Assembly: GCA_027365225.1 (NCBI GenBank) | Contig: DAHXNV010000005.1 | Span: forward strand, 27,004 to 91,003 | DNA length: 64,000 bases | Direction of reading: 5' to 3' | Origin: Gammaproteobacteria bacterium | GTDB lineage: Bacteria; Pseudomonadota; Gammaproteobacteria; Steroidobacterales; Steroidobacteraceae | Notes under the pieces: model-generated | Told to the model about the DNA's origin: nothing | The model's database searches: none | Seen by the model: only the letters and a program-made list of their open reading frames with translations | Program-made: the position numbers and the translations under genes | Part shown: in pieces, positions 1 to 64,000 of the stretch | How positions within the stretch are numbered: the first letter of the stretch is position 1 | Layout of the letters: the number at the start of each line of letters is the position of its first letter

Positions 1-295
1 AATCGCGCTGAAAGGGCGTGGGTTGCAGCGCGGCGAGCGGCAAGGCGGCCAGCAGCATCTCCCGGCCGTTCAGCGGCTCGCGATACGCGCCGATCGGCGC
101 GCCGCCGGCGCCACGCACCGCTTCGACGAGGGGCGCCACCTCCGCACTGTCCAGAGCGAGAGCCATCTCGGTTGCGGCAAGGCCTCTGGGCTGTTTCCCG
201 GGCGCAAGCTTGCCCCGGCGGCGCGGGGTGTGCGCGCGCCGGGTTTCCCGGGCGGGGCGGGTGCGGGCGGGTGCGGCCTTCTTGGATGCTGCCAT
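1..295 (-). CDS. ParB/Srx N-terminal-domain protein (3' end outside window)
   Basis: This reading frame starts at the ATG at 295 and runs leftwards without a stop past base 1, so only about 98 N-terminal residues are visible; it is absent from the ORF track because it is open-ended. The first 40 residues are basic and Ala/Pro-rich, followed by a segment ending in LPLAALQPTPFQRD. That motif resembles the start of the ParB/Sulfiredoxin nuclease-like domain in small ParB-like proteins. ParB proteins bind DNA and, in characterised cases, hydrolyse CTP or cut DNA; nothing here shows whether this copy is a chromosome-partition protein or an accessory ParB-like protein. It is divergent from the MATE gene 80 bases to the right. 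Confidence 0.6.
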   Translation of the reverse strand, partial: MAASKKAAPARTRPARETRRAHTPRRRGKLAPGKQPRGLAATEMALALDSAEVAPLVEAVRGAGGAPIGAYREPLNGREMLLAALPLAALQPTPFQRD

Positions 296-375
296 GGCCC
301 GATACGGTGCCTCGGACGCGCCGTCGCGTAAAGAGCGCTGTGCGAGAATGACGTCTCATCCCGCCGAGCCCCCCC

Positions 376-1806
376 ATGGACATCGTTCCCGCCGCCCCGG
401 CCGCCGCTCGCCTGCCGGCCCAGCGCTTCGACCGAGAAGGCCGCGCGCACATCGATCTGCGTGCCGTCTGGGCGCTGGCACTGCCGCTGATGGCCAACAG
501 CGCCGTGCAGGTGGTGCTGAACCTCACGGACATGTGGTTCATCGGGCACATCTCCACCGCGGCGCTCGCGGCCGTCGGTGCGGTGCAGTGGCTCATTCTC
601 GGGGTCATGTTCGTGCTTGGGGGCAGCAGCATGGCCGTGCAGACGCTGGCATCGCACGCGCACGGCGCGCGGCGATTTCGACGAGCCGCGCAGGCGGCCT
701 GGACGGCGCTCTGGGTGACGTTGTGCATTGTCCCGGTCTGCATTCTGCTCGGCATGGCCGGTCGATTGATCCTGACACCCTGCGGGTTTGCGCCACGGAT
801 CGCGCAACTGGCCGAGCAGTTCTGGCTGCCGCGCATCGGCGGCGCATCGATCGCGGTGGCGGCCTGGGCAATGATGGGGTTCTTCAACGGGATCGGCCGC
901 ACCCGCGTCAGCTTCATGGTGGCCGCCGCGGCGGCGATTGCCAATGCGATATTCAACGATCTGTTCATCTTTCATTTTGGCTGGGGGGTGGCCGGCTCGG
1001 CCTGGGCGAGCAACGCGGCGCAAGCGGTGGGCTTCGGGCTCGGCTTCGTGCTGTTTCTGCGCTCGCCGATTCGCGCGGCGTTCAACTCGCACCTCACGTG
1101 GCGTCCGCGCTGGCACAGCGTGCGCCGGCAGCTTCGGCTGGGTGTGCCGTTGGGGTTGATGCCGGCGGCCGACGTGCTCGGGTTCTCGGTATTCCAGATG
1201 ATGCAGGTGCGCTATGGGATGATCAGCGGCGCGGCGACCCAGATGGTCACGGTGCTCACCTCCATCGCGTATATGCCGGGCATCGGAATTGCCACGGCCG
1301 CGGCCACCCTGGTCGGCCAATCGATCGGGGCGGGGGACCGGTCCTGGGCGTTGCGGCTCGGGACCCGGATCATCCTGCTCGCCGCGCTGGTGATGGGCGG
1401 GATCGGACTCGCGCTCGCGTTGGCCGGTCCCTGGCTGATGCCCCTGTTCGCCGGCGCCCACGATCACGCCTCGGATCAGGCGGTGCGCCTCGGCACGCAG
1501 CTGCTGTGGCTCGCGGCGGCCTATCAATTCTTCGACGGTCTGAACCTCGGCAGCAGTATGTGCCTGCGAGGCGCGGGCGACGTGCGGGTTCCGGCGGCGC
1601 TGATATTCCCGGTGTGCTGGCTGGTCTTTCTGCCGCTCGCGCATGCATTTACATTCGCGCCCGGGCACGGCGGGTTCCGCTTCCTGCCGCAATTCGGCTG
1701 GGGTGCCCGCGGGGGCTGGAGCGCCGTCATCATTTACGTCGTGCTGCTCGGCTCGGCGCTGTTCCTGCGCTGGCGCTCGTGCGCCTGGCAGCGCATTCGG
1801 TTTTAA
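376..1806 (+). CDS. MATE family efflux transporter
   Basis: A 476-residue, strongly hydrophobic protein with about twelve membrane segments in two similar halves, the usual size for the MATE (multidrug and toxic compound extrusion) family. The N-terminal half carries LPLMANSAVQVVLNLTDMWF and the second half starts again with LRLGVPLGLMPAADVLG, the two-fold repeat typical of MATE carriers. Family members export cationic drugs or metabolites in exchange for Na+ or H+ across the inner membrane; the substrate cannot be read from sequence. The ATG lies shortly after a purine-poor leader and no strong ribosome-binding site is visible. It is apparently transcribed alone, divergent from the ParB-like gene. 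Confidence 0.88.
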   Translation: MDIVPAAPAAARLPAQRFDREGRAHIDLRAVWALALPLMANSAVQVVLNLTDMWFIGHISTAALAAVGAVQWLILGVMFVLGGSSMAVQTLASHAHGARRFRRAAQAAWTALWVTLCIVPVCILLGMAGRLILTPCGFAPRIAQLAEQFWLPRIGGASIAVAAWAMMGFFNGIGRTRVSFMVAAAAAIANAIFNDLFIFHFGWGVAGSAWASNAAQAVGFGLGFVLFLRSPIRAAFNSHLTWRPRWHSVRRQLRLGVPLGLMPAADVLGFSVFQMMQVRYGMISGAATQMVTVLTSIAYMPGIGIATAAATLVGQSIGAGDRSWALRLGTRIILLAALVMGGIGLALALAGPWLMPLFAGAHDHASDQAVRLGTQLLWLAAAYQFFDGLNLGSSMCLRGAGDVRVPAALIFPVCWLVFLPLAHAFTFAPGHGGFRFLPQFGWGARGGWSAVIIYVVLLGSALFLRWRSCAWQRIRF

Positions 1807-1876
1807 AATGGCTGCGGCGTATCGCGCCATCTTCTGCCGGGCCGATCGGACCGGCGACTGACGAGGAGTGCCTGTC

Positions 1877-2017
1877 ATGCAATATTCCCTGCTCGGCCAC
1901 ACCGGCCTTGCGGTCTCGCGTCTCGCCTTCGGCGCGATGAGGTTTGTCGCCGGCAACCGGGACATGGCGGCCGGCCGCACAGTCGGCCCCGGGGTGGTGG
2001 CCCCTGCCGAGTCATGA
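1877..2017 (+). pseudogene. aldo/keto reductase N-terminal remnant
   Basis: A 46-codon frame begins with MQYSLLGHTGLAVSRLAFGAM, which matches the start of aldo/keto reductases (first beta-strand and the conserved R/T-G-L-x-V-S-x-L-x-x-G region). After about 30 residues the similarity ends and a stop follows, and nothing downstream continues the (beta/alpha)8 barrel. The gene appears to have been truncated, with the epimerase gene starting only 32 bases later, so the junction may mark an old deletion. The family match is from memory of the motif; no alignment was run. Confidence 0.6.
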
Positions 2018-2048
2018 GTCTCTCGGCCGCGGGTCGTCACGGAAGCGT

Positions 2049-3188
2049 ATGAGCGGCGAAGAGCGCGCGGCCGCGCGCAACTCCCATGATGCACTGCATC
2101 GCTGGCTTCTCGAGCAGGCCTATCCTCTGTGGGCGCAGCGCGGCTGGGACAGCGTGCGGGGCGGCTTTCACGAGCGCCTCGGACCCGATGGCCCTGTGCC
2201 GACGGACGCGCGTCGTACTCGAGTGCAGCTACGCCAGATCCATTGCTTTGCGTCGGCGGAGGCGCTGGGTTGGCACGGCGAGTGGCGGGCATTGGTGAGC
2301 GGCGGGCTCGATCACGTGTTGGCCTATCGCCAACGGCCTGACGGGCTGTTTCGCGCAGTGCTCGCGCCGGACGGCGCGGTGTTGGAGGATCGCGCTTTGC
2401 TGTACGATCAAGCGTTCGCGCTGCTTGCGCTCGCGTCCGTGCACCGCGCGCTCGGGGCGGACACCGGCTGCGCCGAGCGGGCCGGGGCGCTGTGGGAACA
2501 GATCGCCCGCCGGTTGGACGCTCCCCTGGGGTTTCGCGCCGACACGACCGCGACCGGACCGCTGCTCGCCAATCCACACATGCATCTGCTCGAGGCACTG
2601 CTGGCCTGGGCGCAGATCGACGCGGCCTCGCCCTGGCGGCAGCGGGCCGACGGCATCGCGACTCTCGCGCTCGAGCGCCTGATCGATCCGGCGAGCGGTG
2701 CGCTGCGCGAGCAATATGACCCGAACGCGGCCGGTCCCGAAGCGCGCAGCGGGCCGGTTGAGCCCGGCCATCTGTTCGAGTGGGCAGGGCTGTTGCTGCA
2801 GCTCGATCCTGCACGCCCACGCCTGCGTGAAGCCGCGCTGCGGCTGGTGGAAATCGCCGAGACGCGCGGCGTGCGGGCCGGCGCCGTCGTAAACGCGCTG
2901 CGCGCCGACTTGACGGTTCTCGATCCCGAAGCGCGGCTGTGGCCGCAGACGGAGCGGGTGAAGACGTGTACGCGACTGGCCCGCCTGACCGGCGAAGCGC
3001 TGTACTGGAGGCGCGCGGCCGCGGCGGCCGAGACGTTGCGGGCCTACCTTGCGACGCCGGACCGGGGGCTTTGGTACGACCGCCGGCTCGCGAACGGCGC
3101 CTTCGTGCCGGAGCCCTCACCGGCGAGCAGCTTCTATCACATCATCGGTGCCATCAGCGCGCTTGCCGCGGCGCTCGAGGGGCCTTGA
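2049..3188 (+). CDS. AGE family sugar epimerase/isomerase
   Basis: A 379-residue protein of the N-acylglucosamine 2-epimerase/mannose isomerase superfamily, an (alpha/alpha)6 barrel. Visible family features are RVQLRQIHCFASAE near the N terminus, LYDQAFALLALA in the middle, PHMHLLEALLAW, and a C-terminal LTGEALYW and WYDRR region. Members interconvert aldoses and ketoses (mannose/fructose, cellobiose epimerisation, GlcNAc/ManNAc). The ORF track starts at 1944, but the ATG at 2049 with a purine-rich leader (ggaagcgt) gives the standard family length. The gene precedes a convergent LacI regulator and a sugar symporter, so catabolism of mannose or a mannoside is a reasonable inference. Confidence 0.82.
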   Translation: MSGEERAAARNSHDALHRWLLEQAYPLWAQRGWDSVRGGFHERLGPDGPVPTDARRTRVQLRQIHCFASAEALGWHGEWRALVSGGLDHVLAYRQRPDGLFRAVLAPDGAVLEDRALLYDQAFALLALASVHRALGADTGCAERAGALWEQIARRLDAPLGFRADTTATGPLLANPHMHLLEALLAWAQIDAASPWRQRADGIATLALERLIDPASGALREQYDPNAAGPEARSGPVEPGHLFEWAGLLLQLDPARPRLREAALRLVEIAETRGVRAGAVVNALRADLTVLDPEARLWPQTERVKTCTRLARLTGEALYWRRAAAAAETLRAYLATPDRGLWYDRRLANGAFVPEPSPASSFYHIIGAISALAAALEGP

Positions 3189-3436
3189 CTCGCACGGTCA
3201 GCGAGGGCCCGTTCCAGAGGCGCAGCGCCCCCGGGGCGCAGCAGCCGATTCCGCCGGCACCGGCGTGCCGGGGTTGGCGCTGTCGTACCGGCAGCACGCG
3301 GTGCTCGTGTCAGGCCGATGTCAGCGGCGAGCGTGGTGACATTGTACGGCCCCAGGTTGTGCAGCGAGGCCGCGCGCCGGCCGCAAGCGCGACGGTTGCG
3401 AGCGGACCGACGGCGAGTGCTGCGGCGCGTCGCATG
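3189..3436 (-). other. possible decayed gene behind lacI
   Basis: Directly after the lacI stop (one base between) a minus-strand ATG opens MRRAAALAVGPLATVALAAG, which looks like a cleavable signal peptide. The frame then breaks; a second frame continues with AASLHNLGPYNVTTLAADIG and a third with ALRLWNGPSLTVRVK. This pattern suggests a secreted protein gene that has lost reading frame, possibly a glycosidase belonging to the sugar cluster, but I cannot assign a family. Confidence 0.25.
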
Positions 3437-4489
3437 TCAGCAGTCCCGTGGCGCCGGGGCGATCGAGCCGCGCAGGACCAGCTCCAGGGGCAGATGTCGC
3501 CGCGGCACCGGGCGGGGCCAGCCCTGGCGGTGCGGCTGGTACTGGCTGATCAGCTCGGCGGCGACGCGGCCGATCTCACGCACCGGTTGGCGCACCGTGG
3601 TGAGCTGCGGCCACACCATGGTGGCCACCGGCGCATCGTCGAAGCCGACGACCGACAGTTGCCGGGGCAGCGCCAGGCCCATTTGCCGCGCCGCCGACAC
3701 CGCGGCGGCGGCCATGTCGTCGTTGCTGGCGAAGATCGCCGTGGGACGCGGATGGCAGCCGAGCATGCGGCGCGCGCACTCGAGACCTTCGGCGAACTCG
3801 AAGTTGCCGGCCTGCACCAGCTGCGGGTCGATGTCCAGACCGCTCGCATGCATCGCATCGGCGAAGCCGAGGTAGCGCTGCTCGGTGGCCCGATGGCCCG
3901 CCCGCCCGAGCATGAATCCGATCCGGCGGTGGCCGCGTTGCAGCAGCTCGGTGGTGAGCTGGCGGACCGCGGCGCGGTCATCGGTGTCGACCGAGGGGGC
4001 GTCGTCTTGCGCGTGCATCGGCGCGATATGCACCGCCGGGATGTCCGCGGCGGCCAGAATGGCCTGCACCGCCGGCAGGTCGCTCAGCGGCGGCAGCAGG
4101 ATCACCCCTTCCAGACGCAGTTGGCGGATGAGCGTGCTCAGATCGCGGCCCACGTCGGGGCTGGCCGCCTCGAGCGGCTCGACCATCAGATGCAGGTTCG
4201 CTTCGCGGCAGCGCTGCACGGCGCCGGTTTGAAATTCGCTGAGGTAATCGCCCGGCTGGTCGTAAAACAGACCGATCAGGAACGAGCGGTCGCCGGCGAG
4301 ACCGCGCGCGGCCAGATTCGGCTGGTAATCGAGCTGCTGAATCGCCGTGAGCACACGCTCGCGCGTCTCGGCCCGCACGCCACGCTCGTTGTTGATGACA
4401 CGGGAGACGGTCTTCGGCGAGACGCCGGCCTGACCCGCCACCACTTCGATGGTCGCGGAGCCGCGACCTGGAGCCGCCGCTCTTCGCAT
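3437..4489 (-). CDS. LacI family transcriptional repressor
   Basis: A 350-residue LacI/GalR regulator. Residues 10-60 form the helix-turn-helix and hinge (ATIEVVAGQAGVSPKTVSRV, then YQPNLAARGL), and the rest is the periplasmic-binding-protein-like sugar sensor with the usual FASNDDMAAAAV and LSVVGFDD motifs. It lies divergent to the sodium:sugar symporter and convergent with the epimerase. A palindrome in the 77-base gap is a probable binding site for this protein, controlling both directions. A TTGACA/TATTCT promoter ends so close to the ATG that the mRNA may be leaderless. The effector sugar is unknown. Confidence 0.9.
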   Translation of the reverse strand: MRRAAAPGRGSATIEVVAGQAGVSPKTVSRVINNERGVRAETRERVLTAIQQLDYQPNLAARGLAGDRSFLIGLFYDQPGDYLSEFQTGAVQRCREANLHLMVEPLEAASPDVGRDLSTLIRQLRLEGVILLPPLSDLPAVQAILAAADIPAVHIAPMHAQDDAPSVDTDDRAAVRQLTTELLQRGHRRIGFMLGRAGHRATEQRYLGFADAMHASGLDIDPQLVQAGNFEFAEGLECARRMLGCHPRPTAIFASNDDMAAAAVSAARQMGLALPRQLSVVGFDDAPVATMVWPQLTTVRQPVREIGRVAAELISQYQPHRQGWPRPVPRRHLPLELVLRGSIAPAPRDC

Positions 4490-4491
4490 GC

Positions 4492-4500
4492 TGCTAGAAT
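4492..4500 (+). promoter_or_regulatory. extended -10 promoter for the symporter gene
   Basis: TGCTAGAAT is an extended -10 element (TGn plus TAGAAT) reading towards the symporter gene. Its predicted start point, about 4507, falls at the edge of the palindrome at 4509-4522, so a bound repressor would block initiation. No good -35 is seen, as is common with extended -10 promoters. Confidence 0.4.
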
Positions 4501-4523
4501 AGTGAAAATGTCAGCGCTGTCAA
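4496..4523 (-). promoter_or_regulatory. lacI promoter (TTGACA-16-TATTCT)
   Basis: On the minus strand TTGACA (4523-4518) is followed 16 bases later by TATTCT (4501-4496), a near-consensus sigma-70 promoter. The lacI ATG begins only six bases beyond the -10 box, so transcription would start at or next to the start codon. The -35 overlaps the operator palindrome, which would give autorepression. Confidence 0.5.
4509..4522. promoter_or_regulatory. LacI-type operator palindrome
   Basis: TGTCAGCGCTGTCA is palindromic at 12 of 14 positions around a central CG, the pattern of LacI/GalR operators. It sits between the divergent lacI and symporter genes and overlaps elements of both promoters. Confidence 0.6.
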
Positions 4524-4566
4524 TCAGCCTCTCGTCGCGCCGGGCGCGGCCAAGGCGCCTCGACTG

Positions 4567-6144
4567 ATGCGCGCGCCGGGGACATTGGCGCTGCTCATCA
4601 CGTTGGGATGCACCGCCGGGATGGTCGGCTTCGGCCTGCTCGTCTCACGGCGCCAGCGCAATCTGGATGATTACTTTCTCGCCTCGCGCGCCTCGCGCTG
4701 GCCGGCGATCGGCCTGGCGCTGTATGCCTCCAACATCTCCTCGACGGCCATCATCGCCCTGGCGGGCGCCGCCTATGCGTTCGGCATCTCGGTCTACGAC
4801 TACGAATGGTCGGCGACGGTGCTGTTGGTGTTCTTCTGCGTGTTCCTGCTGCCGGCGCTGCTCGGCAGCCGCATCTACACCATGCCGGAGTTCCTCGAGC
4901 GCCGCTACGACCGCGGCGCGCGGCTGTACTTCGCGGTGCTGACGCTGTTCCTGCTCGTGTTCGTCGACGCCGCGGCCGCGCTCTATTGCGGCTCGCTCGT
5001 GTGTCATCTGCTTGCGCCGGATGTGCCGTTGTGGGCGCTCGGGGCGCTGCTTGCCGGCGCGGCGTGTCTGTACACGCTCACCGGCGGGTTGCGCGCGGTG
5101 ATGTGGACCGGCTCGGTGCAGGCGGTGATGCTGCTCGGCAGCGCGCTCATCATCGCGGTGGCGGCCTTCCTGCGCGTCGGCGGCTGGCACGCTCTGACCA
5201 GCCGCGTCGCTCCGGGCATGCTCGCGCTGATCCGGCCCGCGAGCGATCCGGGCGTGCCCTGGCCGGGCCTGGTGTTCGGGATACCGGTGCTCGGGTTCTA
5301 TTACTGGTGCACCAATCACTACATCGTGCAGCGGGTGCTCTCGGCGCGCTCGCTCGATGACGGCCGCCGCGGCGCGCTGCTCACCGGGCTGCTGAAGCTT
5401 GCGGGCCTGTTTCTCATGGTGTTGCCGGGGATCTGCGCCATCGTGTTGTACCCGCATCTGTCCAATCCCGACCAAGTCTACCCGCGGCTCATGTTCGGCT
5501 TGCTGCCGGCCGGGCTGCTCGGGCTGGTGGCCGCCGGGTTCGTCGCCGCCACGCTCGCCTCGCTCGCCGCGGCGCTCAATTGCGCTTCCGCCCTGATCAC
5601 GGTGGACCTGATCCAGCACATCGCGCCGCGCGCGACCGCGAGGCAACTGGTGCGCATCGGGCGGTGGAGCACGCTCGGGGTGCTCGCGGTGGCCGTGCTG
5701 TGGGCGCCGCAGATCGAGCGCTTCGGCGACCTCTGGCAGTACCTGCAGGCGGTGCTCGCCTACGCCGTGCCGCCGATCGTGGCATTGTTCGCGGCGGGAT
5801 TGTTCTGGCGAGGCGCCAACGCGGCCGGCGCGCGCGCCACCCTGGTGGTCGGCACGCTGTGCGGCCTGGCATTGTTCCTGCTGACCACCGTGTTGCAGGT
5901 GGTGCATCTGCAGTTCCTGTACGCCGCGCCCATTCTGCTCGCGATCGATCTGGCGGTGCTGGTCGCGGCGAGCCTGAGATGGCCGGCCGCCCGCAGCGCC
6001 GCGGTCGATGCGCTGCTCTGGAGCGGCGCGGATTACCGCGCCGAGACCCGCAGGCTGCGCGAGCTGGGCCTGCTCGCCAACTATCGGGCCCAGGCGCTGG
6101 CGCTGTTGATCCTGACCGCGCTCATCGTCGTCGCCTTTCGCTGA
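4567..6144 (+). CDS. sodium:solute symporter (SGLT-type sugar transporter)
   Basis: A 525-residue SSS-family membrane protein with about 13 to 14 hydrophobic helices. The N-terminal ARDLDDYFLAS-like segment (RQRNLDDYFLASRAS), SNISSTAIIALAG and the TMPEFLERRYD motif are characteristic, and FYYWCTNHYIVQRVLSAR with ASLAAALNCASALITVDL resembles Na+/glucose-type members. It imports a sugar with sodium across the inner membrane. It is divergent from the LacI repressor with a shared operator, and the epimerase lies beyond the regulator, so the three genes look like one sugar-uptake module. The ATG at 4567 has only a weak AAGG upstream. Confidence 0.87.
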   Translation: MRAPGTLALLITLGCTAGMVGFGLLVSRRQRNLDDYFLASRASRWPAIGLALYASNISSTAIIALAGAAYAFGISVYDYEWSATVLLVFFCVFLLPALLGSRIYTMPEFLERRYDRGARLYFAVLTLFLLVFVDAAAALYCGSLVCHLLAPDVPLWALGALLAGAACLYTLTGGLRAVMWTGSVQAVMLLGSALIIAVAAFLRVGGWHALTSRVAPGMLALIRPASDPGVPWPGLVFGIPVLGFYYWCTNHYIVQRVLSARSLDDGRRGALLTGLLKLAGLFLMVLPGICAIVLYPHLSNPDQVYPRLMFGLLPAGLLGLVAAGFVAATLASLAAALNCASALITVDLIQHIAPRATARQLVRIGRWSTLGVLAVAVLWAPQIERFGDLWQYLQAVLAYAVPPIVALFAAGLFWRGANAAGARATLVVGTLCGLALFLLTTVLQVVHLQFLYAAPILLAIDLAVLVAASLRWPAARSAAVDALLWSGADYRAETRRLRELGLLANYRAQALALLILTALIVVAFR

Positions 6145-6160
6145 GCGGTGGCCGGCCCGA

Positions 6161-7555
6161 TCAGACGACCCGCGAGTAGCGCGGGGCCGAGGCTGCCGCG
6201 GGCGGCGCGGCGAGGTAGCGGTCGAAGCACATGGCGATCAGCCGCAGCAGCAGCTGGCCGCGGGCGGTGGCGCGGATCACGGCCGGATCGAGCGCGACCA
6301 GTCCGTCGGCCTCGAGCGTGCGCAGGGCGCTCGCGGCGGATGCGAAATACGTCCGGAACTCGATTGCATGCCGGGCTTCGGTCGCCCGCACGTCGATTTC
6401 TCCCTGACACATCACCTGCTGGATGACATCCGCGCGCAGCAGGTCGTCGGCATCGAGGACCAGGCCGCGCCACAGCGGCATTCGGCCCGCCTCGAGGGCG
6501 GCGTGCCAGCCGGCGAGGTCGCGCTGGTTCTGACTGAAGCTCGCGCCGATGTGACTGATGGCGCTGACGCCGAAGCCGACCAGGTCGCAGTCCGCGTGGG
6601 TCGTGTAGCCCATGAAGTTGCGCTGCAGGCCGCCGGCCTCGCGCGCGCGGGCGAGATCGTCCTGCGGCAGCGCGAAGTGGTCCATGCCGATGTAGCGATA
6701 GCCGGCCGCCGAGAGCCGCTCGATCGCCAGGGCGAGCAGCCTGATGCGCAGCTGCGGATGGGGCAGGAACGTGGTATCGAGCTGTCGCTGGGGCTTGAAC
6801 AGCTCCGGCAGGTGGGCATAGCCGTACACGGCGAGCCGGTCGGGCCGCGCGTCGATGATCGTTGCGAGGGTGCGCTCGAAACCCGCGAGCGTTTGCATCG
6901 GCAAGCCGTAGATGAGATCGACGTTGATCGAGCGGAAGCCGCTTGTGCGGCATGCCTCGATGACCCCGAGGGTTTCCTCGACGCTCTGCATGCGGTTGAC
7001 CGCGAGCTGCACCTGCGGATCGAAGTCCTGCACGCCGAGGCTCGCGCGGTTGAAGCCGAGCGCGGCGAGCTCGGCGATTTCCCGCGGCGACACCGCGCGC
7101 GGATCGAGCTCGATGGAAAAGTCGCGCTCGGGGCGCTCGCTCAAGCGCAACCGCCGCCCGAGCGCCTCGAGCAGCCGGCCGAGCTGTGCCGGGCGGAAGA
7201 AGTTCGGCGTGCCGCCGCCGAGGTGCAGCTGCAGGACCTCACGCCGTCCGTCGATGAGCGCCGCGGTCTCGGCCGCTTCGCGCAGCAGACACTCCAGGTA
7301 GCGCTCGGCGCGCGCCGCATCGCGGGTGATCACGCGATTGCAGGCACAATAGAAGCAGGGGTTGGCACAGAACGGCATGTGCGCATAGATCGACAGCGCC
7401 CGGCCGTGCGCATTGCTGCGGCCGATGTGCTCGCGCAAGTCCGCCTCGCTGAACGCCGGGGTGAACTGTGGCGCCGTGGGGTAGGAGGTGTAGCGTGGGC
7501 CGGGCCGATCGTAGCGGCGCAGCAGCTCAGGATCGAAGCTAAGCGTGCTCGTCAT
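6161..7555 (-). CDS. hemN: oxygen-independent coproporphyrinogen III oxidase
   Basis: A 464-residue radical-SAM enzyme that oxidatively decarboxylates coproporphyrinogen III to protoporphyrinogen IX in anaerobic haem synthesis. The cluster motif CxxxCxxC is present as Cys63, Cys67 and Cys70 (CANPCFYC), preceded by the family signature RPGPRYTSYPTAPQF and followed by LHLGGGTPNFF and INVDLIYGLPMQT. The ORF track opens 25 codons earlier, but ATG 7555 (MTSTLSFDPELLRRYD) matches the family start. Length agrees with E. coli HemN (about 457). No FNR-type palindrome is visible upstream. The stop codons of this gene and the symporter face each other 17 bases apart. Confidence 0.95.
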   Translation of the reverse strand: MTSTLSFDPELLRRYDRPGPRYTSYPTAPQFTPAFSEADLREHIGRSNAHGRALSIYAHMPFCANPCFYCACNRVITRDAARAERYLECLLREAAETAALIDGRREVLQLHLGGGTPNFFRPAQLGRLLEALGRRLRLSERPERDFSIELDPRAVSPREIAELAALGFNRASLGVQDFDPQVQLAVNRMQSVEETLGVIEACRTSGFRSINVDLIYGLPMQTLAGFERTLATIIDARPDRLAVYGYAHLPELFKPQRQLDTTFLPHPQLRIRLLALAIERLSAAGYRYIGMDHFALPQDDLARAREAGGLQRNFMGYTTHADCDLVGFGVSAISHIGASFSQNQRDLAGWHAALEAGRMPLWRGLVLDADDLLRADVIQQVMCQGEIDVRATEARHAIEFRTYFASAASALRTLEADGLVALDPAVIRATARGQLLLRLIAMCFDRYLAAPPAAASAPRYSRVV

Positions 7556-7630
7556 GCTCGCAGACCGCGCGATGGCCATCCATATCGCTCTTATAATGCT
7601 GGGGAATGATCCCTGCCGCCATACGTACAA

Positions 7631-8596
7631 GTGCGCGACCGCGACGCTGACGGTGCGGCCCTGCCGTCACCGCCCGAGCCGCGCGGGCTGTGCCCCGCCG
7701 AGCCGGTGAGCCGGACGGAGGTCGAGGTGTTTCGCTCTCGGGGCCGCCGCCCGTGCCAGGAGCGTGCGCTCGTGCTCACGGCGGTCGGCATTGCCAGCGA
7801 GATCATCAGCGCCCGGGGCCGCTTCGTGCTGCAGGTCGCCTCGGCGGATCTCGAGCCGGCGGCCGCGCACCTGCGCCAGTACGATCTGGAGAATCCGCCG
7901 CGCGCCGGGTCGCCGGCCGCGCCGCCGCGACTGTTCGCGCATGCCTGGGTGGGCTGCGTCGGCTACGCCCTCTGGCTGTTGGGTGTTGCCTATGCCATCT
8001 CCAATGGACTGGTGAGTCTCGATGCGTTCGACCGCGGTGAGCTGTACGGCGCGCGGGTGCAGCACGGGCAATGGTGGCGGGCCTGGACCGCTCTGACGCT
8101 GCATCTGAGCGGTCCACACCTGGCCGGCAATCTGCTCGCCGGCATCTGGTTCGGCTATTTCGCCGGCCGGCAGCTCGGGGCCGGCACCGCATGGTTGCTG
8201 ATCGTCGTGGGTGCCGGCATTGCCAACCTCCTGCAGGGACTGCTGGGACCGCCCTGGTATCGTTCCGCCGGTGCCTCGACCGCCGTCTTCACGGCGTTGG
8301 GCATGATGGCCGCGCAGACCTGGTGGCGAGGACGCCGCGAGCCGCAAAGCCGGCTGCGTCGCTGGCTGCCGCTCGGCGCGGGCGTGGTGCTGCTGGGGTG
8401 GCTCGGTACGGCCGGCCGGCACACCGACGTCATGGCGCACGCGTTGGGTTTCGGGGTCGGGGTGCTCATCGGCTGGGCCGGCGCCTCCACGCTCATCGAG
8501 CCGCGGCTCGCGCGCGTTCCGCAGTGGCTCGCGGGACTCGCGGCAACGGCGATCATGGCGCTCGCTTGGGGCTTCGCCCTGTGCGGGTGGCGCTAA
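7631..8596 (+). CDS. rhomboid family intramembrane serine protease
   Basis: The C-terminal 220 residues hold about six membrane helices with rhomboid hallmarks: WWRAWTALTLHLSGPHLAGN (family WR and HxxxxN-like region), the Ser motif GAST in RSAGASTAVF, and the catalytic His in VMAHALGFG. Rhomboids cut substrates within the membrane. The N-terminal region (about residues 26-90) is soluble and resembles a small alpha/beta domain often found in front of such rhomboids (ALVLTAVGIASEI). The track starts at a GTG at 7631; a GTG at 7706 is an equally good start. A TATAAT at about 7591 lies upstream. The gene ends four bases inside the convergent lipoprotein gene. Confidence 0.8.
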   Translation: MRDRDADGAALPSPPEPRGLCPAEPVSRTEVEVFRSRGRRPCQERALVLTAVGIASEIISARGRFVLQVASADLEPAAAHLRQYDLENPPRAGSPAAPPRLFAHAWVGCVGYALWLLGVAYAISNGLVSLDAFDRGELYGARVQHGQWWRAWTALTLHLSGPHLAGNLLAGIWFGYFAGRQLGAGTAWLLIVVGAGIANLLQGLLGPPWYRSAGASTAVFTALGMMAAQTWWRGRREPQSRLRRWLPLGAGVVLLGWLGTAGRHTDVMAHALGFGVGVLIGWAGASTLIEPRLARVPQWLAGLAATAIMALAWGFALCGWR

Positions 8597-9291
8597 TCGG
8601 CGGTCGGCAGCGGCGAGGGCGGGGGACGCGATGTCCGTCGATAGCGCCTGACGAGGCGAGCGTCGAGCCCGCCGCCGGCCAGGTGCAGGGTGAAGATCAG
8701 CTCGCCATTGGACGCCAGGGCATAGCGCTCGGTCAGGGTCGGGCCGTATTCGGGCTTGATCCGCACGACGAAGGCCCGACCGTTCCAGCCGCAGTTCTCA
8801 TCGGCACCGACGTGTCCGAGGGTGACCGCAATGAGCACCCCGGGCGTGCAGTGCTCGGCGCCCGCGCCGGTCTGCTGGGTGAAGGCTCCGGGCGCGACCC
8901 GCAAGGCCAGATCGTTTCCCTCCGGCACGTGGGCGAGGAATTCCTCGACCAGATTCGCCCCGACTCTCGGGGCACTCACCACCACCGCGGGCGCCTGCTG
9001 CTGCGGTGAGTTGCCACCGGATGTCGGGCTCGCGCGCGGGGTGCCTCCCGTGCCGCCACCGGGGGCTGCGCTGGGCGTGTGACCGTGCCCCAGCAATTTC
9101 AGCAGCTGCGATTGCAGATCCGCCACCGCCGCGTCGACCCGGCCGCTGGCGGCTTGGTTGAGCCGCCAGTCGCCGGTCAAGCGAGGCGCATGAGCAGGTG
9201 GGGTAACCTTGAGTTCGACAGCACAGCCCGCCAGCACCCAGGGCAGCAGCACCGCACACAACCACAGCGATCGATGAGGGCGGAGGGGCAT
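8593..9291 (-). CDS. putative lipoprotein of unknown function
   Basis: A 232-residue protein whose start at 9291 gives a clear lipoprotein signal peptide: charged MPLRPHR, a hydrophobic stretch and lipobox LAGC with Cys at about residue 23. The ORF track extends further upstream, into the eda gene in another frame, which is not credible. After the lipobox come a TGDWRLNQAASGRVD segment, a Gly/Pro/Ser-rich linker (about residues 75-105) and a C-terminal domain with two cysteines (HCTPG, ENCGW). I do not recognise the family. It is downstream of eda and may be co-transcribed with it. It probably sits on the inner face of the outer membrane. Confidence 0.6.
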   Translation of the reverse strand: MPLRPHRSLWLCAVLLPWVLAGCAVELKVTPPAHAPRLTGDWRLNQAASGRVDAAVADLQSQLLKLLGHGHTPSAAPGGGTGGTPRASPTSGGNSPQQQAPAVVVSAPRVGANLVEEFLAHVPEGNDLALRVAPGAFTQQTGAGAEHCTPGVLIAVTLGHVGADENCGWNGRAFVVRIKPEYGPTLTERYALASNGELIFTLHLAGGGLDARLVRRYRRTSRPPPSPLPTAD

Positions 9292-9334
9292 CGGGTGGGT
9301 GCCAGGGGTCAGTCTGCGCATCAGGCCGGGCGGC

Positions 9335-9970
9335 TTACCCTCGAACTCTGGCCGCGGCTGCCGCCAGTGCCTCGATGCGCGTCCAGTCGCGCGCCGCCAG
9401 CGTCTGGGCGGGCGAGAGCCACGAGCCCCCCGCACAGAGCACGTTGGGCAGATCGAGGTAGGTCCGGACCGTATCCTGGGTGATGCCACCCGTCGGGCAG
9501 AAGCGGGCCTGCGGGAACGGGCCGGCGAACGCCTTGAGCATCGGGACGCCGCCGGCAAGCGCGGCGGGAAAGAACTTGAAGCAGTGATACCCGTGAGCCA
9601 GTCCCAGCATGAGGTCCGAGGCGCTGGCCACGGCCGGCAGGTAGGGGATGGGACTGTGCAGACCTGCCTCCAGCAGCGCCGATGTCGCCCCGGGGGAGAT
9701 CGCAAACGTCGCGCCCGCGTTGGCGGCCGTGTGCAGATCATCGACCGAAAGTACTGTCCCGGCACCGACGGCTATGTCGGGAACGTCCCGCGCGATTGCC
9801 TCGATGGCGTGCAGTGCCGCACTCGTGCGCAGCGTGACCTCGATGACGCGCAATCCGCCGCGCAGCAGCGCTCGAGCCAGGTCCGGCGCGAGACCGGCGT
9901 CCTCGATCACCACGACCGGCATGACCGGTGACAGCTTGAGTATCCGCTCGATATCCGCTCTGGCGTGCAT
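9335..9970 (-). CDS. eda: KDPG/KHG aldolase (Entner-Doudoroff pathway)
   Basis: A 211-residue class I aldolase that splits 2-keto-3-deoxy-6-phosphogluconate into pyruvate and glyceraldehyde-3-phosphate (and often 4-hydroxy-2-oxoglutarate). The Schiff-base lysine is Lys132 in HCFKFFPA, and Glu44 in VIEVTLRT matches the catalytic glutamate of E. coli Eda. GAGTVLS, SPGAT and CPTGGI are further family motifs. Length fits the trimeric enzyme (about 213). The usual partner edd is not in this window. The lipoprotein gene follows 43 bases downstream. Confidence 0.95.
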   Translation of the reverse strand: MHARADIERILKLSPVMPVVVIEDAGLAPDLARALLRGGLRVIEVTLRTSAALHAIEAIARDVPDIAVGAGTVLSVDDLHTAANAGATFAISPGATSALLEAGLHSPIPYLPAVASASDLMLGLAHGYHCFKFFPAALAGGVPMLKAFAGPFPQARFCPTGGITQDTVRTYLDLPNVLCAGGSWLSPAQTLAARDWTRIEALAAAAARVRG

Positions 9971-10042
9971 GGGCTCTCGATCAGCGTTTCCGGTCTCTTA
10001 TCCTGCAGCAATCCGCGCGGCAGCGGTAGAGCGTCTGGTCGG

Positions 10043-10948
10043 TCAGCATGCCGCGCTCCCCAGAAACCTCAGGCTGCGCTCGGATGCGTCGAGCCGCACG
10101 CGCACGCCCAGGGGGACCGGCTCGTTGAGCTCGCCGTGCCCGATCGGGAAGCCCGCCGCGCACGGCAGCCCTGTGGCGCTCGCCAGGTCCCGCAGGACAT
10201 CGGTACTCGTGAAATCCGCGTCGCGCTCCTCGCAGCGGGTGAACGAGCCGAGCACGATGCCGCGTATCCGGCGGAATACCCCCGCCAGCGCGAGGTGCGT
10301 CCACATGCGATCGAGCCGGTAAGGGCGCTCCCCGATCTCTTCCAGCAGCAGTACCGCGCCGTCGAAACACGGCGCGTACGGTGTGCCGAGCAATGCCGTC
10401 AGCGTCACGAGATTTCCACCGATGAGCGGGCCCTCGGCGATGCCGCCGACGAACGTCATGCCGCCGTGCAGGGGCTCGGCCGGCCGGGGCGACTCGAGCA
10501 GCGCGAACAGCCGCTCGTGGGTCGCTGCGGGCAGAGCGCCGAGCTGCGTGAGTACCGGGCCGTGAACGGTGACGTGACCTGCGCGCCCCAGCGCGGCATG
10601 CAACGCGACGATGTCCGAGAAGCCGACCACGGCTTTGGGGGTGATGGGAGCGCCCTCGAGTTCGCGCAGCAGGCGCATCGCGCCGTAGCCGCCGCGCGCA
10701 CAGAAGACCGCCTTGATCTGCGGGTCGGCGAGCGCTGCGGCGAGCTCGGTCAACCGGCGCGTATCATCGCCGGCCAGGTAGCGCCGCCGAGCCAGGATTC
10801 CCGGGTCGAACTCGACGTGATAACGACTCGAGACCGACGCGAGGCCCGCATCGAAAGCCGCCCGCTCGAACGGGCCCGAGGGTGCGACGACGGCGACGCG
10901 GTCCCCGGGGCGCACGGCCGGATAAGGGCGGCAGGGGGCTTCTGGCAT
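10043..10948 (-). CDS. ldcA: LD-carboxypeptidase (peptidase family S66)
   Basis: A 301-residue serine peptidase that trims the terminal D-alanine from murein tetrapeptides during peptidoglycan recycling in the cytoplasm. VRPGDRVAVVAPSGPF opens the Rossmann-like domain; VFCARGGYGAMRLL, the nucleophile Ser in VVGFSDIVALH, the catalytic Glu in LLLEEIGERPYRLDRM and His in FPIGHGELN are all present. Start at ATG 10948 was preferred over the track's start at 11164, which would overlap the kdp leader and add 72 non-homologous residues. It is divergent from the kdp operon. Confidence 0.92.
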   Translation of the reverse strand: MPEAPCRPYPAVRPGDRVAVVAPSGPFERAAFDAGLASVSSRYHVEFDPGILARRRYLAGDDTRRLTELAAALADPQIKAVFCARGGYGAMRLLRELEGAPITPKAVVGFSDIVALHAALGRAGHVTVHGPVLTQLGALPAATHERLFALLESPRPAEPLHGGMTFVGGIAEGPLIGGNLVTLTALLGTPYAPCFDGAVLLLEEIGERPYRLDRMWTHLALAGVFRRIRGIVLGSFTRCEERDADFTSTDVLRDLASATGLPCAAGFPIGHGELNEPVPLGVRVRLDASERSLRFLGSAAC

Positions 10949-11113
10949 GGGCTGAGTCGTGGCGTGGAACCCCAGGCGATCAAGAATGTATTCTCCGTCA
11001 GGTGCTTCACCGAGACCAGCGTGGTGCTTTTTTAACCCAATGCTCACAGCCCGCGCGGTAGCGTTCGCGACCTTGTTCGCTCCCACGGGGAGCAGTGCAC
11101 GGGAGAGACCCGG

Positions 11114-11206
11114 ATGGATATCGTCTACATCCTGCTCATCGCCGCCCTGTATGCGGTGACCCACGCGATCATCTGGGCGATCTCGCGCCTGGGAGACCGC
11201 GGATGA
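11114..11206 (+). CDS. small membrane protein upstream of kdpF
   Basis: A 30-residue ORF (MDIVYILLIAALYAVTHAII...) too short for the ORF track. It has one hydrophobic helix, a GGGAGAGA ribosome-binding site eight bases or so upstream, and overlaps the kdpF start in an ATGA arrangement, so it is translationally coupled to the operon. Similar tiny hydrophobic ORFs occur before kdpF in other proteobacteria. It may be an accessory of the Kdp complex; function is unknown. Confidence 0.6.
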   Translation: MDIVYILLIAALYAVTHAIIWAISRLGDRG

Positions 11207-11292
11207 GTGTCGCTTATGTGATCTGCGGTCTGCTGGCGCTCGGCCTGACCGGCTACCTCCTCTATGCCCTGTTCAAGCCGGAGAAGTTCTGA
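11203..11292 (+). CDS. kdpF: K+-transporting ATPase small subunit KdpF
   Basis: A 29-residue single-helix protein (MSVAYVICGLLALGLTGYLLYALFKPEKF) with the typical KdpF ending A-L-F-x-P-E-K-F. KdpF stabilises the KdpABC complex, acting a little like a lipid. The start overlaps the preceding small ORF and the stop overlaps the kdpA start (TGATG), so translation of all three is coupled. The ORF track lists a longer version from 11095, which would overlap the small ORF. Confidence 0.9.
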   Translation: MSVAYVICGLLALGLTGYLLYALFKPEKF

Positions 11293-13073
11293 TGACCGCA
11301 CAGTCCTGGGGGCTGCTCGCCCTGTTCCTCGCCATTGCGCTGCTGTGCGTGAGGCCGTTCGGCCTCTACATGGCCCAGGTCATGGAGGGCGCGCCCATCT
11401 GGCCGGTGCGCGTCGGCGGCGCGCTCGAGCGGCTGATTTACCGGCTGTGCGGGGTCGATCCGGCCGCCGAGACCGGCTGGAAGCGCTACGCGGTCGCACT
11501 GCTCGTGTTCAACGCCCTCGGGGCGCTGCTGCTGTACGCGCTGCAGCGGCTGCAATTCTACCTCCCGCTCAACCCGCAACATCTGCCCGGACCGCCGCCG
11601 AACTCCGCGTTCAACACGGCGCTCAGCTTCGTCACCAATACGAACTGGCAGAGCTACACGCCCGAGACCACCATGGGCTATCTCACCCAGATGGCCGGCC
11701 TCACCGTACAGAACTTCCTGTCCGCGGCCACGGGCATCGTGGTGGCGGTGGCGCTGATCCGCGGGCTCGCCCGCCACAGCGCCAGGACCATCGGCAATTT
11801 CTGGGTGGACCTCACGCGCGTGACGCTTTACGTGCTGCTGCCGATCGCCGCGGTGATCGCGATCGCGCTGGTCAGCCAGGGAGTGATCCAGAACTTCAGC
11901 GCCTACAAGACCGTGTCGCTGCTGCAGCCGGTTACCTACCGGCAGCAGCAGGTGAATGCCGCCGGCCAGCCGGTCATGCAGACCGTCACCACCGACGAGC
12001 AGACGCTGCCCATGGGGCCGGTCGCCTCGCAGGAGGCAATCAAGGAACTCGGCACCAACGGCGGGGGCTTCTTCAACGCCAACTCCGCCCACCCCTACGA
12101 GAATCCGGACGCATTGACCAACCTGATCGAGATGCTGGCGATCGTCCTGATACCCGCCGCGCTCACCTACACCTTCGGGCACATGGTGGGCGACACCCGG
12201 CAGGGCTGGGCGGTGCTGGCCGCGATGATCATCCTGTTCGTGCCGCTGTACGCGCTGTGCAATCATGCCGAGCAACTCGGCAATCCCCGCCTCAGCGCGC
12301 TCGGGGTGAATCAGACCGCCAGCCGCCTGCAAAGCGGCGGCAACATGGAAGGCAAGGAGGTGCGCTTCGGCATTTCCGGCTCGACGCTGTTCGCCACGCT
12401 CGCCACCGCCACTTCGACCGGTGCGGCGAACTCGACGTACGACTCGTACATGCCGCTCGGCGGCATGGTGCCGCTGTTCGACATGATGCTCGGCGAGGTG
12501 GTGTTCGGCGGTGTCGGGTCGGGCCTGTACTCGATGCTGATTTTCGCGATCGTCGGCATCTTCATCGCCGGTCTCATGATCGGCCGCACACCGGAGTATC
12601 TGGGCAAGAAGATCGAGGCGTTCGAGATCAAGATGAGCTCGATCGCCATCCTGGTCATGCCCGCTCTGGTGCTGGTGGGCACCGCCGTGGCCGTGAGCGT
12701 CCCGGCTGGACGGGCCGGACCGCTCAATCCCGGCGCCCACGGGTTCTCCGAGATCCTCTATGCCTTCACCTCGGCAGCCAACAACAACGGCAGCGCGTTC
12801 GCCGGCATCAGCGCCGATACGCGCTTCTACAACATCGCGCTCGGCCTGGCGATGTGGATCGGCCGCTTTTGGCCGATCGCGGCCGTGCTCGCCGTCGCCG
12901 GCTCGCTCGCCGCCAAGAAGCGCATTCCCGTCAGCGCCGGCACCATGCCCACGCATGGTCCGACGTTCATCGCTTTGTTGATCGGCACGGTGCTGTTGGT
13001 CGGCGCGCTCACCTTCGTGCCAGCCCTCGCGCTCGGGCCCATCGTCGAGCACCTGCTGCTCTGGAGTCATTGA
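11292..13073 (+). CDS. kdpA: K+-transporting ATPase subunit A (channel-like)
   Basis: A 593-residue integral membrane protein of the superfamily of K+ transporters, providing the potassium pathway of the KdpFABC pump. Selectivity-region motifs such as [16 protein letters not shown] and [21 protein letters not shown] are visible, and the length is standard (557-600). It is the third gene of the kdp operon with one-base coupling to kdpF and a one-base gap to kdpB. High-affinity K+ uptake under potassium limitation or osmotic upshift is the established role. Confidence 0.97.
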
Positions 13074-13074
13074 C

Positions 13075-15138
13075 ATGCGTCGCAAGCTCTCCATGCTCGA
13101 CCGCTCGCTGTTTGGACCGGCGCTCGCCGATTCGGTGCGCAAGCTCGACCCTAGGGTGCAGTGGCGCAATCCGGTGATGTTCGTGGTGTATCTGGGCAGC
13201 ATCCTCACCACGGGCCTGTGGATCGAGGCGCTGTTCGGGCCAGGGGAGGCACCGGCGTGGTTCATCTTCAGTGTCGCGATCTGGCTGTGGTTCACGGTGC
13301 TGTTCGCAAATTTTGCCGAGGCGCTGGCCGAAGGGCGCAGCAAGGCCCAGGCGGCGAGCCTCAAAGGCCTGAAGCAGACCGTGGAAGCCAAGCGGCTTGC
13401 CGACCCCGCCGACCGTACACGGGTGACGCGGGTGCGGGCCGACGGGTTGCGCAAGGGCGATGTCGTCCTGGTGGAGGCGGGCGATTTCATTCCCGGCGAC
13501 GGCGAAGTCGTCGAGGGAGCCGCCTCGGTCGATGAGAGCGCGATCACCGGCGAGTCCGCCCCCGTCATCCGCGAGTCCGGCGGAGATTTCTCCTCCGTCA
13601 CCGGCGGCACGCGCGTGCTGTCGGACTGGATCGTGGTGCGCATCTCGGTCAATCCGGGCGAGACCTTCATCGACCGCATGATCGCCATGGTCGAGTCTGC
13701 CAAGCGGCAGAAGACCCCGAATGAGATCGCGCTCACCATCCTGCTCGTGGCGCTCACCCTGGTATTCGTGTTCGCCACCGCGACGTTGCTGCCGTATTCA
13801 CTCTACAGCGTCGCGGTCACCAAGCTCGGCACCCCCGTCACGATCACCGCACTCATCGCGCTGCTGGTGTGTCTGATTCCGACCACCATCGGCGGCCTGC
13901 TCTCGGCGATCGGGGTGGCCGGCATGAGCCGCATGATGCAGGCCAACGTGATCGCGACCTCGGGCCGCGCGGTCGAAGCGGCCGGCGATGTCGACGTGTT
14001 GCTACTCGACAAGACCGGCACGATCACGCTGGGCAACCGGCAGGCCGCGGCGTTCATTCCGGCCGACGGCGTGACCGATGAGGAGCTGGCCAGTGCCGCC
14101 CAGCTGGCCTCGCTCGCCGATGAGACGCCGGAAGGGCGCAGCATCGTCGTGCTGGCCAAGCAGCGTTTCAAGCTGCGCGAGCGGGATCTCACCGCGTTGC
14201 GCGGGACGTTCGTGCCCTTCTCCGCGCACACACGCATGAGCGGCGTCGACATCCACGGGCGCCAGATCCGCAAGGGTGCGGCGGACGCCATCCGCAAGCA
14301 GGTCGAATCACTCGGACAGGACTTTCCGCAGGCGGTGCTCGAGGCGGTGAAAACGATCGCGCGCCGGGGTAGTACGCCGCTGCTGGTGAGCGACGGCCCG
14401 CGGGTGCTCGGGATCATCGAGTTGAAGGATATCGTCAAGGGCGGCATCAAGGAGCGGTTCGGCGAGCTGCGCCGCATGGGCATCAAGACGGTGATGATCA
14501 CCGGCGACAATCCGCTGACCGCCGCGGCAATCGCCGCCGAGGCCGGTGTCGATGACTTTCTCGCGGAGGCGACTCCGGAGGCGAAGCTGAAGCTCATTCG
14601 CGCCCACCAGGCCGAAGGCCGGCTGGTGGCGATGACCGGCGACGGTACCAACGACGCGCCGGCGCTCGCGCAGGCCGACGTCGCCGTCGCGATGAACACC
14701 GGGACTCAGGCGGCCAAAGAGGCCGGCAACATGGTCGACCTCGACTCCAACCCCACCAAGTTGATCGAGGTGGTGGAGACGGGCAAACAGATGCTGATGA
14801 CGCGCGGCTCGCTCACCACCTTCAGCATCGCCAACGACGTCGCCAAGTATTTCGCGATCATCCCGGCGGTGTTCGCCACCACCTATCCGCAGCTCAATGC
14901 GCTCAACGTCATGCATCTGACCAGCCCGATCTCGGCGATCCTCTCGGCGGTGATCTTCAATGCGCTCATCATCGTTGTCTTGATTCCGCTCGCGCTGAAG
15001 GGGGTGCGCTACCGGCCGCTCGGCGCCGGTACGCTGTTGCGCCGCAATATGCTGATCTACGGCCTGGGCGGGATCATCGTGCCGTTCCTCGGCATCAAGT
15101 TGATCGACATGGGCCTGACTTTCCTTCATCTGACCTGA
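13075..15138 (+). CDS. kdpB: K+-transporting P-type ATPase subunit B
   Basis: A 687-residue P-type ATPase, the energy-coupling subunit. The phosphorylated aspartate lies in [14 protein letters not shown]; the actuator-domain loop is [10 protein letters not shown], the hinge [18 protein letters not shown] and the [11 protein letters not shown] motif completes the phosphorylation domain. The N-terminal serine-regulated TGES-type loop is intact, so the pump should be active. It lies one base after kdpA. Confidence 0.98.
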
Positions 15139-15233
15139 GCGGTGATGCCATGACAGAATTGCCCGGAGCAATTTTCGATGCGACGGCGCCGCGCTCCCAC
15201 AGGGGCGAGGTCCGGGAAGGACCGGCTAAATCC

Positions 15234-15815
15234 ATGCTGCGCCCCGCGGTCGTGCTGCTGCTCATCATGACGGCGCTGACCGGCGTCGTTTATCCGCTCG
15301 TCATTACCGCCATTGCGCAAGTGGTGTTCCCGGTCCAGGCCGGCGGCAGTCTGATCCTGCGTGACGGCAAGGTCATCGGGTCGCGCCTGATCGGCCAGCC
15401 GTTCAGTGCCGCGGGGTACTTCTGGAGCCGACCCTCGGCGAGTACCCCGCAGCCGTACAACGGGCTGGATTCCGGCGGTTCCAATCTCGGACCGTTGAAT
15501 CCGGCCCTCATCCAGGCCGTCAAGGCCCGTATCGCCGCCTTGCGGGCCGCCGATCCCGGTAATACCGCGCCGATCCCCGTGGACCTGGTGACCGCCTCCG
15601 CCAGCGGGCTCGATCCGGACATCAGTCTGGCGGCCGCCTACTACCAGGCCGGCCGGGTCGCGCGCGCCCGCCATTTGAGCCTCGCCACGGTGCGTGGTCT
15701 GATCGGCGCACACGCCCGGTACCCCTGGCTCGGGGTGCTTGGCCAGCCCCGCGTGAATGTGCTGGAGCTCAATCTGGCCCTGGACGCCGTGACACAGCCG
15801 GCGGGCGACAAATAG
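15234..15815 (+). CDS. kdpC: K+-transporting ATPase subunit C
   Basis: A 193-residue subunit with one N-terminal membrane helix ([21 protein letters not shown]) and a periplasmic domain carrying [28 protein letters not shown] and [15 protein letters not shown], all conserved in KdpC. It acts as a catalytic chaperone of the pump. The ORF track starts at 15150, adding 28 residues; the start at 15234 aligns with known KdpC proteins and has a GGAAGGA element 12 bases upstream. The upstream ATG at 15150 remains possible. Confidence 0.93.
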
Positions 15816-15872
15816 CCGGCGTAATGAGCGAAGGGCGCGCGCGCCACGGGCCTCCCGGCGGATAATGCCGGG

Positions 15873-18572
15873 GTGAATGCTCCGACCGCCGATCTCAGAC
15901 CTGATCCGGATCAACTGCTCGCCCAAGTCAAGGCCCAGGAAGAGCGGGCCACCCGGGGGCGGTTGCGTATCTTTTTCGGCTCCTCCGCAGGGGTCGGCAA
16001 GACCTATTCCATGCTGCGGGCGGCCCGCTCGGAGCGGGCCGCGGGCACCGACGTGGCCATCGGCTATCTCGAGCCCCACGGCCGCCTCGAGACCGAGCAG
16101 CTGGCCGAAGGGCTGGAGCGCCTGCCGACGCTGTCGGTCGCCTATCGCGGCATCGTGCGCCAGGAGTTCGACCTCGATGCGGCGCTCGCGCGCCGGCCGG
16201 CCATCGTGTTGGTCGATGAGCTGGCGCACTCCAATCTGATCGGTGGCGTACCGCAGCCGCGCCACCCGAAGCGCTGGCAGGACATCGAGGAACTCCTCGT
16301 GGCCGGCATCAACGTCTGGACCACGGTCAATGTCCAGCACCTCGAGAGTCTGAACGACCTGGTCTTTCAAACCACCGGCGTGCGTCAGACCGAGACGCTC
16401 CCCGACCGGGTTTTCGATGAAGCCGACGACATCGAGCTGATCGATCTACCGGCCGACGATCTGATCGCGCGGTTGCATGCCGGCAAGGTGTATGTGTCCG
16501 ACGCCGTGGCGGCCGCTTCCGAGCGCTTCTTCCGCAAGTCGAACCTGATGGCGCTGCGCGAGATCGCGCTGCGCCGGGTCGCCGAGCGGGTGGAGGCCGC
16601 GTCCCGCGCCCTGCACACCGGTCATGCCCGCGGCCGTATTGTCGGGGACCGTATTCTTGTGGCGGTCGGCCCGGACGATCAGGCCGAGCAGCTGGTGCGC
16701 ACGGGTAAACGCATGGCCGACGCTCTCGCGGCGAGCTGGCTGGTGGTGTATGTCGAGACGCCGGCCCTTTTGCGTCTGTCCGAAACATTGCGCAATCGTA
16801 GGATCAACGTGCTGCGATTGGCCGAATCCCTCGGCGCGGAGACGGTGACCCTGGACGGACCGTCCGCGGCGGCGGCTCTGCTGGAGTACGCGCAGACGCG
16901 CCGTGTCACACGCGTTCTGGTCGGTGCGCCGAAGCGGCGCGGCTGGCGCGCATGGACGCGCGCATCCACCTCGACCGTGCTGGTGAAGCAGGCACGGGGA
17001 TTCGACGTGATCGTGGTGGCGCCGGCGGGAAGGACGAAGCGGGTGGCGCCGGCCCACCTGCCCGCCGGGGGCTTCCAGGCGGACATTCCGTGGGAGCGGT
17101 ACGGCTGGGCGGCGGGCGTAAGCGGGCTGTGCACGCTGCTCGCATTCGCGATGTACCCGCATTTCGATCTGTCGAATCTCGCCATGGTCTATCTGCTCGG
17201 CGTCACGGTGGCGGGCCTGCGCCTCGGGCGCGGCCCCTCGGCGCTCACGGCCGTGCTCAACGTGCTGTTGTTCTGTTTTTCCTTCGTGCCCCCGAGGTTC
17301 ACGTTCGCCGTCGCCGACTTCCAGTACTTCATAACCTTTGCGGCCATGCTCATCATCGGCCTGGTGATTGCGACCCTCACCGCCAACGTGCGCCAGCAGA
17401 CCCGGGTCGCCGGTGCACGCGAGCGGCGTACCGCCGCGCTGTATGCCATGAGCCGTGAGCTGGCGGTGACGCGTGGGATCGAGAACATGGCGGGTGTGGC
17501 CGTGCGGCACGTGGCCGAGGTATTCGACTGCCGGGCCGTGGTGCTGCTGCCGGATGTGGCGGGCAAGCTGCACTGCCCGCGCGGGCAGCCGTCGGAGCAT
17601 TCGCTGCGTGGCGCCGATCTTGCCGTGGCGCAGTGGGTCAACGATCATGGCCAGCGCGCCGGCCTGGGCTCCGATACTCTGCCGGCGGCACCGGCGCTGT
17701 ACGTGCCGCTCGGAGACGAGCAGCGCGCGACCGGAGTGTTGGCGGTGTTGCCGGCCAATCCGCGGCGGGTGTTGCTGCCGGAGCAGAGCCAGCTGCTGCA
17801 TACCTTCGCCGGGCAGATTGGGCTCGCGCTCGAGCGCGCCCGCTTCGCCGATGCGGCGCAGGCCTCGAGCCTGGCCGTGGAGCGCGAGAGCCTGCGCAAC
17901 ACGCTGCTGGCGTCGATCTCGCACGACTTGCGCACGCCGCTCGCGGTCATGGTCGGCGCCGCCAGTACGCTGACCGAGCGCGGCGAGGCACTCCAGCCGA
18001 GCAAGCGCCGGGAGTTGGCCGCCTCCATCGAGGTGAAGGCGCGCGAGATGTCGGAGCTCGTGTCCAACGTGCTCGACCTGATGCGGTTCCAGTCCGGCGA
18101 AGTGCCGCTGATGCGCGATTGGCAGAGCGTCGAGGATCTGGCCGGCGCCGGACTGCAGCGCATCCAGGAGCGACTGCAGGATCACACCGTGGATCTGAAG
18201 ATCCCGCCCGACCTGCCGCCGGTGTACGTCGACGCGGGCTTCGTGGCGCAGTTGTTCGCCAATCTGTTCGACAACCTCGCGAAATACACTCCCCCAGGCA
18301 CGCATGCCTGGGTGTCGGCGATCAACGAGGGCGCCAGCGTGCGCGTGGTCGTCGAGGACGACGGTCCGGGGCTGCCGGCGGGCGATCCCGAGCAGCTGTT
18401 CGAGAAGTTTCAGCGCGGCAGCGGCGAGGGCGCGGTCGCCGGGGCGGGCCTGGGACTGACCATCTGCCGCGCGATCGTGCGGGCCCATGGCGGGGAGATC
18501 TCGGCGCGGCGTCGGGACGGCGGCGGTGCCCGGTTCGAGTTCACGCTGCCGGCGCGGGAGCCGCGCGCTTGA
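15873..18572 (+). CDS. kdpD: potassium-sensing histidine kinase KdpD
   Basis: An 899-residue sensor with a GTG start. The N-terminal KdpD domain has a Walker A motif (GSSAGVGKTYSML, about residues 33-45) and VDELAHSN; a USP-like domain follows, then four clustered membrane helices (about residues 405-500), a GAF-like region, and the kinase core. The phosphorylated His is in SISHDLRTPL near residue 683, with N-box LFDNLAKY and G motifs DDGPGLPAG and GAGLGLTI. It reads K+ limitation or osmotic stress and phosphorylates KdpE. It follows kdpC by 57 bases in the same operon. Confidence 0.96.
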   Translation: MNAPTADLRPDPDQLLAQVKAQEERATRGRLRIFFGSSAGVGKTYSMLRAARSERAAGTDVAIGYLEPHGRLETEQLAEGLERLPTLSVAYRGIVRQEFDLDAALARRPAIVLVDELAHSNLIGGVPQPRHPKRWQDIEELLVAGINVWTTVNVQHLESLNDLVFQTTGVRQTETLPDRVFDEADDIELIDLPADDLIARLHAGKVYVSDAVAAASERFFRKSNLMALREIALRRVAERVEAASRALHTGHARGRIVGDRILVAVGPDDQAEQLVRTGKRMADALAASWLVVYVETPALLRLSETLRNRRINVLRLAESLGAETVTLDGPSAAAALLEYAQTRRVTRVLVGAPKRRGWRAWTRASTSTVLVKQARGFDVIVVAPAGRTKRVAPAHLPAGGFQADIPWERYGWAAGVSGLCTLLAFAMYPHFDLSNLAMVYLLGVTVAGLRLGRGPSALTAVLNVLLFCFSFVPPRFTFAVADFQYFITFAAMLIIGLVIATLTANVRQQTRVAGARERRTAALYAMSRELAVTRGIENMAGVAVRHVAEVFDCRAVVLLPDVAGKLHCPRGQPSEHSLRGADLAVAQWVNDHGQRAGLGSDTLPAAPALYVPLGDEQRATGVLAVLPANPRRVLLPEQSQLLHTFAGQIGLALERARFADAAQASSLAVERESLRNTLLASISHDLRTPLAVMVGAASTLTERGEALQPSKRRELAASIEVKAREMSELVSNVLDLMRFQSGEVPLMRDWQSVEDLAGAGLQRIQERLQDHTVDLKIPPDLPPVYVDAGFVAQLFANLFDNLAKYTPPGTHAWVSAINEGASVRVVVEDDGPGLPAGDPEQLFEKFQRGSGEGAVAGAGLGLTICRAIVRAHGGEISARRRDGGGARFEFTLPAREPRA

Positions 18573-18580
18573 CCGAAGCG

Positions 18581-19273
18581 ATGCACCAGGTGCTGGTGGT
18601 CGAAGACGAGCCGGCCATCCGCAACGTGTTGACGGTTCTGCTCGAGGCCGAGGGCTACCGGATCATCGAGGCCGATACGGCGCTGCGCGCCGAGATCGAG
18701 AGCCGCAGCCACAAGCCGGACCTGCTGCTGATCGATCTGGGACTGCCCGACGGCGATGGCATCGCCATCATCCGCCGGGTGCGCGCCTGGTCGCCGATGC
18801 CGATCGTCGTCTTGTCGGCGCGCACGCAGGAGGACCAGAAAGTCGCCGCGCTGGATGCGGGCGCAGACGACTACGTCACCAAGCCGTTCAGCGCCCGCGA
18901 GCTGCTGGCGCGAGTCCGCGCGGCGCTCAGGCGCAACGTCCGCGGCGCGGAGCCGGCGGGCGTGCTCAACCTCGGGCCGGTGCAGATCGATCTGGAGAAG
19001 CGCGAGGCCCGCGGCGCGGCCGACGAGATCCACCTCACGCCGCTCGAGTACCGCTTGATCGAGTGCCTGGCGCGCCACCTTGGCGCCATCATCACGCAGC
19101 AGCAGCTGATTCGCGAGGTGTGGGGACCGGAGCGCCTCGGCGACAGTCGCGGTCTGCGGGTGTGCATCATGAATCTACGCGGCAAGATCGAGCCGGACCC
19201 GCGTAAGCCGCGCTACCTGATGACCGAGGCGGGTCTCGGCTACCGGCTGCGCAGCGACGACAAGCCCGGGTAG
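18581..19273 (+). CDS. kdpE: response regulator KdpE
   Basis: A 230-residue OmpR/PhoB-type regulator. The receiver domain (residues 1-115) has the acidic pair in VEDEPAIR, the phosphorylated Asp52 in LLLIDLGLPDGDG and Lys in VTKPF; the C-terminal winged helix carries LTPLEYRLIECLARH and TEAGLGYRL, typical of KdpE. It activates kdpFABC transcription. ATG 18581 was chosen; a TTG at 18569 that overlaps the kdpD stop is an alternative in the same frame. Confidence 0.95.
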   Translation: MHQVLVVEDEPAIRNVLTVLLEAEGYRIIEADTALRAEIESRSHKPDLLLIDLGLPDGDGIAIIRRVRAWSPMPIVVLSARTQEDQKVAALDAGADDYVTKPFSARELLARVRAALRRNVRGAEPAGVLNLGPVQIDLEKREARGAADEIHLTPLEYRLIECLARHLGAIITQQQLIREVWGPERLGDSRGLRVCIMNLRGKIEPDPRKPRYLMTEAGLGYRLRSDDKPG

Positions 19274-19318
19274 GTGGGCGCGCGGCGCGGCGTCCGGGAG
19301 GGCTGATGGCCGGGCCGC

Positions 19319-19765
19319 TCAGGTGAGCGACACGACCAGCTTGGCGCTGTGGCTGCGCCAGTGGATTGGAATCACGAAGGCGCGCGCGCCCGGCGGCTGC
19401 GAAATCTGCGGCTTCTCGCCGGCAAACACACTCGGCACCGAGATGACGAAATCATGTCCGAAATCGCGCCGCGCGTTGCCCGAGATGGTGTTGGCGACCT
19501 CGCCGACCAGGTCGCGCATGCTCTCGTGGCTGAAGTCGCTCTCCTGCATCTTCATCAGCAGCACCGTCAGCATGGCGCGCGGCGCGGTGAAGTACACCAC
19601 GCCCTCGCGCTTGCCGCTGACGTTGATCATGCCGGTGTAATCGTGCATGGCGGTCTCGCCCTCGAGCAGATACGGCGAGCCGATCGTGGCCGGCTGCTGC
19701 GCGGCCACTTCGAAGTACCGGGTCGTACCGTCGACGAAGGTCTTCAGTTCCTCTTCCCGCAGCAT
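19319..19765 (-). CDS. cheX: CheX-like phosphatase domain protein
   Basis: A 148-residue protein of the CheC/CheX/FliY family, phosphatases of CheY-type receivers. The family helix with its acidic and Asn residues is seen in LVGEVANTISGNARRDFG (the E-x-x-N catalytic pair of CheX), with INVSGKREGVVYF before it. It is the last gene of a four-gene minus-strand operon, 31 bases after the CheY-like receiver, which is the probable substrate. No flagellar or other chemotaxis genes are near, so the output may be a process other than swimming. Confidence 0.85.
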   Translation of the reverse strand: MLREEELKTFVDGTTRYFEVAAQQPATIGSPYLLEGETAMHDYTGMINVSGKREGVVYFTAPRAMLTVLLMKMQESDFSHESMRDLVGEVANTISGNARRDFGHDFVISVPSVFAGEKPQISQPPGARAFVIPIHWRSHSAKLVVSLT

Positions 19766-19796
19766 GACTAGCTTCTCGGTGCTCGTGTGCCCGTGA

Positions 19797-20186
19797 TCAA
19801 TACATCAGCTCGGTGATCGCTTCGTTCAGCTGCCGATCGCTGAACGGTTTGTTGAGGAAGCCGTTGGCGCCGCGCTCCATGGCTTCCACCGCCGTAGCCT
19901 TGTCCGCGAGCGCCGAAATCACCAGTATGCGCACCGCGGGCTTCAGTTTCACCAGCTGCGTGATGCACTCGATGCCGTCCATCTGCGGCATGGTGAGATC
20001 CATGGTGACCAGGTCCGGGTCGGTGCGGCGGGCGAGCTCCAGCGCCTCGAGGCCGTTGGCCGCGGTTCCCACCACCTGCAGATCGTCGAACTGCTGCGAG
20101 CGCTCGATGCGCCGCCGCACGATGTTCGAGTCGTCGACGATCAGCAGCTTCACGGGCCGCCTTTCGAGGGGATTGCCGCTGCTCAT
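19797..20186 (-). CDS. CheY-like single-domain response regulator
   Basis: A 129-residue stand-alone receiver: acidic pair in LLIVDDSNIVRRRI, phosphorylation site Asp63 in VTMDLTMPQMDG, conserved Ser/Thr region in LVISALADKATA and Lys in FLNKPFS. There is no output domain, so it signals by protein contact. It lies between the CheA-like kinase (17 bases upstream) and CheX (31 bases downstream), forming a kinase-receiver-phosphatase set. Confidence 0.92.
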   Translation of the reverse strand: MSSGNPLERRPVKLLIVDDSNIVRRRIERSQQFDDLQVVGTAANGLEALELARRTDPDLVTMDLTMPQMDGIECITQLVKLKPAVRILVISALADKATAVEAMERGANGFLNKPFSDRQLNEAITELMY

Positions 20187-20203
20187 GGCTGCCGTTTCCG
20201 CCG

Positions 20204-22324
20204 CTAGGCCACCGCGGTCTGGCTGGGCGCGGGCAGCGCGATCTTGAAGCGCGTGAAGCGGCCCGGATGAGTGCTCACCCCGATCCGTCCGCCGAGCGCG
20301 TAGACCGACTTGGCCACCACGTCCATGCCGGCGCCGCGGCCGGCATCCATCGTCACTTCGGCGCGGGTCGAGAAGCCGGGCTTGAAGATCAGCGCCAGGG
20401 CCGAGCGATTGTCGAGCTCGGCCGCCTGCTCCTCGGTGAGCAATTGCTTGCGCACGGCCGCTTCCTTCAGCGCCTCGGGCGAGAGGCCGGCGCCGTCGTC
20501 CTCGAATACCAGCTCGCAGCCGCTCTCCACGCGGCGGAACTGCGCGCGCACCTGGCCCGTGGCGGATTTCGAGGCGGCGCGGCGCACCGCATCCGGCTCG
20601 ATACCGTGCACGGCCGCGTTGCGCAGCATCTGAATGAGACAGTCCTTGACGGTGGGCAGGTAGTTGACCGGTACCTCCTCGAGGCCCTCGAGGCTCAGCT
20701 TGAACGGCTTGCCGTGGTCCTCGGCGAGCTTGCGGGCCAGCCCCTGCAGGGTCGTGGCGAGCTCGACTGTGCCGTTCGGGCGCTCGGTGCCCGGCAGACG
20801 CAGGACCGGCGTGCTCAGGGTGCCGTCGGAGGTGGACGCTCCGTCCTTCAGGGTGCTCAGGCGCAGGATCATCTCGCGCACCGAGCGCAGATGAGCCAAC
20901 AACTCATCGAGCTTCAGCACCAGCGGCAGGAAGTCGTTGCCGGTGAGCTCGCTCTTGCCTTTGAGCTCCTCGACCATGTCCTCCAGATGGTGCACGCGCT
21001 GGGCGATGCTCATCAGGTTCAGCGCCGATGCCTCGCCCTTGATCGAGTGCAGCTCACGCGACAGACCGGCGAGCTTGCTGCTGAACTCGGCATGGCTGCG
21101 CGCCGGCTCTTTGAGGATGGCGTTGACGTGCTTCAGGCCCGCGGAGGCGGTGTCGAGGAATCCGCCCACCTGCAGCGGATCGGAGTGCAGCATGCTCACC
21201 ATCATGTCGATCTGAGCGTTGGCGTTCTCCTGGGCCGCGTGCAGTTCGCGCGCGAGCATGACGTTCGGAGTGATATCGGCGACGGTGCACAACACGTGCT
21301 TGACGCCCTTCGGGCCCAGCACGCGGTGGAAGTTGAATTGCAGGAAGTGAGCTTCCTTGCCGCCCCGGCCGTTGTCCAGCATGACTTCGAGCTGACCCAG
21401 CGGGTTGATGCTCTTCATCAGGTTTTCGTGGGCGCGCTCGCCCCACAGCAGCTTGATGTACTTGGTGGCGGTGGCGAGCGTCGCCGGCGATACTTTGCCG
21501 TGTAGCAGTTCCTCGAACGTCAGGCCGGCAAAATCCTCGCGGCCGAACAAGTGGTTCAGCGCCTGGGACCAGACCGCGCCGATGCGGTAATCGGCATCGA
21601 GCAGGAACAGGCCCTCGCGTACCGTGTGCAGGATGTCGCGGGTCTGCTCCTCGGCGGCGCGCGCCGCACGCTCGCCGCGACTGCGCGCGAGCTGCAGATA
21701 AGCGGCCGCCGCGCCGAGCAGCAGCACCGCCAGCACGCCGGCCGAGAGCAGCAGTCGCAGCCGCGAGGCGGCGCTCGAGGTGCGCTTCTGCAGCGCGGCG
21801 CTGAGGGTGGCGAGCCGCCGGTGCAGCGCCGGCGCGCGGCCTTGTGCGAACAGCTCCGCGCGGCGCACTTGCGTGTAATAGATCTTGCCGCTCACCGACA
21901 GCGAGCTGCCGAAGTCGGTGTCCGAGTACGGCTCGCCGGAATAGGCGAGCACCGGCGCGAGGACCGGGGTATAGGCCTTCCACAGATGCCCCACCGCGCG
22001 CAGCACGGACGGATCCACGTCCGGTCGGCGCTCGAGCGCGGCCAGACTGCGATCGAATCCGGCCACCGAGTCGGCGAGTTCCTGATGAACCCCGCCGGTG
22101 TACTCGAGTGTGCCGAGCCGCTCGCGCAGCGCCGTCAGCTGCTGTGAGACTTCCGCCGGATAGGCCTCCAGGAGACTTGCGTGCTGCAGCAACGCGACGT
22201 TGGCGCGGATTCGTGTGGCCAGCCGGAAGCCGACGATCAGCACCAACGCCATCAGCGCGGCCAGCAGCGCGCCCGCTCCGGCAGTGAGCAGCCGGCGGAT
22301 TCGATCAGCGCCCGAGGATTGCAT
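20204..22324 (-). CDS. membrane CheA-like hybrid histidine kinase (PAS-HPt-HATPase)
   Basis: A 706-residue protein. Two membrane helices (about residues 14-36 and 188-208) frame a periplasmic helical domain; a PAS-like segment follows (about 230-350), then an HPt domain with His426 in LSRELHSIKGEASAL and a CheA-type ATP-binding domain (MLRNAAVHGIE, EDDGAGLSPE, GRGAGMDVV). CheA normally is cytosolic and couples to receptors through CheW; here sensing, transfer and kinase parts are in one membrane protein and no CheW or P3/P5 domain is obvious. Start at 22324 has an AGGTGG site and lies 13 bases after the TonB-like gene. The partner is the CheY-like receiver downstream. Confidence 0.85.
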   Translation of the reverse strand: MQSSGADRIRRLLTAGAGALLAALMALVLIVGFRLATRIRANVALLQHASLLEAYPAEVSQQLTALRERLGTLEYTGGVHQELADSVAGFDRSLAALERRPDVDPSVLRAVGHLWKAYTPVLAPVLAYSGEPYSDTDFGSSLSVSGKIYYTQVRRAELFAQGRAPALHRRLATLSAALQKRTSSAASRLRLLLSAGVLAVLLLGAAAAYLQLARSRGERAARAAEEQTRDILHTVREGLFLLDADYRIGAVWSQALNHLFGREDFAGLTFEELLHGKVSPATLATATKYIKLLWGERAHENLMKSINPLGQLEVMLDNGRGGKEAHFLQFNFHRVLGPKGVKHVLCTVADITPNVMLARELHAAQENANAQIDMMVSMLHSDPLQVGGFLDTASAGLKHVNAILKEPARSHAEFSSKLAGLSRELHSIKGEASALNLMSIAQRVHHLEDMVEELKGKSELTGNDFLPLVLKLDELLAHLRSVREMILRLSTLKDGASTSDGTLSTPVLRLPGTERPNGTVELATTLQGLARKLAEDHGKPFKLSLEGLEEVPVNYLPTVKDCLIQMLRNAAVHGIEPDAVRRAASKSATGQVRAQFRRVESGCELVFEDDGAGLSPEALKEAAVRKQLLTEEQAAELDNRSALALIFKPGFSTRAEVTMDAGRGAGMDVVAKSVYALGGRIGVSTHPGRFTRFKIALPAPSQTAVA

Positions 22325-22337
22325 AGGATCCACCTGA

Positions 22338-24422
22338 CTAGTTCGGCAGCACGAAGCGGATTTCGGTGCGGACCGGCACATTGACCGGCTGGCCCCGGAA
22401 TTTCGGTCGGGTATAGCGCCACTGGCGGATCGCCTGGAGCGCTGCGCGATTGAAGATGGCGCCGGGTCTGGAGTTGATCACCTGCAGCTGCCGGGTACGG
22501 CCCTGGGCGTCGACGATGTATTGCACCGTCACTTCGCCCGATAGGCCGCCGGCAAGCGCGCGCGACGGATAGGCGGGCGCGACGTAGTGCGTGCGGCGCA
22601 GTTGCCCGGCAACTTCAGCCAGCTGCGCCGCCGTGGGCGCCGCGGCCGGCCTCACGGTCTGCGCGGCCGCGGCCAGAGCCGCTGGACTGGCGCCCCAGCG
22701 GCGTGCCGCGGCCAGATCCTCCCGCGCGAGCGCGCGCTGGCCGGTGCGGGTGGCCGACTCCGCCTGTGTCAAGAGCGCGGTCACGAGCTGGTCGCGCAGC
22801 ACATCCGCGCCGGCGCGCTGCGCCGGATCGGGGTGCGACGCGTCGATCACGCTCAGGTAGTACGCGGCACTGTCATGCGCGGGGGCGACGAGGGCGCCGC
22901 TGGCGAGCCGGGCGCGGGCCCGCGCGAGTAGCTGGCGCAGCTGCGCCTCGGCGGTATGCGTTTGCACGCGGGCCACCTGGTGCCGAACCGAATCGATCTG
23001 CTGCGCGGTCGCGCCGGCCAAGCGGGCCGCGTTCAGCCATTGGTTCTGCTCGCCGGCGTGTCCGGCCAAGCCGGCCTGCTGGGCCTGGCCGATCAACGCG
23101 CCGATGAGCGCCTGGGCAGCGGCGCCGGTGGCCGCCGCTTGGGGCGCGAAGACGCGCAGCTTTGCGAGCGCGGACTCGGCGCTGTGCGCGCCGGTGAGCC
23201 GGCCGGCGGCAATCCGCGTGTTGACACTCTGCGCCAGGACTTTTACCCGCGCACCGTGCCGCAGCGTCGTCAGCTGTTGCTGCCAGGATTCGATCTGCGC
23301 CGTCGGCACCCCCCAGCGGGCCGCCCGGGCGATGAGCGCGGGCGCCGCGCCGAGCTTGCCCTTGCTCGAGAACGCATGTTCGACCAGCGCGGTCGCGAGC
23401 TGGATCCGGAACGGTCCGACGTGAGTATTGCTGGGCTCGGCCAGCTGCAACGTGGCGAGCGCCAGCGATGCGCCGGCGTATTGGTCGCGGGACAGATCCA
23501 CGCCGAAGCGCGAAATCAGCACGTTGGCGACCCGCTGCAGGCCGTTGCGGGCCTCGGCGTTGTTGGGATCGACGGCCAGCACCGAGCGGTAGTAGACCAA
23601 TGCGTTGGCGCCTTTCGGCGCCGTGAAGTGCCGCTCGAACATCGCCTGGCTGGCCTTGATGAGCAGGTCGGAGACGCGCCCGCGCACGATCGAGGTGTCG
23701 ACCTTCGGTCGACTCAGCGCGGCGTACTTGTTCGCGGCGACCGTCTCGGGCCGAGCGGGCGCCAAGTGGGCCGGACGCGTGTGCGTCAACCACCAGAGTG
23801 CGCCGGCACCCAGAGCCAGCACCAGCACACCGAGCGTCACGGCGATCAGTTTGCCGTGGCCGCCGGAGGACGCCTCGGAACGGGCGCCGTCCGTTGTGGG
23901 AGTTTGTGGGCTGGCGCGCTCGGGCAGCGCTCGACGCGGTGCGGGCCGAAGCGACTGCCGGGGCGAACTCTGTTCGCCGTCGTCCGATAACGCCGCCTCG
24001 ATGACTGCGCTTGTTTTCCCGGGCTCCATCGGTAGCGGCAGAACCGCAAAAACCCGGGTGCCCTTGACCGCGGCCGCCACGGTCTTCTCCGTGTCGGTCT
24101 CGGTGAAAACCAGGATCTTGGCGGTGCCCACACGCTCGGCGGCGCGTTCGACATTGGCGCGAACATCACCGGTCTCACGCGCATCGATCGCCAGGATCTG
24201 ACGGCCCCGGGCACCTTCCAGATGTCCGATCGCCACATCGAGCGAGTCCGCCGGGTGGACGCTGGCGCGCCCGCCGAGGACTTCCCCGAGCTCGAGCAGG
24301 AAATCATCGCGCGTCGTCAGCGCGGCGAGGTCGGCCGCATGCTGCGCGCCCCTCGGCGTCACCTCTGCCACGGCGCTTTCGCGGGCGGAATCACGAGACT
24401 CATTCGGTGCCGGATGTGCCAC
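22338..24422 (-). CDS. TonB-C-terminal membrane protein with receiver-like N terminus
   Basis: A 694-residue protein starting at a GTG (24422) preceded by GGAGACGGGTT. The N-terminal 130 residues (LTTRDDFLLELGEVLGG... ILAIDARE...ILVFTETDTE) look like an alpha/beta receiver-like fold without the usual Asp/Lys set. A membrane helix (about residues 192-213) follows, then a long Ala-rich helical tetratricopeptide-like region, and a C-terminal TonB domain (AYPSRALAGGLSGEVTVQYIVD and IRQWRYTRPKFRGQPV). TonB domains contact outer-membrane receptors. It heads an operon with a CheA-like kinase, a receiver and CheX, so it may link envelope state to that cascade. The track's ATG at 24542 gives 40 more residues with no family support. 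Confidence 0.75.
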   Translation of the reverse strand: MAHPAPNESRDSARESAVAEVTPRGAQHAADLAALTTRDDFLLELGEVLGGRASVHPADSLDVAIGHLEGARGRQILAIDARETGDVRANVERAAERVGTAKILVFTETDTEKTVAAAVKGTRVFAVLPLPMEPGKTSAVIEAALSDDGEQSSPRQSLRPAPRRALPERASPQTPTTDGARSEASSGGHGKLIAVTLGVLVLALGAGALWWLTHTRPAHLAPARPETVAANKYAALSRPKVDTSIVRGRVSDLLIKASQAMFERHFTAPKGANALVYYRSVLAVDPNNAEARNGLQRVANVLISRFGVDLSRDQYAGASLALATLQLAEPSNTHVGPFRIQLATALVEHAFSSKGKLGAAPALIARAARWGVPTAQIESWQQQLTTLRHGARVKVLAQSVNTRIAAGRLTGAHSAESALAKLRVFAPQAAATGAAAQALIGALIGQAQQAGLAGHAGEQNQWLNAARLAGATAQQIDSVRHQVARVQTHTAEAQLRQLLARARARLASGALVAPAHDSAAYYLSVIDASHPDPAQRAGADVLRDQLVTALLTQAESATRTGQRALAREDLAAARRWGASPAALAAAAQTVRPAAAPTAAQLAEVAGQLRRTHYVAPAYPSRALAGGLSGEVTVQYIVDAQGRTRQLQVINSRPGAIFNRAALQAIRQWRYTRPKFRGQPVNVPVRTEIRFVLPN

Positions 24423-25033
24423 AACCCGTCTCCAGATTCTTATGGATGCAACCGTCGTCGCAGGGCCCCGGGGCCGGGTGGAGTCCGGCCCTTGACCGCA
24501 GGACAGCGCGGCGCGCCAGGATGCGAGGCGTGCTGAATACATGAAACCCGCAGCGCGTCGGGTCTGCAGTGTCGCCGTTCACAGAATTCGAGCGGGTGAG
24601 CCGCGTCGGGGCCAATGGCCGGCCCCGTGGGGTGCCCGCAACGGGCTGGCCGGTGCGCAACCGCTCAGCGACCGGCGCAGGACTGAAGGACGGCGGCGCG
24701 GCCGCGCGCCCGCGCGGTTCCGCTGCGAAGGGCCGCCGCCGCTTCGCTCCACTTTCGCCCGATCGGGTGCGCTCGGGGAATCTCGACAGCGCGGCGCTAG
24801 CGCTCGACGATGGAACGTTGACGGGCGAGCGCCCGCGGTCTCGAAGCGCCGCCGCACGGCGTGCCATGACTCCGGAACGAATCGATCTAGCGGCCGTCTT
24901 ACCGAAGACAGGGGCGGCGGAATCGCGAGTCCGATCGCGGTCGCGCCCTGCGAGGCGTTCATTCCGTTCCGCTACGGGCGAAGGCGCAGCATTCACGGCC
25001 GCCACTGCCGTTATAAAACGGGAGGTAAGGGCG
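24423..25033. other. 611-base gap upstream of prkA
   Basis: This stretch separates the divergent TonB-like and prkA genes. It has high coding-like GC bias and open frames on both strands, but their translations are Arg/Ala-rich low-complexity sequence without family motifs. It must carry the prkA promoter; near its end are CCGTTATAAAACGGGAGG, giving a GGGAGG ribosome-binding site for prkA, and an AT-rich TTATAAA that could be part of a -10. No clear -35 or sigma-54 box was found. Confidence 0.4.
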
Positions 25034-27079
25034 ATGCGATCACGTGCCAGTCATCCCGACCAGACGCCGCTCGGCGCCTGCATCGAACACAGCGCTTTCA
25101 TCGAGTCCCTGAGTTCTTTCAGCCGCCTGCATCGCGCGCAGCACTGGGAAGGTACTTTCGGACAGTTTCTCGCGGACATTCTTCCGGCGGCTCCGGCGGC
25201 CCTGGCGCGTACCAGCCACGAGTACATCTGGGACATGCTGCGCTGGTATGGGCGAGGCGCCGAGAGCTCCCGCCCCGCCGGGGGCGAGCGGCGCGAAGGC
25301 GCGGCTGTGAATCCCGGCGCGCATGCGGGCCGGCAAGAGCAGCCGCGCGAGGAGCGCGCCAGCGAGCTGTTCAAGCGCGAGCTGTTCGGTATCGACACGC
25401 CGCTTGCCCGGGTGATCGAGTATTTCAAGGCCGCCGCCGGGGGCTCGGACGTCGGACGCCGGCTGCTGCTGCTGCTCGGACCGCCCTCGGGTGGGAAGTC
25501 GACCATCGCGATCCTGCTGAAGCGCGGCCTGGAGGAATACAGTCGCACCGAAGCGGGCGCGCTGTACGCGCTCAAAGGCTCGCCGCTGCACGAGAGTCCG
25601 CTCAACCTCATCCCGGCGAGCCTGCGGGCCGAGTTCCGCGAGCGCTACGGCGTCACCGTGCAGGGCGAGCCCTCTCCCTGGGCGCGCGATTACCTCGAGC
25701 GCGAATTCGCAGGTGACTTCCTCAACGTTCCGGTCGAGCGGGTCTTTCTGTCCGAGGCTGCGCGTTTCGGCATCGGCACGTATGCGCCGCACGATCCGAG
25801 CACCGCCGACATCGCCGACCTAGTGGGCTCGGTGGATCTCGCCAAGGTGGCGCAGATCGGCGACGAGGGGGATCCGCGCGCCTGGTCCTGGTCCGGGGCG
25901 GTGTACGCCGCCAGCCGCGGTCTGCTCGAGATGATCGAGATCCTGAAGGTCAAGCGCGAGTTCCTCTATCTGCTGCTGACGCTGACTCAGGAGAAGAACG
26001 TCAAGGTCGCGCGGTTTCCGCTCATTCACCTCGACGAGACGGTGTTGGCGCACACGAACCTCGCCGAGTTCCACCGCTTCGTGCAGGAAAAAGAGAACGA
26101 GGCGCTGCTCGATCGCATGGTGATCATCAAGGTGCCGTACGCGCTGTCGTACCGGGACGAATCGCGCATCTATCAGAAGCTCGTCTCGGGCGCGCCGGCG
26201 TTCCGCGACGTCCACCTCGATCCGCACGTGCTGAACCTCGCCGCGGTGTTCGCCATCCTGACCCGTCTGACGCGGCCCGAGCGCGAAGGCCTCGACATCG
26301 CCGGCAAGTTGCGGCTGTACGCCGGCGAGACCATCGAGGGCGCGACCGAGACCGAGGCGATCCGGCTGCGCGCGGAATCGCCCGACGAAGGGCTGACCGG
26401 GGTCAGCCCGCGGTTCGTGATCAACGCCATCTCCACGGCCATCACCCGCGGCACGACCCGCAGCCTCACCAGCATGGACCTGCTGCTGGCGTTGAAGGAC
26501 GGTATCGAGAGCGATGCCCGCATGGAGGCGAAGCAGAAGAAGGCGTGGATCGACCATCTGGTCACGGCGCGCAAGGAGTTCTACAACCGCTGGGTCAAGG
26601 AAGACGTGCATCGGGCGATGTTCGCCTCGTTCGAGGAGGAGGCGCAGCAGTTGCTGGAGAAATACCTCGACGAAGTGGAGGCATCGCTCGATCACCGCCA
26701 GGTCACCGATCCGATCACGGGCGAAAGCCGGGCGGCGGACGAGCGCTTGCTGCGCTCCGTGGAGGAAAAGATCAAGGTGTCCGACTCCGGCAAGCTGTCG
26801 TTTCGTCAGGAAGTCGTGCGCAAGGCCATGGTGGCGTTCAAAACCGGTGAGAAATTCAATCTGGCCAGTCACGCGCGCATGCGCGAGGCGATCGAGCAGT
26901 ACCTGTTCGAGGAACGGCGCGACGTGCTGCGGCTGGTGACCTCGGCCGCACGCCCGGACGAGGAGGCAAAACAGAAGATTTCCGTGGTGCAGCAGCGCCT
27001 GATCAGTGAGTACGGCTACGACGAGCACAGCGCGAAGGAGGCGCTGAGTTACGTCACCACCCTGCTCGCGCAGGAGTAG
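25034..27079 (+). CDS. prkA: PrkA-family serine protein kinase (YeaG-like)
   Basis: A 681-residue protein with an N-terminal AAA-like PrkA domain (Walker A GPPSGGKST near residue 150, preceded by RASELFKRELFGIDTPLARVIEYF) and a C-terminal kinase-like domain with QYLFEERRDVLRLV. YeaG/PrkA proteins act in nutrient-starvation and stationary-phase adaptation. ATG 25034 has a perfect GGGAGGTAAGG site; the ORF track begins 155 codons earlier in low-complexity sequence. It starts the operon prkA-yeaH-spoVR, the conserved order in proteobacteria. E. coli YeaG is 644 residues, so the N terminus is slightly longer here. Confidence 0.94.
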   Translation: MRSRASHPDQTPLGACIEHSAFIESLSSFSRLHRAQHWEGTFGQFLADILPAAPAALARTSHEYIWDMLRWYGRGAESSRPAGGERREGAAVNPGAHAGRQEQPREERASELFKRELFGIDTPLARVIEYFKAAAGGSDVGRRLLLLLGPPSGGKSTIAILLKRGLEEYSRTEAGALYALKGSPLHESPLNLIPASLRAEFRERYGVTVQGEPSPWARDYLEREFAGDFLNVPVERVFLSEAARFGIGTYAPHDPSTADIADLVGSVDLAKVAQIGDEGDPRAWSWSGAVYAASRGLLEMIEILKVKREFLYLLLTLTQEKNVKVARFPLIHLDETVLAHTNLAEFHRFVQEKENEALLDRMVIIKVPYALSYRDESRIYQKLVSGAPAFRDVHLDPHVLNLAAVFAILTRLTRPEREGLDIAGKLRLYAGETIEGATETEAIRLRAESPDEGLTGVSPRFVINAISTAITRGTTRSLTSMDLLLALKDGIESDARMEAKQKKAWIDHLVTARKEFYNRWVKEDVHRAMFASFEEEAQQLLEKYLDEVEASLDHRQVTDPITGESRAADERLLRSVEEKIKVSDSGKLSFRQEVVRKAMVAFKTGEKFNLASHARMREAIEQYLFEERRDVLRLVTSAARPDEEAKQKISVVQQRLISEYGYDEHSAKEALSYVTTLLAQE

Positions 27080-27087
27080 CGGCGGGT

Positions 27088-28260
27088 ATGACCGGGACCA
27101 ACGACACGCAGATTTCCGCCGATGGCGCCAAATGGTACGAGCTGTTCTCGCGCGGCGCGCGCGATTGGCTGCGCCATGACGAGAAGGTCCGCGAGGCCGT
27201 ACGGCGGCACTTGCCGCAGGCCGTGGCGGGCGGCGAACTGATCAGCGGCGGGGCCCGCACGGTGCGCATTCCCGTGCGCATGCTCGAGCACTATCGATTC
27301 CGCTTGCGTCCCGCGGCGCAGCGCCAGGGCGCCGGTCAGGGCCAGGCCAAGCCCGGGGACGTGTTCGACGACCCCGCCCGGCCGCGTACCGCCGGCGGCA
27401 AGGGTCCGGGCGGCGAAGACGAGGGCGAGGTGCAACTGTTGCTGGAGTTCAAGATCGACGACATCGTGGAGTGGCTGTGGGAGGAGATGCGTCTGCCGAA
27501 TCTCACCCCCCGCAGTGGACCGTCCGAAGAGCAGGAGTGGACGCGCCAGGGCTGGGATCGCCGCGGCGCGCGCTCGCGGCTCGATCGGCGCCGCTCGTTC
27601 AAGGAGCTGGTCAAGCGCCGCGCAGCGCCGGGAGCGGTGCCGACGTTCACCGACGAAGATCTGCGCTATCGCCAGCTCGCTCTGCGGCGCCGGCCGGCGG
27701 TGCGCGCGCTGGTGTTCTTCATGCTCGATGTGTCGGGTAGCATGTCCGAGCGCGACCGCCAGCTCGCGAAGTCATTCTTCTTCTGGACGGTGCAGGGGTT
27801 GAGGCGGGAGTACCGCGCGCTCGAGACGGTGTTCGTCGCGCACACCACGCAGGCCTGGGAATTCACCGAGCCGGAGTTCTTCCAGGTCAGCGGCACGGGC
27901 GGCACGGTCGCCTCGAGTGGCCTGCGCAAGGTGAGCGAGATCCTGCATGAGCGATTCGACCTGCACAGTTACAACGTCTATTTCTTCTATGCCTCGGACG
28001 GCGACAATGCTGTTACCGACGCCGATGCGGCCCGGGCCGCGCTGGCGGCGCTGGCGGGCGCAGCCTGTTTCTGCGGCTACGTCGAAGTGGCGGCCGGTCT
28101 GTCGCGGCACCTCGATACCGAGACCGGCCGGTTGTTCGCCGATCTCGCCACGGTTGGCGCGAGCGTCGGCAGCTGCGCGCTGGCGGATTTCGACGACGTG
28201 TGGAGCGCGATCCGGCAGTTCTTCACGGCGCAGCACCCGGTGCGCGCGCCGGGCGGATGA
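27088..28260 (+). CDS. yeaH: YeaH/YhbH family protein (DUF444)
   Basis: A 390-residue cytosolic protein with a von Willebrand A-like domain: the metal-ion-dependent adhesion motif DxSxS is in FMLDVSGSMSERDRQLAK near residue 215-230, preceded by SFKELVKRRAAPGAVP. DUF444 proteins are partners of PrkA/YeaG kinases and are co-regulated in starvation. A Gly/Gln-rich linker (RQGAGQGQAKPGD) lies near residue 80-95. It sits eight bases after prkA and its stop overlaps the spoVR start (ATGA), indicating coupled translation. Confidence 0.94.
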   Translation: MTGTNDTQISADGAKWYELFSRGARDWLRHDEKVREAVRRHLPQAVAGGELISGGARTVRIPVRMLEHYRFRLRPAAQRQGAGQGQAKPGDVFDDPARPRTAGGKGPGGEDEGEVQLLLEFKIDDIVEWLWEEMRLPNLTPRSGPSEEQEWTRQGWDRRGARSRLDRRRSFKELVKRRAAPGAVPTFTDEDLRYRQLALRRRPAVRALVFFMLDVSGSMSERDRQLAKSFFFWTVQGLRREYRALETVFVAHTTQAWEFTEPEFFQVSGTGGTVASSGLRKVSEILHERFDLHSYNVYFFYASDGDNAVTDADAARAALAALAGAACFCGYVEVAAGLSRHLDTETGRLFADLATVGASVGSCALADFDDVWSAIRQFFTAQHPVRAPGG

Positions 28261-29618
28261 GCGGCATGGAGTGGCAGGATTACACCGCGCGGATCGAGCA
28301 GCTCGCGCGCAAGTCCGGACTGCGCTTCCATCCCGTCGAGTTCGAGGCCGTCCCGGATGCGTTCATGATGGAGGTGGCGGTGTACGGCCTGCCGGTGCGC
28401 ATGCCCCACTGGTCATTCGGCGTGCGCTACATCTATCAACTCATCCAGCGGCACATGGGGCATTCGCGGCTGTTCGAGGTGGTCTTTCCCGGCAACCCCG
28501 GCCATGCCTATCTCGCCGCCAGCAACGGGCTGGCGGAAAACGTGCTGGTGACGGCGCACGTGCTCGGACACGCCGATTTCTCGCGCAACAACTTGTTGTT
28601 TCAGCGCTGCCAGGGACAGGTGAGCGAGCGCATCGTCGAGCATGCCGCGCAGCACGCGCGCCAGATTCAGCAGGCGATCGACCTGCACGGGCTGGAGCGC
28701 GTCGAGCTGGTGCTCGACGCGGCGCTCGCGCTGGAGCAGCACATCGACGTCGATCAGCCGGTGCGGCGGGCGCGTTACCGCGAGTACGCCGAGCCGCCCA
28801 AGACCCTGGCCGACGATGCCTTCCGCCGGCGCTTCGCGGCGCTGGAGCCGCTCACCACCGAGGCCGGGGCGCGCCAGCGGCGGCGCGCGCCGGTGCCGCC
28901 GCATCCGGAGCGCGACCTGTTGTGGTTCGTGGCGCAGTACGGCCCGGAGCTGGAGAGTTGGGAGCGGGACATCTTCCTCGCGGTGCGCGAGGAGTCGTTC
29001 TACTTCTATCCGGTGTTCGCCACGCAGATCATGAACGAGGGCTGGGCGTCGTATTGGCACGCCCGGCTGCTGCGCGAGGCCGATTTTATTCCGCAGCAGG
29101 CCTACGTCGATGCGATCAAGTGCCATTCCGACGTGGTGCGCCCGGTGGCCGCCGATCAACAGATCGCGCTCGCGCTCAATCCCTACCATCTCGGCTTCGC
29201 GATTTGGGAGCGCATCGTCGCGGCCGAGGGGCTGGAGGCGGCCTGCACCATTCGTGCCGAAGACGACGACTTCGCGTTCGTGCGCAATCATCTGACTCGC
29301 GAGCTGGCCGCGGAGCTGGAATTGTTTCGTTACCGCGCCCGCGACGGCCGGATCAAGGTGCTCGCGCAGGACATCGATGCGCTGCACGAGGCGATTCTCG
29401 CTCCCAAGTACAATTTCGGCGCGCCCACCGTGTTGGTCGAGAACGTCCGGGTGGATGGCACGCTGCAGCTGCGCCACGATCATGCGGTGGACGGCCGCGG
29501 ACTCGATCTTGAGCGCGGCCGTAAAGTGCTCGAGTATCTGTACCGAATCTGGCGCCGGCCCGTGCGGTTGAGCACCGTCGATGCCGACGGGCGGACGCTG
29601 GAGATCTCGGCGCCGTAG
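28257..29618 (+). CDS. SpoVR family protein (YcgB-like)
   Basis: A 453-residue protein with the SpoVR pattern: MPHWSFGVRYIYQLIQRHMGH near residue 45, HVLGHADFSRNNLLF, and EESFYFYPVFATQIMNEGWASYWH in the centre, plus NPYHLGFAIWERI. The role of the family outside spore formers is unclear; it is consistently linked to PrkA and DUF444 proteins. The start at 28257 overlaps the yeaH stop; the track's start 19 codons upstream would lie inside yeaH. Completes the prkA-yeaH-spoVR operon. Confidence 0.94.
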   Translation: MSGMEWQDYTARIEQLARKSGLRFHPVEFEAVPDAFMMEVAVYGLPVRMPHWSFGVRYIYQLIQRHMGHSRLFEVVFPGNPGHAYLAASNGLAENVLVTAHVLGHADFSRNNLLFQRCQGQVSERIVEHAAQHARQIQQAIDLHGLERVELVLDAALALEQHIDVDQPVRRARYREYAEPPKTLADDAFRRRFAALEPLTTEAGARQRRRAPVPPHPERDLLWFVAQYGPELESWERDIFLAVREESFYFYPVFATQIMNEGWASYWHARLLREADFIPQQAYVDAIKCHSDVVRPVAADQQIALALNPYHLGFAIWERIVAAEGLEAACTIRAEDDDFAFVRNHLTRELAAELELFRYRARDGRIKVLAQDIDALHEAILAPKYNFGAPTVLVENVRVDGTLQLRHDHAVDGRGLDLERGRKVLEYLYRIWRRPVRLSTVDADGRTLEISAP

Positions 29619-29694
29619 CCTGCGGTGTTTTGCGCGGCCGGCGGCGCGGGAGTAACCTGCCCTGATCCTCGATGATGCGTTGGGGGCGTGCGGC

Positions 29695-31737
29695 ATGGAC
29701 CACGGGAGCATCCGTAACTTCGCGCTGATCGGCGCGGCCGGCGCGGGCAAGACGCTGCTGTCGGAAAGTCTGCTGGCGCAAGCCGGCGCGATTCGCACCA
29801 AGGGCTCGATCGAGCGGGGTACCACGGTGTCGGATTTCGATGCGCAGGAGCGCGCGCTCGGTCATTCCCTCGATCCGGCGGTGCTCACGTTCGAACACCG
29901 GGACACTCGCGTGCATCTGCTCGATACCCCGGGCTACGCGGATTTTCTGGCGCGCACGTTTGCGGCTCTGGAGGCCGTGGAAGCCGTGGGCGTAGTGGTG
30001 AGCGCGGTCACCGGCCCGGATGCCGTGACGCACAGGCTGATGACGTTCGCGCGTGAACGCGGGCTCGCTCGCCTGCTGATCGTCAACAAGATCGACAGTC
30101 GGGAGGCCGACTGCGACGGCGTGTTGCAGCGGCTGCGCGCGCTGTTTGGCGCGCAATGCCTGCCGATCAACCTGCCGGCCGGGCGCGGCGCGGCGGTGCG
30201 GGATTGCTTCTTTGCGCCCGAGCCCGGCGCCGTGGATTTCTCCACCATCGAGGCGGCGCACACGCAGATCGTCGACCAGGTCGTCGAGCTCGATGAGCGG
30301 CTGATGGCGCTGTATCTGGAGCAGGGCGAGGCGCTGAGCAGCCAGCAGTTGCACGCGCCGTTCGAGCAGGCGCTGCGCGAGGGGCACTTGGTGCCGGTGT
30401 GCTTCACCTCGGCGGAAAGCGGCGTCGGAGTCGCGGCGTTGCTCGACATCATCGAGCGGCTGATGCCCAGTCCCGCCGAAGGCAATCCACCACCGTTTCT
30501 CGCCGGCGAGAGTGGCACGCCGCGGCGCGTGTCGGTGCGGCCCGATCCCGATCGGCACGTGGTCGCGCACGTGTTCCGGATAACGGTCGATCCCTACGTC
30601 GGCAAGCTCGCGACACTGCGTGTGCACCAGGGCACCATTCGTACGGGCAGCCAGCTGTTCGCCGGCGAAGCCCGCAAGTCCTTCAAAGTTGCTCATTTGT
30701 ACCGTCTGGTTGGCAAGGAGGCCCGGGAAATCCCGGCGGCGATTCCGGGCGACATCTGCGCGCTGGCCAAGGTGGAGGAGTTGCACCGCGACGTCGTGTT
30801 GCACGACGCGCACGAGGAAGACCACTACCATCTGCAGCCCGTCGTGCTGCCGCCGCCGATGCAGGGTCTGGCCATCGAGCCGGTGCGCCGCGGCGACGAG
30901 CAGCGCTTGGCCGATGCGCTGCATAAGCTGACCAGCGAGGACCCCGGCATCCGCATCGAGCAGCACGCCGCACTGAACGAGACGGTGCTCTACGGCGCGG
31001 GCGAGCTGCATCTGCGCGTGCTTCTGGAGCGCATGAGCGAGCGCTATGGCGTGCCGGTGCGCGCCCATCCGCCGAGCATCCCCTATCGTGAAACGATCAC
31101 CCGCGCGGCCGAGGGACATTGCCGTCACAAGAAGCAGACCGGCGGAGCCGGGCAATTCGCCGAGGTGTCTTTGCGCGTCGAGGCGCTGGAGCGTGGGTCG
31201 GGCTTCGAGTTCGTGGACGCGGTGGCCGGCGGAGCGATCCCCGGGCAATTCATCCCGGCCGTGGAGAAGGGCGTGCGTCAGGTGTTGACCGAAGGGGCGC
31301 TCGCCGGCTTTCCCCTGCAGGATATCCGCGTCACGGTCTACGACGGCAAGCACCACGCCGTGGACTCCAAGGAGGTGGCGTTCGTAGCGGCGGGCCGCAA
31401 GGCGTTTCTCGACGCGCTCGGCAAGGCCCGGCTCATCGTGCTCGAGCCGATCGTGCACCTGGAGATTACCGCTCCGGCGAGCGCCATCGGCGATATCACT
31501 GGCGATCTGGCCACCAAGCGCGCCCGCATCAACGGCAACCAGGTGGTGCCGGGCCGGCGCGCGCTGCTGTCGGCGCTGGTGCCGCTCTCGGAGATCATCG
31601 ATTACCAGTCGCGACTCAAGGCGCTCACCGGCGGGGAGGGCAGCTACGCGTTGACCCTGAGTCGCTACGATCCGGTTCCGCCCCGGCGCCAACAGGAGCT
31701 GGTGGCGGCCTTCCGTCCCAGCGCGGCGGAGGATTAG
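29695..31737 (+). CDS. elongation factor G-like GTPase
   Basis: A 680-residue translational GTPase with all five EF-G domains: G1 IGAAGAGKTLL, G3 LLDTPGYADF, G4 VNKID, then domain II, and the C-terminal domain IV/V region (QTGGAGQFAEVSLRVE, IPGQFIPAVEKGVRQ). Domain IV retains TGGAGQFA instead of the canonical TGGRGQYGHV, and the switch region (RGTTVSDF) differs from housekeeping EF-G, placing it among EF-G-like paralogues of uncertain role rather than the essential FusA. ATG 29695 was preferred; the track's TTG at 29680 is five codons upstream. It follows the prkA operon in the same direction after 76 bases. Confidence 0.88.
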   Translation: MDHGSIRNFALIGAAGAGKTLLSESLLAQAGAIRTKGSIERGTTVSDFDAQERALGHSLDPAVLTFEHRDTRVHLLDTPGYADFLARTFAALEAVEAVGVVVSAVTGPDAVTHRLMTFARERGLARLLIVNKIDSREADCDGVLQRLRALFGAQCLPINLPAGRGAAVRDCFFAPEPGAVDFSTIEAAHTQIVDQVVELDERLMALYLEQGEALSSQQLHAPFEQALREGHLVPVCFTSAESGVGVAALLDIIERLMPSPAEGNPPPFLAGESGTPRRVSVRPDPDRHVVAHVFRITVDPYVGKLATLRVHQGTIRTGSQLFAGEARKSFKVAHLYRLVGKEAREIPAAIPGDICALAKVEELHRDVVLHDAHEEDHYHLQPVVLPPPMQGLAIEPVRRGDEQRLADALHKLTSEDPGIRIEQHAALNETVLYGAGELHLRVLLERMSERYGVPVRAHPPSIPYRETITRAAEGHCRHKKQTGGAGQFAEVSLRVEALERGSGFEFVDAVAGGAIPGQFIPAVEKGVRQVLTEGALAGFPLQDIRVTVYDGKHHAVDSKEVAFVAAGRKAFLDALGKARLIVLEPIVHLEITAPASAIGDITGDLATKRARINGNQVVPGRRALLSALVPLSEIIDYQSRLKALTGGEGSYALTLSRYDPVPPRRQQELVAAFRPSAAED

Positions 31738-31773
31738 CCCCGGCGGCGAGGCTGATCCTGGCCGCCGGCGCGG

Positions 31774-33147
31774 TCAGCCGTGGTGGAAATTCCGGTCGGC
31801 CTGCTTGGGCCGGGCGGGCGGCGCGCTGTCGAGATCGGCGATGACCGCGCGCAGGTCTTTCATCAACAGATCGGCCATGTCGCGCGAGAAACCCTCGCGC
31901 ACGACCACCCGCAGGACGGCCACGTTCTGGGCGGCCGGCGGCATGGTGTAGGCCGGCAGCTGCCAGCCCCGGGCGCGCAGGCGCTCGGAGACATCGTACA
32001 CGGAGTAGCGCGAGGCATCCTTGAGCCGGAACGCGAACACCGGGATGCTCGTGCCGTCGCTGAGCAGTTCGAACGGGCCCAGACGGGCGATCTTCGCGGC
32101 AAGCTCGACGGCGACATCGCGCAGCGTGGACATGATGCGCGTGTAGCCGGAGCGGCCCAGGCGCAGGAAGTTGTAGTACTGGCCGACGATCTGGTTGCCG
32201 GGCCGCGAGAAATTCAGGGTGAAGGTGGGCATGTCGCCGCCGAGGTAGTTGACGTGGAACACCAGATCCTCGGGCAGATGCTCCTTGCCGCGCCACACGG
32301 CCCAGCCGACCCCGGGGTAGACCAGCCCATACTTGTGTCCCGAGGCGTTGATCGACACGACGTTGGGCAGGCGGAAGTCCCAGCGCAGGTCCGGATGTAT
32401 GAAGGGCGCGACGAACCCGCCGCTGGCCGCATCGACGTGCAGCGGCACGGCGAGGCCGTGCGCGGCGTTGTGGGCGACCACGGCGTCGTGGATCGCCGCG
32501 ATCGGCTCGAACTCGCCGGTGAAGGTGGTGCCGAGGATGGCGACGACGCCGATGGTGTTTTCATCCAGGCGCGCGACCACGTCCGCGGGCGTGATGACAT
32601 AGCGGCCTTCCTGCATGGAAATGTAGCGCGGCTCGACTTCCCAGTACCGGCAGAATTTCTCCCAGACCACCTGCACGTTGGAGCCGAGGATCAGATTCGG
32701 TTTGGTGGCCGGCTGGCCGGCGGCCGCGCGCCGCGCCTTCCACCGCCACTTCAGCGCCATGCCGGCCAGCATGACCGCCTCGCTCGAGCCGATCGCCGAG
32801 ACACCAACCGGCGCTTCACGCTCGGACGCGTGGAACAGCCGCGCGATCATGTTGACGCAGCGTGTCTCGATCTCCGCCGTCTGCGGATATTCGTCCTTGT
32901 CTATCATGTTTTTGTCGAACGTCTCGGCCATCAGCTGCTCGGCCTCCGGCTCCATCCAGGTGGTCACGAAGGTGGCCAGGTTCAGCCGGGCGTTGCCGTC
33001 GAGCATGAGCTCGTCGTGGATGAGCTGGTAGGCGGCGCGAGAGTTCATCTCCGCGTCCGGCAAACGGTACTTGGGTACCGGCTCGGACATGGAGCGCGAT
33101 CCATAGGTCGGGACGAGATCGGTATCGGCTACGAGTTTCTTGATCAT
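31774..33147 (-). CDS. gadB: glutamate decarboxylase (PLP enzyme)
   Basis: A 457-residue group II decarboxylase that converts glutamate to GABA while consuming a proton. The PLP lysine is in SINASGHKYGLVYPG; HVDAASGGFVAPF supplies the cofactor-stacking region, and the start (PKYRLPDAEMNSRAAYQLIHDEL) resembles E. coli GadB. The C terminus ends in ...RNFHHG, with a histidine close to the end as in the E. coli enzyme, where it closes the site at neutral pH. No glutamate/GABA antiporter gene is adjacent, which is unusual if the role is acid resistance. It is the last gene after the glycogen cluster on the minus strand. Confidence 0.94.
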   Translation of the reverse strand: MIKKLVADTDLVPTYGSRSMSEPVPKYRLPDAEMNSRAAYQLIHDELMLDGNARLNLATFVTTWMEPEAEQLMAETFDKNMIDKDEYPQTAEIETRCVNMIARLFHASEREAPVGVSAIGSSEAVMLAGMALKWRWKARRAAAGQPATKPNLILGSNVQVVWEKFCRYWEVEPRYISMQEGRYVITPADVVARLDENTIGVVAILGTTFTGEFEPIAAIHDAVVAHNAAHGLAVPLHVDAASGGFVAPFIHPDLRWDFRLPNVVSINASGHKYGLVYPGVGWAVWRGKEHLPEDLVFHVNYLGGDMPTFTLNFSRPGNQIVGQYYNFLRLGRSGYTRIMSTLRDVAVELAAKIARLGPFELLSDGTSIPVFAFRLKDASRYSVYDVSERLRARGWQLPAYTMPPAAQNVAVLRVVVREGFSRDMADLLMKDLRAVIADLDSAPPARPKQADRNFHHG

Positions 33148-33301
33148 CTTGCGGTGGACTCCTCTGCAGCGGTGGGGTCTGGAGGACAGGGAGCGCCGGC
33201 GGCGCAGCCGGCGGCGGGCAACGGCGGCGCGGCGCTTTGTGCCGCGCGCCAGACCTTCTGATCGGTTTGCCGGTGCCGAGGTTCCCGCCCGGTCCGGCCC
33301 A

Positions 33302-33745
33302 TCATCTGACGAAGAACTGTCCGCGCGCGTCGAAGGGCAGCTCGTGCAGCAGATCGTGCGCCACGGCCACCTCGCCGCGCAGGCGGTAGCGAACCGGCCG
33401 TCCCTGGCCCCCGGACAGAATCGTCAGGAGGGCGCCCGCCATGTTGGCGGTGACGTAGGTGTTGAATTCCGCGCTGCCGTGCGCTGGAACGGTGAAGCGC
33501 CGGACGGTACGGCCGTTCGCGTAGGTCCGGCCGTCGATCCGCAGCGTGTAGCGGATCGCCTCGATCGGCAGGTCGATCCCGTTTGGATTACGCACCCGCA
33601 GGCGCACCCGCAGGCGCTGCTGCCAGAAATTGGCGCTGCGCACCCGGATGCCGACCACGCGCACCTGCGGACTTTGCAGCTTCGGCACGAGCCAGGCACA
33701 GCCGCCGAGGGCGGCGAGCACCAGCACGAGCGCCAGGGGGCGCAT
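33302..33745 (-). CDS. LEA-2/WHy domain lipoprotein
   Basis: A 147-residue protein with a lipoprotein signal (MRPLALVLVLAALGGC, lipobox LGGC) followed by a single WHy (water stress and hypersensitive response, LEA type 2) domain: PQVRVVGIRVRSANFWQQRL and RVRNPNGIDLPIEAIRY are its diagnostic strands. Such domains are linked to desiccation tolerance and are frequent as small lipoproteins in gammaproteobacteria. An in-frame ATG at 33772 would overlap the GH57 stop and add nine residues (MRAERLTRA); either start keeps the signal. It lies between the GH57 enzyme and gadB. Confidence 0.82.
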   Translation of the reverse strand: MRPLALVLVLAALGGCAWLVPKLQSPQVRVVGIRVRSANFWQQRLRVRLRVRNPNGIDLPIEAIRYTLRIDGRTYANGRTVRRFTVPAHGSAEFNTYVTANMAGALLTILSGGQGRPVRYRLRGEVAVAHDLLHELPFDARGQFFVR

Positions 33746-33761
33746 GGCCCGCGTGAGGCGT

Positions 33762-35465
33762 TCAGCTCGCATACGAGCGGCGCATGACGCCACCGTGCTC
33801 GGGACTGCCGCTCCCGGTGGCGATCGGCTTGGAAAGACTCTCCGGCACAGGGCGTCCGAGACATTCATAAAGGCGACTCAGTTGCCGCCGGTAGAGACCG
33901 TCGAACTGGCTGACCGCATCGGCGGGGGTGTAGTCGCCGAACCACCAGAACCAGTCCGAGCTCTCGCACAGCGCCAGTTGCCGCTCGGCGGCCAGGCGTC
34001 CGCTCGCATCGAGCGTGCCGGCCGCGAGCGTCGCGTCGAAGGCGAGCTTGGCATCGCAGAGCAGATCCCAGGCGCGGTTCTTCGCCGGATCGCCCATCCA
34101 GGTGGTGAGCGTGCCGTGCACCCAACTCCCGGCGACGAGTTGCGGCAGCGTGATCGGCGTCAGCCCGCGCGCCACGCACGTTCCGAGCGTCGTGAGCTCG
34201 AGCTGCGGGTGCGCCGCCAGCAGCGTGTACAGTGCGCGCAAGAAATAGTAGCCATTGAACGGGTAGTGTTCCCAAGCGTTCTCGCCGTCGAGCGCGATCA
34301 GCACCACGTGTCCGGGATTGCCCGCGTATTGGCTGGCCAGCTGCGCGAGCGCATCCACCAGGTTGTGCGCAGCGTCATCGCCGTGCCAGGTGGCGTACGT
34401 GAAGCCGATCAGATCCGACAGGGTGTCCTCGCGGAAAAACTGCAGCAGCGAGCTGCCCGGCAAGCGATAGGGGCGATTGAACACCTGAGCGTCCAGCGCG
34501 GGCGGCTGCGGCGCCTGCGCGGCGGCGCGTTGCAGAGAACCGTGCAGTACGTTGGCGCTGCTCGCCATCCACTTGAACCCCGCACGCTCGAGCAGCTCAA
34601 CGGTCGGGCGGCTGACCGCGCCCTCCGCGGGCCAGCAGCCCGTCGGGCGGCTGCCGAAGGTCTGTGTGAACAGCCGCAGGCCTTCGCGCACGTGCCATTC
34701 GGCTCGCTCTTTGCCACCAGGGTAGGCGGACATTTTCGGCAGCGGCAGTGCCGGCATCGCATCGCGCGCCGACTGAAAGTCAAATAGCAACGGCACGATC
34801 GGATGGCCGTACGGCGTGACCGACAGCTCGCATTGGCCGCGCTCACTCAGCTGGCGGTAGCGCGGCACGATGTTCGCAAGCTGAGTGCCAATCAGCGTCA
34901 GCAGCTCGCGCCGCTGCGCCGGTGTGAAGTCGCGGCCCTGCTCGGTCAGACGGCTGACCAGCGGATCGCTGCGGCGGACGGTCTCCCCCAGCCACGCCAG
35001 GTGATACCAGACGGACAGATCATGGATGAACTGATCCGAGGCGTAGCGGATTCGCTCGGCCGTGCCCAACGTGGCGGCGATCGCGGCGAGCTCCAGATAG
35101 GGGCCGAAACGCTCGATCATCTGTTTGCGCTGGGCGCGCAGACAGGCGTGCAGGCAGGCGAGACGCTCCGCCGGATCGCTCGGTACCGGATCTGGGCCGA
35201 GCAGCGCGAGGACCGGATCGGGCAGCGCGCTGCCGTCGCGCAGGTGCGCGGTGACTGCGCGCGCCAGCGCCTCGATCTGCTCCAGCAACACCGGCGTGAA
35301 GTTGAAGACGGCGCGGGCCTCGGGAATCGCCTCCAGATGCGCCGCCATGTCCGTGTAGTCTTTGATCGCGTGCAGATACGTCCACGGCAGCACGTAGCGC
35401 CCGTTGAGCGCGTCGCGGTATTGCGGCTGATGCATGTGCCACAGCAGGACGACGGGTAGGCGCAT
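33762..35465 (-). CDS. glycoside hydrolase family 57 (amylase/glucanotransferase type)
   Basis: A 567-residue GH57 enzyme acting on alpha-glucans. The conserved regions are in order: LLWHMHQPQY (residues 7-16), ELSVTPYGHPI, the nucleophile region GCWPAEGAVS (about 280) and the acid/base region LIALDGENAWEHYPFNGY (about 392). GH57 includes alpha-amylases, 4-alpha-glucanotransferases and branching enzymes; since no GH13 GlgB is visible here, a branching or debranching role in glycogen metabolism is possible. It is 13 bases after glgC in a glgP-glgC-GH57 operon. Confidence 0.87.
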   Translation of the reverse strand: MRLPVVLLWHMHQPQYRDALNGRYVLPWTYLHAIKDYTDMAAHLEAIPEARAVFNFTPVLLEQIEALARAVTAHLRDGSALPDPVLALLGPDPVPSDPAERLACLHACLRAQRKQMIERFGPYLELAAIAATLGTAERIRYASDQFIHDLSVWYHLAWLGETVRRSDPLVSRLTEQGRDFTPAQRRELLTLIGTQLANIVPRYRQLSERGQCELSVTPYGHPIVPLLFDFQSARDAMPALPLPKMSAYPGGKERAEWHVREGLRLFTQTFGSRPTGCWPAEGAVSRPTVELLERAGFKWMASSANVLHGSLQRAAAQAPQPPALDAQVFNRPYRLPGSSLLQFFREDTLSDLIGFTYATWHGDDAAHNLVDALAQLASQYAGNPGHVVLIALDGENAWEHYPFNGYYFLRALYTLLAAHPQLELTTLGTCVARGLTPITLPQLVAGSWVHGTLTTWMGDPAKNRAWDLLCDAKLAFDATLAAGTLDASGRLAAERQLALCESSDWFWWFGDYTPADAVSQFDGLYRRQLSRLYECLGRPVPESLSKPIATGSGSPEHGGVMRRSYAS

Positions 35466-35478
35466 GGGTTCGCGAATC

Positions 35479-36753
35479 CTACGGGGAGAGCCGGCGCAAC
35501 ATCTCGCCGGTTACCAGGGCGACGCCCTTGTCGGTGACCAGGAAGCGTTTCGCGTCGGCTTCATGATCGACGCCGATGCTCACGCCGTTCGGGACTTCAC
35601 TGCCCTCGTCAATGATGGCGTCGCGCACGATACAGCCGCTGCCGATGCGCACGCTCGGGAGAATCACAGACCGCTCGATGACGCTGCGCTCCTCCACTCG
35701 CACGTTGGAGAACAACAGCGACTCGCGCACGGCTGCGCCGGAGATGACGCAACCGGCCGAGACCATGGAGTTGATCGCCAGTCCCCGCCGGCCTTCCTCG
35801 TCGAGCACGAACTTGGCCGGTGGCTGATGCACCTGGTAGGTCCATATCGGCCAGTCCTCGTCGTAGATGTTGAGCTCCGGCTCGACGTGTACCAGCTCGC
35901 GGTTCGCCTCGTAGTACGCGTCCAGCGTGCCGACGTCGCGCCAGTAGCTTTGCGCGCGGGTCTTGACGTCCTGGAACGGGTAGGCAAACACCTGCAAGGT
36001 GCCGGCGATCGCCTGCGGCAGGATGTCCTTGCCGAAATCGTGCGTCGAGGCTTCATTCGCCGCATCCTCGCGCAGCAGCATCTCGAGCAGTCGCGTGTTG
36101 AATACGTAGATGCCCATCGAGGCGAGAATCGTGTCCGGCTTGCCTGGCAGGGTGTCGGGCACCTCCGGCTTTTCGGCGAATTGCGTCACACGGTTCCAGT
36201 CAGTCGCGGTGAGCACGCCGAAGTGACGCGACTCGCCGGCGGGCACCTCGACCACGCCCATGGTGACGTCCGCCCCTTTCTCGACGTGATAGGCGATCAT
36301 CGGACCGTAGTCCATCTTATAGATGTGGTCCCCGGCGAGCACCAGCACGTGCTTTGGGCGGTGCGAGAGGATCAACTCGATGTTCTGGTACACCGCGTCC
36401 GCCGTGCCGCGGTACCAGTGCGGGCCGGTCTGCTGTTGCGCGGGCACGACTTCGATGAACTCGCCGAATTCGCCCCGCAGGTATCCCCAGCCGTGCTGCA
36501 CGTGCGCAATCAGCGACTGCGCCTTGTACTGCGTGAGAACCGCGATTTGGCGGATGCCGGAATTGATGCAGTTCGAGAGCACGAAATCGATGATGCGGAA
36601 TTTACCGCCGAATGGCGTCGCCGGCTTGCAGCGATTGGCCGTCAAGTCCTTGAGCCGCTCGCCGCGCCCGCCGGCCATGATCACCGCCAGCGTGCCGCCG
36701 GTGAGTCGGCTCACGTAGCGCCCGGAGGAGGCGCGCGCAGGTTGTTGCATCAT
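35479..36753 (-). CDS. glgC: glucose-1-phosphate adenylyltransferase
   Basis: A 424-residue ADP-glucose pyrophosphorylase, the committed step of bacterial glycogen synthesis. The nucleotide-binding signature AVIMAGGRGERLKDLTANRC is near residue 25, GKFRIIDFVLSNCINSGIR follows, and the C-terminal left-handed beta-helix repeats (VISGAAVRESLLFSNVRV, ERSVILPSVRIGSGC) are intact, so allosteric regulation should be possible. Co-oriented with glgP (73 bases upstream) and GH57; glycogen synthase glgA is 11 kb away. Confidence 0.96.
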   Translation of the reverse strand: MMQQPARASSGRYVSRLTGGTLAVIMAGGRGERLKDLTANRCKPATPFGGKFRIIDFVLSNCINSGIRQIAVLTQYKAQSLIAHVQHGWGYLRGEFGEFIEVVPAQQQTGPHWYRGTADAVYQNIELILSHRPKHVLVLAGDHIYKMDYGPMIAYHVEKGADVTMGVVEVPAGESRHFGVLTATDWNRVTQFAEKPEVPDTLPGKPDTILASMGIYVFNTRLLEMLLREDAANEASTHDFGKDILPQAIAGTLQVFAYPFQDVKTRAQSYWRDVGTLDAYYEANRELVHVEPELNIYDEDWPIWTYQVHQPPAKFVLDEEGRRGLAINSMVSAGCVISGAAVRESLLFSNVRVEERSVIERSVILPSVRIGSGCIVRDAIIDEGSEVPNGVSIGVDHEADAKRFLVTDKGVALVTGEMLRRLSP

Positions 36754-36825
36754 GGGCTCGGGCTCCCGCTGGGTACCGCCGGTAGGCAGCTATCCTAGCA
36801 GCCGGATCGGGGCCTCACAGCCTTT

Positions 36826-39414
36826 TCAAAGCCACTTCATCAGGCCCATGTCGTACTCGTGGGTCAGCAGCTCGTGCCAGGGATAAATGCGCACCTCGGA
36901 GGCGAATTGCCCACAGCCGGGCGGCTCGGCGTCGAGCTGGAACACCGCGGCGCCCCCGTCCCATGCTCCGGTCGGCTCCATCAGCGTGCGCCACTGGCCT
37001 GCCGGGGCCGGGGCGCCGAAAGAGCACAGCGGCGGGGGAGCGGTGGCGGTCTGCGGCAGGAGCCGGCGCGCGACGAACTCCACCCGCACGTCGCTCGGTT
37101 GCAATCCGGCCAGGCTCACCGCCACTTTCGCCCGCAGGCGCTGATCGCGGGTGATCTCGGCGGAGGCCGCTTCGATCAGGCGCAAATCAATACGGCTCCA
37201 GGCCTGGCGCACCCGCTGCTTCCACTCGGCCAGCCGCCGCGCCCCCGCGTACTGCTCGTGCGCCAGCCGCGCATACTGCTCGGTGGCCCGGCGGTAGAGC
37301 TTGTCGGTGTAATCGCGCAGCACCCTCTGCATGTTGAAGCGCGGCAGCACCGTGATCATCGCCTGCTTGGCGCGCCGCACCCACTCGGTCGAATATCCTT
37401 CCGGGCCGCGCTGGTAGTACAGGGGCACGACCTCCTCCTGCAGCGTGTGCAGGATCAGTTCCGCCTCGATCGAATCCCGCCGGCTCCAGTCCTGCACGTC
37501 CGTTGGCGGGATGCCCCAACCATTGCCGGTCATGCATCCCTCGGCCCACCAGCCGTCCAGGATGCTCAGGTTCAGGCAGCCGTTGATCGCGGCCTTGATG
37601 CCGGAGGTGCCGCTGGCCTCGAGCGGCGCGATCGGGTTGTTGAGCCACACGTCGACGCCCGAAACCAGCGAGCGGGCGAGCTGTAAGTCGTAGTCCTCGA
37701 GGAAGATGATCCGGCCGATGAACTCCGGCGAGGTCATGAGCTGGCGGATCTCGCGCAACATCTCCTTGCCCGGCTCATCGGCCGGATGCGCCTTGCCGGC
37801 GAACAGCAGCACAACGGGCCGCTGCGGGTCGTTGACCAGCCGGGCGAGACGGGCTCGATCACGCAGCAGAAGCGTCGCCCGCTTGTAGGTGGCGAAACGG
37901 CGGGCGAAGCCGATCGTGAGCACCTCGGGACGCGCCGGGTCGAGGAGTCGGGTGATGCGCGCCAGCTGCGCCAGGCTCAAGCCCTTGCGGGCGTATTCAC
38001 GCTCGAGCCGGGTGCGTACCGCGTCGAGCATCTTGGCCTTGACCGTCTGGGCGGTCTGCCAGAAACGCTCTTCCGGCACTGCCGCCAGCGTGGCCCAGAA
38101 GTCCCGATCGGTCAAGCGCTCGGTCCAGCCGGCTCCGAGCTCGGTGTCGAAGAATTCGCTCCACAGCCTGTGCAGGAACGTTGGGACATGCACGCCGTTG
38201 GTCACGAACCCGACCGGGTTGTCCTCGGGATCGACTTCTGGCCAGTGGTCGGCGCACAGCTCGGCGGAAACCTTGCCGTGGATGCGGCTGACCCCGTTGA
38301 TCTGCCGCGCGCCGTTCAGCGCCAGCCGGGTCATATTGAACATGCCCGGTACGGCCGGCGCGCGTCCCAGCTCGAGAAAGCGCTCCACGGGAATGTCGAG
38401 GTTGTTGATGAAGTCCTGGAAGTGCTCGAGGATCAGTCCGTGCCCGAACGCATCGTGCCCGGCGGATACCGGGGTATGCGTGGTGAACACGCACGCCGAT
38501 GCCGTGGCCTCCAGCGCCGCATCGAAGGGCAGTCCCAGGGCCTTGTGCTCGCGCACCAGTTCGAGGATCAGGAAGGCCGCGTGGCCCTCGTTCAAGTGCC
38601 AGACGCGGGGCGCGAGTCCGAGCGCGCGTAGCGCGCGCACGCCGCCGATGCCGAGGATCATCTCCTGGCGTACGCGGGTCGATTCGTCCCCGCCGTAGAG
38701 CCGCCGGGTGATGTCGCGATCGGAGGGCGCGTTCTCCGGGATGTTGGTATCGAGCAGATAAACCGGCACCCGGCCGGCCTGAGCCTTCCAGATGCGCGCC
38801 AGCACGTCCCGCCCGCCGATGCGCACGGAGACTGTCAGCCAGTTGCCGTCGCCGCCGCGCGCCGGCTCGACCGGCAGGTCGCGTGGGTTGCGGGCCTTGT
38901 AATCGGCGTGCTGCACGCCGTCGTCGTCGACCGATTGGGTGAAGTAGCCCTGTTCGTAGAGCAGCCCCACGGCCAGGAAATGCGCGCCGGCGTCGCTGGC
39001 GGCTTTGCAGTAGTCTCCGGCCAGTACGCCGAGGCCCCCCGAGTAGATCGGAAAGCTCTCGTGAAAGCCGTACTCGGCGCAGAAATAGGCGACCAGCGAC
39101 TCGTCGGCGCGGGGGCGCGCGGCAAGATAGTCATCCAGCCGCTGCATGACCGCTCGATAGCGCTCCAGGAACTGCGGGTCGCCGGCGGCTGCATCCAGGG
39201 CCCGCTGCGGCAGGCAGCGCAGGATCAGCCGCGGATTGCCGCCGGACTGGTTCCACAGCTCCGGGTCGAGGTCCTCGAACAGCGCCCGGGCTGGCCGGTG
39301 CCAGCTGAAGAACAGATTGGCGGCGAGCTCGGGCAGACGCGCCAGCGCCTCGGGAATGACTGGAACGACTTCAATCAAAGACTTGCGCATGAGATATGGA
39401 TCGGGAGCGGTCAT
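36826..39414 (-). CDS. glgP: alpha-glucan/glycogen phosphorylase (GT35, short type)
   Basis: An 862-residue GT35 enzyme releasing glucose-1-phosphate from alpha-1,4-glucan. It starts with the AELAANLFFSWHRPARALFEDLDPELW pattern of the alpha-glucan phosphorylase branch, has YSGGLGVLAGDYCKAASD and HLNEGHAAFLILEL, and the PLP-binding lysine in EASGTSGIKAAINGCLN. A second in-frame ATG eight codons in (MRKSLIEVV) is a possible alternative start. It is the first gene of the storage-polysaccharide operon; the promoter must lie in the 135-base gap to the divergent DUF192 gene. Confidence 0.94.
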   Translation of the reverse strand: MTAPDPYLMRKSLIEVVPVIPEALARLPELAANLFFSWHRPARALFEDLDPELWNQSGGNPRLILRCLPQRALDAAAGDPQFLERYRAVMQRLDDYLAARPRADESLVAYFCAEYGFHESFPIYSGGLGVLAGDYCKAASDAGAHFLAVGLLYEQGYFTQSVDDDGVQHADYKARNPRDLPVEPARGGDGNWLTVSVRIGGRDVLARIWKAQAGRVPVYLLDTNIPENAPSDRDITRRLYGGDESTRVRQEMILGIGGVRALRALGLAPRVWHLNEGHAAFLILELVREHKALGLPFDAALEATASACVFTTHTPVSAGHDAFGHGLILEHFQDFINNLDIPVERFLELGRAPAVPGMFNMTRLALNGARQINGVSRIHGKVSAELCADHWPEVDPEDNPVGFVTNGVHVPTFLHRLWSEFFDTELGAGWTERLTDRDFWATLAAVPEERFWQTAQTVKAKMLDAVRTRLEREYARKGLSLAQLARITRLLDPARPEVLTIGFARRFATYKRATLLLRDRARLARLVNDPQRPVVLLFAGKAHPADEPGKEMLREIRQLMTSPEFIGRIIFLEDYDLQLARSLVSGVDVWLNNPIAPLEASGTSGIKAAINGCLNLSILDGWWAEGCMTGNGWGIPPTDVQDWSRRDSIEAELILHTLQEEVVPLYYQRGPEGYSTEWVRRAKQAMITVLPRFNMQRVLRDYTDKLYRRATEQYARLAHEQYAGARRLAEWKQRVRQAWSRIDLRLIEAASAEITRDQRLRAKVAVSLAGLQPSDVRVEFVARRLLPQTATAPPPLCSFGAPAPAGQWRTLMEPTGAWDGGAAVFQLDAEPPGCGQFASEVRIYPWHELLTHEYDMGLMKWL

Positions 39415-39549
39415 AGACGGCGGAGTCTAGCCGCTTCGCGCCGGTGACGCGCGGCCGGGGTCGCGATTCCGAGGTCAGCGGCGGGGGGCGTACCGTTGCC
39501 AAGCGGTTTGCGTGTGCGACAATCGGCTCGACCGCGGGAGGGGCGAATC

Positions 39550-40053
39550 ATGCTCGACAGTGCGCGCATCATGCGATTCCGGTCGGCGCTGCCCGCAGCG
39601 GGGGCCTTGCTGGCGCTGGTCATCGGCAGCGCATCGGCGCAGCCGGTCCGGCTGGAGAATCTTGCGCATTTCCCCCGCGCCACGCTCACGATCGAGGCGG
39701 GCGGACATCGGTGCCGATTCCGCGTCTGGGTCGCCGATACCCCGGACCGTCAGGCGCAGGGACTGATGTTCGTGCGCGACTTGCCGCCCACCGAGGGCAT
39801 GCTGTTCCCGATGCGCCCGCCGCAGGTGGCGCTGTTCTGGATGGAAAACACGTACATCCCGCTCGACATGCTGTTCGTGGCGCCCGACGGGCGGATCGAG
39901 AAGATCGTCGCCAACGCCAAGCCCTTTTCGCTGATGACGATCTCCTCCGGCGTGCCGGTCGAGGCGGTCGTGGAGATCGGCGGCGGCGAGGCGCGCAAGC
40001 TCGGGCTCGCGGTCGGTCAGCGGGTGCGGTGGCAGCTGCCAGCCGCCGGTTGA
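39550..40053 (+). CDS. exported DUF192 protein
   Basis: A 167-residue protein with an N-terminal signal peptide (MLDSARIMRFRSALPAAGALLALVIGSASAQ) and a DUF192 beta-barrel domain: LMFVRDLPPTEGMLFPM, FWMENTYIPLDMLFV and the closing KLGLAVGQRV. The family is widespread and its function is unknown. Start 39550 has GGAGGGGCGAATC directly upstream; the track start at 39496 has no such site. Divergent from glgP. Confidence 0.88.
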   Translation: MLDSARIMRFRSALPAAGALLALVIGSASAQPVRLENLAHFPRATLTIEAGGHRCRFRVWVADTPDRQAQGLMFVRDLPPTEGMLFPMRPPQVALFWMENTYIPLDMLFVAPDGRIEKIVANAKPFSLMTISSGVPVEAVVEIGGGEARKLGLAVGQRVRWQLPAAG

Positions 40054-40474
40054 GGCGCTGTTAGATCCAACTGTCCGGTCGCTGCGGGCCCAGCCCGCGC
40101 GCCACGAAATCCCCTCTGTACTGCGCGCGAGGCCGTCCCTCGCCCTGCCTGCGCCGCACGGCGCGGTGCACTCGAGCCACATCCGAGGGTCGTTGCCGGC
40201 GGGGGTTCATGTGGTCGCGACCGCGTCGTCGGCATTGCCCGAGGTCAAATTTCCGTTGCTTTCCCGCAACGAATTGATGATAAAAATTGTGCCATGCCCG
40301 CAACAAAATTCATCGATTACCGGGTGCTGCGACGCCGAAGCGTGCCATCGAATCGCGGTTATGCGGTGAAGCGAGAGAAAAACGCGGTGAAATACCGGCA
40401 TAACGCATACGTGTTCATTGATCGCCACGGGCGCCCGGCCTTGCGCGGCGACCGAGCGGCCGGATGCCCGCCTG

Positions 40475-40502
40475 TTGCAGGTGTCCGACACCATGCTATA
40501 TT
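40475..40502 (+). promoter_or_regulatory. sigma-70-like promoter for the TonB-dependent receptor
   Basis: TTGCAG and TATATT are separated by 16 bases in otherwise GC-rich sequence, reading towards the receptor gene about 190 bases downstream. An inverted repeat overlaps the spacer and -10. Confidence 0.45.
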
Positions 40503-40509
40503 TCGGACA
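40482..40509. promoter_or_regulatory. 7-bp inverted repeat (putative operator) over the promoter
   Basis: TGTCCGA (40482-40488) and TCGGACA (40503-40509) are perfect inverted copies with a 14-base spacer; the half-sites lie in the promoter spacer and just past the -10 box. Position suggests a repressor site for the receptor gene. The regulator is not adjacent. Confidence 0.4.
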
Positions 40510-40698
40510 ACGGTGATAAAACCACAACGACATTCAATGTTCGTACACACCTGCCGCACGCGTTTTTTGATGAACGCTCCGATCCTGACCGGTGGGGGGC
40601 GCGGGTGCCTGCTGTCATGTGGTTCTTCTACATCACCAAAAGCATGAGCTGCGGACTCAGGTTCCGCGTCCAACTTTTCTTCTTGGGGAGATATTCGC

Positions 40699-43569
40699 AT
40701 GGCTAACAGGAATCCGAGCAGTCCGTCCGGGGGCAGGGCCGTTCGCAGTGCCGTAAGGCGCGCGCTGGCGATCGGCGCGATCGCCGCCATGGGGGCCGGC
40801 ACGCTGGCCGCGTATGCAACACCCGCGCCGTCGCCCAAGCCGAATGCAGCCGCTGCGCAAACCGGACCGGCGGCGCCGGCAGTCGCGGCATCCACGCCGT
40901 CCGCGCTGCAGACCATCGTGGTGACCGGCACCTTGATTCCGAGGCCGGAATCCCAGACCGCGGAAGCGATCACGATCGTCAAGGCGAGACATCTGCGCAA
41001 CCTGGGCGTGACCGACGTGGAGCAGGCGGTGGACCAGGTGACCGCCAATGTGGCCGCGCCGTTCAACATCGCCCAATCCGTCGGCCAGTTCACCGGTGGT
41101 GGCACCTACGCCAACCTGCGTGATTTGGGCATCGGTCGAACTCTGGTTCTGTTGGACGGCCATCGGTTGGCCAACAACGTCCAGGTTGGCAGCGGGGTCG
41201 ATCTGAGCGGCATTCCGTTTTCCGCCATCCAAAGCGTTCAGGTGCTGCGCGAAGGCGCCTCGGCGATCTACGGCTCGGATGCCATCGCGGGCGTGATCAA
41301 CTTCATCACCAAGCGGAGTTTCCAGGGTGCGGAGGCGAATGTCGACCTGAATGACCCGCAGGAAGCCGGCGGCAGCTCGGGCGAGGCCGACTTCACCTGG
41401 GGATACGGCAGCCTGGCGCGCAACGGCTATAACGTCATGATCACCGCGAGCTACAACAGGCAGAACAGCCTGCAGGCCTCCCAGCGCTCGTTCGCGGCCA
41501 CGGGATTCAATCCGGCCCTGGGACTGACCAACCTTAACGGACCGACGGGTACGTTTCCTGGAAGTTACACCGACGCCAACGGCAATCTCTGGCAGGTGGG
41601 CTACCCGCAATGCGCCGGCAATCCGCATCTGGCGGTGTATCAGGGCGCCCCATACCTCGGCGATTGCGAATACCTCTATTCGGCCGCGGTGGACCTGCTG
41701 CCGAAGTCGAGCGAAATGTCAGGGATGATCGCCTTCACCAAGATGCTTCCGGACAACAATACGTTGCGCCTGCAGTATTTCTATACCCGCTCGAAGGTGA
41801 CCGACTACGGTGGCCCGCAGACCTTCTCGTTTGAGATGACCCCGCAGGCCGACCCGACCTACTTCCCGACGGCCGCAGAGTCGACCTGTTTCAGCAATGT
41901 GAATACCGGCGGGACATGTACCGGGGCGCCGGACCTGACCCAACCAATCACGGTCGGCTGGACTGATCCGACCAACTACCGCTACTCCGGTGATATCAAT
42001 ACTGAGCAGCGTGTGCTGTTGACGTTCTCCGGTGATAACGACGGCTGGAACTACACCTCCAGTTTCAACTACAGCGTGAACAAGAACACGTCGGACGCCG
42101 ACGCGGGATATGCCAATTACGCCGTGCTTGCGCCCACCACCGACCCGGCCACCGGGAACCAGATCCTCAGCAATCTGATCAACCCATTCGGGCCGCAAAC
42201 CGCGGCCGGCAACGCGCTGATCAACAGCTCTTATCTGAACGGCCCGTATGCGGACGGTTCCCTGCAACACTGGGGCATCAGCGCGCACGCCAGCCACAGA
42301 TTGGGTGACGCGTTCCATTCCGGACACTCGGCGGTACTGGCGGTCGGTTTCGCGGCGCACGAGGACCGCATCAATTTTGCGACCACTCCGCTGGCGGTCC
42401 CGCTGTACGACGCGCTGTTCTATGCCCCGACATCGGTGACCGGCAGCCGCAACGACCAGGCGGTGTTCGCCGAGTTGTATGTGCCGATGAGCAGCCACTT
42501 CGAGGCTACAATTTCGGATCGCGAGGATCGGTACAGCGATTTCGGCTCGACCAACAACAGCAAGTTGGCCTTGCGGTATCAGCCGTCGCGCTATGTGACC
42601 TTCCGGGCAACGGCGTCTACGGGCTTCCGGGCGCCCACGCTGACTGATTTATATACTCCGGAGACCCTGGGCGCGACTGGGGGCACGATGGGTGCTTCGA
42701 ACCCCTTGTGTGGGACGGGCAGCAAGGAGTGGACCCCGACGGTTTGCAGCTCGCAAGGTCTGGGGTTGTTCGGCGGCAACCGGAAGCTGCAGCCGGAAAC
42801 GTCGCAGAACTTCGACTTCGGCATCATCGTCGAGCCGATCACCAACCTGGGCATTACGCTGGACTACTATCGGATCAACATCAACAACGCGCTGGGCGGC
42901 GTGCCGTTCGGCGCCATTTATGCGAATCCGAACGAGTTCAGCAGCGACATCGTCACGAACAGCGCAGGAACGCTCTCGACGGCTCCAAATGCCAACACGC
43001 AATGCCCGACGTACTCGGCGTCGACCTGCGGGTATGTGCTGCAGATCACGCAAAATACGGGCGGCATCACCACCGACGGCTTCGATCTGAGTGTCAAGTA
43101 CTTCAAGCAGACGCCCATCGGCACGTTCCGCTTCCATATGGACGGGACGCTGATCACACACTACCGACTGCAGGAGTACGACGGTGGCCCGCAGGTCGAT
43201 CTGTTGGGCTGGTACAACCAAGGCAATGAGCCGGCCATCCGCTGGCAGCACAACGCGACCATCGATTGGACCAACCCCTCCGGGCGTTGGGGCGCTGGGA
43301 TCGAGAACCACTTGCTGTCGTCCTATATCGATGAAAATCCGAATGCTGACGGTCAGCAGATCAAGGTGGGCACCCAGTCGACCTGGGATGTCTATGCGTC
43401 CTACCGGCCGATTCATGGATTGGATGTGCTGTTTGGAGTCCGGAACGTGTTCAACCAGATCCCGCCGTTCTCCAACCAGGTGGGCAACTGGCCGGCGGGC
43501 TACAACCCGATCTTCTCGAACCCATTGCTGCGGACCTTTTACCTCAATCTGAAATACAGGTTCTTTTGA
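40699..43569 (+). CDS. TonB-dependent outer-membrane receptor
   Basis: A 956-residue outer-membrane receptor. A signal peptide (about residues 1-38, ending near AAYA) is followed by a Pro/Ala linker, a TonB-box-like LQTIVVTGTLI, a plug domain (about 80-200: VLLDGHRLANN, IQSVQVLREGASAIYGSDAIAGVINFITK) and a 22-strand barrel ending in an aromatic residue (YLNLKYRFF). The plug lacks a signalling extension. The barrel has Thr/Asn/Gly-rich segments and several Cys pairs (TCFSNVNTGGTCTG), common in receptors of this group. It probably imports an iron chelate or a glycan; neighbours do not tell which. It is transcribed alone and ends at a strong hairpin pair. Confidence 0.93.
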   Translation: MANRNPSSPSGGRAVRSAVRRALAIGAIAAMGAGTLAAYATPAPSPKPNAAAAQTGPAAPAVAASTPSALQTIVVTGTLIPRPESQTAEAITIVKARHLRNLGVTDVEQAVDQVTANVAAPFNIAQSVGQFTGGGTYANLRDLGIGRTLVLLDGHRLANNVQVGSGVDLSGIPFSAIQSVQVLREGASAIYGSDAIAGVINFITKRSFQGAEANVDLNDPQEAGGSSGEADFTWGYGSLARNGYNVMITASYNRQNSLQASQRSFAATGFNPALGLTNLNGPTGTFPGSYTDANGNLWQVGYPQCAGNPHLAVYQGAPYLGDCEYLYSAAVDLLPKSSEMSGMIAFTKMLPDNNTLRLQYFYTRSKVTDYGGPQTFSFEMTPQADPTYFPTAAESTCFSNVNTGGTCTGAPDLTQPITVGWTDPTNYRYSGDINTEQRVLLTFSGDNDGWNYTSSFNYSVNKNTSDADAGYANYAVLAPTTDPATGNQILSNLINPFGPQTAAGNALINSSYLNGPYADGSLQHWGISAHASHRLGDAFHSGHSAVLAVGFAAHEDRINFATTPLAVPLYDALFYAPTSVTGSRNDQAVFAELYVPMSSHFEATISDREDRYSDFGSTNNSKLALRYQPSRYVTFRATASTGFRAPTLTDLYTPETLGATGGTMGASNPLCGTGSKEWTPTVCSSQGLGLFGGNRKLQPETSQNFDFGIIVEPITNLGITLDYYRININNALGGVPFGAIYANPNEFSSDIVTNSAGTLSTAPNANTQCPTYSASTCGYVLQITQNTGGITTDGFDLSVKYFKQTPIGTFRFHMDGTLITHYRLQEYDGGPQVDLLGWYNQGNEPAIRWQHNATIDWTNPSGRWGAGIENHLLSSYIDENPNADGQQIKVGTQSTWDVYASYRPIHGLDVLFGVRNVFNQIPPFSNQVGNWPAGYNPIFSNPLLRTFYLNLKYRFF

Positions 43570-43593
43570 TCCTGTCAGACGCTCCGGCGTTGT

Positions 43594-43624
43594 CCGGGCA
43601 CCCGTCGTTTCGGCGGGTGCCCGG
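43594..43624 (+). terminator. 11-bp hairpin after the receptor gene
   Basis: CCGGGCACCCG and CGGGTGCCCGG form a perfect 11-base stem with a nine-base loop, 24 bases after the stop. There is no T run, so it may be an mRNA-stabilising or first-stage terminator hairpin. Confidence 0.6.
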
Positions 43625-43687
43625 GCCGGACGGAGCGGGGCGTGTCCGCAGCGCTCCATCCCGCCTCGGTCACGCCGAGGATTGATT

Positions 43688-43716
43688 CAAAGCCCTGCCT
43701 TGCGCAGGGCTTTTTT
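43688..43716 (+). terminator. intrinsic terminator
   Basis: AGCCCTGC-cttgc-GCAGGGCT followed by six T residues (AA before the stem pairs with TT) is a textbook Rho-independent terminator, the clearest in the window. It separates the receptor gene from the protease gene. Confidence 0.88.
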
Positions 43717-43789
43717 ATGGCGGACCGCGGCGTGCCCACCGGGCGTATAGTGAGCATCCGAGTTCGGGTGAACGCGCCGGGGGTTCCGC

Positions 43790-44734
43790 ATGAATGCCCG
43801 CACCACGATGCTCTTGACTGCGGCGCTGCTGCCTACCCTGGCGTGGAGCGGCCCTGCGCCTGTGTCGCCCTCCAGGGGTCCTCTATCGACCGCTCGGACC
43901 CGGATCGTTCACGATCGGATCGTGGTGTCGGTGCGGATCGACAGCAAGGGTCCATTTCGGTTCCTGGTCGATACCGGCGCGAATGGCTCGATGGTCTCGC
44001 CGCGGTTGGTGAAGGCGCTGGGACTGGTTCCGGGCCCGGGCAAGCTCGAGCGGGTCGAGGGCGTCACCGGGACGCAACCCCTGCCCTGGGTGCTGATCCG
44101 GCGGCTGCGCGTGGGCCAAATCGTGAAAACCAACGTGCGCATGCCCATCTGCACCAGTCCGATCGTGACCCATCTCGATGGCATCCTCGGCATGGCGGGC
44201 TTCGGACCGGTGCGCATCGCGGTCGATTTCCGTCATGACCGGGTCGCGATCGACCGCTCGAGCCCCCGAATGCTGTGGGGCTTTCTCGATATTCACGCCC
44301 GCCGCACGCCGGGCGGTCTGTTGATGATCCCGGCGTGGGTCGGCGGGGTCCGCGTCGAGGCTGTGATCGATACCGGTTCGCCCGACACCTTGGGTAACTT
44401 TGCGCTGCGCAAGGCGTTGCTCGCCCGAGGCAGGCTGGGTGCGAGCATGCCGATCTACGGTGTCACGCGCCAGATTTCCCTCGGTGCCACGGCGGTGGCG
44501 CCCACCATGATCCTCGGGCCGGCCGAGATCGAGCACCTCCCGATCGTGTATTCGGACGTTCCGATTTTCAGGGAATGGCACCTCGAGTCCCGCCCGGCCG
44601 TGCTCATCGGCATGGATGTGCTCGGCAGCGTGGATACCCTGGTGCTCGATTATCCGCGCGCGCGGGTCTACATCCTGCCCGTGCCGCCCCCGGTCTCGAT
44701 GGCCGACGCCGATTTCGCCCTGCTCGGCGGCTGA
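43790..44734 (+). CDS. exported retropepsin-like aspartic protease
   Basis: A 314-residue protein with a signal peptide (MNARTTMLLTAALLPTLAWS) and two D-T-G triads: FLVDTGANGSMVS near residue 60 and AVIDTGSPDTLGN near 195, each followed by a hydrophobic strand (DGILGMAGF and LIGMDVLGSVDTLVLDY). This is the two-lobed arrangement of pepsin-type enzymes built from repeats that resemble bacterial retropepsin-like proteins. It is probably periplasmic or anchored in the outer membrane; substrate unknown. Independent transcription is indicated by the terminator upstream. Confidence 0.78.
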   Translation: MNARTTMLLTAALLPTLAWSGPAPVSPSRGPLSTARTRIVHDRIVVSVRIDSKGPFRFLVDTGANGSMVSPRLVKALGLVPGPGKLERVEGVTGTQPLPWVLIRRLRVGQIVKTNVRMPICTSPIVTHLDGILGMAGFGPVRIAVDFRHDRVAIDRSSPRMLWGFLDIHARRTPGGLLMIPAWVGGVRVEAVIDTGSPDTLGNFALRKALLARGRLGASMPIYGVTRQISLGATAVAPTMILGPAEIEHLPIVYSDVPIFREWHLESRPAVLIGMDVLGSVDTLVLDYPRARVYILPVPPPVSMADADFALLGG

Positions 44735-44868
44735 CGATCCCGCCGTCGGTCTCCGCTCGGCGCCTAGTCCCTGAACCTGCCGCGCGCGCCAAGGCCGGGA
44801 CTTCTCGCCGACTACCCGCTGCTTGGGGAGTTGCGGATGCCGCCGGCCGGCGCGGCGATGCCTGCGTC

Positions 44869-45543
44869 TTACAGAAACGTACGAATGACCCCGACCGAGA
44901 ACAGATCCGGATGGGAGCCGAATGCCGTCAGCCGGTCATACTCGGCCCGCACGGCCCAGTTGCCGACATTCCACTGCACGCCCGCGCCGGCCGCGAATCC
45001 CGTGTTGGTGCGGTTCAGAGCGAACGGAGACGTGGATACCGTCGAGCAAGTTCCGCTCGAAGTGCAGTCTTGCGCCGTGAACGTTCCATGCAGGTCGCTG
45101 GTGATCCGAGACACGCCGGCCTTCACGTACACGTCGATGAAGGGCTCGGGTATGGGCAGGTAGAACAAGGCGAAGGCCGCCTCACCGGTCTGCGACAGGT
45201 GCGCGCGCGCCGCTGCGGAAGTGCCGAGGTCCACGGGCGCAACCTGCCCGCCGCCGAGATCGAAATAATCGACCTCGAGGCCGAACATCTCGAGCCCGCG
45301 CACCCCGGCGGTGAGCTGAAAGCCCGAGTCGGAACGGTGGAAGGCCGACAGCGGATTGGAACCGGAAAACGGCAGGAAATTGGAGCCCTGCGCCTGCATA
45401 TGCGCGCGGACGTAGGCGGCGCCGGCGTAGACATTGAACAGATTGGTCGCGCGAGCCGGCAGGCTGTATGCCAGGGGCGCGGCGCCGAGCAGCGTCAGCA
45501 GCGCTCCACGGAAAGTACGAGTGAATACCCGATCCGACATCAT
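44869..45543 (-). CDS. outer-membrane beta-barrel protein
   Basis: A 224-residue protein with a signal peptide (FRGALLTLLGAAPLAYSLPARA) and alternating amphipathic strands ending in Phe-Leu (FSVGVIRTFL), like small OmpW/opacity-type barrels. A loop carries a Cys pair (QDCTSSGTCST). The start at 45543 (ATGATG) is placed by a GGAGGATCGCATC site; the track start at 45648 adds 35 residues in Arg-rich sequence. The gene is convergent with the protease gene. Exact family unknown. Confidence 0.72.
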   Translation of the reverse strand: MMSDRVFTRTFRGALLTLLGAAPLAYSLPARATNLFNVYAGAAYVRAHMQAQGSNFLPFSGSNPLSAFHRSDSGFQLTAGVRGLEMFGLEVDYFDLGGGQVAPVDLGTSAAARAHLSQTGEAAFALFYLPIPEPFIDVYVKAGVSRITSDLHGTFTAQDCTSSGTCSTVSTSPFALNRTNTGFAAGAGVQWNVGNWAVRAEYDRLTAFGSHPDLFSVGVIRTFL

Positions 45544-45933
45544 GATGCGATCCTCCATACAGCCATTCTTGCTGAAACGCACGTCGTCCAGGCCCGCATT
45601 CGCGTGCCTGTTGCAGTCGCGCCGCCGCGTGCTGCGGCTGGAGCGCATCCCACCTCAGAACAACGATTCGCGGCGCCTCGGGTTGACCACGCCTATCGCC
45701 AGGATCACCCGAACATCAGCCGCCCATTCACTGAATTGTACCATCCGCAATCCCGCTGTCTTTATGTTCCGACACCTGTGCGTGGCCGTCGGGTGTTGCG
45801 AAAAACGCCCGAGATCGCGCAAGATCCGACAAACCCCGGACGAGGTCACGGACCGCGCGCCAGGACCTCAGGTCGGACGTTCGTGGTTCCGTGGACAGAG
45901 TGAGTGGCAAGCAGACGGCGACTGGGAAACGTC
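45544..45933. other. 390-base gap, divergent promoter region
   Basis: No supported gene. Frames through it (for example the plus frame starting at 45434) show no known motifs. It must hold the promoter of the outer-membrane protein gene on the minus strand. I see no clear operator or strong promoter. Confidence 0.3.
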
Positions 45934-46131
45934 ATGAAAGCCGTATTCTGGACCATGTGTCTGGTGGCGTTATGGTCGGCGTCCGTGTCGGCGGCTGTGA
46001 AACCTTCAGCCGCCGGCACGCCCCGTGTCAGTCAAGCGCCTGCTTGCGTCTCCTTCCCATCCGCTGCCACGCTCCGGACAGCTGCAGCAGGCCCCGCGCG
46101 ACGAGCGGGCGGACGATCGCTGAGCCGGTAG
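45934..46131 (+). CDS. small ORF with signal peptide, probably truncated
   Basis: A 65-residue ORF from ATG 45934 whose first 20 residues (MKAVFWTMCLVALWSASVSA) form a good signal peptide. The remainder (Ala/Pro/Arg-rich, one Cys) has no recognisable fold and runs into the PIN-domain pseudogene. It may be the broken start of a secreted protein gene whose 3' part was lost when the TA/IS zone formed. Confidence 0.35.
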   Translation: MKAVFWTMCLVALWSASVSAAVKPSAAGTPRVSQAPACVSFPSAATLRTAAAGPARRAGGRSLSR

Positions 46132-46133
46132 CG

Positions 46134-46558
46134 CGCTTCTGGTATACATCCGGACTGATCCCGCTGCTCGCCGAGGAGCCGGCCCGCGCGACGCTGTTGA
46201 TTCGGCTCGAGCAGGATCCTCAGATGCTGGTGTGCTGGGGCACGCGCCTCGAGATCGTCTCCGCGCTTGCGCGCCGAGAACGCGAGGGCGTTGTCGCCCC
46301 CGGGGGCATCGAGCCGGCGCGATCGGCCGCCGCGGACCTCATCGGCATGTGGCATGAAGTGGTGCCGTCGGACCTTATTCGGCGGGCGGCAGAGCGGCTT
46401 GTGTGCACACACCCGCTGTGTGCCGCCGCCAGCTTGCGGTTGGGGCGGCCGCGTGGGCGGCATCGGCCCAGGATCCCACGACGTTGGAGCTGGTTTGCCT
46501 CGATCAGCGGCTCGCCGCCGCCGCCCGGCGCGAGGGATTTCCGGTCATCGATTGCTGA
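46134..46558 (+). pseudogene. VapC-like PIN-domain toxin pseudogene
   Basis: The frame reads TSGLIPLLAEEPARATLL ... CWGTRLEIVSALARREREG ... AAERLVCTHPL, the body of a VapC-type PIN-domain ribonuclease. The first catalytic Asp (family V-D-T/S-x) is replaced (WYTSG), no start codon precedes it, and after AASLRLG the continuation is in another frame (GAAAWAASAQDPTTLELVCLDQRL, AARREGFPVIDC, stop at 46558). At least one frameshift and one lost catalytic residue make it dead. No antitoxin gene is intact upstream. Confidence 0.72.
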
Positions 46559-47045
46559 GCGGAATGCGCAGTAAGGCTTGCTTTTTTTGAATCGCATCCC
46601 GCAGTGAACCAAGAGGCCGTACAACGGCGATCTCGAATCAACCGGGGCATGTGAAGCGGACTGAGCGTTTCAATTAACAAGCGCTGGATCGGGGCTCCTG
46701 CCCAGCCCTGCGCGGTTTTGGGCAAAAAGCGTGGCTTTTGCCCCAAACGCAGCTACCGGTGGCGGCCGGGTACCTCCATGGAGCAACTTCCGTGGCCGCT
46801 GGCTTCATGACTCGGGGTCGAGCCAAGGGAACGTCAAAGTCGTCCGCTGGCATTGAGGTGAGCCCGACGGATGGCATCGTAAGGGCGGTGGGCTGAGGTA
46901 TTAGGAGCCCGATGGGGTCTGGGGGAGGCGCGACTGGGGTGGGGTGGGGTGGGAGCGGGACATTGTCCGACTGAGGGGCGAGCGTGGAGAGCGCGAAGCG
47001 CTATCGCCGCGAGGTTAGGGGTAGTGTCTCGGGGCGGTGCGTGCG
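46559..47045. other. 487-base non-coding stretch with repeats
   Basis: No gene is supported. It contains an imperfect hairpin gggcaaaaagc-gtg-gcttttgcccc at about 46716-46741 and, further on, a G-rich run reported separately. It separates the PIN pseudogene from the ISAs1 fragment and may consist of fused insertion-sequence debris. Confidence 0.35.
46935..46953 (+). repeat. GGGGT tandem run (possible G-quadruplex)
   Basis: GGGGTGGGGTGGGGTGGG: four G-runs separated by single T residues, next to another GGG. This satisfies the simple pattern for an intramolecular G-quadruplex on the plus strand. No gene reads across it. Confidence 0.6.
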
Positions 47046-47280
47046 TTACACGCCGAGCACCTTCAGCACCAGGGAGGCATCGGCGGCGAGCGCACGCAGC
47101 GCGGCGGCGATATTGCGCACGTTCAAGAGGCGCAGCACGCTGATGGCGAAGTTGCGCAGGCAGGCCAGTGCGCGCGGGGCGTGGCTTTTTCTGGCGCGGC
47201 AGCGATCTTCGTCAAAGGCGCGGTCGCGCACGTGATGCAGCGCTTCGATTCCCCAGCGGCCGCGGTTCAGTCGAAGACGT
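47046..47280 (-). pseudogene. ISAs1-family transposase C-terminal fragment
   Basis: The minus strand encodes RLNRGRWGIEALHHVRDRAFDEDRCRARKSHAPRA... NFAISVLRLLNVRNIAAALRAL...LVLKVLGV and a stop at 47046. This is the typical C terminus of ISAs1 transposases (R-W-x-I-E-x-x-H-x-x-R-D-x-x-x-x-E-D). Everything upstream is missing and the coding remnant ends at the mazF stop codon at 47280, so the toxin gene or its region displaced the rest. Confidence 0.7.
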
Positions 47281-47603
47281 TAGATGACGCCAACGACCAG
47301 CAGCAGTGCCCTGTCCACCGCCTTCATCCTCTCATCATCCAGACGGCCGAATACCTCGCTGACTTTGCCGCGCGGTAGCGTCGCGATCTTGTCCACCATG
47401 ACCTGAGACAGCGCGCGCAGCCCATTGGACGGATTGGGCTCGACGGTGACGCGAAACGACGCGTTGCGCAGATGGCTGGTCACCGGGCACAGCACCACGC
47501 TGTCCAACTCCTCCAGCAGGTCCGATTGGACGACCAGGGCGGGCCGCGGCTTGCCGTAGTCCCCCTGCAAGGAAACCTTCACCAGGTCGCCTCGTTGGGT
47601 CAT
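47280..47603 (-). CDS. mazF: type II toxin, MazF/PemK endoribonuclease
   Basis: A 107-residue MazF/PemK-family toxin. The start has the hallmark RGDLVKVSLQGDYGKPRPALVVQ (R-G-D-I-x-x-V near the N terminus and G-K-x-R-P-x-x-V), then VVLCPVTSHLRN and a central VMVDKIATLPR motif. MazF toxins cut RNA at short motifs and stop translation. The gene overlaps the antitoxin by four bases (ATGA), the normal order antitoxin-toxin. All motifs are intact, so it is probably functional, unlike the neighbouring TA remnants. Confidence 0.9.
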   Translation of the reverse strand: MTQRGDLVKVSLQGDYGKPRPALVVQSDLLEELDSVVLCPVTSHLRNASFRVTVEPNPSNGLRALSQVMVDKIATLPRGKVSEVFGRLDDERMKAVDRALLLVVGVI

Positions 47604-47824
47604 TCCTCCCAGCCCTCAGTCTGCGACGCCGCCTCCTCGGTGAAGCGCAACACCTCGGTTTCCTCGGGGGAGCCCTTCAGGCTTCGGCACTGGCTGCGCA
47701 CGAGCGCCGCGAATTCCGGGGTGCGGGTGTCCGGCACCCAGAACTGGACCGGCCGCAACCCGGCGGCGCGCATCCGCTCCCGATGACGGCGGGTCTTGCT
47801 ATGCGTGTCATGAACCGATGACAT
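47600..47824 (-). CDS. mazE: antitoxin, MazE-like (DUF3018 type)
   Basis: A 74-residue protein with KTRRHRERMRAAGLRPVQFWVPDTRTPEF, the signature of the DUF3018 antitoxin family paired with PemK/MazF toxins. The C-terminal acidic tail (FTEEAASQTEGWEE) is the likely toxin-binding part. A GGAG site lies six bases before the ATG. Two palindromes upstream are likely autoregulatory operators. Confidence 0.87.
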   Translation of the reverse strand: MSSVHDTHSKTRRHRERMRAAGLRPVQFWVPDTRTPEFAALVRSQCRSLKGSPEETEVLRFTEEAASQTEGWEE

Positions 47825-47843
47825 AGGAATCTCCGGCGGGTCT

Positions 47844-47883
47844 CATGTTTTATTACATGCTATCACACATGCGTATGCGCATG
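47844..47883 (-). promoter_or_regulatory. two palindromes in the mazEF promoter region
   Basis: CATGT-tttatt-ACATG (47844-47859) and CATGCG-tatg-CGCATG (47868-47883) are perfect inverted repeats just upstream of the antitoxin start, in a locally AT-rich stretch suitable for a promoter. Antitoxins of this type usually repress their own operon through such sites. Confidence 0.5.
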
Positions 47884-47971
47884 AAATCGATCCGCCTTGA
47901 CCCTCAGGGCTCCGGCAAAGTGAATCCTAAGTTCTTGAGGTAATACCCGGGAGCGGTGGGGTTGGCTTTTG

Positions 47972-48091
47972 GCTCTCGCAAGCTTGTGGCGCTACCGGGT
48001 GGGGGACTACCGGATCTTGTGCGAGATCCAGGACGCCGCGGTGATGGTGTCGGTGGCGCAGATCGGACGTCGCCGCGCCGTATACCGGTGA
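47972..48091 (+). pseudogene. RelE-family toxin C-terminal remnant
   Basis: The frame reads [19 protein letters not shown] followed by [20 protein letters not shown] and a stop at 48091. [10 protein letters not shown]...I...V...GxRxxVY is the conserved C-terminal half of RelE/ParE toxins. There is no start codon and no N-terminal half, so it is not in the ORF track. No antitoxin follows. Confidence 0.72.
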
Positions 48092-48191
48092 GAGGCGGTG
48101 GATTCGCGCCACCAAACGGAGCCCGCAAGCCGCAGAGCCGTGACCGACTCGGACGAGGCGGGTTTTGGGGGGAAGGGCAGTGAGAGGACGC

Positions 48192-49649
48192 TCACTTTCC
48201 GGCCAGCCGCCCGTAGATCTCCACGTATCGGTCGCACTGGCGCGCCCAGGAGAAATCCTTGGCCATGCCGTTTTTCACCATGCGCCGCCAGTGCTGCGGC
48301 TGCGCATGCCAGTCGAGCGCGGTGTCGAGCGCCCACTCGAGGGCCGGGGCGTCGAAATCGTCGAACACCACGCCGGTGCCCGCGCCGCTCGCCGGATCGT
48401 AGTGCACGACGGAATCGGCGAGTCCTCCGGTGCGGCGCACGACCGGAACTGTGCCGTAGCGCAGGCTGTACAGCTGATTCAAACCGCACGGCTCGTAGCG
48501 CGAGGGCATCAGAAACAGATCCGAGGCCGCCTCGATCCAATGCGCGAGCTCGTCGTCGTAGCCGCGAGCAAACACCACGCGGCCCGGGAAGCGATCGGCG
48601 AGCTCGGCGAAGAACCGCTCGTAGGGCTCATCGCCCGCCCCCAGCGCCACCAGCGCCCATTCGCGCCGCTCGAGCACGCGCGGCAGCGCGGCGATCATCA
48701 GATCGATACCCTTTTGCGCCGCCAGCCGGCTCACGATCCCCGCCAGCGGCACCTGCGCGCCGCAGGTGAATCCCATGCGCGCGAGAAATGCGCGCTTGAG
48801 CTCGGCTTTGACGGCCAGGCGCTGCGGATCGAAGTGTTGCGGCAGATACGGGTCGTGACGCGGATCCCACAGCGAGTAATCGACGCCATTCAGGATGCCG
48901 GTGAGATCGCCGGCGCGTGCGCGCAGCGAATCCTGCAGGCCCATGCCGTACTCGTCCGTGCAGATCTCGCGGGCGTGCGTCGGGCTGACCGTCGTGAGCG
49001 CGTCGGCATAGAGAATGCCGTGGCGCAGCGGATTGACGCGCCCGGCGCGCAGATCGTCCTGATGCAGCAAGTAGGCCTGCTCAGCGAGTCCAAGATCCCC
49101 GGCCGCCTCGGCAGGGAATATGCCCTGATAGCCGATGTTATGAATAGTCAGTACGGTATGCGTGGCCGAAAACGCCGGCTCGCTTGCCAAGTGCGTCCGC
49201 AGCATCAATGGAGCGAAAGCGGTATGCCAGTCGTTGCAGTGCACAATGTGCGGGGCGAAGCCGAGCTGGGCGCACGCCAGCAGGGCGGCGCGCGTGAAGG
49301 CGAGGAAGCGCAAATGCTCGTCCGGGTCGGTGGTGTACAGCGCGGGCCGGCCGTAGAGCACCGGGCAGTCGAGCAGATACACCGGAACCGGCGAGTCCGG
49401 CAGCCGCAACTGCTCGACCGCAAAAACGTAGCGATGCGGTCCGAGCGTGACCGCGAGATTCCGCAGCCGCTCGATCGGCTCTGGGGCAAAGCGCTGCCGG
49501 TCGATCGCGGCATAGCCGGGAATGAACAAGCGGGCGTCGTGACCGCCCCGTCTCAGACACACGGCCAAGGCTCCGGCCACGTCCGCCAATCCGCCGGTTT
49601 TGCACAGCGGCGTCGCTTCCGAGGCCAGTATCGCAATGCCTAGCTTCAT
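48192..49649 (-). CDS. glgA: glycogen synthase (ADP-glucose transferring, GT5)
   Basis: A 485-residue GT5 enzyme adding glucose from ADP-glucose to glycogen. The start MKLGIAILASEATPLCKTGGLADVAGAL contains the conserved KTGGL motif (Lys20 or so), followed by TIHNIGYQGIFP, and the C-terminal Rossmann domain has LFLMPSRYEPCGLNQLYSLRYG and TGGLADSV. ATG 49649 was chosen; the track start at 49835 overlaps a divergent small ORF. It is separated from glgC/glgP by about 9 kb with the TA/IS zone in between. Confidence 0.96.
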   Translation of the reverse strand: MKLGIAILASEATPLCKTGGLADVAGALAVCLRRGGHDARLFIPGYAAIDRQRFAPEPIERLRNLAVTLGPHRYVFAVEQLRLPDSPVPVYLLDCPVLYGRPALYTTDPDEHLRFLAFTRAALLACAQLGFAPHIVHCNDWHTAFAPLMLRTHLASEPAFSATHTVLTIHNIGYQGIFPAEAAGDLGLAEQAYLLHQDDLRAGRVNPLRHGILYADALTTVSPTHAREICTDEYGMGLQDSLRARAGDLTGILNGVDYSLWDPRHDPYLPQHFDPQRLAVKAELKRAFLARMGFTCGAQVPLAGIVSRLAAQKGIDLMIAALPRVLERREWALVALGAGDEPYERFFAELADRFPGRVVFARGYDDELAHWIEAASDLFLMPSRYEPCGLNQLYSLRYGTVPVVRRTGGLADSVVHYDPASGAGTGVVFDDFDAPALEWALDTALDWHAQPQHWRRMVKNGMAKDFSWARQCDRYVEIYGRLAGK

Positions 49650-49667
49650 GCCACGGCACTCCAGGCT

Positions 49668-49778
49668 ATGATGATGTCGATGCGACGCGTTCTCATCAGT
49701 CTCGTGCTCACGCTCTTGCTGGTGGTTTCGATCGGGGTCGGAATCGTCGTGGCCCGCTGGCCGTGGCTGGTTCGCTGA
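49668..49778 (+). CDS. possible small membrane protein
   Basis: A 36-residue ORF (MMMSMRRVLISLVLTLLLVVSIGVGIVVARWPWLVR) divergent from glgA, too short for the track. It has Arg before a 20-residue hydrophobic helix and aromatic Trp residues at the far membrane edge, the profile of a real single-span microprotein. Its stop codon lies in one arm of a 9-bp inverted repeat. I find no close ribosome-binding site, so expression is uncertain. Confidence 0.35.
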   Translation: MMMSMRRVLISLVLTLLLVVSIGVGIVVARWPWLVR

Positions 49779-49834
49779 CAGTGTACCGAAGTGCCCGGAA
49801 TCGGCCTGCCCCGGCGCTCGCCGGCACACTGTCA
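49776..49834. repeat. 9-bp inverted repeat around a GC-rich loop
   Basis: TGACAGTGT (49776-49784) and ACACTGTCA (49826-49834) are perfect inverted copies separated by 41 bases that can themselves fold (cccgg...ccggg). It may terminate transcription from the small ORF or serve as a regulatory site; no T run follows. Confidence 0.4.
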
Positions 49835-50004
49835 ACGGCTCGGTTCGATTTTAACTGCTTGATAGTAAATAAAAATTTTAGATTCCGCGATCGGGCGGCA
49901 CAGGTTCCCTGGTAGACTAGCCTCCCCCAGTGGCGCTTTCTTTCGGCGGCGCGGCCCTGCAGGACCGGCCTGCGGGTTCGCGGCCGGTGCCCGGGAACCA
50001 TGCC

Positions 50005-51519
50005 ATGTCTGCCTCGCCCTACAAACAACTCGAACAGGAATTCAAACGGCTCCACGCCTTGCGTGGCGCGCTCTCGCTGCTGCGCTGGGATGCGGCGGTC
50101 ATGATGCCGCGCGGCAGCGCGGACATTCGCGCCGAGCAGCTCGCGGCGCTCGAGACCGAGCAGCACGCCCTGCTGACCTCTCCGCGCATCAGTCGCCTGC
50201 TCGATCGCGCTCAGGCCAATAGCCAAGGCATGCAGGATTGGCAGCTCGCGAACCTGCGCGAGATGCGCCGCGAGCGCGACCACGCCATCGCCACCCCCGT
50301 TACGCTGATCTCGCGGCTCGCCAAAGCCGTCTCGCGTGCCGAGGTGTGCTGGCTCGACGCGCGCGCCCAGGGGCGCTTCGAGCAGTTTGCGCCGCTGCTC
50401 GAGGAGGTCGTGCATCTGGTGCGCGACCGGGCGGCCCTGCTCGGCCAGGCGCTCAACCTCGCGCCGTACGACGCGCTGGTCGATGAGTTCAGTCCCGGCA
50501 TCACCACCACCGACATCGACGTGATGTTCAAGGCGCTCTCGCGCCGGCTGCCGGCCCTGATTCGCGAAGCGATTTCGGTCCAGGAGCGCCGCCCGCGCCA
50601 GCCGCTCACCGGTAAATTCCCGCCGAGCAAGCAGCGCGCCCTGATCGTCGAAGTGATGAAGCAGATCGGCTTCCCGTTCGATCGCGGCCGTCTGGACGAG
50701 AGCGAGCATCCGTTCACCGAGGGCGTGCCCGGGGATGTCCGCGTGACCACGCGAATCGACGTCGGCGATCCGTTCACGGGTCTGCTCGGGGCGCTGCACG
50801 AAACGGGACACGCCATGTATGACCTTGGCTTGCCGCAGGACTGGCGCGATCAGCCGGTCGGGCGCGATCGCGGCATGGCGCTCGAGGAGAGCCAGTCGTT
50901 GCTGATGGAGATGATCGTGTGCCGCAGCCGCCCGTTCGTGCAGTACGTGCAGCCTTTGCTGGTGAAGCACTTTGGCGTCAGCGGGCCGGACTGGGATGTT
51001 GATAACATCTACGCGCATCTGACCCGCGTCCGGCGCGGACTGGTCCGTGTCGATGCCGACGAGCTCACCTATCCGCTACATATCATGCTGCGCTACGAGT
51101 TGGAGAAGCAGTTGCTGTCCGGGGAGCTGGCCGTTCGCGATTTGCCGCAAGCCTGGAACGCCGGCATGGAGGAGCGACTCGGGGTGCGCCCCGACAGCGA
51201 CGCGCGGGGCTGTCTGCAGGACGTTCACTGGGCGGTCGGGTCGTTCGGGTACTTTCCTTCCTACGCGCTCGGCGCGGTGATCGCCGCGCAGCTGAACGAA
51301 AGCCTGCGCAACAACGTCCCGGCGCTCGATGAGCAGCTCGCGCGCGGGGAGTTTTCCGGCTTGCTGGGTTGGCTGCGCACCCACGTGCATGGCTTCGGCG
51401 CCAAAGTGCCGCTGCAGGATCTGCTGCGTAATGCGACCGGCAAGCCGCTCGCGGCGGCCGCCTATATCCGCTATGTCGAGGCGAAGTACCTGGAGCCGGC
51501 CGCAAGCGAGGCGGCCTGA
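50005..51519 (+). CDS. metallocarboxypeptidase, family M32
   Basis: A 504-residue Zn carboxypeptidase of the TaqCP type. The zinc-binding HExxH is His265-Glu-Thr-Gly-His269 (GALHETGHAMYDLGLP), with EESQSLLMEMIVCRS providing the third ligand and VDNIYAHLTRVRRGLVRVDADELTYPLH typical of M32. It removes C-terminal residues with broad specificity in the cytosol. ATG 50005 suits the family length (about 500) better than the track's 49930. It heads a long colinear run and its stop abuts the ttcA start (TGAATG). Confidence 0.93.
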   Translation: MSASPYKQLEQEFKRLHALRGALSLLRWDAAVMMPRGSADIRAEQLAALETEQHALLTSPRISRLLDRAQANSQGMQDWQLANLREMRRERDHAIATPVTLISRLAKAVSRAEVCWLDARAQGRFEQFAPLLEEVVHLVRDRAALLGQALNLAPYDALVDEFSPGITTTDIDVMFKALSRRLPALIREAISVQERRPRQPLTGKFPPSKQRALIVEVMKQIGFPFDRGRLDESEHPFTEGVPGDVRVTTRIDVGDPFTGLLGALHETGHAMYDLGLPQDWRDQPVGRDRGMALEESQSLLMEMIVCRSRPFVQYVQPLLVKHFGVSGPDWDVDNIYAHLTRVRRGLVRVDADELTYPLHIMLRYELEKQLLSGELAVRDLPQAWNAGMEERLGVRPDSDARGCLQDVHWAVGSFGYFPSYALGAVIAAQLNESLRNNVPALDEQLARGEFSGLLGWLRTHVHGFGAKVPLQDLLRNATGKPLAAAAYIRYVEAKYLEPAASEAA

Positions 51520-52350
51520 ATGGACGGCTCAACCACGATGTCGCGGACACTGACGCGACTGCAGGCGAAACTGCGCGGTCAGGTCGGTAAGGCGATCGAC
51601 GACTACGCCATGATCGGCGCGGGTGATCGCATCATGGTGTGTCTCTCCGGCGGCAAGGACTCTTACACCCTGCTCGACATCCTGCTGTCGCTCAAGCGCA
51701 GCGCACCGGTGGACTTCGACATCCTCGCGGTGAACCTCGACCAGAAGCAGCCGGGATTCCCCGCGGACGTGCTCCCGCGTTATCTCACGGCGCTCGGTGT
51801 GTCGTTTCACATCATCGAGCAGGATACCTACAGCGTGGTCAAGCGGGTGGTGCCCGAGGGGCGCACGATGTGCGGCCTGTGCTCGCGGCTGCGCCGCGGC
51901 GCGCTGTATCGGTTTGCCGCCGAGCACGGCATCACCAAGATCGCCCTCGGTCATCACCGCGACGACATCGTCGAGACGCTGTTTCTCAACCTGTTCTTCG
52001 GCGGACGCCTGAAGGCCATGGCGCCGAAGTTGCTGTCCGAGGACGGTCGGCACATCGTGATCCGGCCACTCGCCTACCTTGCCGAGCGCGATATCGCCCG
52101 CTATGCGCGCGGCCGGGCCTTTCCGATCATTCCCTGCAAGCTATGCGGCAGCCAGGAGAATCTCCAGCGGCTCGCCGTCAAGCGCATGCTGGCCGAATGG
52201 GAGCGCGCACAGCCGGGGCGCGCCGAGAGCATCTTCTCGGCGGTGCGGCATATCGAGCCCGGATCCCTCGCCGATACCCGCCTGTTCGATTTCGCCGGTC
52301 TCGATGCGCGGCGGATTGCGTCGGCACCGCCCCCGAAAGCGCCCACCTAG
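51520..52350 (+). CDS. ttcA: tRNA 2-thiocytidine(32) synthetase TtcA
   Basis: A 276-residue enzyme that thiolates cytidine 32 of several tRNAs. PP-loop Ser43-Gly-Gly-Lys-Asp-Ser48 ([12 protein letters not shown]) binds ATP, Cys118 and Cys121 in MCGLC plus Cys in PCKLCGSQ hold the iron-sulphur cluster, and [19 protein letters not shown] is characteristic. The start directly follows the carboxypeptidase stop, implying coupled translation. Confidence 0.96.
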
Positions 52351-52368
52351 ACCGAGCGCCGCACCCGA

Positions 52369-53826
52369 ATGGACGCCGATCCCGTGCCGCCGCTTGCCAA
52401 CGCCTACTGGGTCCTGCCCGGAGATCTGTTGGCCGGAGAGCATCCGGCCGGGCTGACGCCCGAGTCGACCGTTGCGCGTCTCGCCCGGCTACGCTCAGCC
52501 GGCATCGCATCCATCATCGATCTGACCGAGCCGGAGGAAGTGGGCTGTTACGACGACGCGCTGCCGCTTGCCGTCGAGTACCGGCGCAAGCCGATTCGCG
52601 ATCACGGTGTGCCCGAGCGGCGCGAGCACATGGGCGAGATTCTCGACTGTGTGCACGAGGCGCTGCGCGCCGGCCGGCCGACCTATGTGCACTGCCGCGC
52701 CGGCATCGGCCGCACCGCCACCGTCATCGGATGTTTTCTCGTCGAACGGGGCCTGTCCGGAGAGCAGGCGCTCGATGAGCTGGCGCGGCTGTGGAAGCAG
52801 TCGGAACGCTCGCGCGACTGGGCGATCATTCCCGAGACCGTAGCGCAGGCCGAGTATGTCCGGACGTGGACGCCGCGGTCGATTGCCGCGCCGCAGGCGC
52901 CAACGCCGGCGGGTCAGCTGGCGGATCAGCCGGCCGATCCGCTGCTCGATCCGGGGGCGCTGTCGGCAGCCCGCCTGTTGCGCGAACGCTTCCTCGGCAC
53001 GCTCCTCGGCCTGGCTGCCGGTGACGCGGTTGCCGCTGCCACGCAGTACCGGCGGGCCGGGACCTTCTCGCCGGTGGCGGATCTGCTCGGCGGCGGTCCG
53101 TTCGGCCTGCCGCGCGGGGGCTGGAGCGATGACACGGCCATGGCGCTGTGCTTGGCCGAGAGTCTGCTCGAGTGCGGCGGGTTCGAGCCGCTCGATCAGG
53201 TCGAGCGTTACCGACGCTGGCAGCGCGAGGGCCATCTGTCGGCGACCGGCCAATGCCTGGGCATTACCGCGAGCACCGCCCGGGCGCTGGCGGTGGCCAA
53301 GTGGCGCCAGCAGCCGTTTTCAGGGTCTCACGATCCGGCGCGCCTCGATCCCGAGCCACTGTCGCGAGTCGCACCGGCTGTGTTGTTCTATTTCGCTGCG
53401 CCGCAGGAAGCGGTGCGCAGCGCGAGCGAAGCGGCGCGCACCACCTGCCAGGTGAGCACGGTGTTGACGGCCTGCGCCGATCTTGCGCATGCGCTGCTCG
53501 CGGCGCTGAGCGGGGCGTCCAAGTCACGCGTTCTCGCACATCAGAGTGCCGCACCGGGGCCCGGTGCGGGCAAGGGAGTCATGCAGGCGCTGTCGGGGGC
53601 GTTCGAAGCGTTCGGCGCCACGGATACCTTCCGCGATGCGGTGCTGCACGCGGCCAATCTCGGTGGAGATTCGGACGTCACCGCGGCGGTTTGCGGCCAG
53701 CTTGCCGGTGCCTTCTACGGCGCAAGCGCCATTCCGCGCCCCTGGCGCGAGGCGCTGCTGCGCGCTCAGCTGATCGAAACGTTCGCCGATCGGCTGCTGG
53801 CGCACGCGCTCGAGGGGTTGGGCTGA
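52369..53826 (+). CDS. dual-specificity phosphatase fused to ADP-ribosylglycohydrolase
   Basis: A 485-residue fusion. Residues 1-160 form a cysteine-phosphatase: general-acid Asp78 in IRDHGVP and P-loop His108-Cys109-Arg-Ala-Gly-Ile-Gly-Arg-Thr116. After a Pro/Ala linker (about 170-200) comes an ADP-ribosylglycohydrolase domain: GTLLGLAAGDAVAAA, the metal-binding SDDTAMALCLAESLL and GGDSDVTAAVCGQLAGAFYG. The glycohydrolase family removes ADP-ribose from modified proteins or DNA, or acts on dinitrogenase reductase. The metal-ligand Asp residues appear intact, so both halves could be active. It is 18 bases after ttcA and one base before the peptidase gene. Confidence 0.85.
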   Translation: MDADPVPPLANAYWVLPGDLLAGEHPAGLTPESTVARLARLRSAGIASIIDLTEPEEVGCYDDALPLAVEYRRKPIRDHGVPERREHMGEILDCVHEALRAGRPTYVHCRAGIGRTATVIGCFLVERGLSGEQALDELARLWKQSERSRDWAIIPETVAQAEYVRTWTPRSIAAPQAPTPAGQLADQPADPLLDPGALSAARLLRERFLGTLLGLAAGDAVAAATQYRRAGTFSPVADLLGGGPFGLPRGGWSDDTAMALCLAESLLECGGFEPLDQVERYRRWQREGHLSATGQCLGITASTARALAVAKWRQQPFSGSHDPARLDPEPLSRVAPAVLFYFAAPQEAVRSASEAARTTCQVSTVLTACADLAHALLAALSGASKSRVLAHQSAAPGPGAGKGVMQALSGAFEAFGATDTFRDAVLHAANLGGDSDVTAAVCGQLAGAFYGASAIPRPWREALLRAQLIETFADRLLAHALEGLG

Positions 53827-53827
53827 C

Positions 53828-54892
53828 ATGGCGCGTGCCGCCCGGCCCCGCTCCGCGAGTCCGCGCCGTACGCGCCCCGCACGCAAGGCCTGGAGCCGGC
53901 TGGGCGACGATGAGTTGCTGAAGCTGCGGTTCTGCGACCTCGGGCTCACGGTGCGCGGCTCGCCGATCGCGCGCGGCGTGCGCCGTCTATACAGCGAGCT
54001 GCAGGCGCGCGGAATCCGCTGCCAGCCGCACGTGTGGCTTGCCGAGGAATGGTTCACTCCGGATGGCGTGCCGGGGATCGCGGTGCCGTTTTATCTGGCG
54101 CATCCGCGCCTGAGGCGGCTCGAGCAGCACCTCATGACGCAGGCCGAGGGCGGCAATTCCCGGTGGTTCATGCGGATTTTGCGCCATGAGGCGGGCCATG
54201 CGATCGACAACGCCTATCGCCTGCGCCGGCGCAAGTGTTGGCGCGAAGTGTTCGGGCCCGCCTCGCGGCGCTACCCGCTGCGCTACACGGCGCGACCGGC
54301 CAGCCGGCGCTACGTGCATCATCTGGAAGACTGGTATGCGCAGGCACATCCGACCGAGGATTTCGCCGAGACGTTCGCCGTGTGGCTGACGCCGCGCTCG
54401 GCGTGGCGTACGCGCTACGCCGACTGGCCCGCGATGCGCAAGCTCCTGCTGGTCGATCAGCTGATGGCCGAAGTCCGCGGCCGCGCGCCGCCGGTGCGCA
54501 ATCGAACCCGCATCGAGCCGATCGAGACCAACCGGCAAACGCTCGGCGAGCACTATCGCCGCAAGCTCGCCCGCTACGGACAGTACCGCCGGAGCACGAT
54601 CGATGTGTTGTTGCAATGGCTGTTCAGCGCCGAGCGGCCGCGGCGCGACGCGCTTCGGGTCTCGACGCTGCTGCGAGCCAACCGGAGCGCGCTGATCGAA
54701 GCGGTCTCGCGCGAGCTTGGCTTGACGCGCTATAGTGTGCGCGAAATCATGCGCGCCGTGATAGACCGAAGCGTAGCGTTACAACTGTACATCCGCGGTG
54801 ACCGCCGTGACGCCGTGCATGTCGCACGCTGGATGTTGGAGAGATTGGCGTCGCTGTATTCGCAGGGCGAGACACCGCATATGCCGCTATGA
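53828..54892 (+). CDS. putative zinc-binding metallopeptidase
   Basis: A 354-residue protein with HExxH as His120-Glu-Ala-Gly-His124 (LRHEAGHAIDNAYRL) and a third-ligand candidate in HPTEDFAETFAVWL, followed by VDQLMAEVRG. It resembles the putative zinc-binding peptidase family often found beside ATP-grasp ligases. The N terminus is very basic (Arg/Pro-rich, residues 1-22). Its stop overlaps the ATP-grasp start (ATGA), so the two are co-translated. Substrate unknown. Confidence 0.78.
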   Translation: MARAARPRSASPRRTRPARKAWSRLGDDELLKLRFCDLGLTVRGSPIARGVRRLYSELQARGIRCQPHVWLAEEWFTPDGVPGIAVPFYLAHPRLRRLEQHLMTQAEGGNSRWFMRILRHEAGHAIDNAYRLRRRKCWREVFGPASRRYPLRYTARPASRRYVHHLEDWYAQAHPTEDFAETFAVWLTPRSAWRTRYADWPAMRKLLLVDQLMAEVRGRAPPVRNRTRIEPIETNRQTLGEHYRRKLARYGQYRRSTIDVLLQWLFSAERPRRDALRVSTLLRANRSALIEAVSRELGLTRYSVREIMRAVIDRSVALQLYIRGDRRDAVHVARWMLERLASLYSQGETPHMPL

Positions 54893-55911
54893 AGAAACTG
54901 CGCACGCTGGTCGTCGTGCACTCGAGCCTGGTGCCGCCGGAGTCCCTCGAGGGACATACCGACAAGGAAATCGACGAGTGGCGCACCGAGTACAACGTCA
55001 TCACGACGCTGCGTGACTGTGGGCACGATGTCCGATGCCTGGGCGTGCTCGACACGCTGACGGAAATGCGTCAGACGATAGCCGAATGGCAGCCGAACGT
55101 GGTGTTCAACCTGCTCGAGGAGTTCAACGGCATCGTCACCTACGACCAGCATGTCGTGGCTTACCTGGAGCTGCTGCGCCAACCGTATACCGGGTGTAAT
55201 CCGCGTGGTCTGCTGCTGTCGCGCGACAAGCCGCTGTCCAAGCAGCTGCTGGCTTATCATCGTATTCCGACGCCGGGTTTCGCGGTGTTCCGGCGCGGCG
55301 CCCGGGTGCGCGTGCCCCGCAAACTCGCCTTTCCGCTGTTCGTGAAGTCGACCACCGAGGATGCTTCCCTCGGTATCGCCCAGGCCTCGGTGGTGGAGGA
55401 TGCCGCGCGCCTGAAGGAACGTGTCGAGTTCATGTACGAGCAGATCGGCTCCGACGCGCTGGTCGAGGCGTACATCCCGGGCCGCGAGCTGTATGTCGGG
55501 GTTCTCGGCAACGATCGACTGACGCGGTTGCCGGTCTGGGAAATGGTTTTCGGCCGGATGCCGGAATCGCTCCCGGCGATCGCGACGCGCAAGGTCAAAT
55601 GGGACCGCTCGTACCGCGACCGCTATGGGATCACGACGCGCGCGGCGAGCGACCTGCCGGAGGGAGTGCTGGCGCAGCTCGATAAGCTCTCGCGGCGCAT
55701 CTACCGGGCGCTCGGCATGTCGGGCTATGCCCGCATGGACTTTCGCCTCGCCGCCGATGGGCGCATCTATGCGCTGGAAGCCAACGCGAATCCCAACCTG
55801 GAGGAGGGCGAGGACTTCGCGGAGTCGGCGCTCGCCGCCGGCATCAAGTACAGCGAGCTGCTCGAGCGGCTGATGTCCCTTGGCCTGTCCTACCGGGCGC
55901 TGTGGCGCTGA
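54889..55911 (+). CDS. ATP-grasp ligase (D-Ala-D-Ala ligase-like)
   Basis: A 340-residue ATP-grasp protein. VVFNLLEEFNGIVTYDQHVVAYLELL corresponds to the N-terminal D-Ala-D-Ala ligase region, PYTGCNPRGLLLSRDK to the substrate loop, LFVKSTTEDASLGIAQASVV to the ATP-binding segment and YALEANANPNLEEGEDFA to the Mg2+ site (E-x-N-x-N-P). It is probably not the cell-wall Ddl: the neighbours suggest a peptide-forming or -modifying role, with the zinc peptidase overlapping it by four bases. Confidence 0.82.
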   Translation: MKKLRTLVVVHSSLVPPESLEGHTDKEIDEWRTEYNVITTLRDCGHDVRCLGVLDTLTEMRQTIAEWQPNVVFNLLEEFNGIVTYDQHVVAYLELLRQPYTGCNPRGLLLSRDKPLSKQLLAYHRIPTPGFAVFRRGARVRVPRKLAFPLFVKSTTEDASLGIAQASVVEDAARLKERVEFMYEQIGSDALVEAYIPGRELYVGVLGNDRLTRLPVWEMVFGRMPESLPAIATRKVKWDRSYRDRYGITTRAASDLPEGVLAQLDKLSRRIYRALGMSGYARMDFRLAADGRIYALEANANPNLEEGEDFAESALAAGIKYSELLERLMSLGLSYRALWR

Positions 55912-56423
55912 GGCGGGCCGCGGCCCGCCGGAACCGCCCGAGTCCGCCTCGGCTTGCCTTCTGCGCTTCTCCCGCTGTAGCCAGAGGCGACCGCGGCTGA
56001 GCAAGCCGGGTGGCCGGAGCGGCGCCGTGTGGCGCGCTGCGGTGTGTGGCCGCCGCCATTGGCCACGCGACGAACAGCATGATTGCGCTCCTTCGGCACA
56101 GCTGGGCGTCGCTCGCTTGCGCGAGCCTCGGCCGCACGCCCACCTGTGGCTCGTGTTTCAAGTGATCGGTCGCGCTGGCGCAGCCGCTTCGGTTCGCACC
56201 AAGCCCCAGTAGTGTTGGGTCACCTGCGGGCCCGAGGGGTTCCCGGGCACAGGGAAATCGCGTTGGCGCGCACCCGTTGCAGCAGCACTCCCGGCGGCAG
56301 GCTGCCAGCGTCGACCGTGCCGTGGCCGGGAGATTCCGATGGATTTCACAACTCGGCGCGATCGACTTTGTCAAACCGTTGTCATTCCATGTAAGAGGGA
56401 ATTGCCCGGGAGGTCATTGCCGT
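55912..56423. other. 512-base gap with no supported gene
   Basis: Frames on both strands (for example 55844-56374 minus) are Ala/Arg/Pro-rich without known motifs. A weak TTGTCA-18-TAAGAG element at 56368-56397 could be the promoter for the following gene, whose start has GGGAGG about ten bases upstream. Confidence 0.35.
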
Positions 56424-57053
56424 ATGTCCGCAGCGAAAGTCCAGCCGGTCGTCAATCTGAAGGAATATTTCAAGGATGCGCTGCATGCGGCGCTGGTCAA
56501 CCAGCGTCTGTCGGTCGAGGGTGAGACCGAGCATTACGTGGTGAATGTGCTGACCCTGTTCGCACGTTCGGAAGCGCTCTTCGAGCCTACCCCCGCCGGG
56601 CGGCGCCTCAAGCCGCTCGTCATTCTGCTGTCGGAGGCGCTGGAGGCGCGCACGCGCGACGAGCGCAATCGCAGTCTGCAGCGGCTCGGGGACGTGTCGC
56701 TGTTCATTGCCGGCTTCTTTGCGCGCGGATTCGCCCGCAAAGTCGTCGACATCGACTATCACATCGCCATGGGTGGCTGCGCCTACGGCACTTTGGCGCG
56801 CACCGCCACGGCGCGCGGCGGCAGCGCGCTCGCCCAGGTGTTCGCCGAGCTGGCCGAGAAATTCCAGCCCATGGTCGATGCGCTCAACCAGTTGAGCGAG
56901 GCCGGCTACACGCATTCACCCGAGGATCTGCTGCGCCTGTACGAACTGTGGATCAAAACCGGAAGCCGGCGCAGCTACGCGCTGCTGAAGCGGTTGGGCA
57001 TCGAGCCGGTCGGGATCGGGGTCGGCGGCGCCGCGCTGCGCGCGTTGCATTGA
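56424..57053 (+). CDS. conserved protein of unknown function (first of a pair)
   Basis: A 209-residue, mostly helical soluble protein: VNLKEYFKDALHAALVNQRLSV at the start, then FARSEALFEP, DVSLFIAGFFARGFARKVVDIDYHIAMGGCAYGTLA and DLLRLYELWIKTGSRRSYALLKRLGI. I recall similar proteins in other gammaproteobacteria, always with the next gene, but no function. ATG 56424 replaces the track's start 49 codons upstream. Five bases separate it from its partner. Confidence 0.78.
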   Translation: MSAAKVQPVVNLKEYFKDALHAALVNQRLSVEGETEHYVVNVLTLFARSEALFEPTPAGRRLKPLVILLSEALEARTRDERNRSLQRLGDVSLFIAGFFARGFARKVVDIDYHIAMGGCAYGTLARTATARGGSALAQVFAELAEKFQPMVDALNQLSEAGYTHSPEDLLRLYELWIKTGSRRSYALLKRLGIEPVGIGVGGAALRALH

Positions 57054-57058
57054 GCGCC

Positions 57059-57718
57059 ATGTTGCTACGGAACGTACAGCGGCTGATCGGCGGCATCTAC
57101 GATCTCGGTGTCGACTACGACGTGTACGATTTCCTGGTCACCGACCGCGCCAATCTGCCGCCGCAGGTGCGCGCACGTGCCGGCCGCGAAGATCTCATCG
57201 TCGCGCAGCCGGCCGAGCCGGGCGCGGAGATCGCCGTCTCGCTGTACCTCGATCGCGATCTGCTCGAGCGGTTGCGTTGCGAGGATCCGCTGCGCTGCTT
57301 GCACTCGGGCAATGTCGCGGACTGGTGGACGGCGCTCGAGGGCGTCAGTCATTTCGTCTATTTGGCCTGGAACGCCAGCCATGACCGGCCGGTTTCGCTG
57401 CTCGAGCTCGAAATGCAGGCCGAAGTCGACAAATACGTGACCAGCTACTGGCTGTTGCGCCGCCAGAGCCCCGAGCATTTTCCGGCTGAGCTGCACCGGG
57501 CGCTGTTCGAGCGCACGCGCATCGATCCGGGGCTCGCCGACGGCCGCGAGGACCTCTACCGGCACGCCAGCCGCTACGCCGAGCGCTTCTGTCGCCACCT
57601 GGAGTTTTTGCTGCAGGGCGCTCGCGCCGGTGAGCGGCGCGGTGTGCTAGCCGAGCTGCGCCGCTTCTATCGCTTCACCAACGCGCGTAAATTGGCTCAC
57701 ATCGAGCGGCTGGCGTAG
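57059..57718 (+). CDS. conserved protein of unknown function (second of a pair)
   Basis: A 219-residue soluble protein: IGGIYDLGVDYDVYDFLVTDRANL near the start, AEIAVSLYLDRDLLERL, LHSGNVADWWTALEGVSHFVYLAWNA in the centre and a charged helical end (RFYRFTNARKLAHIERLA). No catalytic motif is recognised. It ends at a hairpin before the convergent Nudix gene. The ATG at 57059 (MLLRNVQRL) fits the end of the preceding gene; the track's start at 56948 lies inside it. Confidence 0.76.
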   Translation: MLLRNVQRLIGGIYDLGVDYDVYDFLVTDRANLPPQVRARAGREDLIVAQPAEPGAEIAVSLYLDRDLLERLRCEDPLRCLHSGNVADWWTALEGVSHFVYLAWNASHDRPVSLLELEMQAEVDKYVTSYWLLRRQSPEHFPAELHRALFERTRIDPGLADGREDLYRHASRYAERFCRHLEFLLQGARAGERRGVLAELRRFYRFTNARKLAHIERLA

Positions 57719-57743
57719 GCGCACGGCCGGTCGTGCCGTGTGC
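57719..57743. terminator. hairpin between convergent genes
   Basis: GCGCACGGC and GCCGTGTGC form a nine-base stem (one G-T pair) with a seven-base loop in the 34-base gap between convergent genes. Lacks a T run. Confidence 0.4.
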
Positions 57744-57752
57744 AACCCGGAT

Positions 57753-58298
57753 CTATGGGGACGATGCGCGCTCGTCCGACGAGAGGACATAGCGGGCGCG
57801 CAGCAGGCCAATCGCTGTCTTGCCGTCGCTGATCTCGCCGCTCTCGGCCCACCGGCAGGCCTGCTGGAACGGCAGCCAGTGCACCTCGATGACTTCCGCC
57901 TGCTCGTGCGCCGCCGCGGCGGGCTCGATGTCCGCGGCGAGGAACAGATGCAGAACCTCATTGAAGACGCCCGGTGAGCTGAGGTAGGTCCCGAGGTTGC
58001 GCCATCGGGTGGCACGCACCCCCGCCTCCTCGGTCAACTCGCGCCGCGCCGTCTCGAGCGGCGGCTCACCGGGCTCGAGTTTTCCGGCCGGGAGCTCCCA
58101 AAGCCAGCCGCCGGCGACGTAGCGATATTGGCGCAGCAGGCACACGCGCTGCTGCGCGTCGATCGCCACCGCCACGGCGCCCCCGGGGTGGTGTACGACT
58201 TCCAAGGTCGCCTGGTGCCCGTTAGGCAGCAGCACTTCGTCGGTGGTGACGGAGATGATGCGGCCCTGATAATGCACAGTCTGTCTGGGTGGTGGCAT
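57753..58298 (-). CDS. Nudix hydrolase (ADP-sugar pyrophosphatase type)
   Basis: A 181-residue Nudix enzyme. The box G-x5-E-x7-R-E-U-x-E-E-x-G is complete in GKLEPGEPPLETARRELTEEAG, with WELPAGKLE before it and VHWLPFQQA after. The pattern fits ADP-ribose/ADP-sugar pyrophosphatases, which clear ADP-ribose. ATG 58298 (MPPPRQTVHY) was chosen over the track's 58439. Its neighbourhood (an ADP-ribosylglycohydrolase fusion 4 kb away) makes an ADP-ribose link possible but unproven. Confidence 0.88.
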   Translation of the reverse strand: MPPPRQTVHYQGRIISVTTDEVLLPNGHQATLEVVHHPGGAVAVAIDAQQRVCLLRQYRYVAGGWLWELPAGKLEPGEPPLETARRELTEEAGVRATRWRNLGTYLSSPGVFNEVLHLFLAADIEPAAAAHEQAEVIEVHWLPFQQACRWAESGEISDGKTAIGLLRARYVLSSDERASSP

Positions 58299-58447
58299 CG
58301 TTGCAGGGTAGCACTCCGGGGCCCGCCGGCGCGATGCCGCCCGCGCCGCGCCCGGCGGCATCGCTCGGGCCGCCGTCACGTCGCGGCCGGTTCCTCGCGC
58401 GACACGTACCAATCGTCGACGGCGCTGATCGATTCGCATACCCGCCG

Positions 58448-59185
58448 CTAGCCGTGCGCGCTCAGCAGCGCTTGGATCCGCTCCCGGTTCGGCGAGTAGT
58501 TGTGTTCGCAGGTAATGCCCCTGAAGCAGAATGCCGAGAAGTCGAACGCGCCGAAAATCTGCAGCTCGGTGCCTTCCGTGTCGAGCGAGAGGTAGTCGAC
58601 CACCGGCGGAGCGTCATGCTTTTGCAGCAGGTCGAGCAGCGAAATCGTCGGCGCCTGATAGAAACGTCCGGGTTTGGTCAGACGCCGAAGCTTCCTCTCG
58701 AAGGCCGGCGGGCTGCGCGCAGTGGACAGCACGCCTTTCTCGTAGAACGCAATCGTTCGACCGGAGGTGTCCGAGACGCAGGAGAATTCGATGTGTGCGT
58801 CGCGGTTGCGCTGCAACGCCGCGTGCCAGCAGCGGGCGGGCTCCGCCAGTATCCCCGTCCAACCGTAACGTCGCTCGAGTATGTAGCTGTTGCTGCCGAG
58901 GACGCCGTCGGTCGCGCCGAAGTCGACAAAGTGGCCGCCTTTCTTGAAGAGCAGTTGCGACAGGACGAAAGCATCCTGACCGAACTGCGACCGGAGTTCA
59001 TCGACGTTACCCAGGATCTCGAGGATTTCGGCGGCGTGGGTGGCCGTCAGTCCGTCCGTGCAGGCGAACGGGCGTATCCGCTGCCAGCGCGAGGCATCCT
59101 GCCAAAACCGGCGCCACCGGTCGCGCTTCACCAGGACGCTGTCGTAGTTCAGCCGCTCCAACGCCCGGTTGATACAGATTCGCAC
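58448..59185 (-). CDS. FkbM family methyltransferase
   Basis: A 245-residue SAM-dependent methyltransferase. FVDFGATDGVLGSNSYILE is the SAM-binding motif I of FkbM proteins, and VVDYLSLDTEGTELQIF with CEHNYSPNRERIQALL are later family motifs. These enzymes O-methylate sugars or polyketides in surface glycans. It has no adjacent glycan-synthesis gene, and the neighbouring zone to the right is IS debris, so it may be what is left of a surface-polysaccharide locus. Confidence 0.85.
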   Translation of the reverse strand: MRICINRALERLNYDSVLVKRDRWRRFWQDASRWQRIRPFACTDGLTATHAAEILEILGNVDELRSQFGQDAFVLSQLLFKKGGHFVDFGATDGVLGSNSYILERRYGWTGILAEPARCWHAALQRNRDAHIEFSCVSDTSGRTIAFYEKGVLSTARSPPAFERKLRRLTKPGRFYQAPTISLLDLLQKHDAPPVVDYLSLDTEGTELQIFGAFDFSAFCFRGITCEHNYSPNRERIQALLSAHG

Positions 59186-59203
59186 GATGTTCCCCGGCGC
59201 CGG

Positions 59204-59563
59204 TTACGCCTGCGTCCGGCAATTCCATGATTTCCCGAGAGCCGAGGCCGCCGGACTCAGCTCTTGAGACGAGGGAGTCGCAGCACGGATCGGCCGGTGC
59301 TCGTGGCAGGCAAGGTATCCGACCTCTTGGAGTGCAGCGGTCCCTGCAAGCCTGAGTGCGCCACGGCGGCGGCGGACTCGATTGAAAGCCTGGCCGTCGC
59401 GGTGCGTTGTGTCAATGGAGGCGCGCGCCGGCGTCCGTTCGGCGGGCGCGGCGCGCAGCTGGCGTTGACGTTTGCGGGTGAAGTCAAAGTTTTGGCTATA
59501 TCCGGGTTTGGCAATGACCAACAGCGAAGGATGGGCTGGGTTTCATAGAGTCATATCGTGCAG
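59204..59563. other. 360-base stretch, probably mobile-element debris
   Basis: No supported gene. Open frames on both strands (59204-59521 minus and 59264-59548 plus) lack recognisable motifs. It precedes an ISL3 remnant and looks like fused fragments. Confidence 0.3.
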
Positions 59564-59858
59564 TTAGAGTGTCTTCAAAGTGGAAGCAATATGCTCAGAC
59601 ATATCCGGATCACCGCCGATGAGGTAGATCACGTTGGCGAAGTTATGTAAACCGCGGAAGCCGGAGGCGCGGCCCTTGGCTATCTTGACGATGCGGTTGA
59701 TGCCTTCGGCGACCGCGTTGGTGAGGGAGCGCTCGATGAAGGTGATGGCTTGTCGTAGTGATCGCGCAAGGTGCCAACGAAGGTGCGAAGCGATGGCAAG
59801 CGGCTTCGCAAGGCGGCGGTTATCCAGCGCTCGAGGAAGGCCTCGGCGCTCATATGGC
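59564..59858 (-). pseudogene. ISL3-family transposase C-terminal remnant
   Basis: On the minus strand AEAFLERWITAALRSRLPSLRTF continues in another frame as AITFIERSLTNAVAEGINRIVK and then GRASGFRGLHNFANVIYLIGGD, ending at a stop at 59564. T-N-x-x-x-E-G-x-N-x-x-x-K and G-F-R-x-x-x-N-F are the ISL3 C-terminal motifs. One frameshift lies near 59755 and the N-terminal two-thirds are absent. Confidence 0.7.
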
Positions 59859-60034
59859 CTGACGCCTGTCAAGCTCCCATGGGTCTGGCTCGCAGAGTTT
59901 CGTGCTCCAAAATCTGAATCTTTACCAATCGACGGCGCAACGGTCTCGCGATGCGAGAGCAGAAGTTGGCGATGATGATCAGGCTCATATCCGCAGATTG
60001 GGTACCGGCATTTCATCAACGGAGAGACGGGCCC

Positions 60035-60121
60035 ATGAACGACATTACGATGCTCGAAATTGAGTTGGCAAAGGTAACTACTCACACCCCGAGCCGCACA
60101 CATCGGCGATCCGGGGCTTGA
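60035..60121 (+). pseudogene. IS110-family transposase N-terminal remnant
   Basis: A 28-codon ORF starting MNDITMLEIELAK resembles the IS110 transposase start (M-N-x-I-T-x-x-G-I-D-L-A-K), but the catalytic Asp of the DEDD site is Glu here and the frame stops after 28 residues. The preceding bases (gtaccggcatttcatcaacgg) look like IS110 upstream sequence. Tentative. Confidence 0.4.
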
Positions 60122-60134
60122 CAATATAGAGCGG

Positions 60135-60920
60135 CTACCACGCTGTGGCCCAATCCTTCCAGGGGGACGGGTCAGACAGCGATGGGCGCGTATTTTTTTG
60201 CCGCAACAGTTCTCGAGTAGCCAAATTGCCGCTTATCTTCATCCGCGAGCGGTGGGGCGATCTCAAAGTACGTGCTGGTAAGGTCGTAGAGCAGCACATC
60301 GAAGCTGACGTTGAGCAGTTCGCGCCAGCGCGAGACCAAGTGATCAAACAGCACCGCATTGTGCCACAGCAGCAGATCGTGGCAGTCGTAGAGTGCTGAT
60401 CATCGATTACTTCGTCGGAGTCCAGCAGATCCGGCAGCGCACTCCCGCCATACCATTCCCGGTGCAGCCGCCACTCACTGCCGGGGGAGTGCAGCCGGTA
60501 CACTACCAGGATCAGCAGCACCTCGATCCAGCGCGTACCCATGCGCGAGGGCAGCAAACGTTCCGTCCAGAACTCATCCAGATCCAGCTCACGCCACAAT
60601 TGCAGCGCCAGCCAACACCCGCCCATTGTCGCGGCCGTACGACAGGCATCTGCGACATGCGCAACCGAACCACGGACTCGTCGGGCCACAGCCTTTCGCA
60701 ATCCTCGGGAAACAACGCCAGCGACCGGGGAGCGCTGTTCCTCTCGTCAATCGCTTCAATCGATTTGCGCCGGGCCAGATCCTGCAAGGAGTTGAGTTCC
60801 CCCCAGGTAGAGCGCGTGCCGCTGCACCACCCGATCGCCGCGCACGCGATGGTTCTCCACGACGCTGAAGTAGCGGTGCTCCTTGCCGTCTTTCTTTCGG
60901 ATCCTGGCGCGCAGGAACAT
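60135..60920 (-). pseudogene. IS1634-family transposase pseudogene
   Basis: Read from ATG 60920, the frame begins MFLRARIRKKDGKEHRYFSVVENHRV..VVQRHALYLG; a six-G run then shifts it. The next frame gives LQDLARRKSIEAIDERNSAPRSLALFPEDCERL, and another gives LWRELDLDEFWTERLLPSRMGTRW and GSEWRLHREWYGGSALPDLL, followed by WRELLNVSFDVLLYDLTSTYFE in a further frame. These are consecutive IS1634/IS4-type segments, so the element is broken by at least three frameshifts and truncated after KRQFGYSR. Confidence 0.75.
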
Positions 60921-60991
60921 GACGGGGGTCCATTATGCTCACCCCGCCGTACCTGACCAGCGCCAAGGTCGGCACTACAGCGACTTTCGCC

Positions 60992-61402
60992 TCAGATCGC
61001 GCGCAAGTGCCTGAATCGCCGTTGCCCGCCCGCCCGACCGCGCTCAAATCCGGGCGCGAATGCGCGAGGACGGGCTAACCGTCCCTCGGCGGCGATAGCC
61101 TCGATGCGTGCGATCAGAAGCGCGAAGGCCTGCTCGGCAGCGGGAATGCCAGCTGCGTCCAGAACGCGGCTCATCATGACCACGTAGAGCCTTGGGCGGT
61201 CCGCCGCGAATCGCACGCAATCGTCCCATCCCTTGCGCAGCGCCATCACTGGATCGGCGGATCGGACCGCTGCCTTCTTGCTTTCGAGGAATTGTGCAAA
61301 GGCCTCCGCAATGGCGGCACTCAGTAGTCCGTTGGCGTTGCGATAGTGACGGTAGAGCGTGGGCGCGGTTACGTTTGGAGCGTGAGCCCAGGAAGGGCTC
61401 AC
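60992..61402 (-). pseudogene. TetR-family regulator remnant
   Basis: The frame contains VTAPTLYRHYRNANGLLSAAI, the recognition helix of a TetR repressor, then WDDCVRFAADRPRLYVVMMSRVL and AAEQAFALLIARIEAIAAEG of its ligand domain. The first helices of the DNA-binding domain are replaced (MSPSWAHAPN) and the C terminus changes frame after GRLARP, so the gene is damaged at both ends. Remaining 137 codons are unlikely to make a functional regulator. Confidence 0.65.
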
Positions 61403-61566
61403 CGTCGGTGCCTATCGACTCGTCGGCGCAAGATTCGCAGGATTATGATACGGTTATTCGCTATATTGGCGATCACCTTGCCGCGTCCGATTCTGGGCAT
61501 TTAATATCTGCCGGGTCGCTGACATCGTGCATGTCTTACCGTCAGACGAGAGGTTGAGTACAGCAG

Positions 61567-62379
61567 ATGTCCTTCGCGCCGTCGCCATTCGAGTGGATCC
61601 TGATAGCCATTGTCCTGATCGAAGGGATTGCGATCAAAGTCATTTCCCGCCACTGGAATTCCTATCGGCGAGCCAAGCGCGAAGAGGGCCGCGGGAAACC
61701 CTGGGCATTGCGCCGAGTTCCCGCAGAGACGGTGGATCGGGTGTTTGCGACGCCGGCGCCAAAACTCGGCCATACCGTCTCCACGGAGGTGGCGTTCATC
61801 AGCATAGGCCAGACTGCCGTTGTGGGTGCACCGTCCGACTACGAGTCGTGGATTCTCGCGGTGCTTGCCCGGCAGTCGTCCATGATGTTCGAATTCGGCA
61901 CCTGCACGGGGCGCACCACGTATCTTTGGGCGCGAAACTCCCCTCCTGGCGCAAAAGTGATCACCCTTACGCTGCACCCCGATCAGCTCGACACTTATCG
62001 CCGCGGCGCAAACGACCGCTCTGAAGACGAGGCCGATGCTCTCAAGGAATCGGCCTTCCAGACGTTCGTATACACGGGCACGGATGTCGAGCACAAGGTT
62101 GTACAGCTCTACGGGGACAGCAAGGCGTTCGATCACCGTCCATATCAGGGTCGATGCGATCTGATTTTCGTCGACGGGTCGCATGCCCGGTCGTACGTTG
62201 AAAGCGATTCCCAGAAAGCGCTTCAGATGGTAAAACCCGGCGGCATCGTTCTGTGGCACGACTATCGCGGCCCCCACAGGTCTGGCGGCGTATTCCATGC
62301 CCTCAACGCGCTGGGCAGCAAGCTGCCGCTCATGCAAATCGAGGGGACTTCCCTCGTGGCCTATCGGGCGCCTCTCTGA
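61567..62379 (+). CDS. class I SAM-dependent methyltransferase, membrane-anchored
   Basis: A 270-residue protein. An N-terminal hydrophobic helix (FEWILIAIVLIEGIAIKVI, residues 8-26) is followed by a Rossmann methyltransferase: motif I MFEFGTCTGRTTYLWA, VITLTLHP, then CDLIFVDGSHARSYVESDSQKAL and KPGGIVLWHDYRG. The IFVDGxH and W-H-D-Y pattern resembles the Methyltransf_24 group that often acts on sugars. It is the only intact gene between the IS remnants and has lower GC than the core genes, suggesting transfer. With the FkbM gene 2.4 kb away it may derive from a surface-glycan locus. Confidence 0.82.
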   Translation: MSFAPSPFEWILIAIVLIEGIAIKVISRHWNSYRRAKREEGRGKPWALRRVPAETVDRVFATPAPKLGHTVSTEVAFISIGQTAVVGAPSDYESWILAVLARQSSMMFEFGTCTGRTTYLWARNSPPGAKVITLTLHPDQLDTYRRGANDRSEDEADALKESAFQTFVYTGTDVEHKVVQLYGDSKAFDHRPYQGRCDLIFVDGSHARSYVESDSQKALQMVKPGGIVLWHDYRGPHRSGGVFHALNALGSKLPLMQIEGTSLVAYRAPL

Positions 62380-62679
62380 GAGATCCGGGCACGCGGCGCG
62401 AGTAGCGCGCCTCCGACCACAACCCGTTCGTCGCGTTTGGACTGGATGGGATCGTTGGCGGACCAGCCCTCGATCAAAGTCTCCTGTACGCTCTGGCAGC
62501 TGGCCGAGAACGCGAAGCTCGATCTGCGGCGGCGAAACCTTGCCTCGCCGCAGACACAGCCGCTCAGCCTCGAGCAGTCGGAGCGGCGCATCCAGAGAAG
62601 CCCCCGGACTTGCTTCGCGAGCGCATAGAGTATGCTGAGCGCGTCACTCGAGAGCGATTAAGGCGTTGCAATAAAAAGA
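62380..62679. other. 300-base stretch before the ISL3 left end
   Basis: No supported gene. Short frames contain charged low-complexity sequence (minus: RLCLRRGKVSPPQIELRVLG) that might be the end of a broken gene. It ends at the AT-rich bases that border the ISL3 terminal repeat. Confidence 0.3.
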
Positions 62680-62707
62680 GGGTCTTCGCGTGATCGTGTG
62701 GGTGGAA

Positions 62708-62728
62708 TTTGCTCATTTTTTGAGCAAA
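62708..62728. repeat. 8-bp hairpin inside the ISL3 end
   Basis: TTTGCTCA-ttttt-TGAGCAAA is a perfect inverted repeat 32 bases beyond the transposase stop. It may terminate transposase transcription or shield the element from outside transcription. Confidence 0.6.
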
Positions 62729-62760
62729 TCGCAGGCAGCATGCAGGTAAGGGCTTGTGAA

Positions 62761-64000
62761 TCAATAACATGATCGGTCGTTCACGAATAGAAGACGAAAT
62801 ACCCACGAATTCACGCAGTTTCGCCCAATCCAATGCACACCGGCTGCGCAAGTTATTGTTTCACACGCCCTAAGGATCTTCAGTCGCAGGTATTCCTCAT
62901 CGCGCAACCCGTATGCACGACGTTGTATGACTCGGATCTTGTTGTTCAATCCCTCGACGAAACCGAGGGCGACCTTATTCTCCGGCCGGCAGTAGGCTGC
63001 GATCCCATCCCAATGACGTTCGATCATATCGGCAAACTTCTCGTACGGCTGCAGCCGTTGCCATTTGAGGCCGGCGCGCCAGTTCTCGAAGAACTTCCGC
63101 GCCCATGCCTCGCTGTTGTAATCCCACAGTTGTCCGAAGCTCTCCTTGAGCAGGTAGGCGGTATGGAGCCGCTTATTCGCGGCCAGGAGCTTCTTGAGCG
63201 CCGGCTTGCCATCGAGGGTGAGGTTCTCCCGGCGCGACAGCAGTGTGTATTTCTGCCCCTTGATGTAGCTGCGATCCCTTCCGACCAGCCGGCGGTACTC
63301 GCTCTTGCGAATCTCATCGAGCGCGTCGCCCAGGTGACGCATGACGTGGACTTGTCGAACAGGATGGCCGCCTGTGGGGCGTTACGGTTAGCAGAATTGC
63401 GGAACGCCTTCCACATGTCCATGACGGCCAGGCGAATGCGTTTTGCCTTCTTTTGCGCGATAACTCGGTAGAACGCGTCCATGCTCGCCTCGCTGCGATC
63501 GGTGCCCCCGAACCAGTTCGCCCGCCGGCGCAGCAGATCGCTGACCACGATCCGGCAGGTATGTCCCTTGCGGATGGCGATCTCGTCTATGCCGACGATC
63601 TTTGGGCCCGGCGTGCCGATGCGCCGCAGCTGCTCGCGCATGTAGCACTTGTCCAGTTCCTTGACCGTATGCCAGTCAAGCAGCAACTCCCCGGCGACCT
63701 CTTTGATCGAACTCGCCCGGCATCGTTTGCCGACATAGAACGCGAAGCGCTTGGTGTAGAAGGGATTGTCTGCCAGGAAGTCCAATCGCTCGCGCTTCAC
63801 GGCGCCGCACACCCAACAGACCACACGACGAACCTCGAGCTCCAGGTAGATCCGCATCTGGCCATTGGGCAGGTCGCGTACGCGCCTTGTGCGGCGGTCG
63901 TACCACCCCCGATGAGTCGTCCCGCACTCTCCGCAAACCGTTTTTTTTCCCGCCGAACCAGGCGAACGACTCGAGCATGCGGGTCACCGAACAACCCGAC
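62761..64000 (-). pseudogene. ISL3-family transposase, two frameshifts, N terminus cut by window edge
   Basis: The main frame runs RIYLELEVRRVVCWVCGAVKRE, IKEVAGELLLDWHTVKELDK, IVGIDEIAIRKGHT (first catalytic Asp), WFGGTDRSEASMDAFYRVIA and LAVMDMWKAF (second Asp). At LFDK the frame is lost; intact relatives read K-F-H-V-M-R-H-L, and the continuation HVMRHLGDALDEIRKSEYRRL ... GFVEGLNNKIRVIQRRAYGLRDEEYLRLKI is in the next frame, consistent with one lost T near 63357. Upstream, MLESFAWFGGKK joins TVCGECGTTHRGWYDRRTRR only if one A is removed from an A8 run (63941-63948). A zinc-ribbon pair CxxC is present. Confidence 0.8.

Follow-up and report, generated by a model that had tools for sequence, protein, structure and literature searches.

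The operon described here raises the question of what a protein with a TonB C-terminal domain does beside a CheA-type membrane kinase, a CheY-type receiver and a CheX phosphatase. The window, meaning the whole analysed stretch of 64,000 nucleotides, is part of contig DAHXNV010000005.1. At positions 19319-24422 it contains four minus-strand genes, separated in the order TonB-like gene, kinase, CheY and CheX by 13, 17 and 31 bases, which reproduces the coordinates and gaps given in an earlier note on this DNA. The Pfam matches for all four products lie above cut-off (Table 1), and the GTG start of the TonB-like gene is kept in congeners.

The earlier note read the operon as a self-contained relay in which a TonB domain stands in for a receptor. 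As a gene set, the unit is indeed self-contained. Neither CheW nor a methyl-accepting chemotaxis protein (MCP) is encoded near the operon; within the metagenome-assembled genome (MAG, 65.6% complete), contig C152 is the only one with CheW, MCPs are confined to C152 and C137, and the operon itself is located on C174. The CheX of the window is the sole CheX found in this assembly. Membership in a twitching or gliding chemosensory set (Pil-Chp/Frz) was ruled out, given the absence of a CheW domain from the kinase and of a linked CheW or MCP. The operon is flanked by convergent kdp genes (KdpB to KdpE) at 13075-19273 and by a divergent PrkA-YeaH-SpoVR-type set at 24569-29618, all named by eye. Many congeners have homologues of the kdp and/or PrkA-YeaH-SpoVR-type flanks on one or both sides.

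Table 1. Genes, domains and functional residues of the operon, in window coordinates.
Feature	Position	Strand	Details
TonB-like gene, receiver-TM-helical repeat-TonB_C	22338-24422	minus	694 aa, GTG start
Receiver-like domain of TonB-like protein	23976-24335	minus	residues 30-149; AlphaFold (beta-alpha)5, pLDDT mostly >93
Single TM helix of TonB-like protein	23784-23846	minus	residues 193-213; AlphaFold, alignment
TPR-like helical repeats of TonB-like protein	22605-23675	minus	residues 250-606, presumed periplasmic; AlphaFold helices
TonB C-terminal domain	22347-22595	minus	residues 610-692; Pfam TonB_C 4e-19
Membrane sensor kinase gene, HPt and CheA-type ATPase	20204-22324	minus	706 aa
Kinase periplasmic helical domain	21755-22216	minus	residues ~37-190; alignment, N-box scan, model; boundaries approximate
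Kinase PAS-like domain	21275-21622	minus	residues ~235-350; AlphaFold beta pattern
Kinase HPt domain	20834-21178	minus	residues 383-497, phospho-His H426; Pfam Hpt 3e-6
Kinase CheA P4-type ATPase	20216-20773	minus	residues 518-703; Pfam HATPase_c 3e-11
Single-domain CheY-type response regulator gene	19797-20186	minus	129 aa; Pfam Response_reg 1e-29
CheY receiver residues D18, D19, D63, S91, K113	within 19797-20186	minus	all functional positions (DD, D, T/S, K) occupied
CheX phosphatase gene	19319-19765	minus	148 aa; Pfam CheX 1e-19

The kinase is modelled as a TM helix, periplasmic helices, a second TM helix, a PAS-like domain, an HPt domain and an ATPase domain, after which the protein stops. 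Its HPt histidine is present in 125 of 127 relatives, and its ATPase motifs are near-invariant across approximately 125 loci. The ATPase is assigned to the CheA type by NCBIfam CheA models and by a Foldseek match to the CheA P4 domain (TMt 0.87). A membrane kinase with both HPt and CheA-type ATPase domains, as had been proposed, is supported. Pfam gave no match to the CheW-like P5 domain (PF01584), and the linker between HPt and ATPase consists of approximately 20 low-confidence residues with no Pfam P3 match. The PAS assignment is supported by relatives, namely by PAS_4 (0.0045) in L070 and PAS_9 (2e-10) in the Amt-fused kinase of L116. It is well supported that the kinase carries its own sensor, made up of a PAS fold and of a periplasmic domain flanked by two TM helices, since the kinase-CheY-CheX trio also occurs without any TonB gene.

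The identification of a lone receiver and a CheX phosphatase likewise stands, with family matches and functional residues in accord. Four of the five active residues of CheY are identical in 123/123 relatives, and the fifth, S91, is Ser in 122 and Thr in one. CheX contains the ExxN motif (E89/N92), with Glu in 121/121 relatives and Asn in 120/121; it is predicted to dephosphorylate the neighbouring CheY-P. Within the genus of the window, conservation among the four products is highest for CheX and lowest for the TonB-like protein.

The operon is far from confined to one strain. The order TonB-kinase-response regulator (RR)-CheX is found in 75 loci, and in 2 more that are cut off before CheX by contig ends, the median gaps being 16, 24 and 25 bases. 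Its hosts belong to the genus of the window and to related uncultured soil Gammaproteobacteria/Steroidobacteraceae. In 10 further loci, from Steroidobacter, Peristeroidobacter and others, the TonB gene is located downstream of CheX (kinase-RR-CheX-TonB). With approximately 87 conserved TonB-linked loci, a strain-specific oddity is ruled out. The trio without a TonB gene is present in approximately 20 syntenic loci and in most of a class-wide sample, with hosts among Cellvibrionaceae, Spongiibacteraceae, Alcanivoracaceae, Agaribacterium, Marinicella, Immundisolibacteraceae, Methylotenera and Neisseria, as well as another family of the window's own order (L031/L037). As the trio occurs without TonB across gamma- and betaproteobacteria, kinase-CheY-CheX is the core unit. 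Its spread is patchy, a search with a CheX alignment (E <= 1e-20) giving matches in 12 of 369 gammaproteobacterial genomes. Neisseria species have no flagella, and therefore the CheY of the Neisseria trio cannot act on a flagellar motor. One locus (L117:4742-12431) contains two tandem trios and a third CheX, in addition to two related proteins of approximately 300 aa, one of which was tested and has no Pfam match.

The TonB-less relatives point to nitrogen compounds as the original input. PilJ-type nitrate sensors share a published N-box, [IVL][ND]xAGxQRML[ST]Q (PMC6381276). PilJ matches above cut-off are common among the TonB-less kinases (L031, L047, L089, L119 and L126), and the strict N-box is found in 14 of 42 TonB-less kinase ORFs, or 21 of 42 with a looser pattern. 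Three Methylotenera kinases, not scored as strict, carry the near-match INLSGRQRM[LM]SQ. A motif scan of 88 ORFs of TonB-linked kinases detected the strict N-box in none. Specifically, the window's kinase has neither a Pfam PilJ match nor an N-box, the PilJ family exceeds its cut-off in 0 of 41 congeners, and the position of the nitrate-binding Arg is aligned with Glu in the window's kinase and with Gln in most congeners. The periplasmic domain of the window's kinase appears, by alignment, to be derived from a PilJ-type position with loss of the N-box.

The gene neighbourhoods agree with this ancestry. Genes for a nitrate ABC permease and ATPase (ntrB and ntrCD; TIGR01183 and TIGR01184) adjoin the trio in L063 and L073, NarK and NirB are encoded near it in L126, and Amt in L118, all above curated cut-offs. 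Homologues of the nitrogen-gene queries also occur in L081 and L049. This neighbour test was post hoc, having been designed after some neighbours were seen, and its queries were taken from L063, L126 and L118; matches there are by construction, and those in L049, L081 and L116 are new. In L116:6500-11614 (JAKLJL010000001.1), the genes for an RR, CheX, an Amt-PAS-HPt-CheA-type ATPase fusion of 1060 aa and a receiver-guanylate cyclase follow one another, apparently forming an ammonium-sensing relay. The same queries had no match in 49 TonB-linked loci (768 kb). On the strength of these comparisons, probable descent of the module from nitrate- or ammonium-responsive kinase-CheY-CheX modules is well supported.

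In a tree of kinase and CheX, every TonB-linked locus falls into a single clade (support 100, 26 rows), within which the upstream and downstream arrangements are sister clades (99 and 98). This clade is adjoined by L037/L038, whose box is degenerate, and then by the N-box kinases. TonB linkage requires one change on this tree and N-box status four. Two points weigh against the history proposed below. Loss of the N-box and TonB linkage fall on the same branch and count as a single event, the box of the nearest TonB-less relatives, L037/L038, being degenerate already, and several other TonB-less lineages (Neisseria, L118 and L122) are devoid of the N-box as well.

These results bear on the earlier proposal that the TonB-like protein is a sensory receptor replacing the chemoreceptor for the kinase. 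Such a role would fit the disappearance of the nitrate motif exactly where TonB linkage became fixed, and the retention of the linkage in two gene arrangements. However, both a conserved periplasmic domain and a PAS fold are retained in the kinase, which has no CheW-like domain for receptor coupling, and on its cytoplasmic side the TonB-like protein carries a receiver instead of a signalling coiled coil. Furthermore, approximately 20 relatives have the trio without TonB, often with PilJ/N-box or Amt sensors beside nitrogen genes, and the TonB-like protein in turn exists without the trio. Since the trio also exists without TonB, simple receptor replacement was dropped as the default reading, and it is now regarded as improbable.

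The TonB-like family is wider than the module; full-length copies without the trio occur across the order, and most of the family is encoded elsewhere. An AU test rejects a single clade for the linked copies in the tree of TonB-like proteins (p 0.0005), where the downstream copies group with orphan copies. A single recruitment of one TonB paralog was dropped accordingly. Repeated recruitment may have created the linkage, or a TonB gene linked since ancient times may have been duplicated and relocated; the two are equally possible, as L062 and the orphan L130 share 3' neighbours (malQ- and glgX-like, judged by eye). Two orphan genes of the receiver-TM-helical repeat-TonB_C type are located near T2SSB/GspB genes (L131:6274-10969 and L138:1924-8286), the former also near a GspA-like AAA gene. 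This location beside type II secretion (T2SS) genes suggests a link to secretin assembly. TonB-like versions of 950-970 aa with an extra N-terminal receiver occur in L137:5322-8240 and L142:6648-9491, that of L137 matching Pfam Response_reg (4e-13).

The completeness of the trio without a TonB gene, together with the mostly separate encoding of the TonB-like family, would also fit a TonB gene that is a mere co-transcribed neighbour of a functional kinase-CheY-CheX trio. Against this stands its adjacency to the trio in every sufficiently long locus of the TonB-linked clade, despite a moved position and only ~23% identity between upstream and downstream TonB-like proteins, as well as gaps near 16 bases. 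A bystander role is consequently given little probability.

From its N terminus, the TonB-like protein comprises a (beta-alpha)5 domain of receiver type, a single TM helix, a long helix stack and a TonB C-terminal domain. The C-terminal domain matches 6i97_D in Foldseek (TMt 0.91), and weak TPR matches for the helical repeats come from relatives. The N terminus has no Pfam match; its confidently predicted fold matches receiver domains in Foldseek (TMt ~0.7). A TonB-C-terminal membrane protein with a receiver-like N terminus, as first described from the DNA, is hence confirmed. ExbB/D-driven TonB proteins have a conserved polar Ser/His motif in the N-terminal TM helix. In the present protein this helix is rich in Ala, Gly, Val and Leu and lacks the motif, a His being present in the core of the helix in 2 of 33 aligned rows, which argues against classical energised transport.

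Within the receiver, D80 at the end of beta3 is present in 33/33 aligned proteins. In the same alignment (33 rows), the window's clade has neither the acidic pair nor the beta5 Lys, and thus the window's protein lacks the full functional set (phospho-Asp, acidic pair, Thr/Ser and Lys), D80 notwithstanding. Receivers of the Steroidobacter clade retain one acidic residue and the beta5 (HKP) Lys. With the acidic pair and Lys lost, phosphorylation of the receiver in the window's clade is unlikely, which makes protein docking more plausible.

An opposite direction of signalling may be considered, with the TonB-like protein as the output. Its receiver would be phosphorylated by the HPt domain or bound by CheY-P, and the TonB_C domain and helical repeats would act on the outer membrane or peptidoglycan, e.g., in secretin assembly or on TonB-dependent receptors. 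Receivers usually act downstream, the topology fits an effector, and both the invariant D80 and the residues kept in Steroidobacter agree with such a role, as do the orphan family members beside GspA/GspB secretin-assembly genes. However, the missing residues render phosphorylation doubtful in the window's clade, and a dedicated CheY and CheX already provide output and reset. The output role is therefore possible, but on balance unlikely.

The preferred direction is that the TonB-like protein feeds the kinase. In the proposed mechanism, the membrane class II (CheA-type) kinase would hand phosphate from the HPt His to the single-domain CheY, and CheX would remove it, leaving CheY-P as the module's output. 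With its own periplasmic and PAS domains, the kinase would need neither CheW nor a separate chemoreceptor. Within the lineage of the Steroidobacteraceae, it would have lost the nitrate N-box, and the module would have become linked to the receiver-TM-helical repeat-TonB_C envelope protein. The receiver of this protein would most likely dock on the kinase, on the HPt or ATPase side, so that its periplasmic state biases kinase activity. We infer the phosphate flow, the action of CheX on this CheY and the topology; the docking, its direction and the target of CheY-P are speculative. Osp, a single-domain receiver-like protein, inhibits the kinase activity of CckA, to whose transmitter domain it binds (PMC9430884), and this may serve as a precedent, not as proof, for receiver docking. 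Taken as a whole, a nitrogen-derived class II kinase-CheY-CheX module coupled to an envelope protein via a degenerate receiver is considered the best explanation, with an even chance of being correct. More tentatively, and with a rather low probability, a nitrogen-sensing relay may have turned into an envelope-status relay, in which the TonB domain reads outer-membrane or peptidoglycan engagement and the degenerate receiver sets kinase activity. If true, this would be a route for the TonB fold to feed a phosphorelay.

Searches of the open-access literature found no account of a membrane kinase of HPt/CheA type together with CheX, in line with the earlier note, which knew of no described system of this composition. 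Apparently, a family of nitrate and ammonium sensors undescribed in the literature searched is spread over gamma- and betaproteobacteria. In it, chemotaxis chemistry (HPt, CheA ATPase, CheY and CheX) would form a membrane sensor that stands alone, with no CheW arrays. Relatives with an N-box or an Amt fusion supply a known candidate ligand for the kinase family, and one lineage would offer a natural experiment in which an envelope protein took over from a small ligand as the input.

Several known systems can be compared. McpN and NarX are PilJ-type nitrate sensors (PMC6381276), and the TonB-less relatives carry a PilJ domain and N-box at the corresponding place; in contrast, the window's kinase has neither, and its output is an HPt/CheY/CheX relay rather than NarL or an MCP. 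The Amt-PAS-HPt-ATPase protein of L116, encoded beside an RR and CheX, resembles Amt-histidine kinase fusions such as Ks-Amt5 (mentioned in PMC12918730), from which the window's kinase differs by having no Amt domain. With the TonB energy transducer, the TonB-like protein shares the C-terminal domain in sequence and fold, but it has an N-terminal receiver, a TM helix without the S/H motif and helical repeats instead of a proline-rich spacer. GltG/GltJ-type proteins of Myxococcus combine a cytoplasmic signalling domain, one TM helix and a periplasmic TonB-like domain. The likeness to them is one of general topology; in the window's protein the cytoplasmic domain is receiver-like, and the operon encodes kinase, CheY and CheX. 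Finally, the kinase differs from chemotaxis CheA in its membrane location and in having periplasmic and PAS sensors of its own; it has no CheW-like P5 and no detected P3, and its operon has no CheW or MCP gene nearby, yet it shares with the chemotaxis CheA/CheY/CheX system the same HPt phosphodonor, P4-type ATPase, single-domain receiver and ExxN CheX phosphatase.

Follow-up and report, generated by a model that had tools for sequence, protein, structure and literature searches.

The genes described here lie on the forward strand of a 64,000-nucleotide stretch of DNA, hereafter the window, from a gammaproteobacterium. Among named genomes, its closest relatives are metagenome-assembled ones labelled Proteobacteria and Steroidobacteraceae. 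The source assembly is incomplete (1.96 Mb in 218 contigs, 65.6% complete). The first gene (53828..54892) encodes a 354-residue protein, Pep, which Pfam, motifs, and a structural model lead us to regard as a predicted cytosolic zinc metallopeptidase of the gluzincin family Peptidase_Mx (PF15887). The second (54889..55911) encodes Lig, a 340-residue ATP-grasp amide ligase with the fold of D-Ala-D-Ala ligases and an altered acceptor site. The stop codon of Pep and the start codon of Lig share an ATGA (54889..54892, forward strand), from which translational coupling is predicted. This agrees with the initial annotation, which had placed here a zinc peptidase gene and an ATP-grasp ligase gene overlapping by four bases. 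Both genes evolve under purifying selection, which is stronger on Lig (pairwise dN/dS of ~0.15-0.26 for Pep and 0.06-0.19 for Lig), and because these ratios are low and orthologues are found in two phyla we consider them to be real genes and not chance open reading frames. Immediately upstream (52369..53826, same strand) is a gene with an unusual domain pairing, a DSP-type phosphatase resembling Tc-R-P/PTP-SAK fused to an ADP-ribosylglycohydrolase. Further downstream, two genes at 56277-57718 (~258 and 256 aa) are conserved together with a NUDIX gene in the family and have no Pfam or NCBIfam match. Two candidate features were rejected: a terminator directly after Lig, as the GC hairpin past its stop codon is no better than those of shuffled sequences (z -0.44), and a Pep-Lig fusion protein at locus L087, where the 677-residue frame is a mere upstream extension of that of Lig. 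Scans for terminator consensus sequences after Lig gave about as many sites as expected by chance.

Several features of Pep place it among the gluzincins. The window protein matches PF15887 with 28.7 bits (cut-off of 27), all 52 members of the set match this profile (E up to 0.001), and the only other match is a single one to PF15890; Pep is not of the M15 type to which VanX belongs. The zinc-binding motif HEAGH is at residues 120-124 (54185..54199), within a longer signature, HExxH...WYAQxHPxEDxAE, that is present in 80/80 orthologues. A solved relative in the family, 4l7a from Bacteroides caccae, shares HExxH and a YAxSxPxEDxAE stretch that aligns with the Pep signature in the profile comparison, but it is far more distant (HMM E 0.81) and Pep differs from it by an all-helical C-terminal half and a conserved ligase partner. 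Y170 and E177 (54335..54358) are invariant in 52/52 sequences. They have the same seven-residue spacing as Tyr178 and Glu185 of PPEP-1, its catalytic tyrosine and zinc-binding glutamate, and on the grounds of this spacing we propose that Y170 is the catalytic tyrosine and E177 the third zinc ligand. The structural model (pLDDT 87.5) has no significant match in the PDB: the best Foldseek match is a weak one to PPEP-3 (E 0.17, probability 0.80), followed by 4l7a and other gluzincins (E 0.17-1), and PPEP-1 is also matched weakly. The C-terminal half (residues 200-354) is conserved, and its 155 residues match no family. A helix-turn-helix in this region, suggested by a weak match to RpoS (E 0.094), was discarded for want of Pfam support. 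The first ~20 residues are modelled with low confidence, vary among relatives, and by eye do not resemble a signal peptide. Taken together, Pep is predicted to be a cytosolic, zinc-dependent peptide hydrolase.

Lig matches PF07478 (Dala_Dala_lig_C, 92 bits), and its model (pLDDT 91) is closest in Foldseek to DdlA of P. aeruginosa (E 2.9e-27). We aligned 52 orthologues with six true Ddl proteins from the same order. The residues expected to bind ATP and Mg and to form the oxyanion site (K114, K153, E193, E200, R282, D284, E297, and N299) are conserved in 52/52; E297-A-N299 (55777..55785) corresponds to the Mg-binding Glu270/Asn272 of DdlB, and aligns with the true Ddl throughout. The acceptor site is different. 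The position of DdlB Ser150, a serine in 6/6 true Ddl, is A/G159 in nearly all of the 52. Likewise, Ser281-Leu282 of DdlB, the clamp for the carboxylate of the second D-Ala, are Ser-Leu in 6/6 true Ddl and E/D308-D/E309 in nearly all of the 52. In the window this acidic pair is E308-D309 (55810..55815), and the two positions are acidic in 48/52 and 50/52 orthologues, respectively; the pair is not universal, being found in 87/99 sequences by a strict pattern. Lig thus shares with Ddl (NF002378/TIGR01205, and the VanA group) the fold and the ATP, Mg, and oxyanion residues, but lies below every curated NCBIfam cut-off listed (at best 125.1 bits vs 243 for NF002378), and a true Ddl is encoded elsewhere in the window's genome (G000:C218, 385.8 bits). 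Graspetide-type ligase families gave no match to Lig. Since the catalytic residues are kept and those of the acceptor site are replaced, Lig probably still functions as a ligase, though not one that makes D-Ala-D-Ala. The acidic pair suggests that the acceptor could be cationic or devoid of a free carboxylate, and both the putative acceptor pocket and the separate Ddl make wall chemistry of the D-Ala-D-Ala type a disfavoured reading. Of the closest ligases from outside the family, two (~33-34% identity, plasmid-borne) are encoded among diamino-acid genes, namely SbnA, an SbnB-like cyclodeaminase, diaminobutyrate transaminase, and lysine 2,3-aminomutase. This neighbourhood is a weak hint, because the acidic pair is missing from the outside relatives; most of the others have uninformative neighbours. 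Related Ddl-like ATP-grasp genes in L240 (Thioflavicoccus pTHIMO01) and L241 (a plasmid of Bradyrhizobium barranii) adjoin diaminopropionate/diaminobutyrate genes and lysine 2,3-aminomutase, in one case with a gamma-glutamyltransferase and a 7TM protein as well, and look like separate amide-forming pathways.

The association between the two genes is conserved. The four-base (A/G)TGA overlap between the stop of Pep and the start of Lig is found in 69/80 pairs and persists down to about 40-50% protein identity, and in several of the other 11 pairs another ATG would give the same overlap. Its retention in so many pairs, down to ~40-47% identity, argues against chance. The pairwise distances of the two proteins are strongly correlated (Mantel r 0.88, a value reached in 0/999 permutations). 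Overlap and parallel divergence suggest that the two genes are coupled in expression and inherited together.

The linkage extends far beyond the lineage of the window. Within the genus, Lig directly follows Pep in 24/24 other genomes that have Pep. In an evenly drawn sample of 229 genomes of the class (Pep counted at E <1e-80, Lig at E <1e-99), Pep is present in 10 genomes of other genera, Lig adjoins it in the same order in 10/10 (Fisher p 1e-17), and no member of the Lig family occurs without Pep. A sample of the phylum revealed Pep followed by Lig in 6/6 genomes (7-9 Mb) of one genus of another class. Among Planctomycetota, the Pep profile matches 66/294 sampled genomes. In the subfamily close to the Pep of the window, Lig lies directly downstream in 20/20 loci read (L248-L266, L276), as it does in two more divergent loci (L277, L278). 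More divergent planctomycete relatives of Pep (L279-L286) have no tandem Lig and sometimes occur in two or three copies per genome; partnership with Lig therefore belongs to one clade of Peptidase_Mx, and these proteins might represent a sister subfamily with another role. In the sample of the order (147 genomes), Lig is present in 46, Pep in 39, and both in 38. The sole Pep without Lig (G026) sits at a contig end, and the Pseudomonadota samples hold no other Pep lacking any Lig. In G730 the two genes are on different contigs, and since the related G738 has the pair and a second, orphan Lig, a copy swap is likely. The tree of Lig, in which support is weak for some deep branches, groups the genus of the other class with part of the planctomycete sequences (100/99 support) and places the window lineage among others; the planctomycete label requires three to five changes. 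We therefore infer that Pep and Lig moved together when they passed between phyla. The initial annotation had made its proposal depend on the two genes being neighbours in other taxa; they are, across two phyla. Its view that peptidase and ligase form a functional pair is therefore upheld by a linkage conserved far outside the lineage of origin.

No other gene is a regular companion of the two. Distant genomes, whether from the class, the order, or the other class, differ in their flanking genes, and no third gene among ORFs of at least 60 aa is widely common to them. When the ORFs of at least 80 aa in 34 loci spanning two phyla and several classes were clustered, only the groups of Pep and Lig occurred in more than five genomes. 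Hence, a linked gene for a precursor peptide, searched as a third widely common ORF of either minimal length in the distant loci, was not found. Candidates for a third gene of the cassette (S9 prolyl oligopeptidase, CpeT-like, GST, HAD, TtcA/M32) were rejected because they recur only in the family of the window or its close relatives. The S9 prolyl oligopeptidase gene is convergent and just 3' of Lig at L092:2208-4610, L161, L125, L133, and about 36 loci, in many Steroidobacteraceae and one further family, where its position is probably a matter of synteny. Carriage of Pep by plasmids or phages was searched for without a match. We conclude that Pep-Lig is a self-contained, real, and widespread two-enzyme module.

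Even this small module can be reduced further. In the genome-contig set, 11 genomes encode Lig without Pep, both at the slot itself and by a whole-genome profile search that recovered 5/5 positive controls; these are mostly metagenome-assembled genomes, where single absences could be gaps, yet the slot is sequenced and empty in 11/11. Most of them have the phosphatase/ADP-ribosylglycohydrolase fusion gene directly before Lig. The loss of Pep requires about six changes on the tree. The order sample includes eight Lig without Pep, of which one (G659) is at a contig start and the other seven are in 96-100% complete genomes. Lig is thus the indispensable partner and Pep the dispensable one, and the retention of Lig after repeated losses of Pep argues against a role of Pep in preparing the substrate of Lig.

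These observations lead us to a tentative model, to which we give a probability of roughly 40%, in which the cassette makes and unmakes one amide-linked compound or peptide modification. The adjacency and shared gene order of Pep and Lig in unrelated bacteria from two phyla make it very likely that the two enzymes act on one molecule. From its fold and residues, Lig would be expected to activate a carboxylate as an acyl-phosphate and join it to an amine to give an amide, with an acceptor other than D-Ala that might be positively charged or without free carboxylate. Translational coupling would ensure that Pep is made in step with Lig, and Pep would hydrolyse the product of Lig, or a closely related compound, the two enzymes sharing one substrate in the cytosol. 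Lig would then be the indispensable step, and Pep a removable step of recycling or quality control. We count against this model that the divergent planctomycete Peptidase_Mx manage without a tandem Lig, that Pep and Lig are separated in G730, that G738 has an orphan Lig, and that some Lig sequences lack the acidic pair; the dispensability of Pep also fits with it acting on something else.

Other explanations share part of this evidence. The pair could belong to a small-molecule pathway, where Lig makes a dipeptide- or polyamine-like metabolite (a natural product, osmolyte, or storage compound) whose parts are released by Pep, in analogy to glutathionylspermidine synthetase/amidase; we find this doubtful while giving it some weight, because a cassette of two genes, an acidic pair suited to a cationic partner, and the diamino-acid neighbourhood of the two nearest outside ligases speak for it, but the pair has no biosynthetic or transport gene as a regular companion, the outside ligases lack the acidic residues and most of them, apart from those two, have uninformative neighbours, and the closest, if weak, fold matches of Pep include endopeptidases. 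Pep might instead act first, cutting cellular proteins or peptides whose released or newly exposed termini are then modified by Lig. Such an order of events has been proposed for branches 7 and 8 of the graspetide ATP-grasp tree (PMC8939145), where loci with peptidases lack a precursor gene, and is in line with the fixed, translationally coupled order of Pep then Lig and with the absence of a precursor-like third gene common to the loci. Nevertheless, we think it rather unlikely, since Lig was kept without Pep about six times independently, which is hard to understand if Pep supplies the substrate, and since Lig is of the Ddl type and matches no graspetide-type ligase family.

Two further readings were weighed. 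VanA and VanX, a Ddl-fold ligase and a zinc peptidase of vancomycin-resistance operons (VanX being an M15 D,D-dipeptidase), invite the idea of a change of cell-wall precursor, with Lig supplying a different dipeptide and Pep eliminating the usual one. The adjacency of the same two kinds of enzyme speaks for this; Pep is not of the M15 type and is often lost, Lig has lost the clamp for an alpha-carboxylate acceptor and has a different acceptor pocket, and the lack of a regularly linked third gene means that no VanH, regulator, racemase, or mur gene regularly accompanies the pair, so that we consider it very improbable. Hardly better is the suggestion of the initial annotation that the upstream fusion protein forms one modification system with the pair. 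The fusion does precede Pep or Lig in 56/62 loci of the genome collection with enough upstream sequence, and in two of them (L125, L133) it is retained although TtcA and M32 no longer flank the locus. However, these loci are mostly of Steroidobacteraceae, the family to which the full-length gene is mainly confined, and in the order sample the full fusion adjoins the pair in this family only. Other families and Planctomycetota have the pair without the fusion nearby; G650, which is a complete genome of the window's family, has the fusion and neither Pep nor Lig; and G672 has an unlinked related gene. This pattern fits inherited synteny, and given its absence beside the pair outside the lineage and its presence in G650 we treat the fusion as a lineage-specific, inherited neighbour outside the core module, so that this part of the earlier proposal does not hold.

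Comparison with known systems suggests that an ATP-grasp ligase beside a peptidase, without a precursor, is a recognised theme, of which Pep-Lig is probably a new variant. The loci of branches 7 and 8 resemble it in this respect, but have graspetide-type ATP-grasps and several peptidase families, whereas Pep-Lig has a Ddl-type ligase, one fixed peptidase family, and no other common gene. The Anbu operon, with its ATP-grasp, alpha-E, and transglutaminase-like genes, has been suggested to tag proteins (PMC6376114). It too brings an ATP-grasp ligase and a peptidase-like protein together in a conserved operon, but neither Anbu nor alpha-E, transglutaminase-like, or other genes are widely common beside our pair. 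In the literature searched, we found no description of the pairing of a Ddl-type ligase with a Peptidase_Mx, which Iyer et al. 2009 (Mol BioSyst) may mention, and nothing on the fusion gene beside ATP-grasp genes. An analogous logic exists in glutathionylspermidine synthetase/amidase, a single fused protein with a cysteine amidase whose two activities make and break one amide. Its ligase is from a different branch of the ATP-grasps, and Pep-Lig would likewise combine a ligase and a hydrolase acting on one amide.

More speculatively, the module could be a free-standing, reversible conjugation system of bacteria in which Lig would couple an amine-bearing group to proteins or peptides, and Pep would take it off again. 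We hold this to be quite unlikely; it would mean that a minimal, translationally coupled cassette of two genes with a dispensable eraser and an indispensable writer has been carried between Planctomycetota and Pseudomonadota. Whatever the substrate, the two genes are frequent in two broad groups of bacteria, as shown by the Pep profile in 66 of the 294 Planctomycetota and by Lig in 46 of the 147 genomes sampled in the window's order. They form a strictly conserved cassette with putatively opposing amide chemistry, small enough to be directly expressed and assayed, some of its hosts are in culture (Steroidobacter, Povalibacter), and the natural lineages that lack only Pep provide a built-in comparison.
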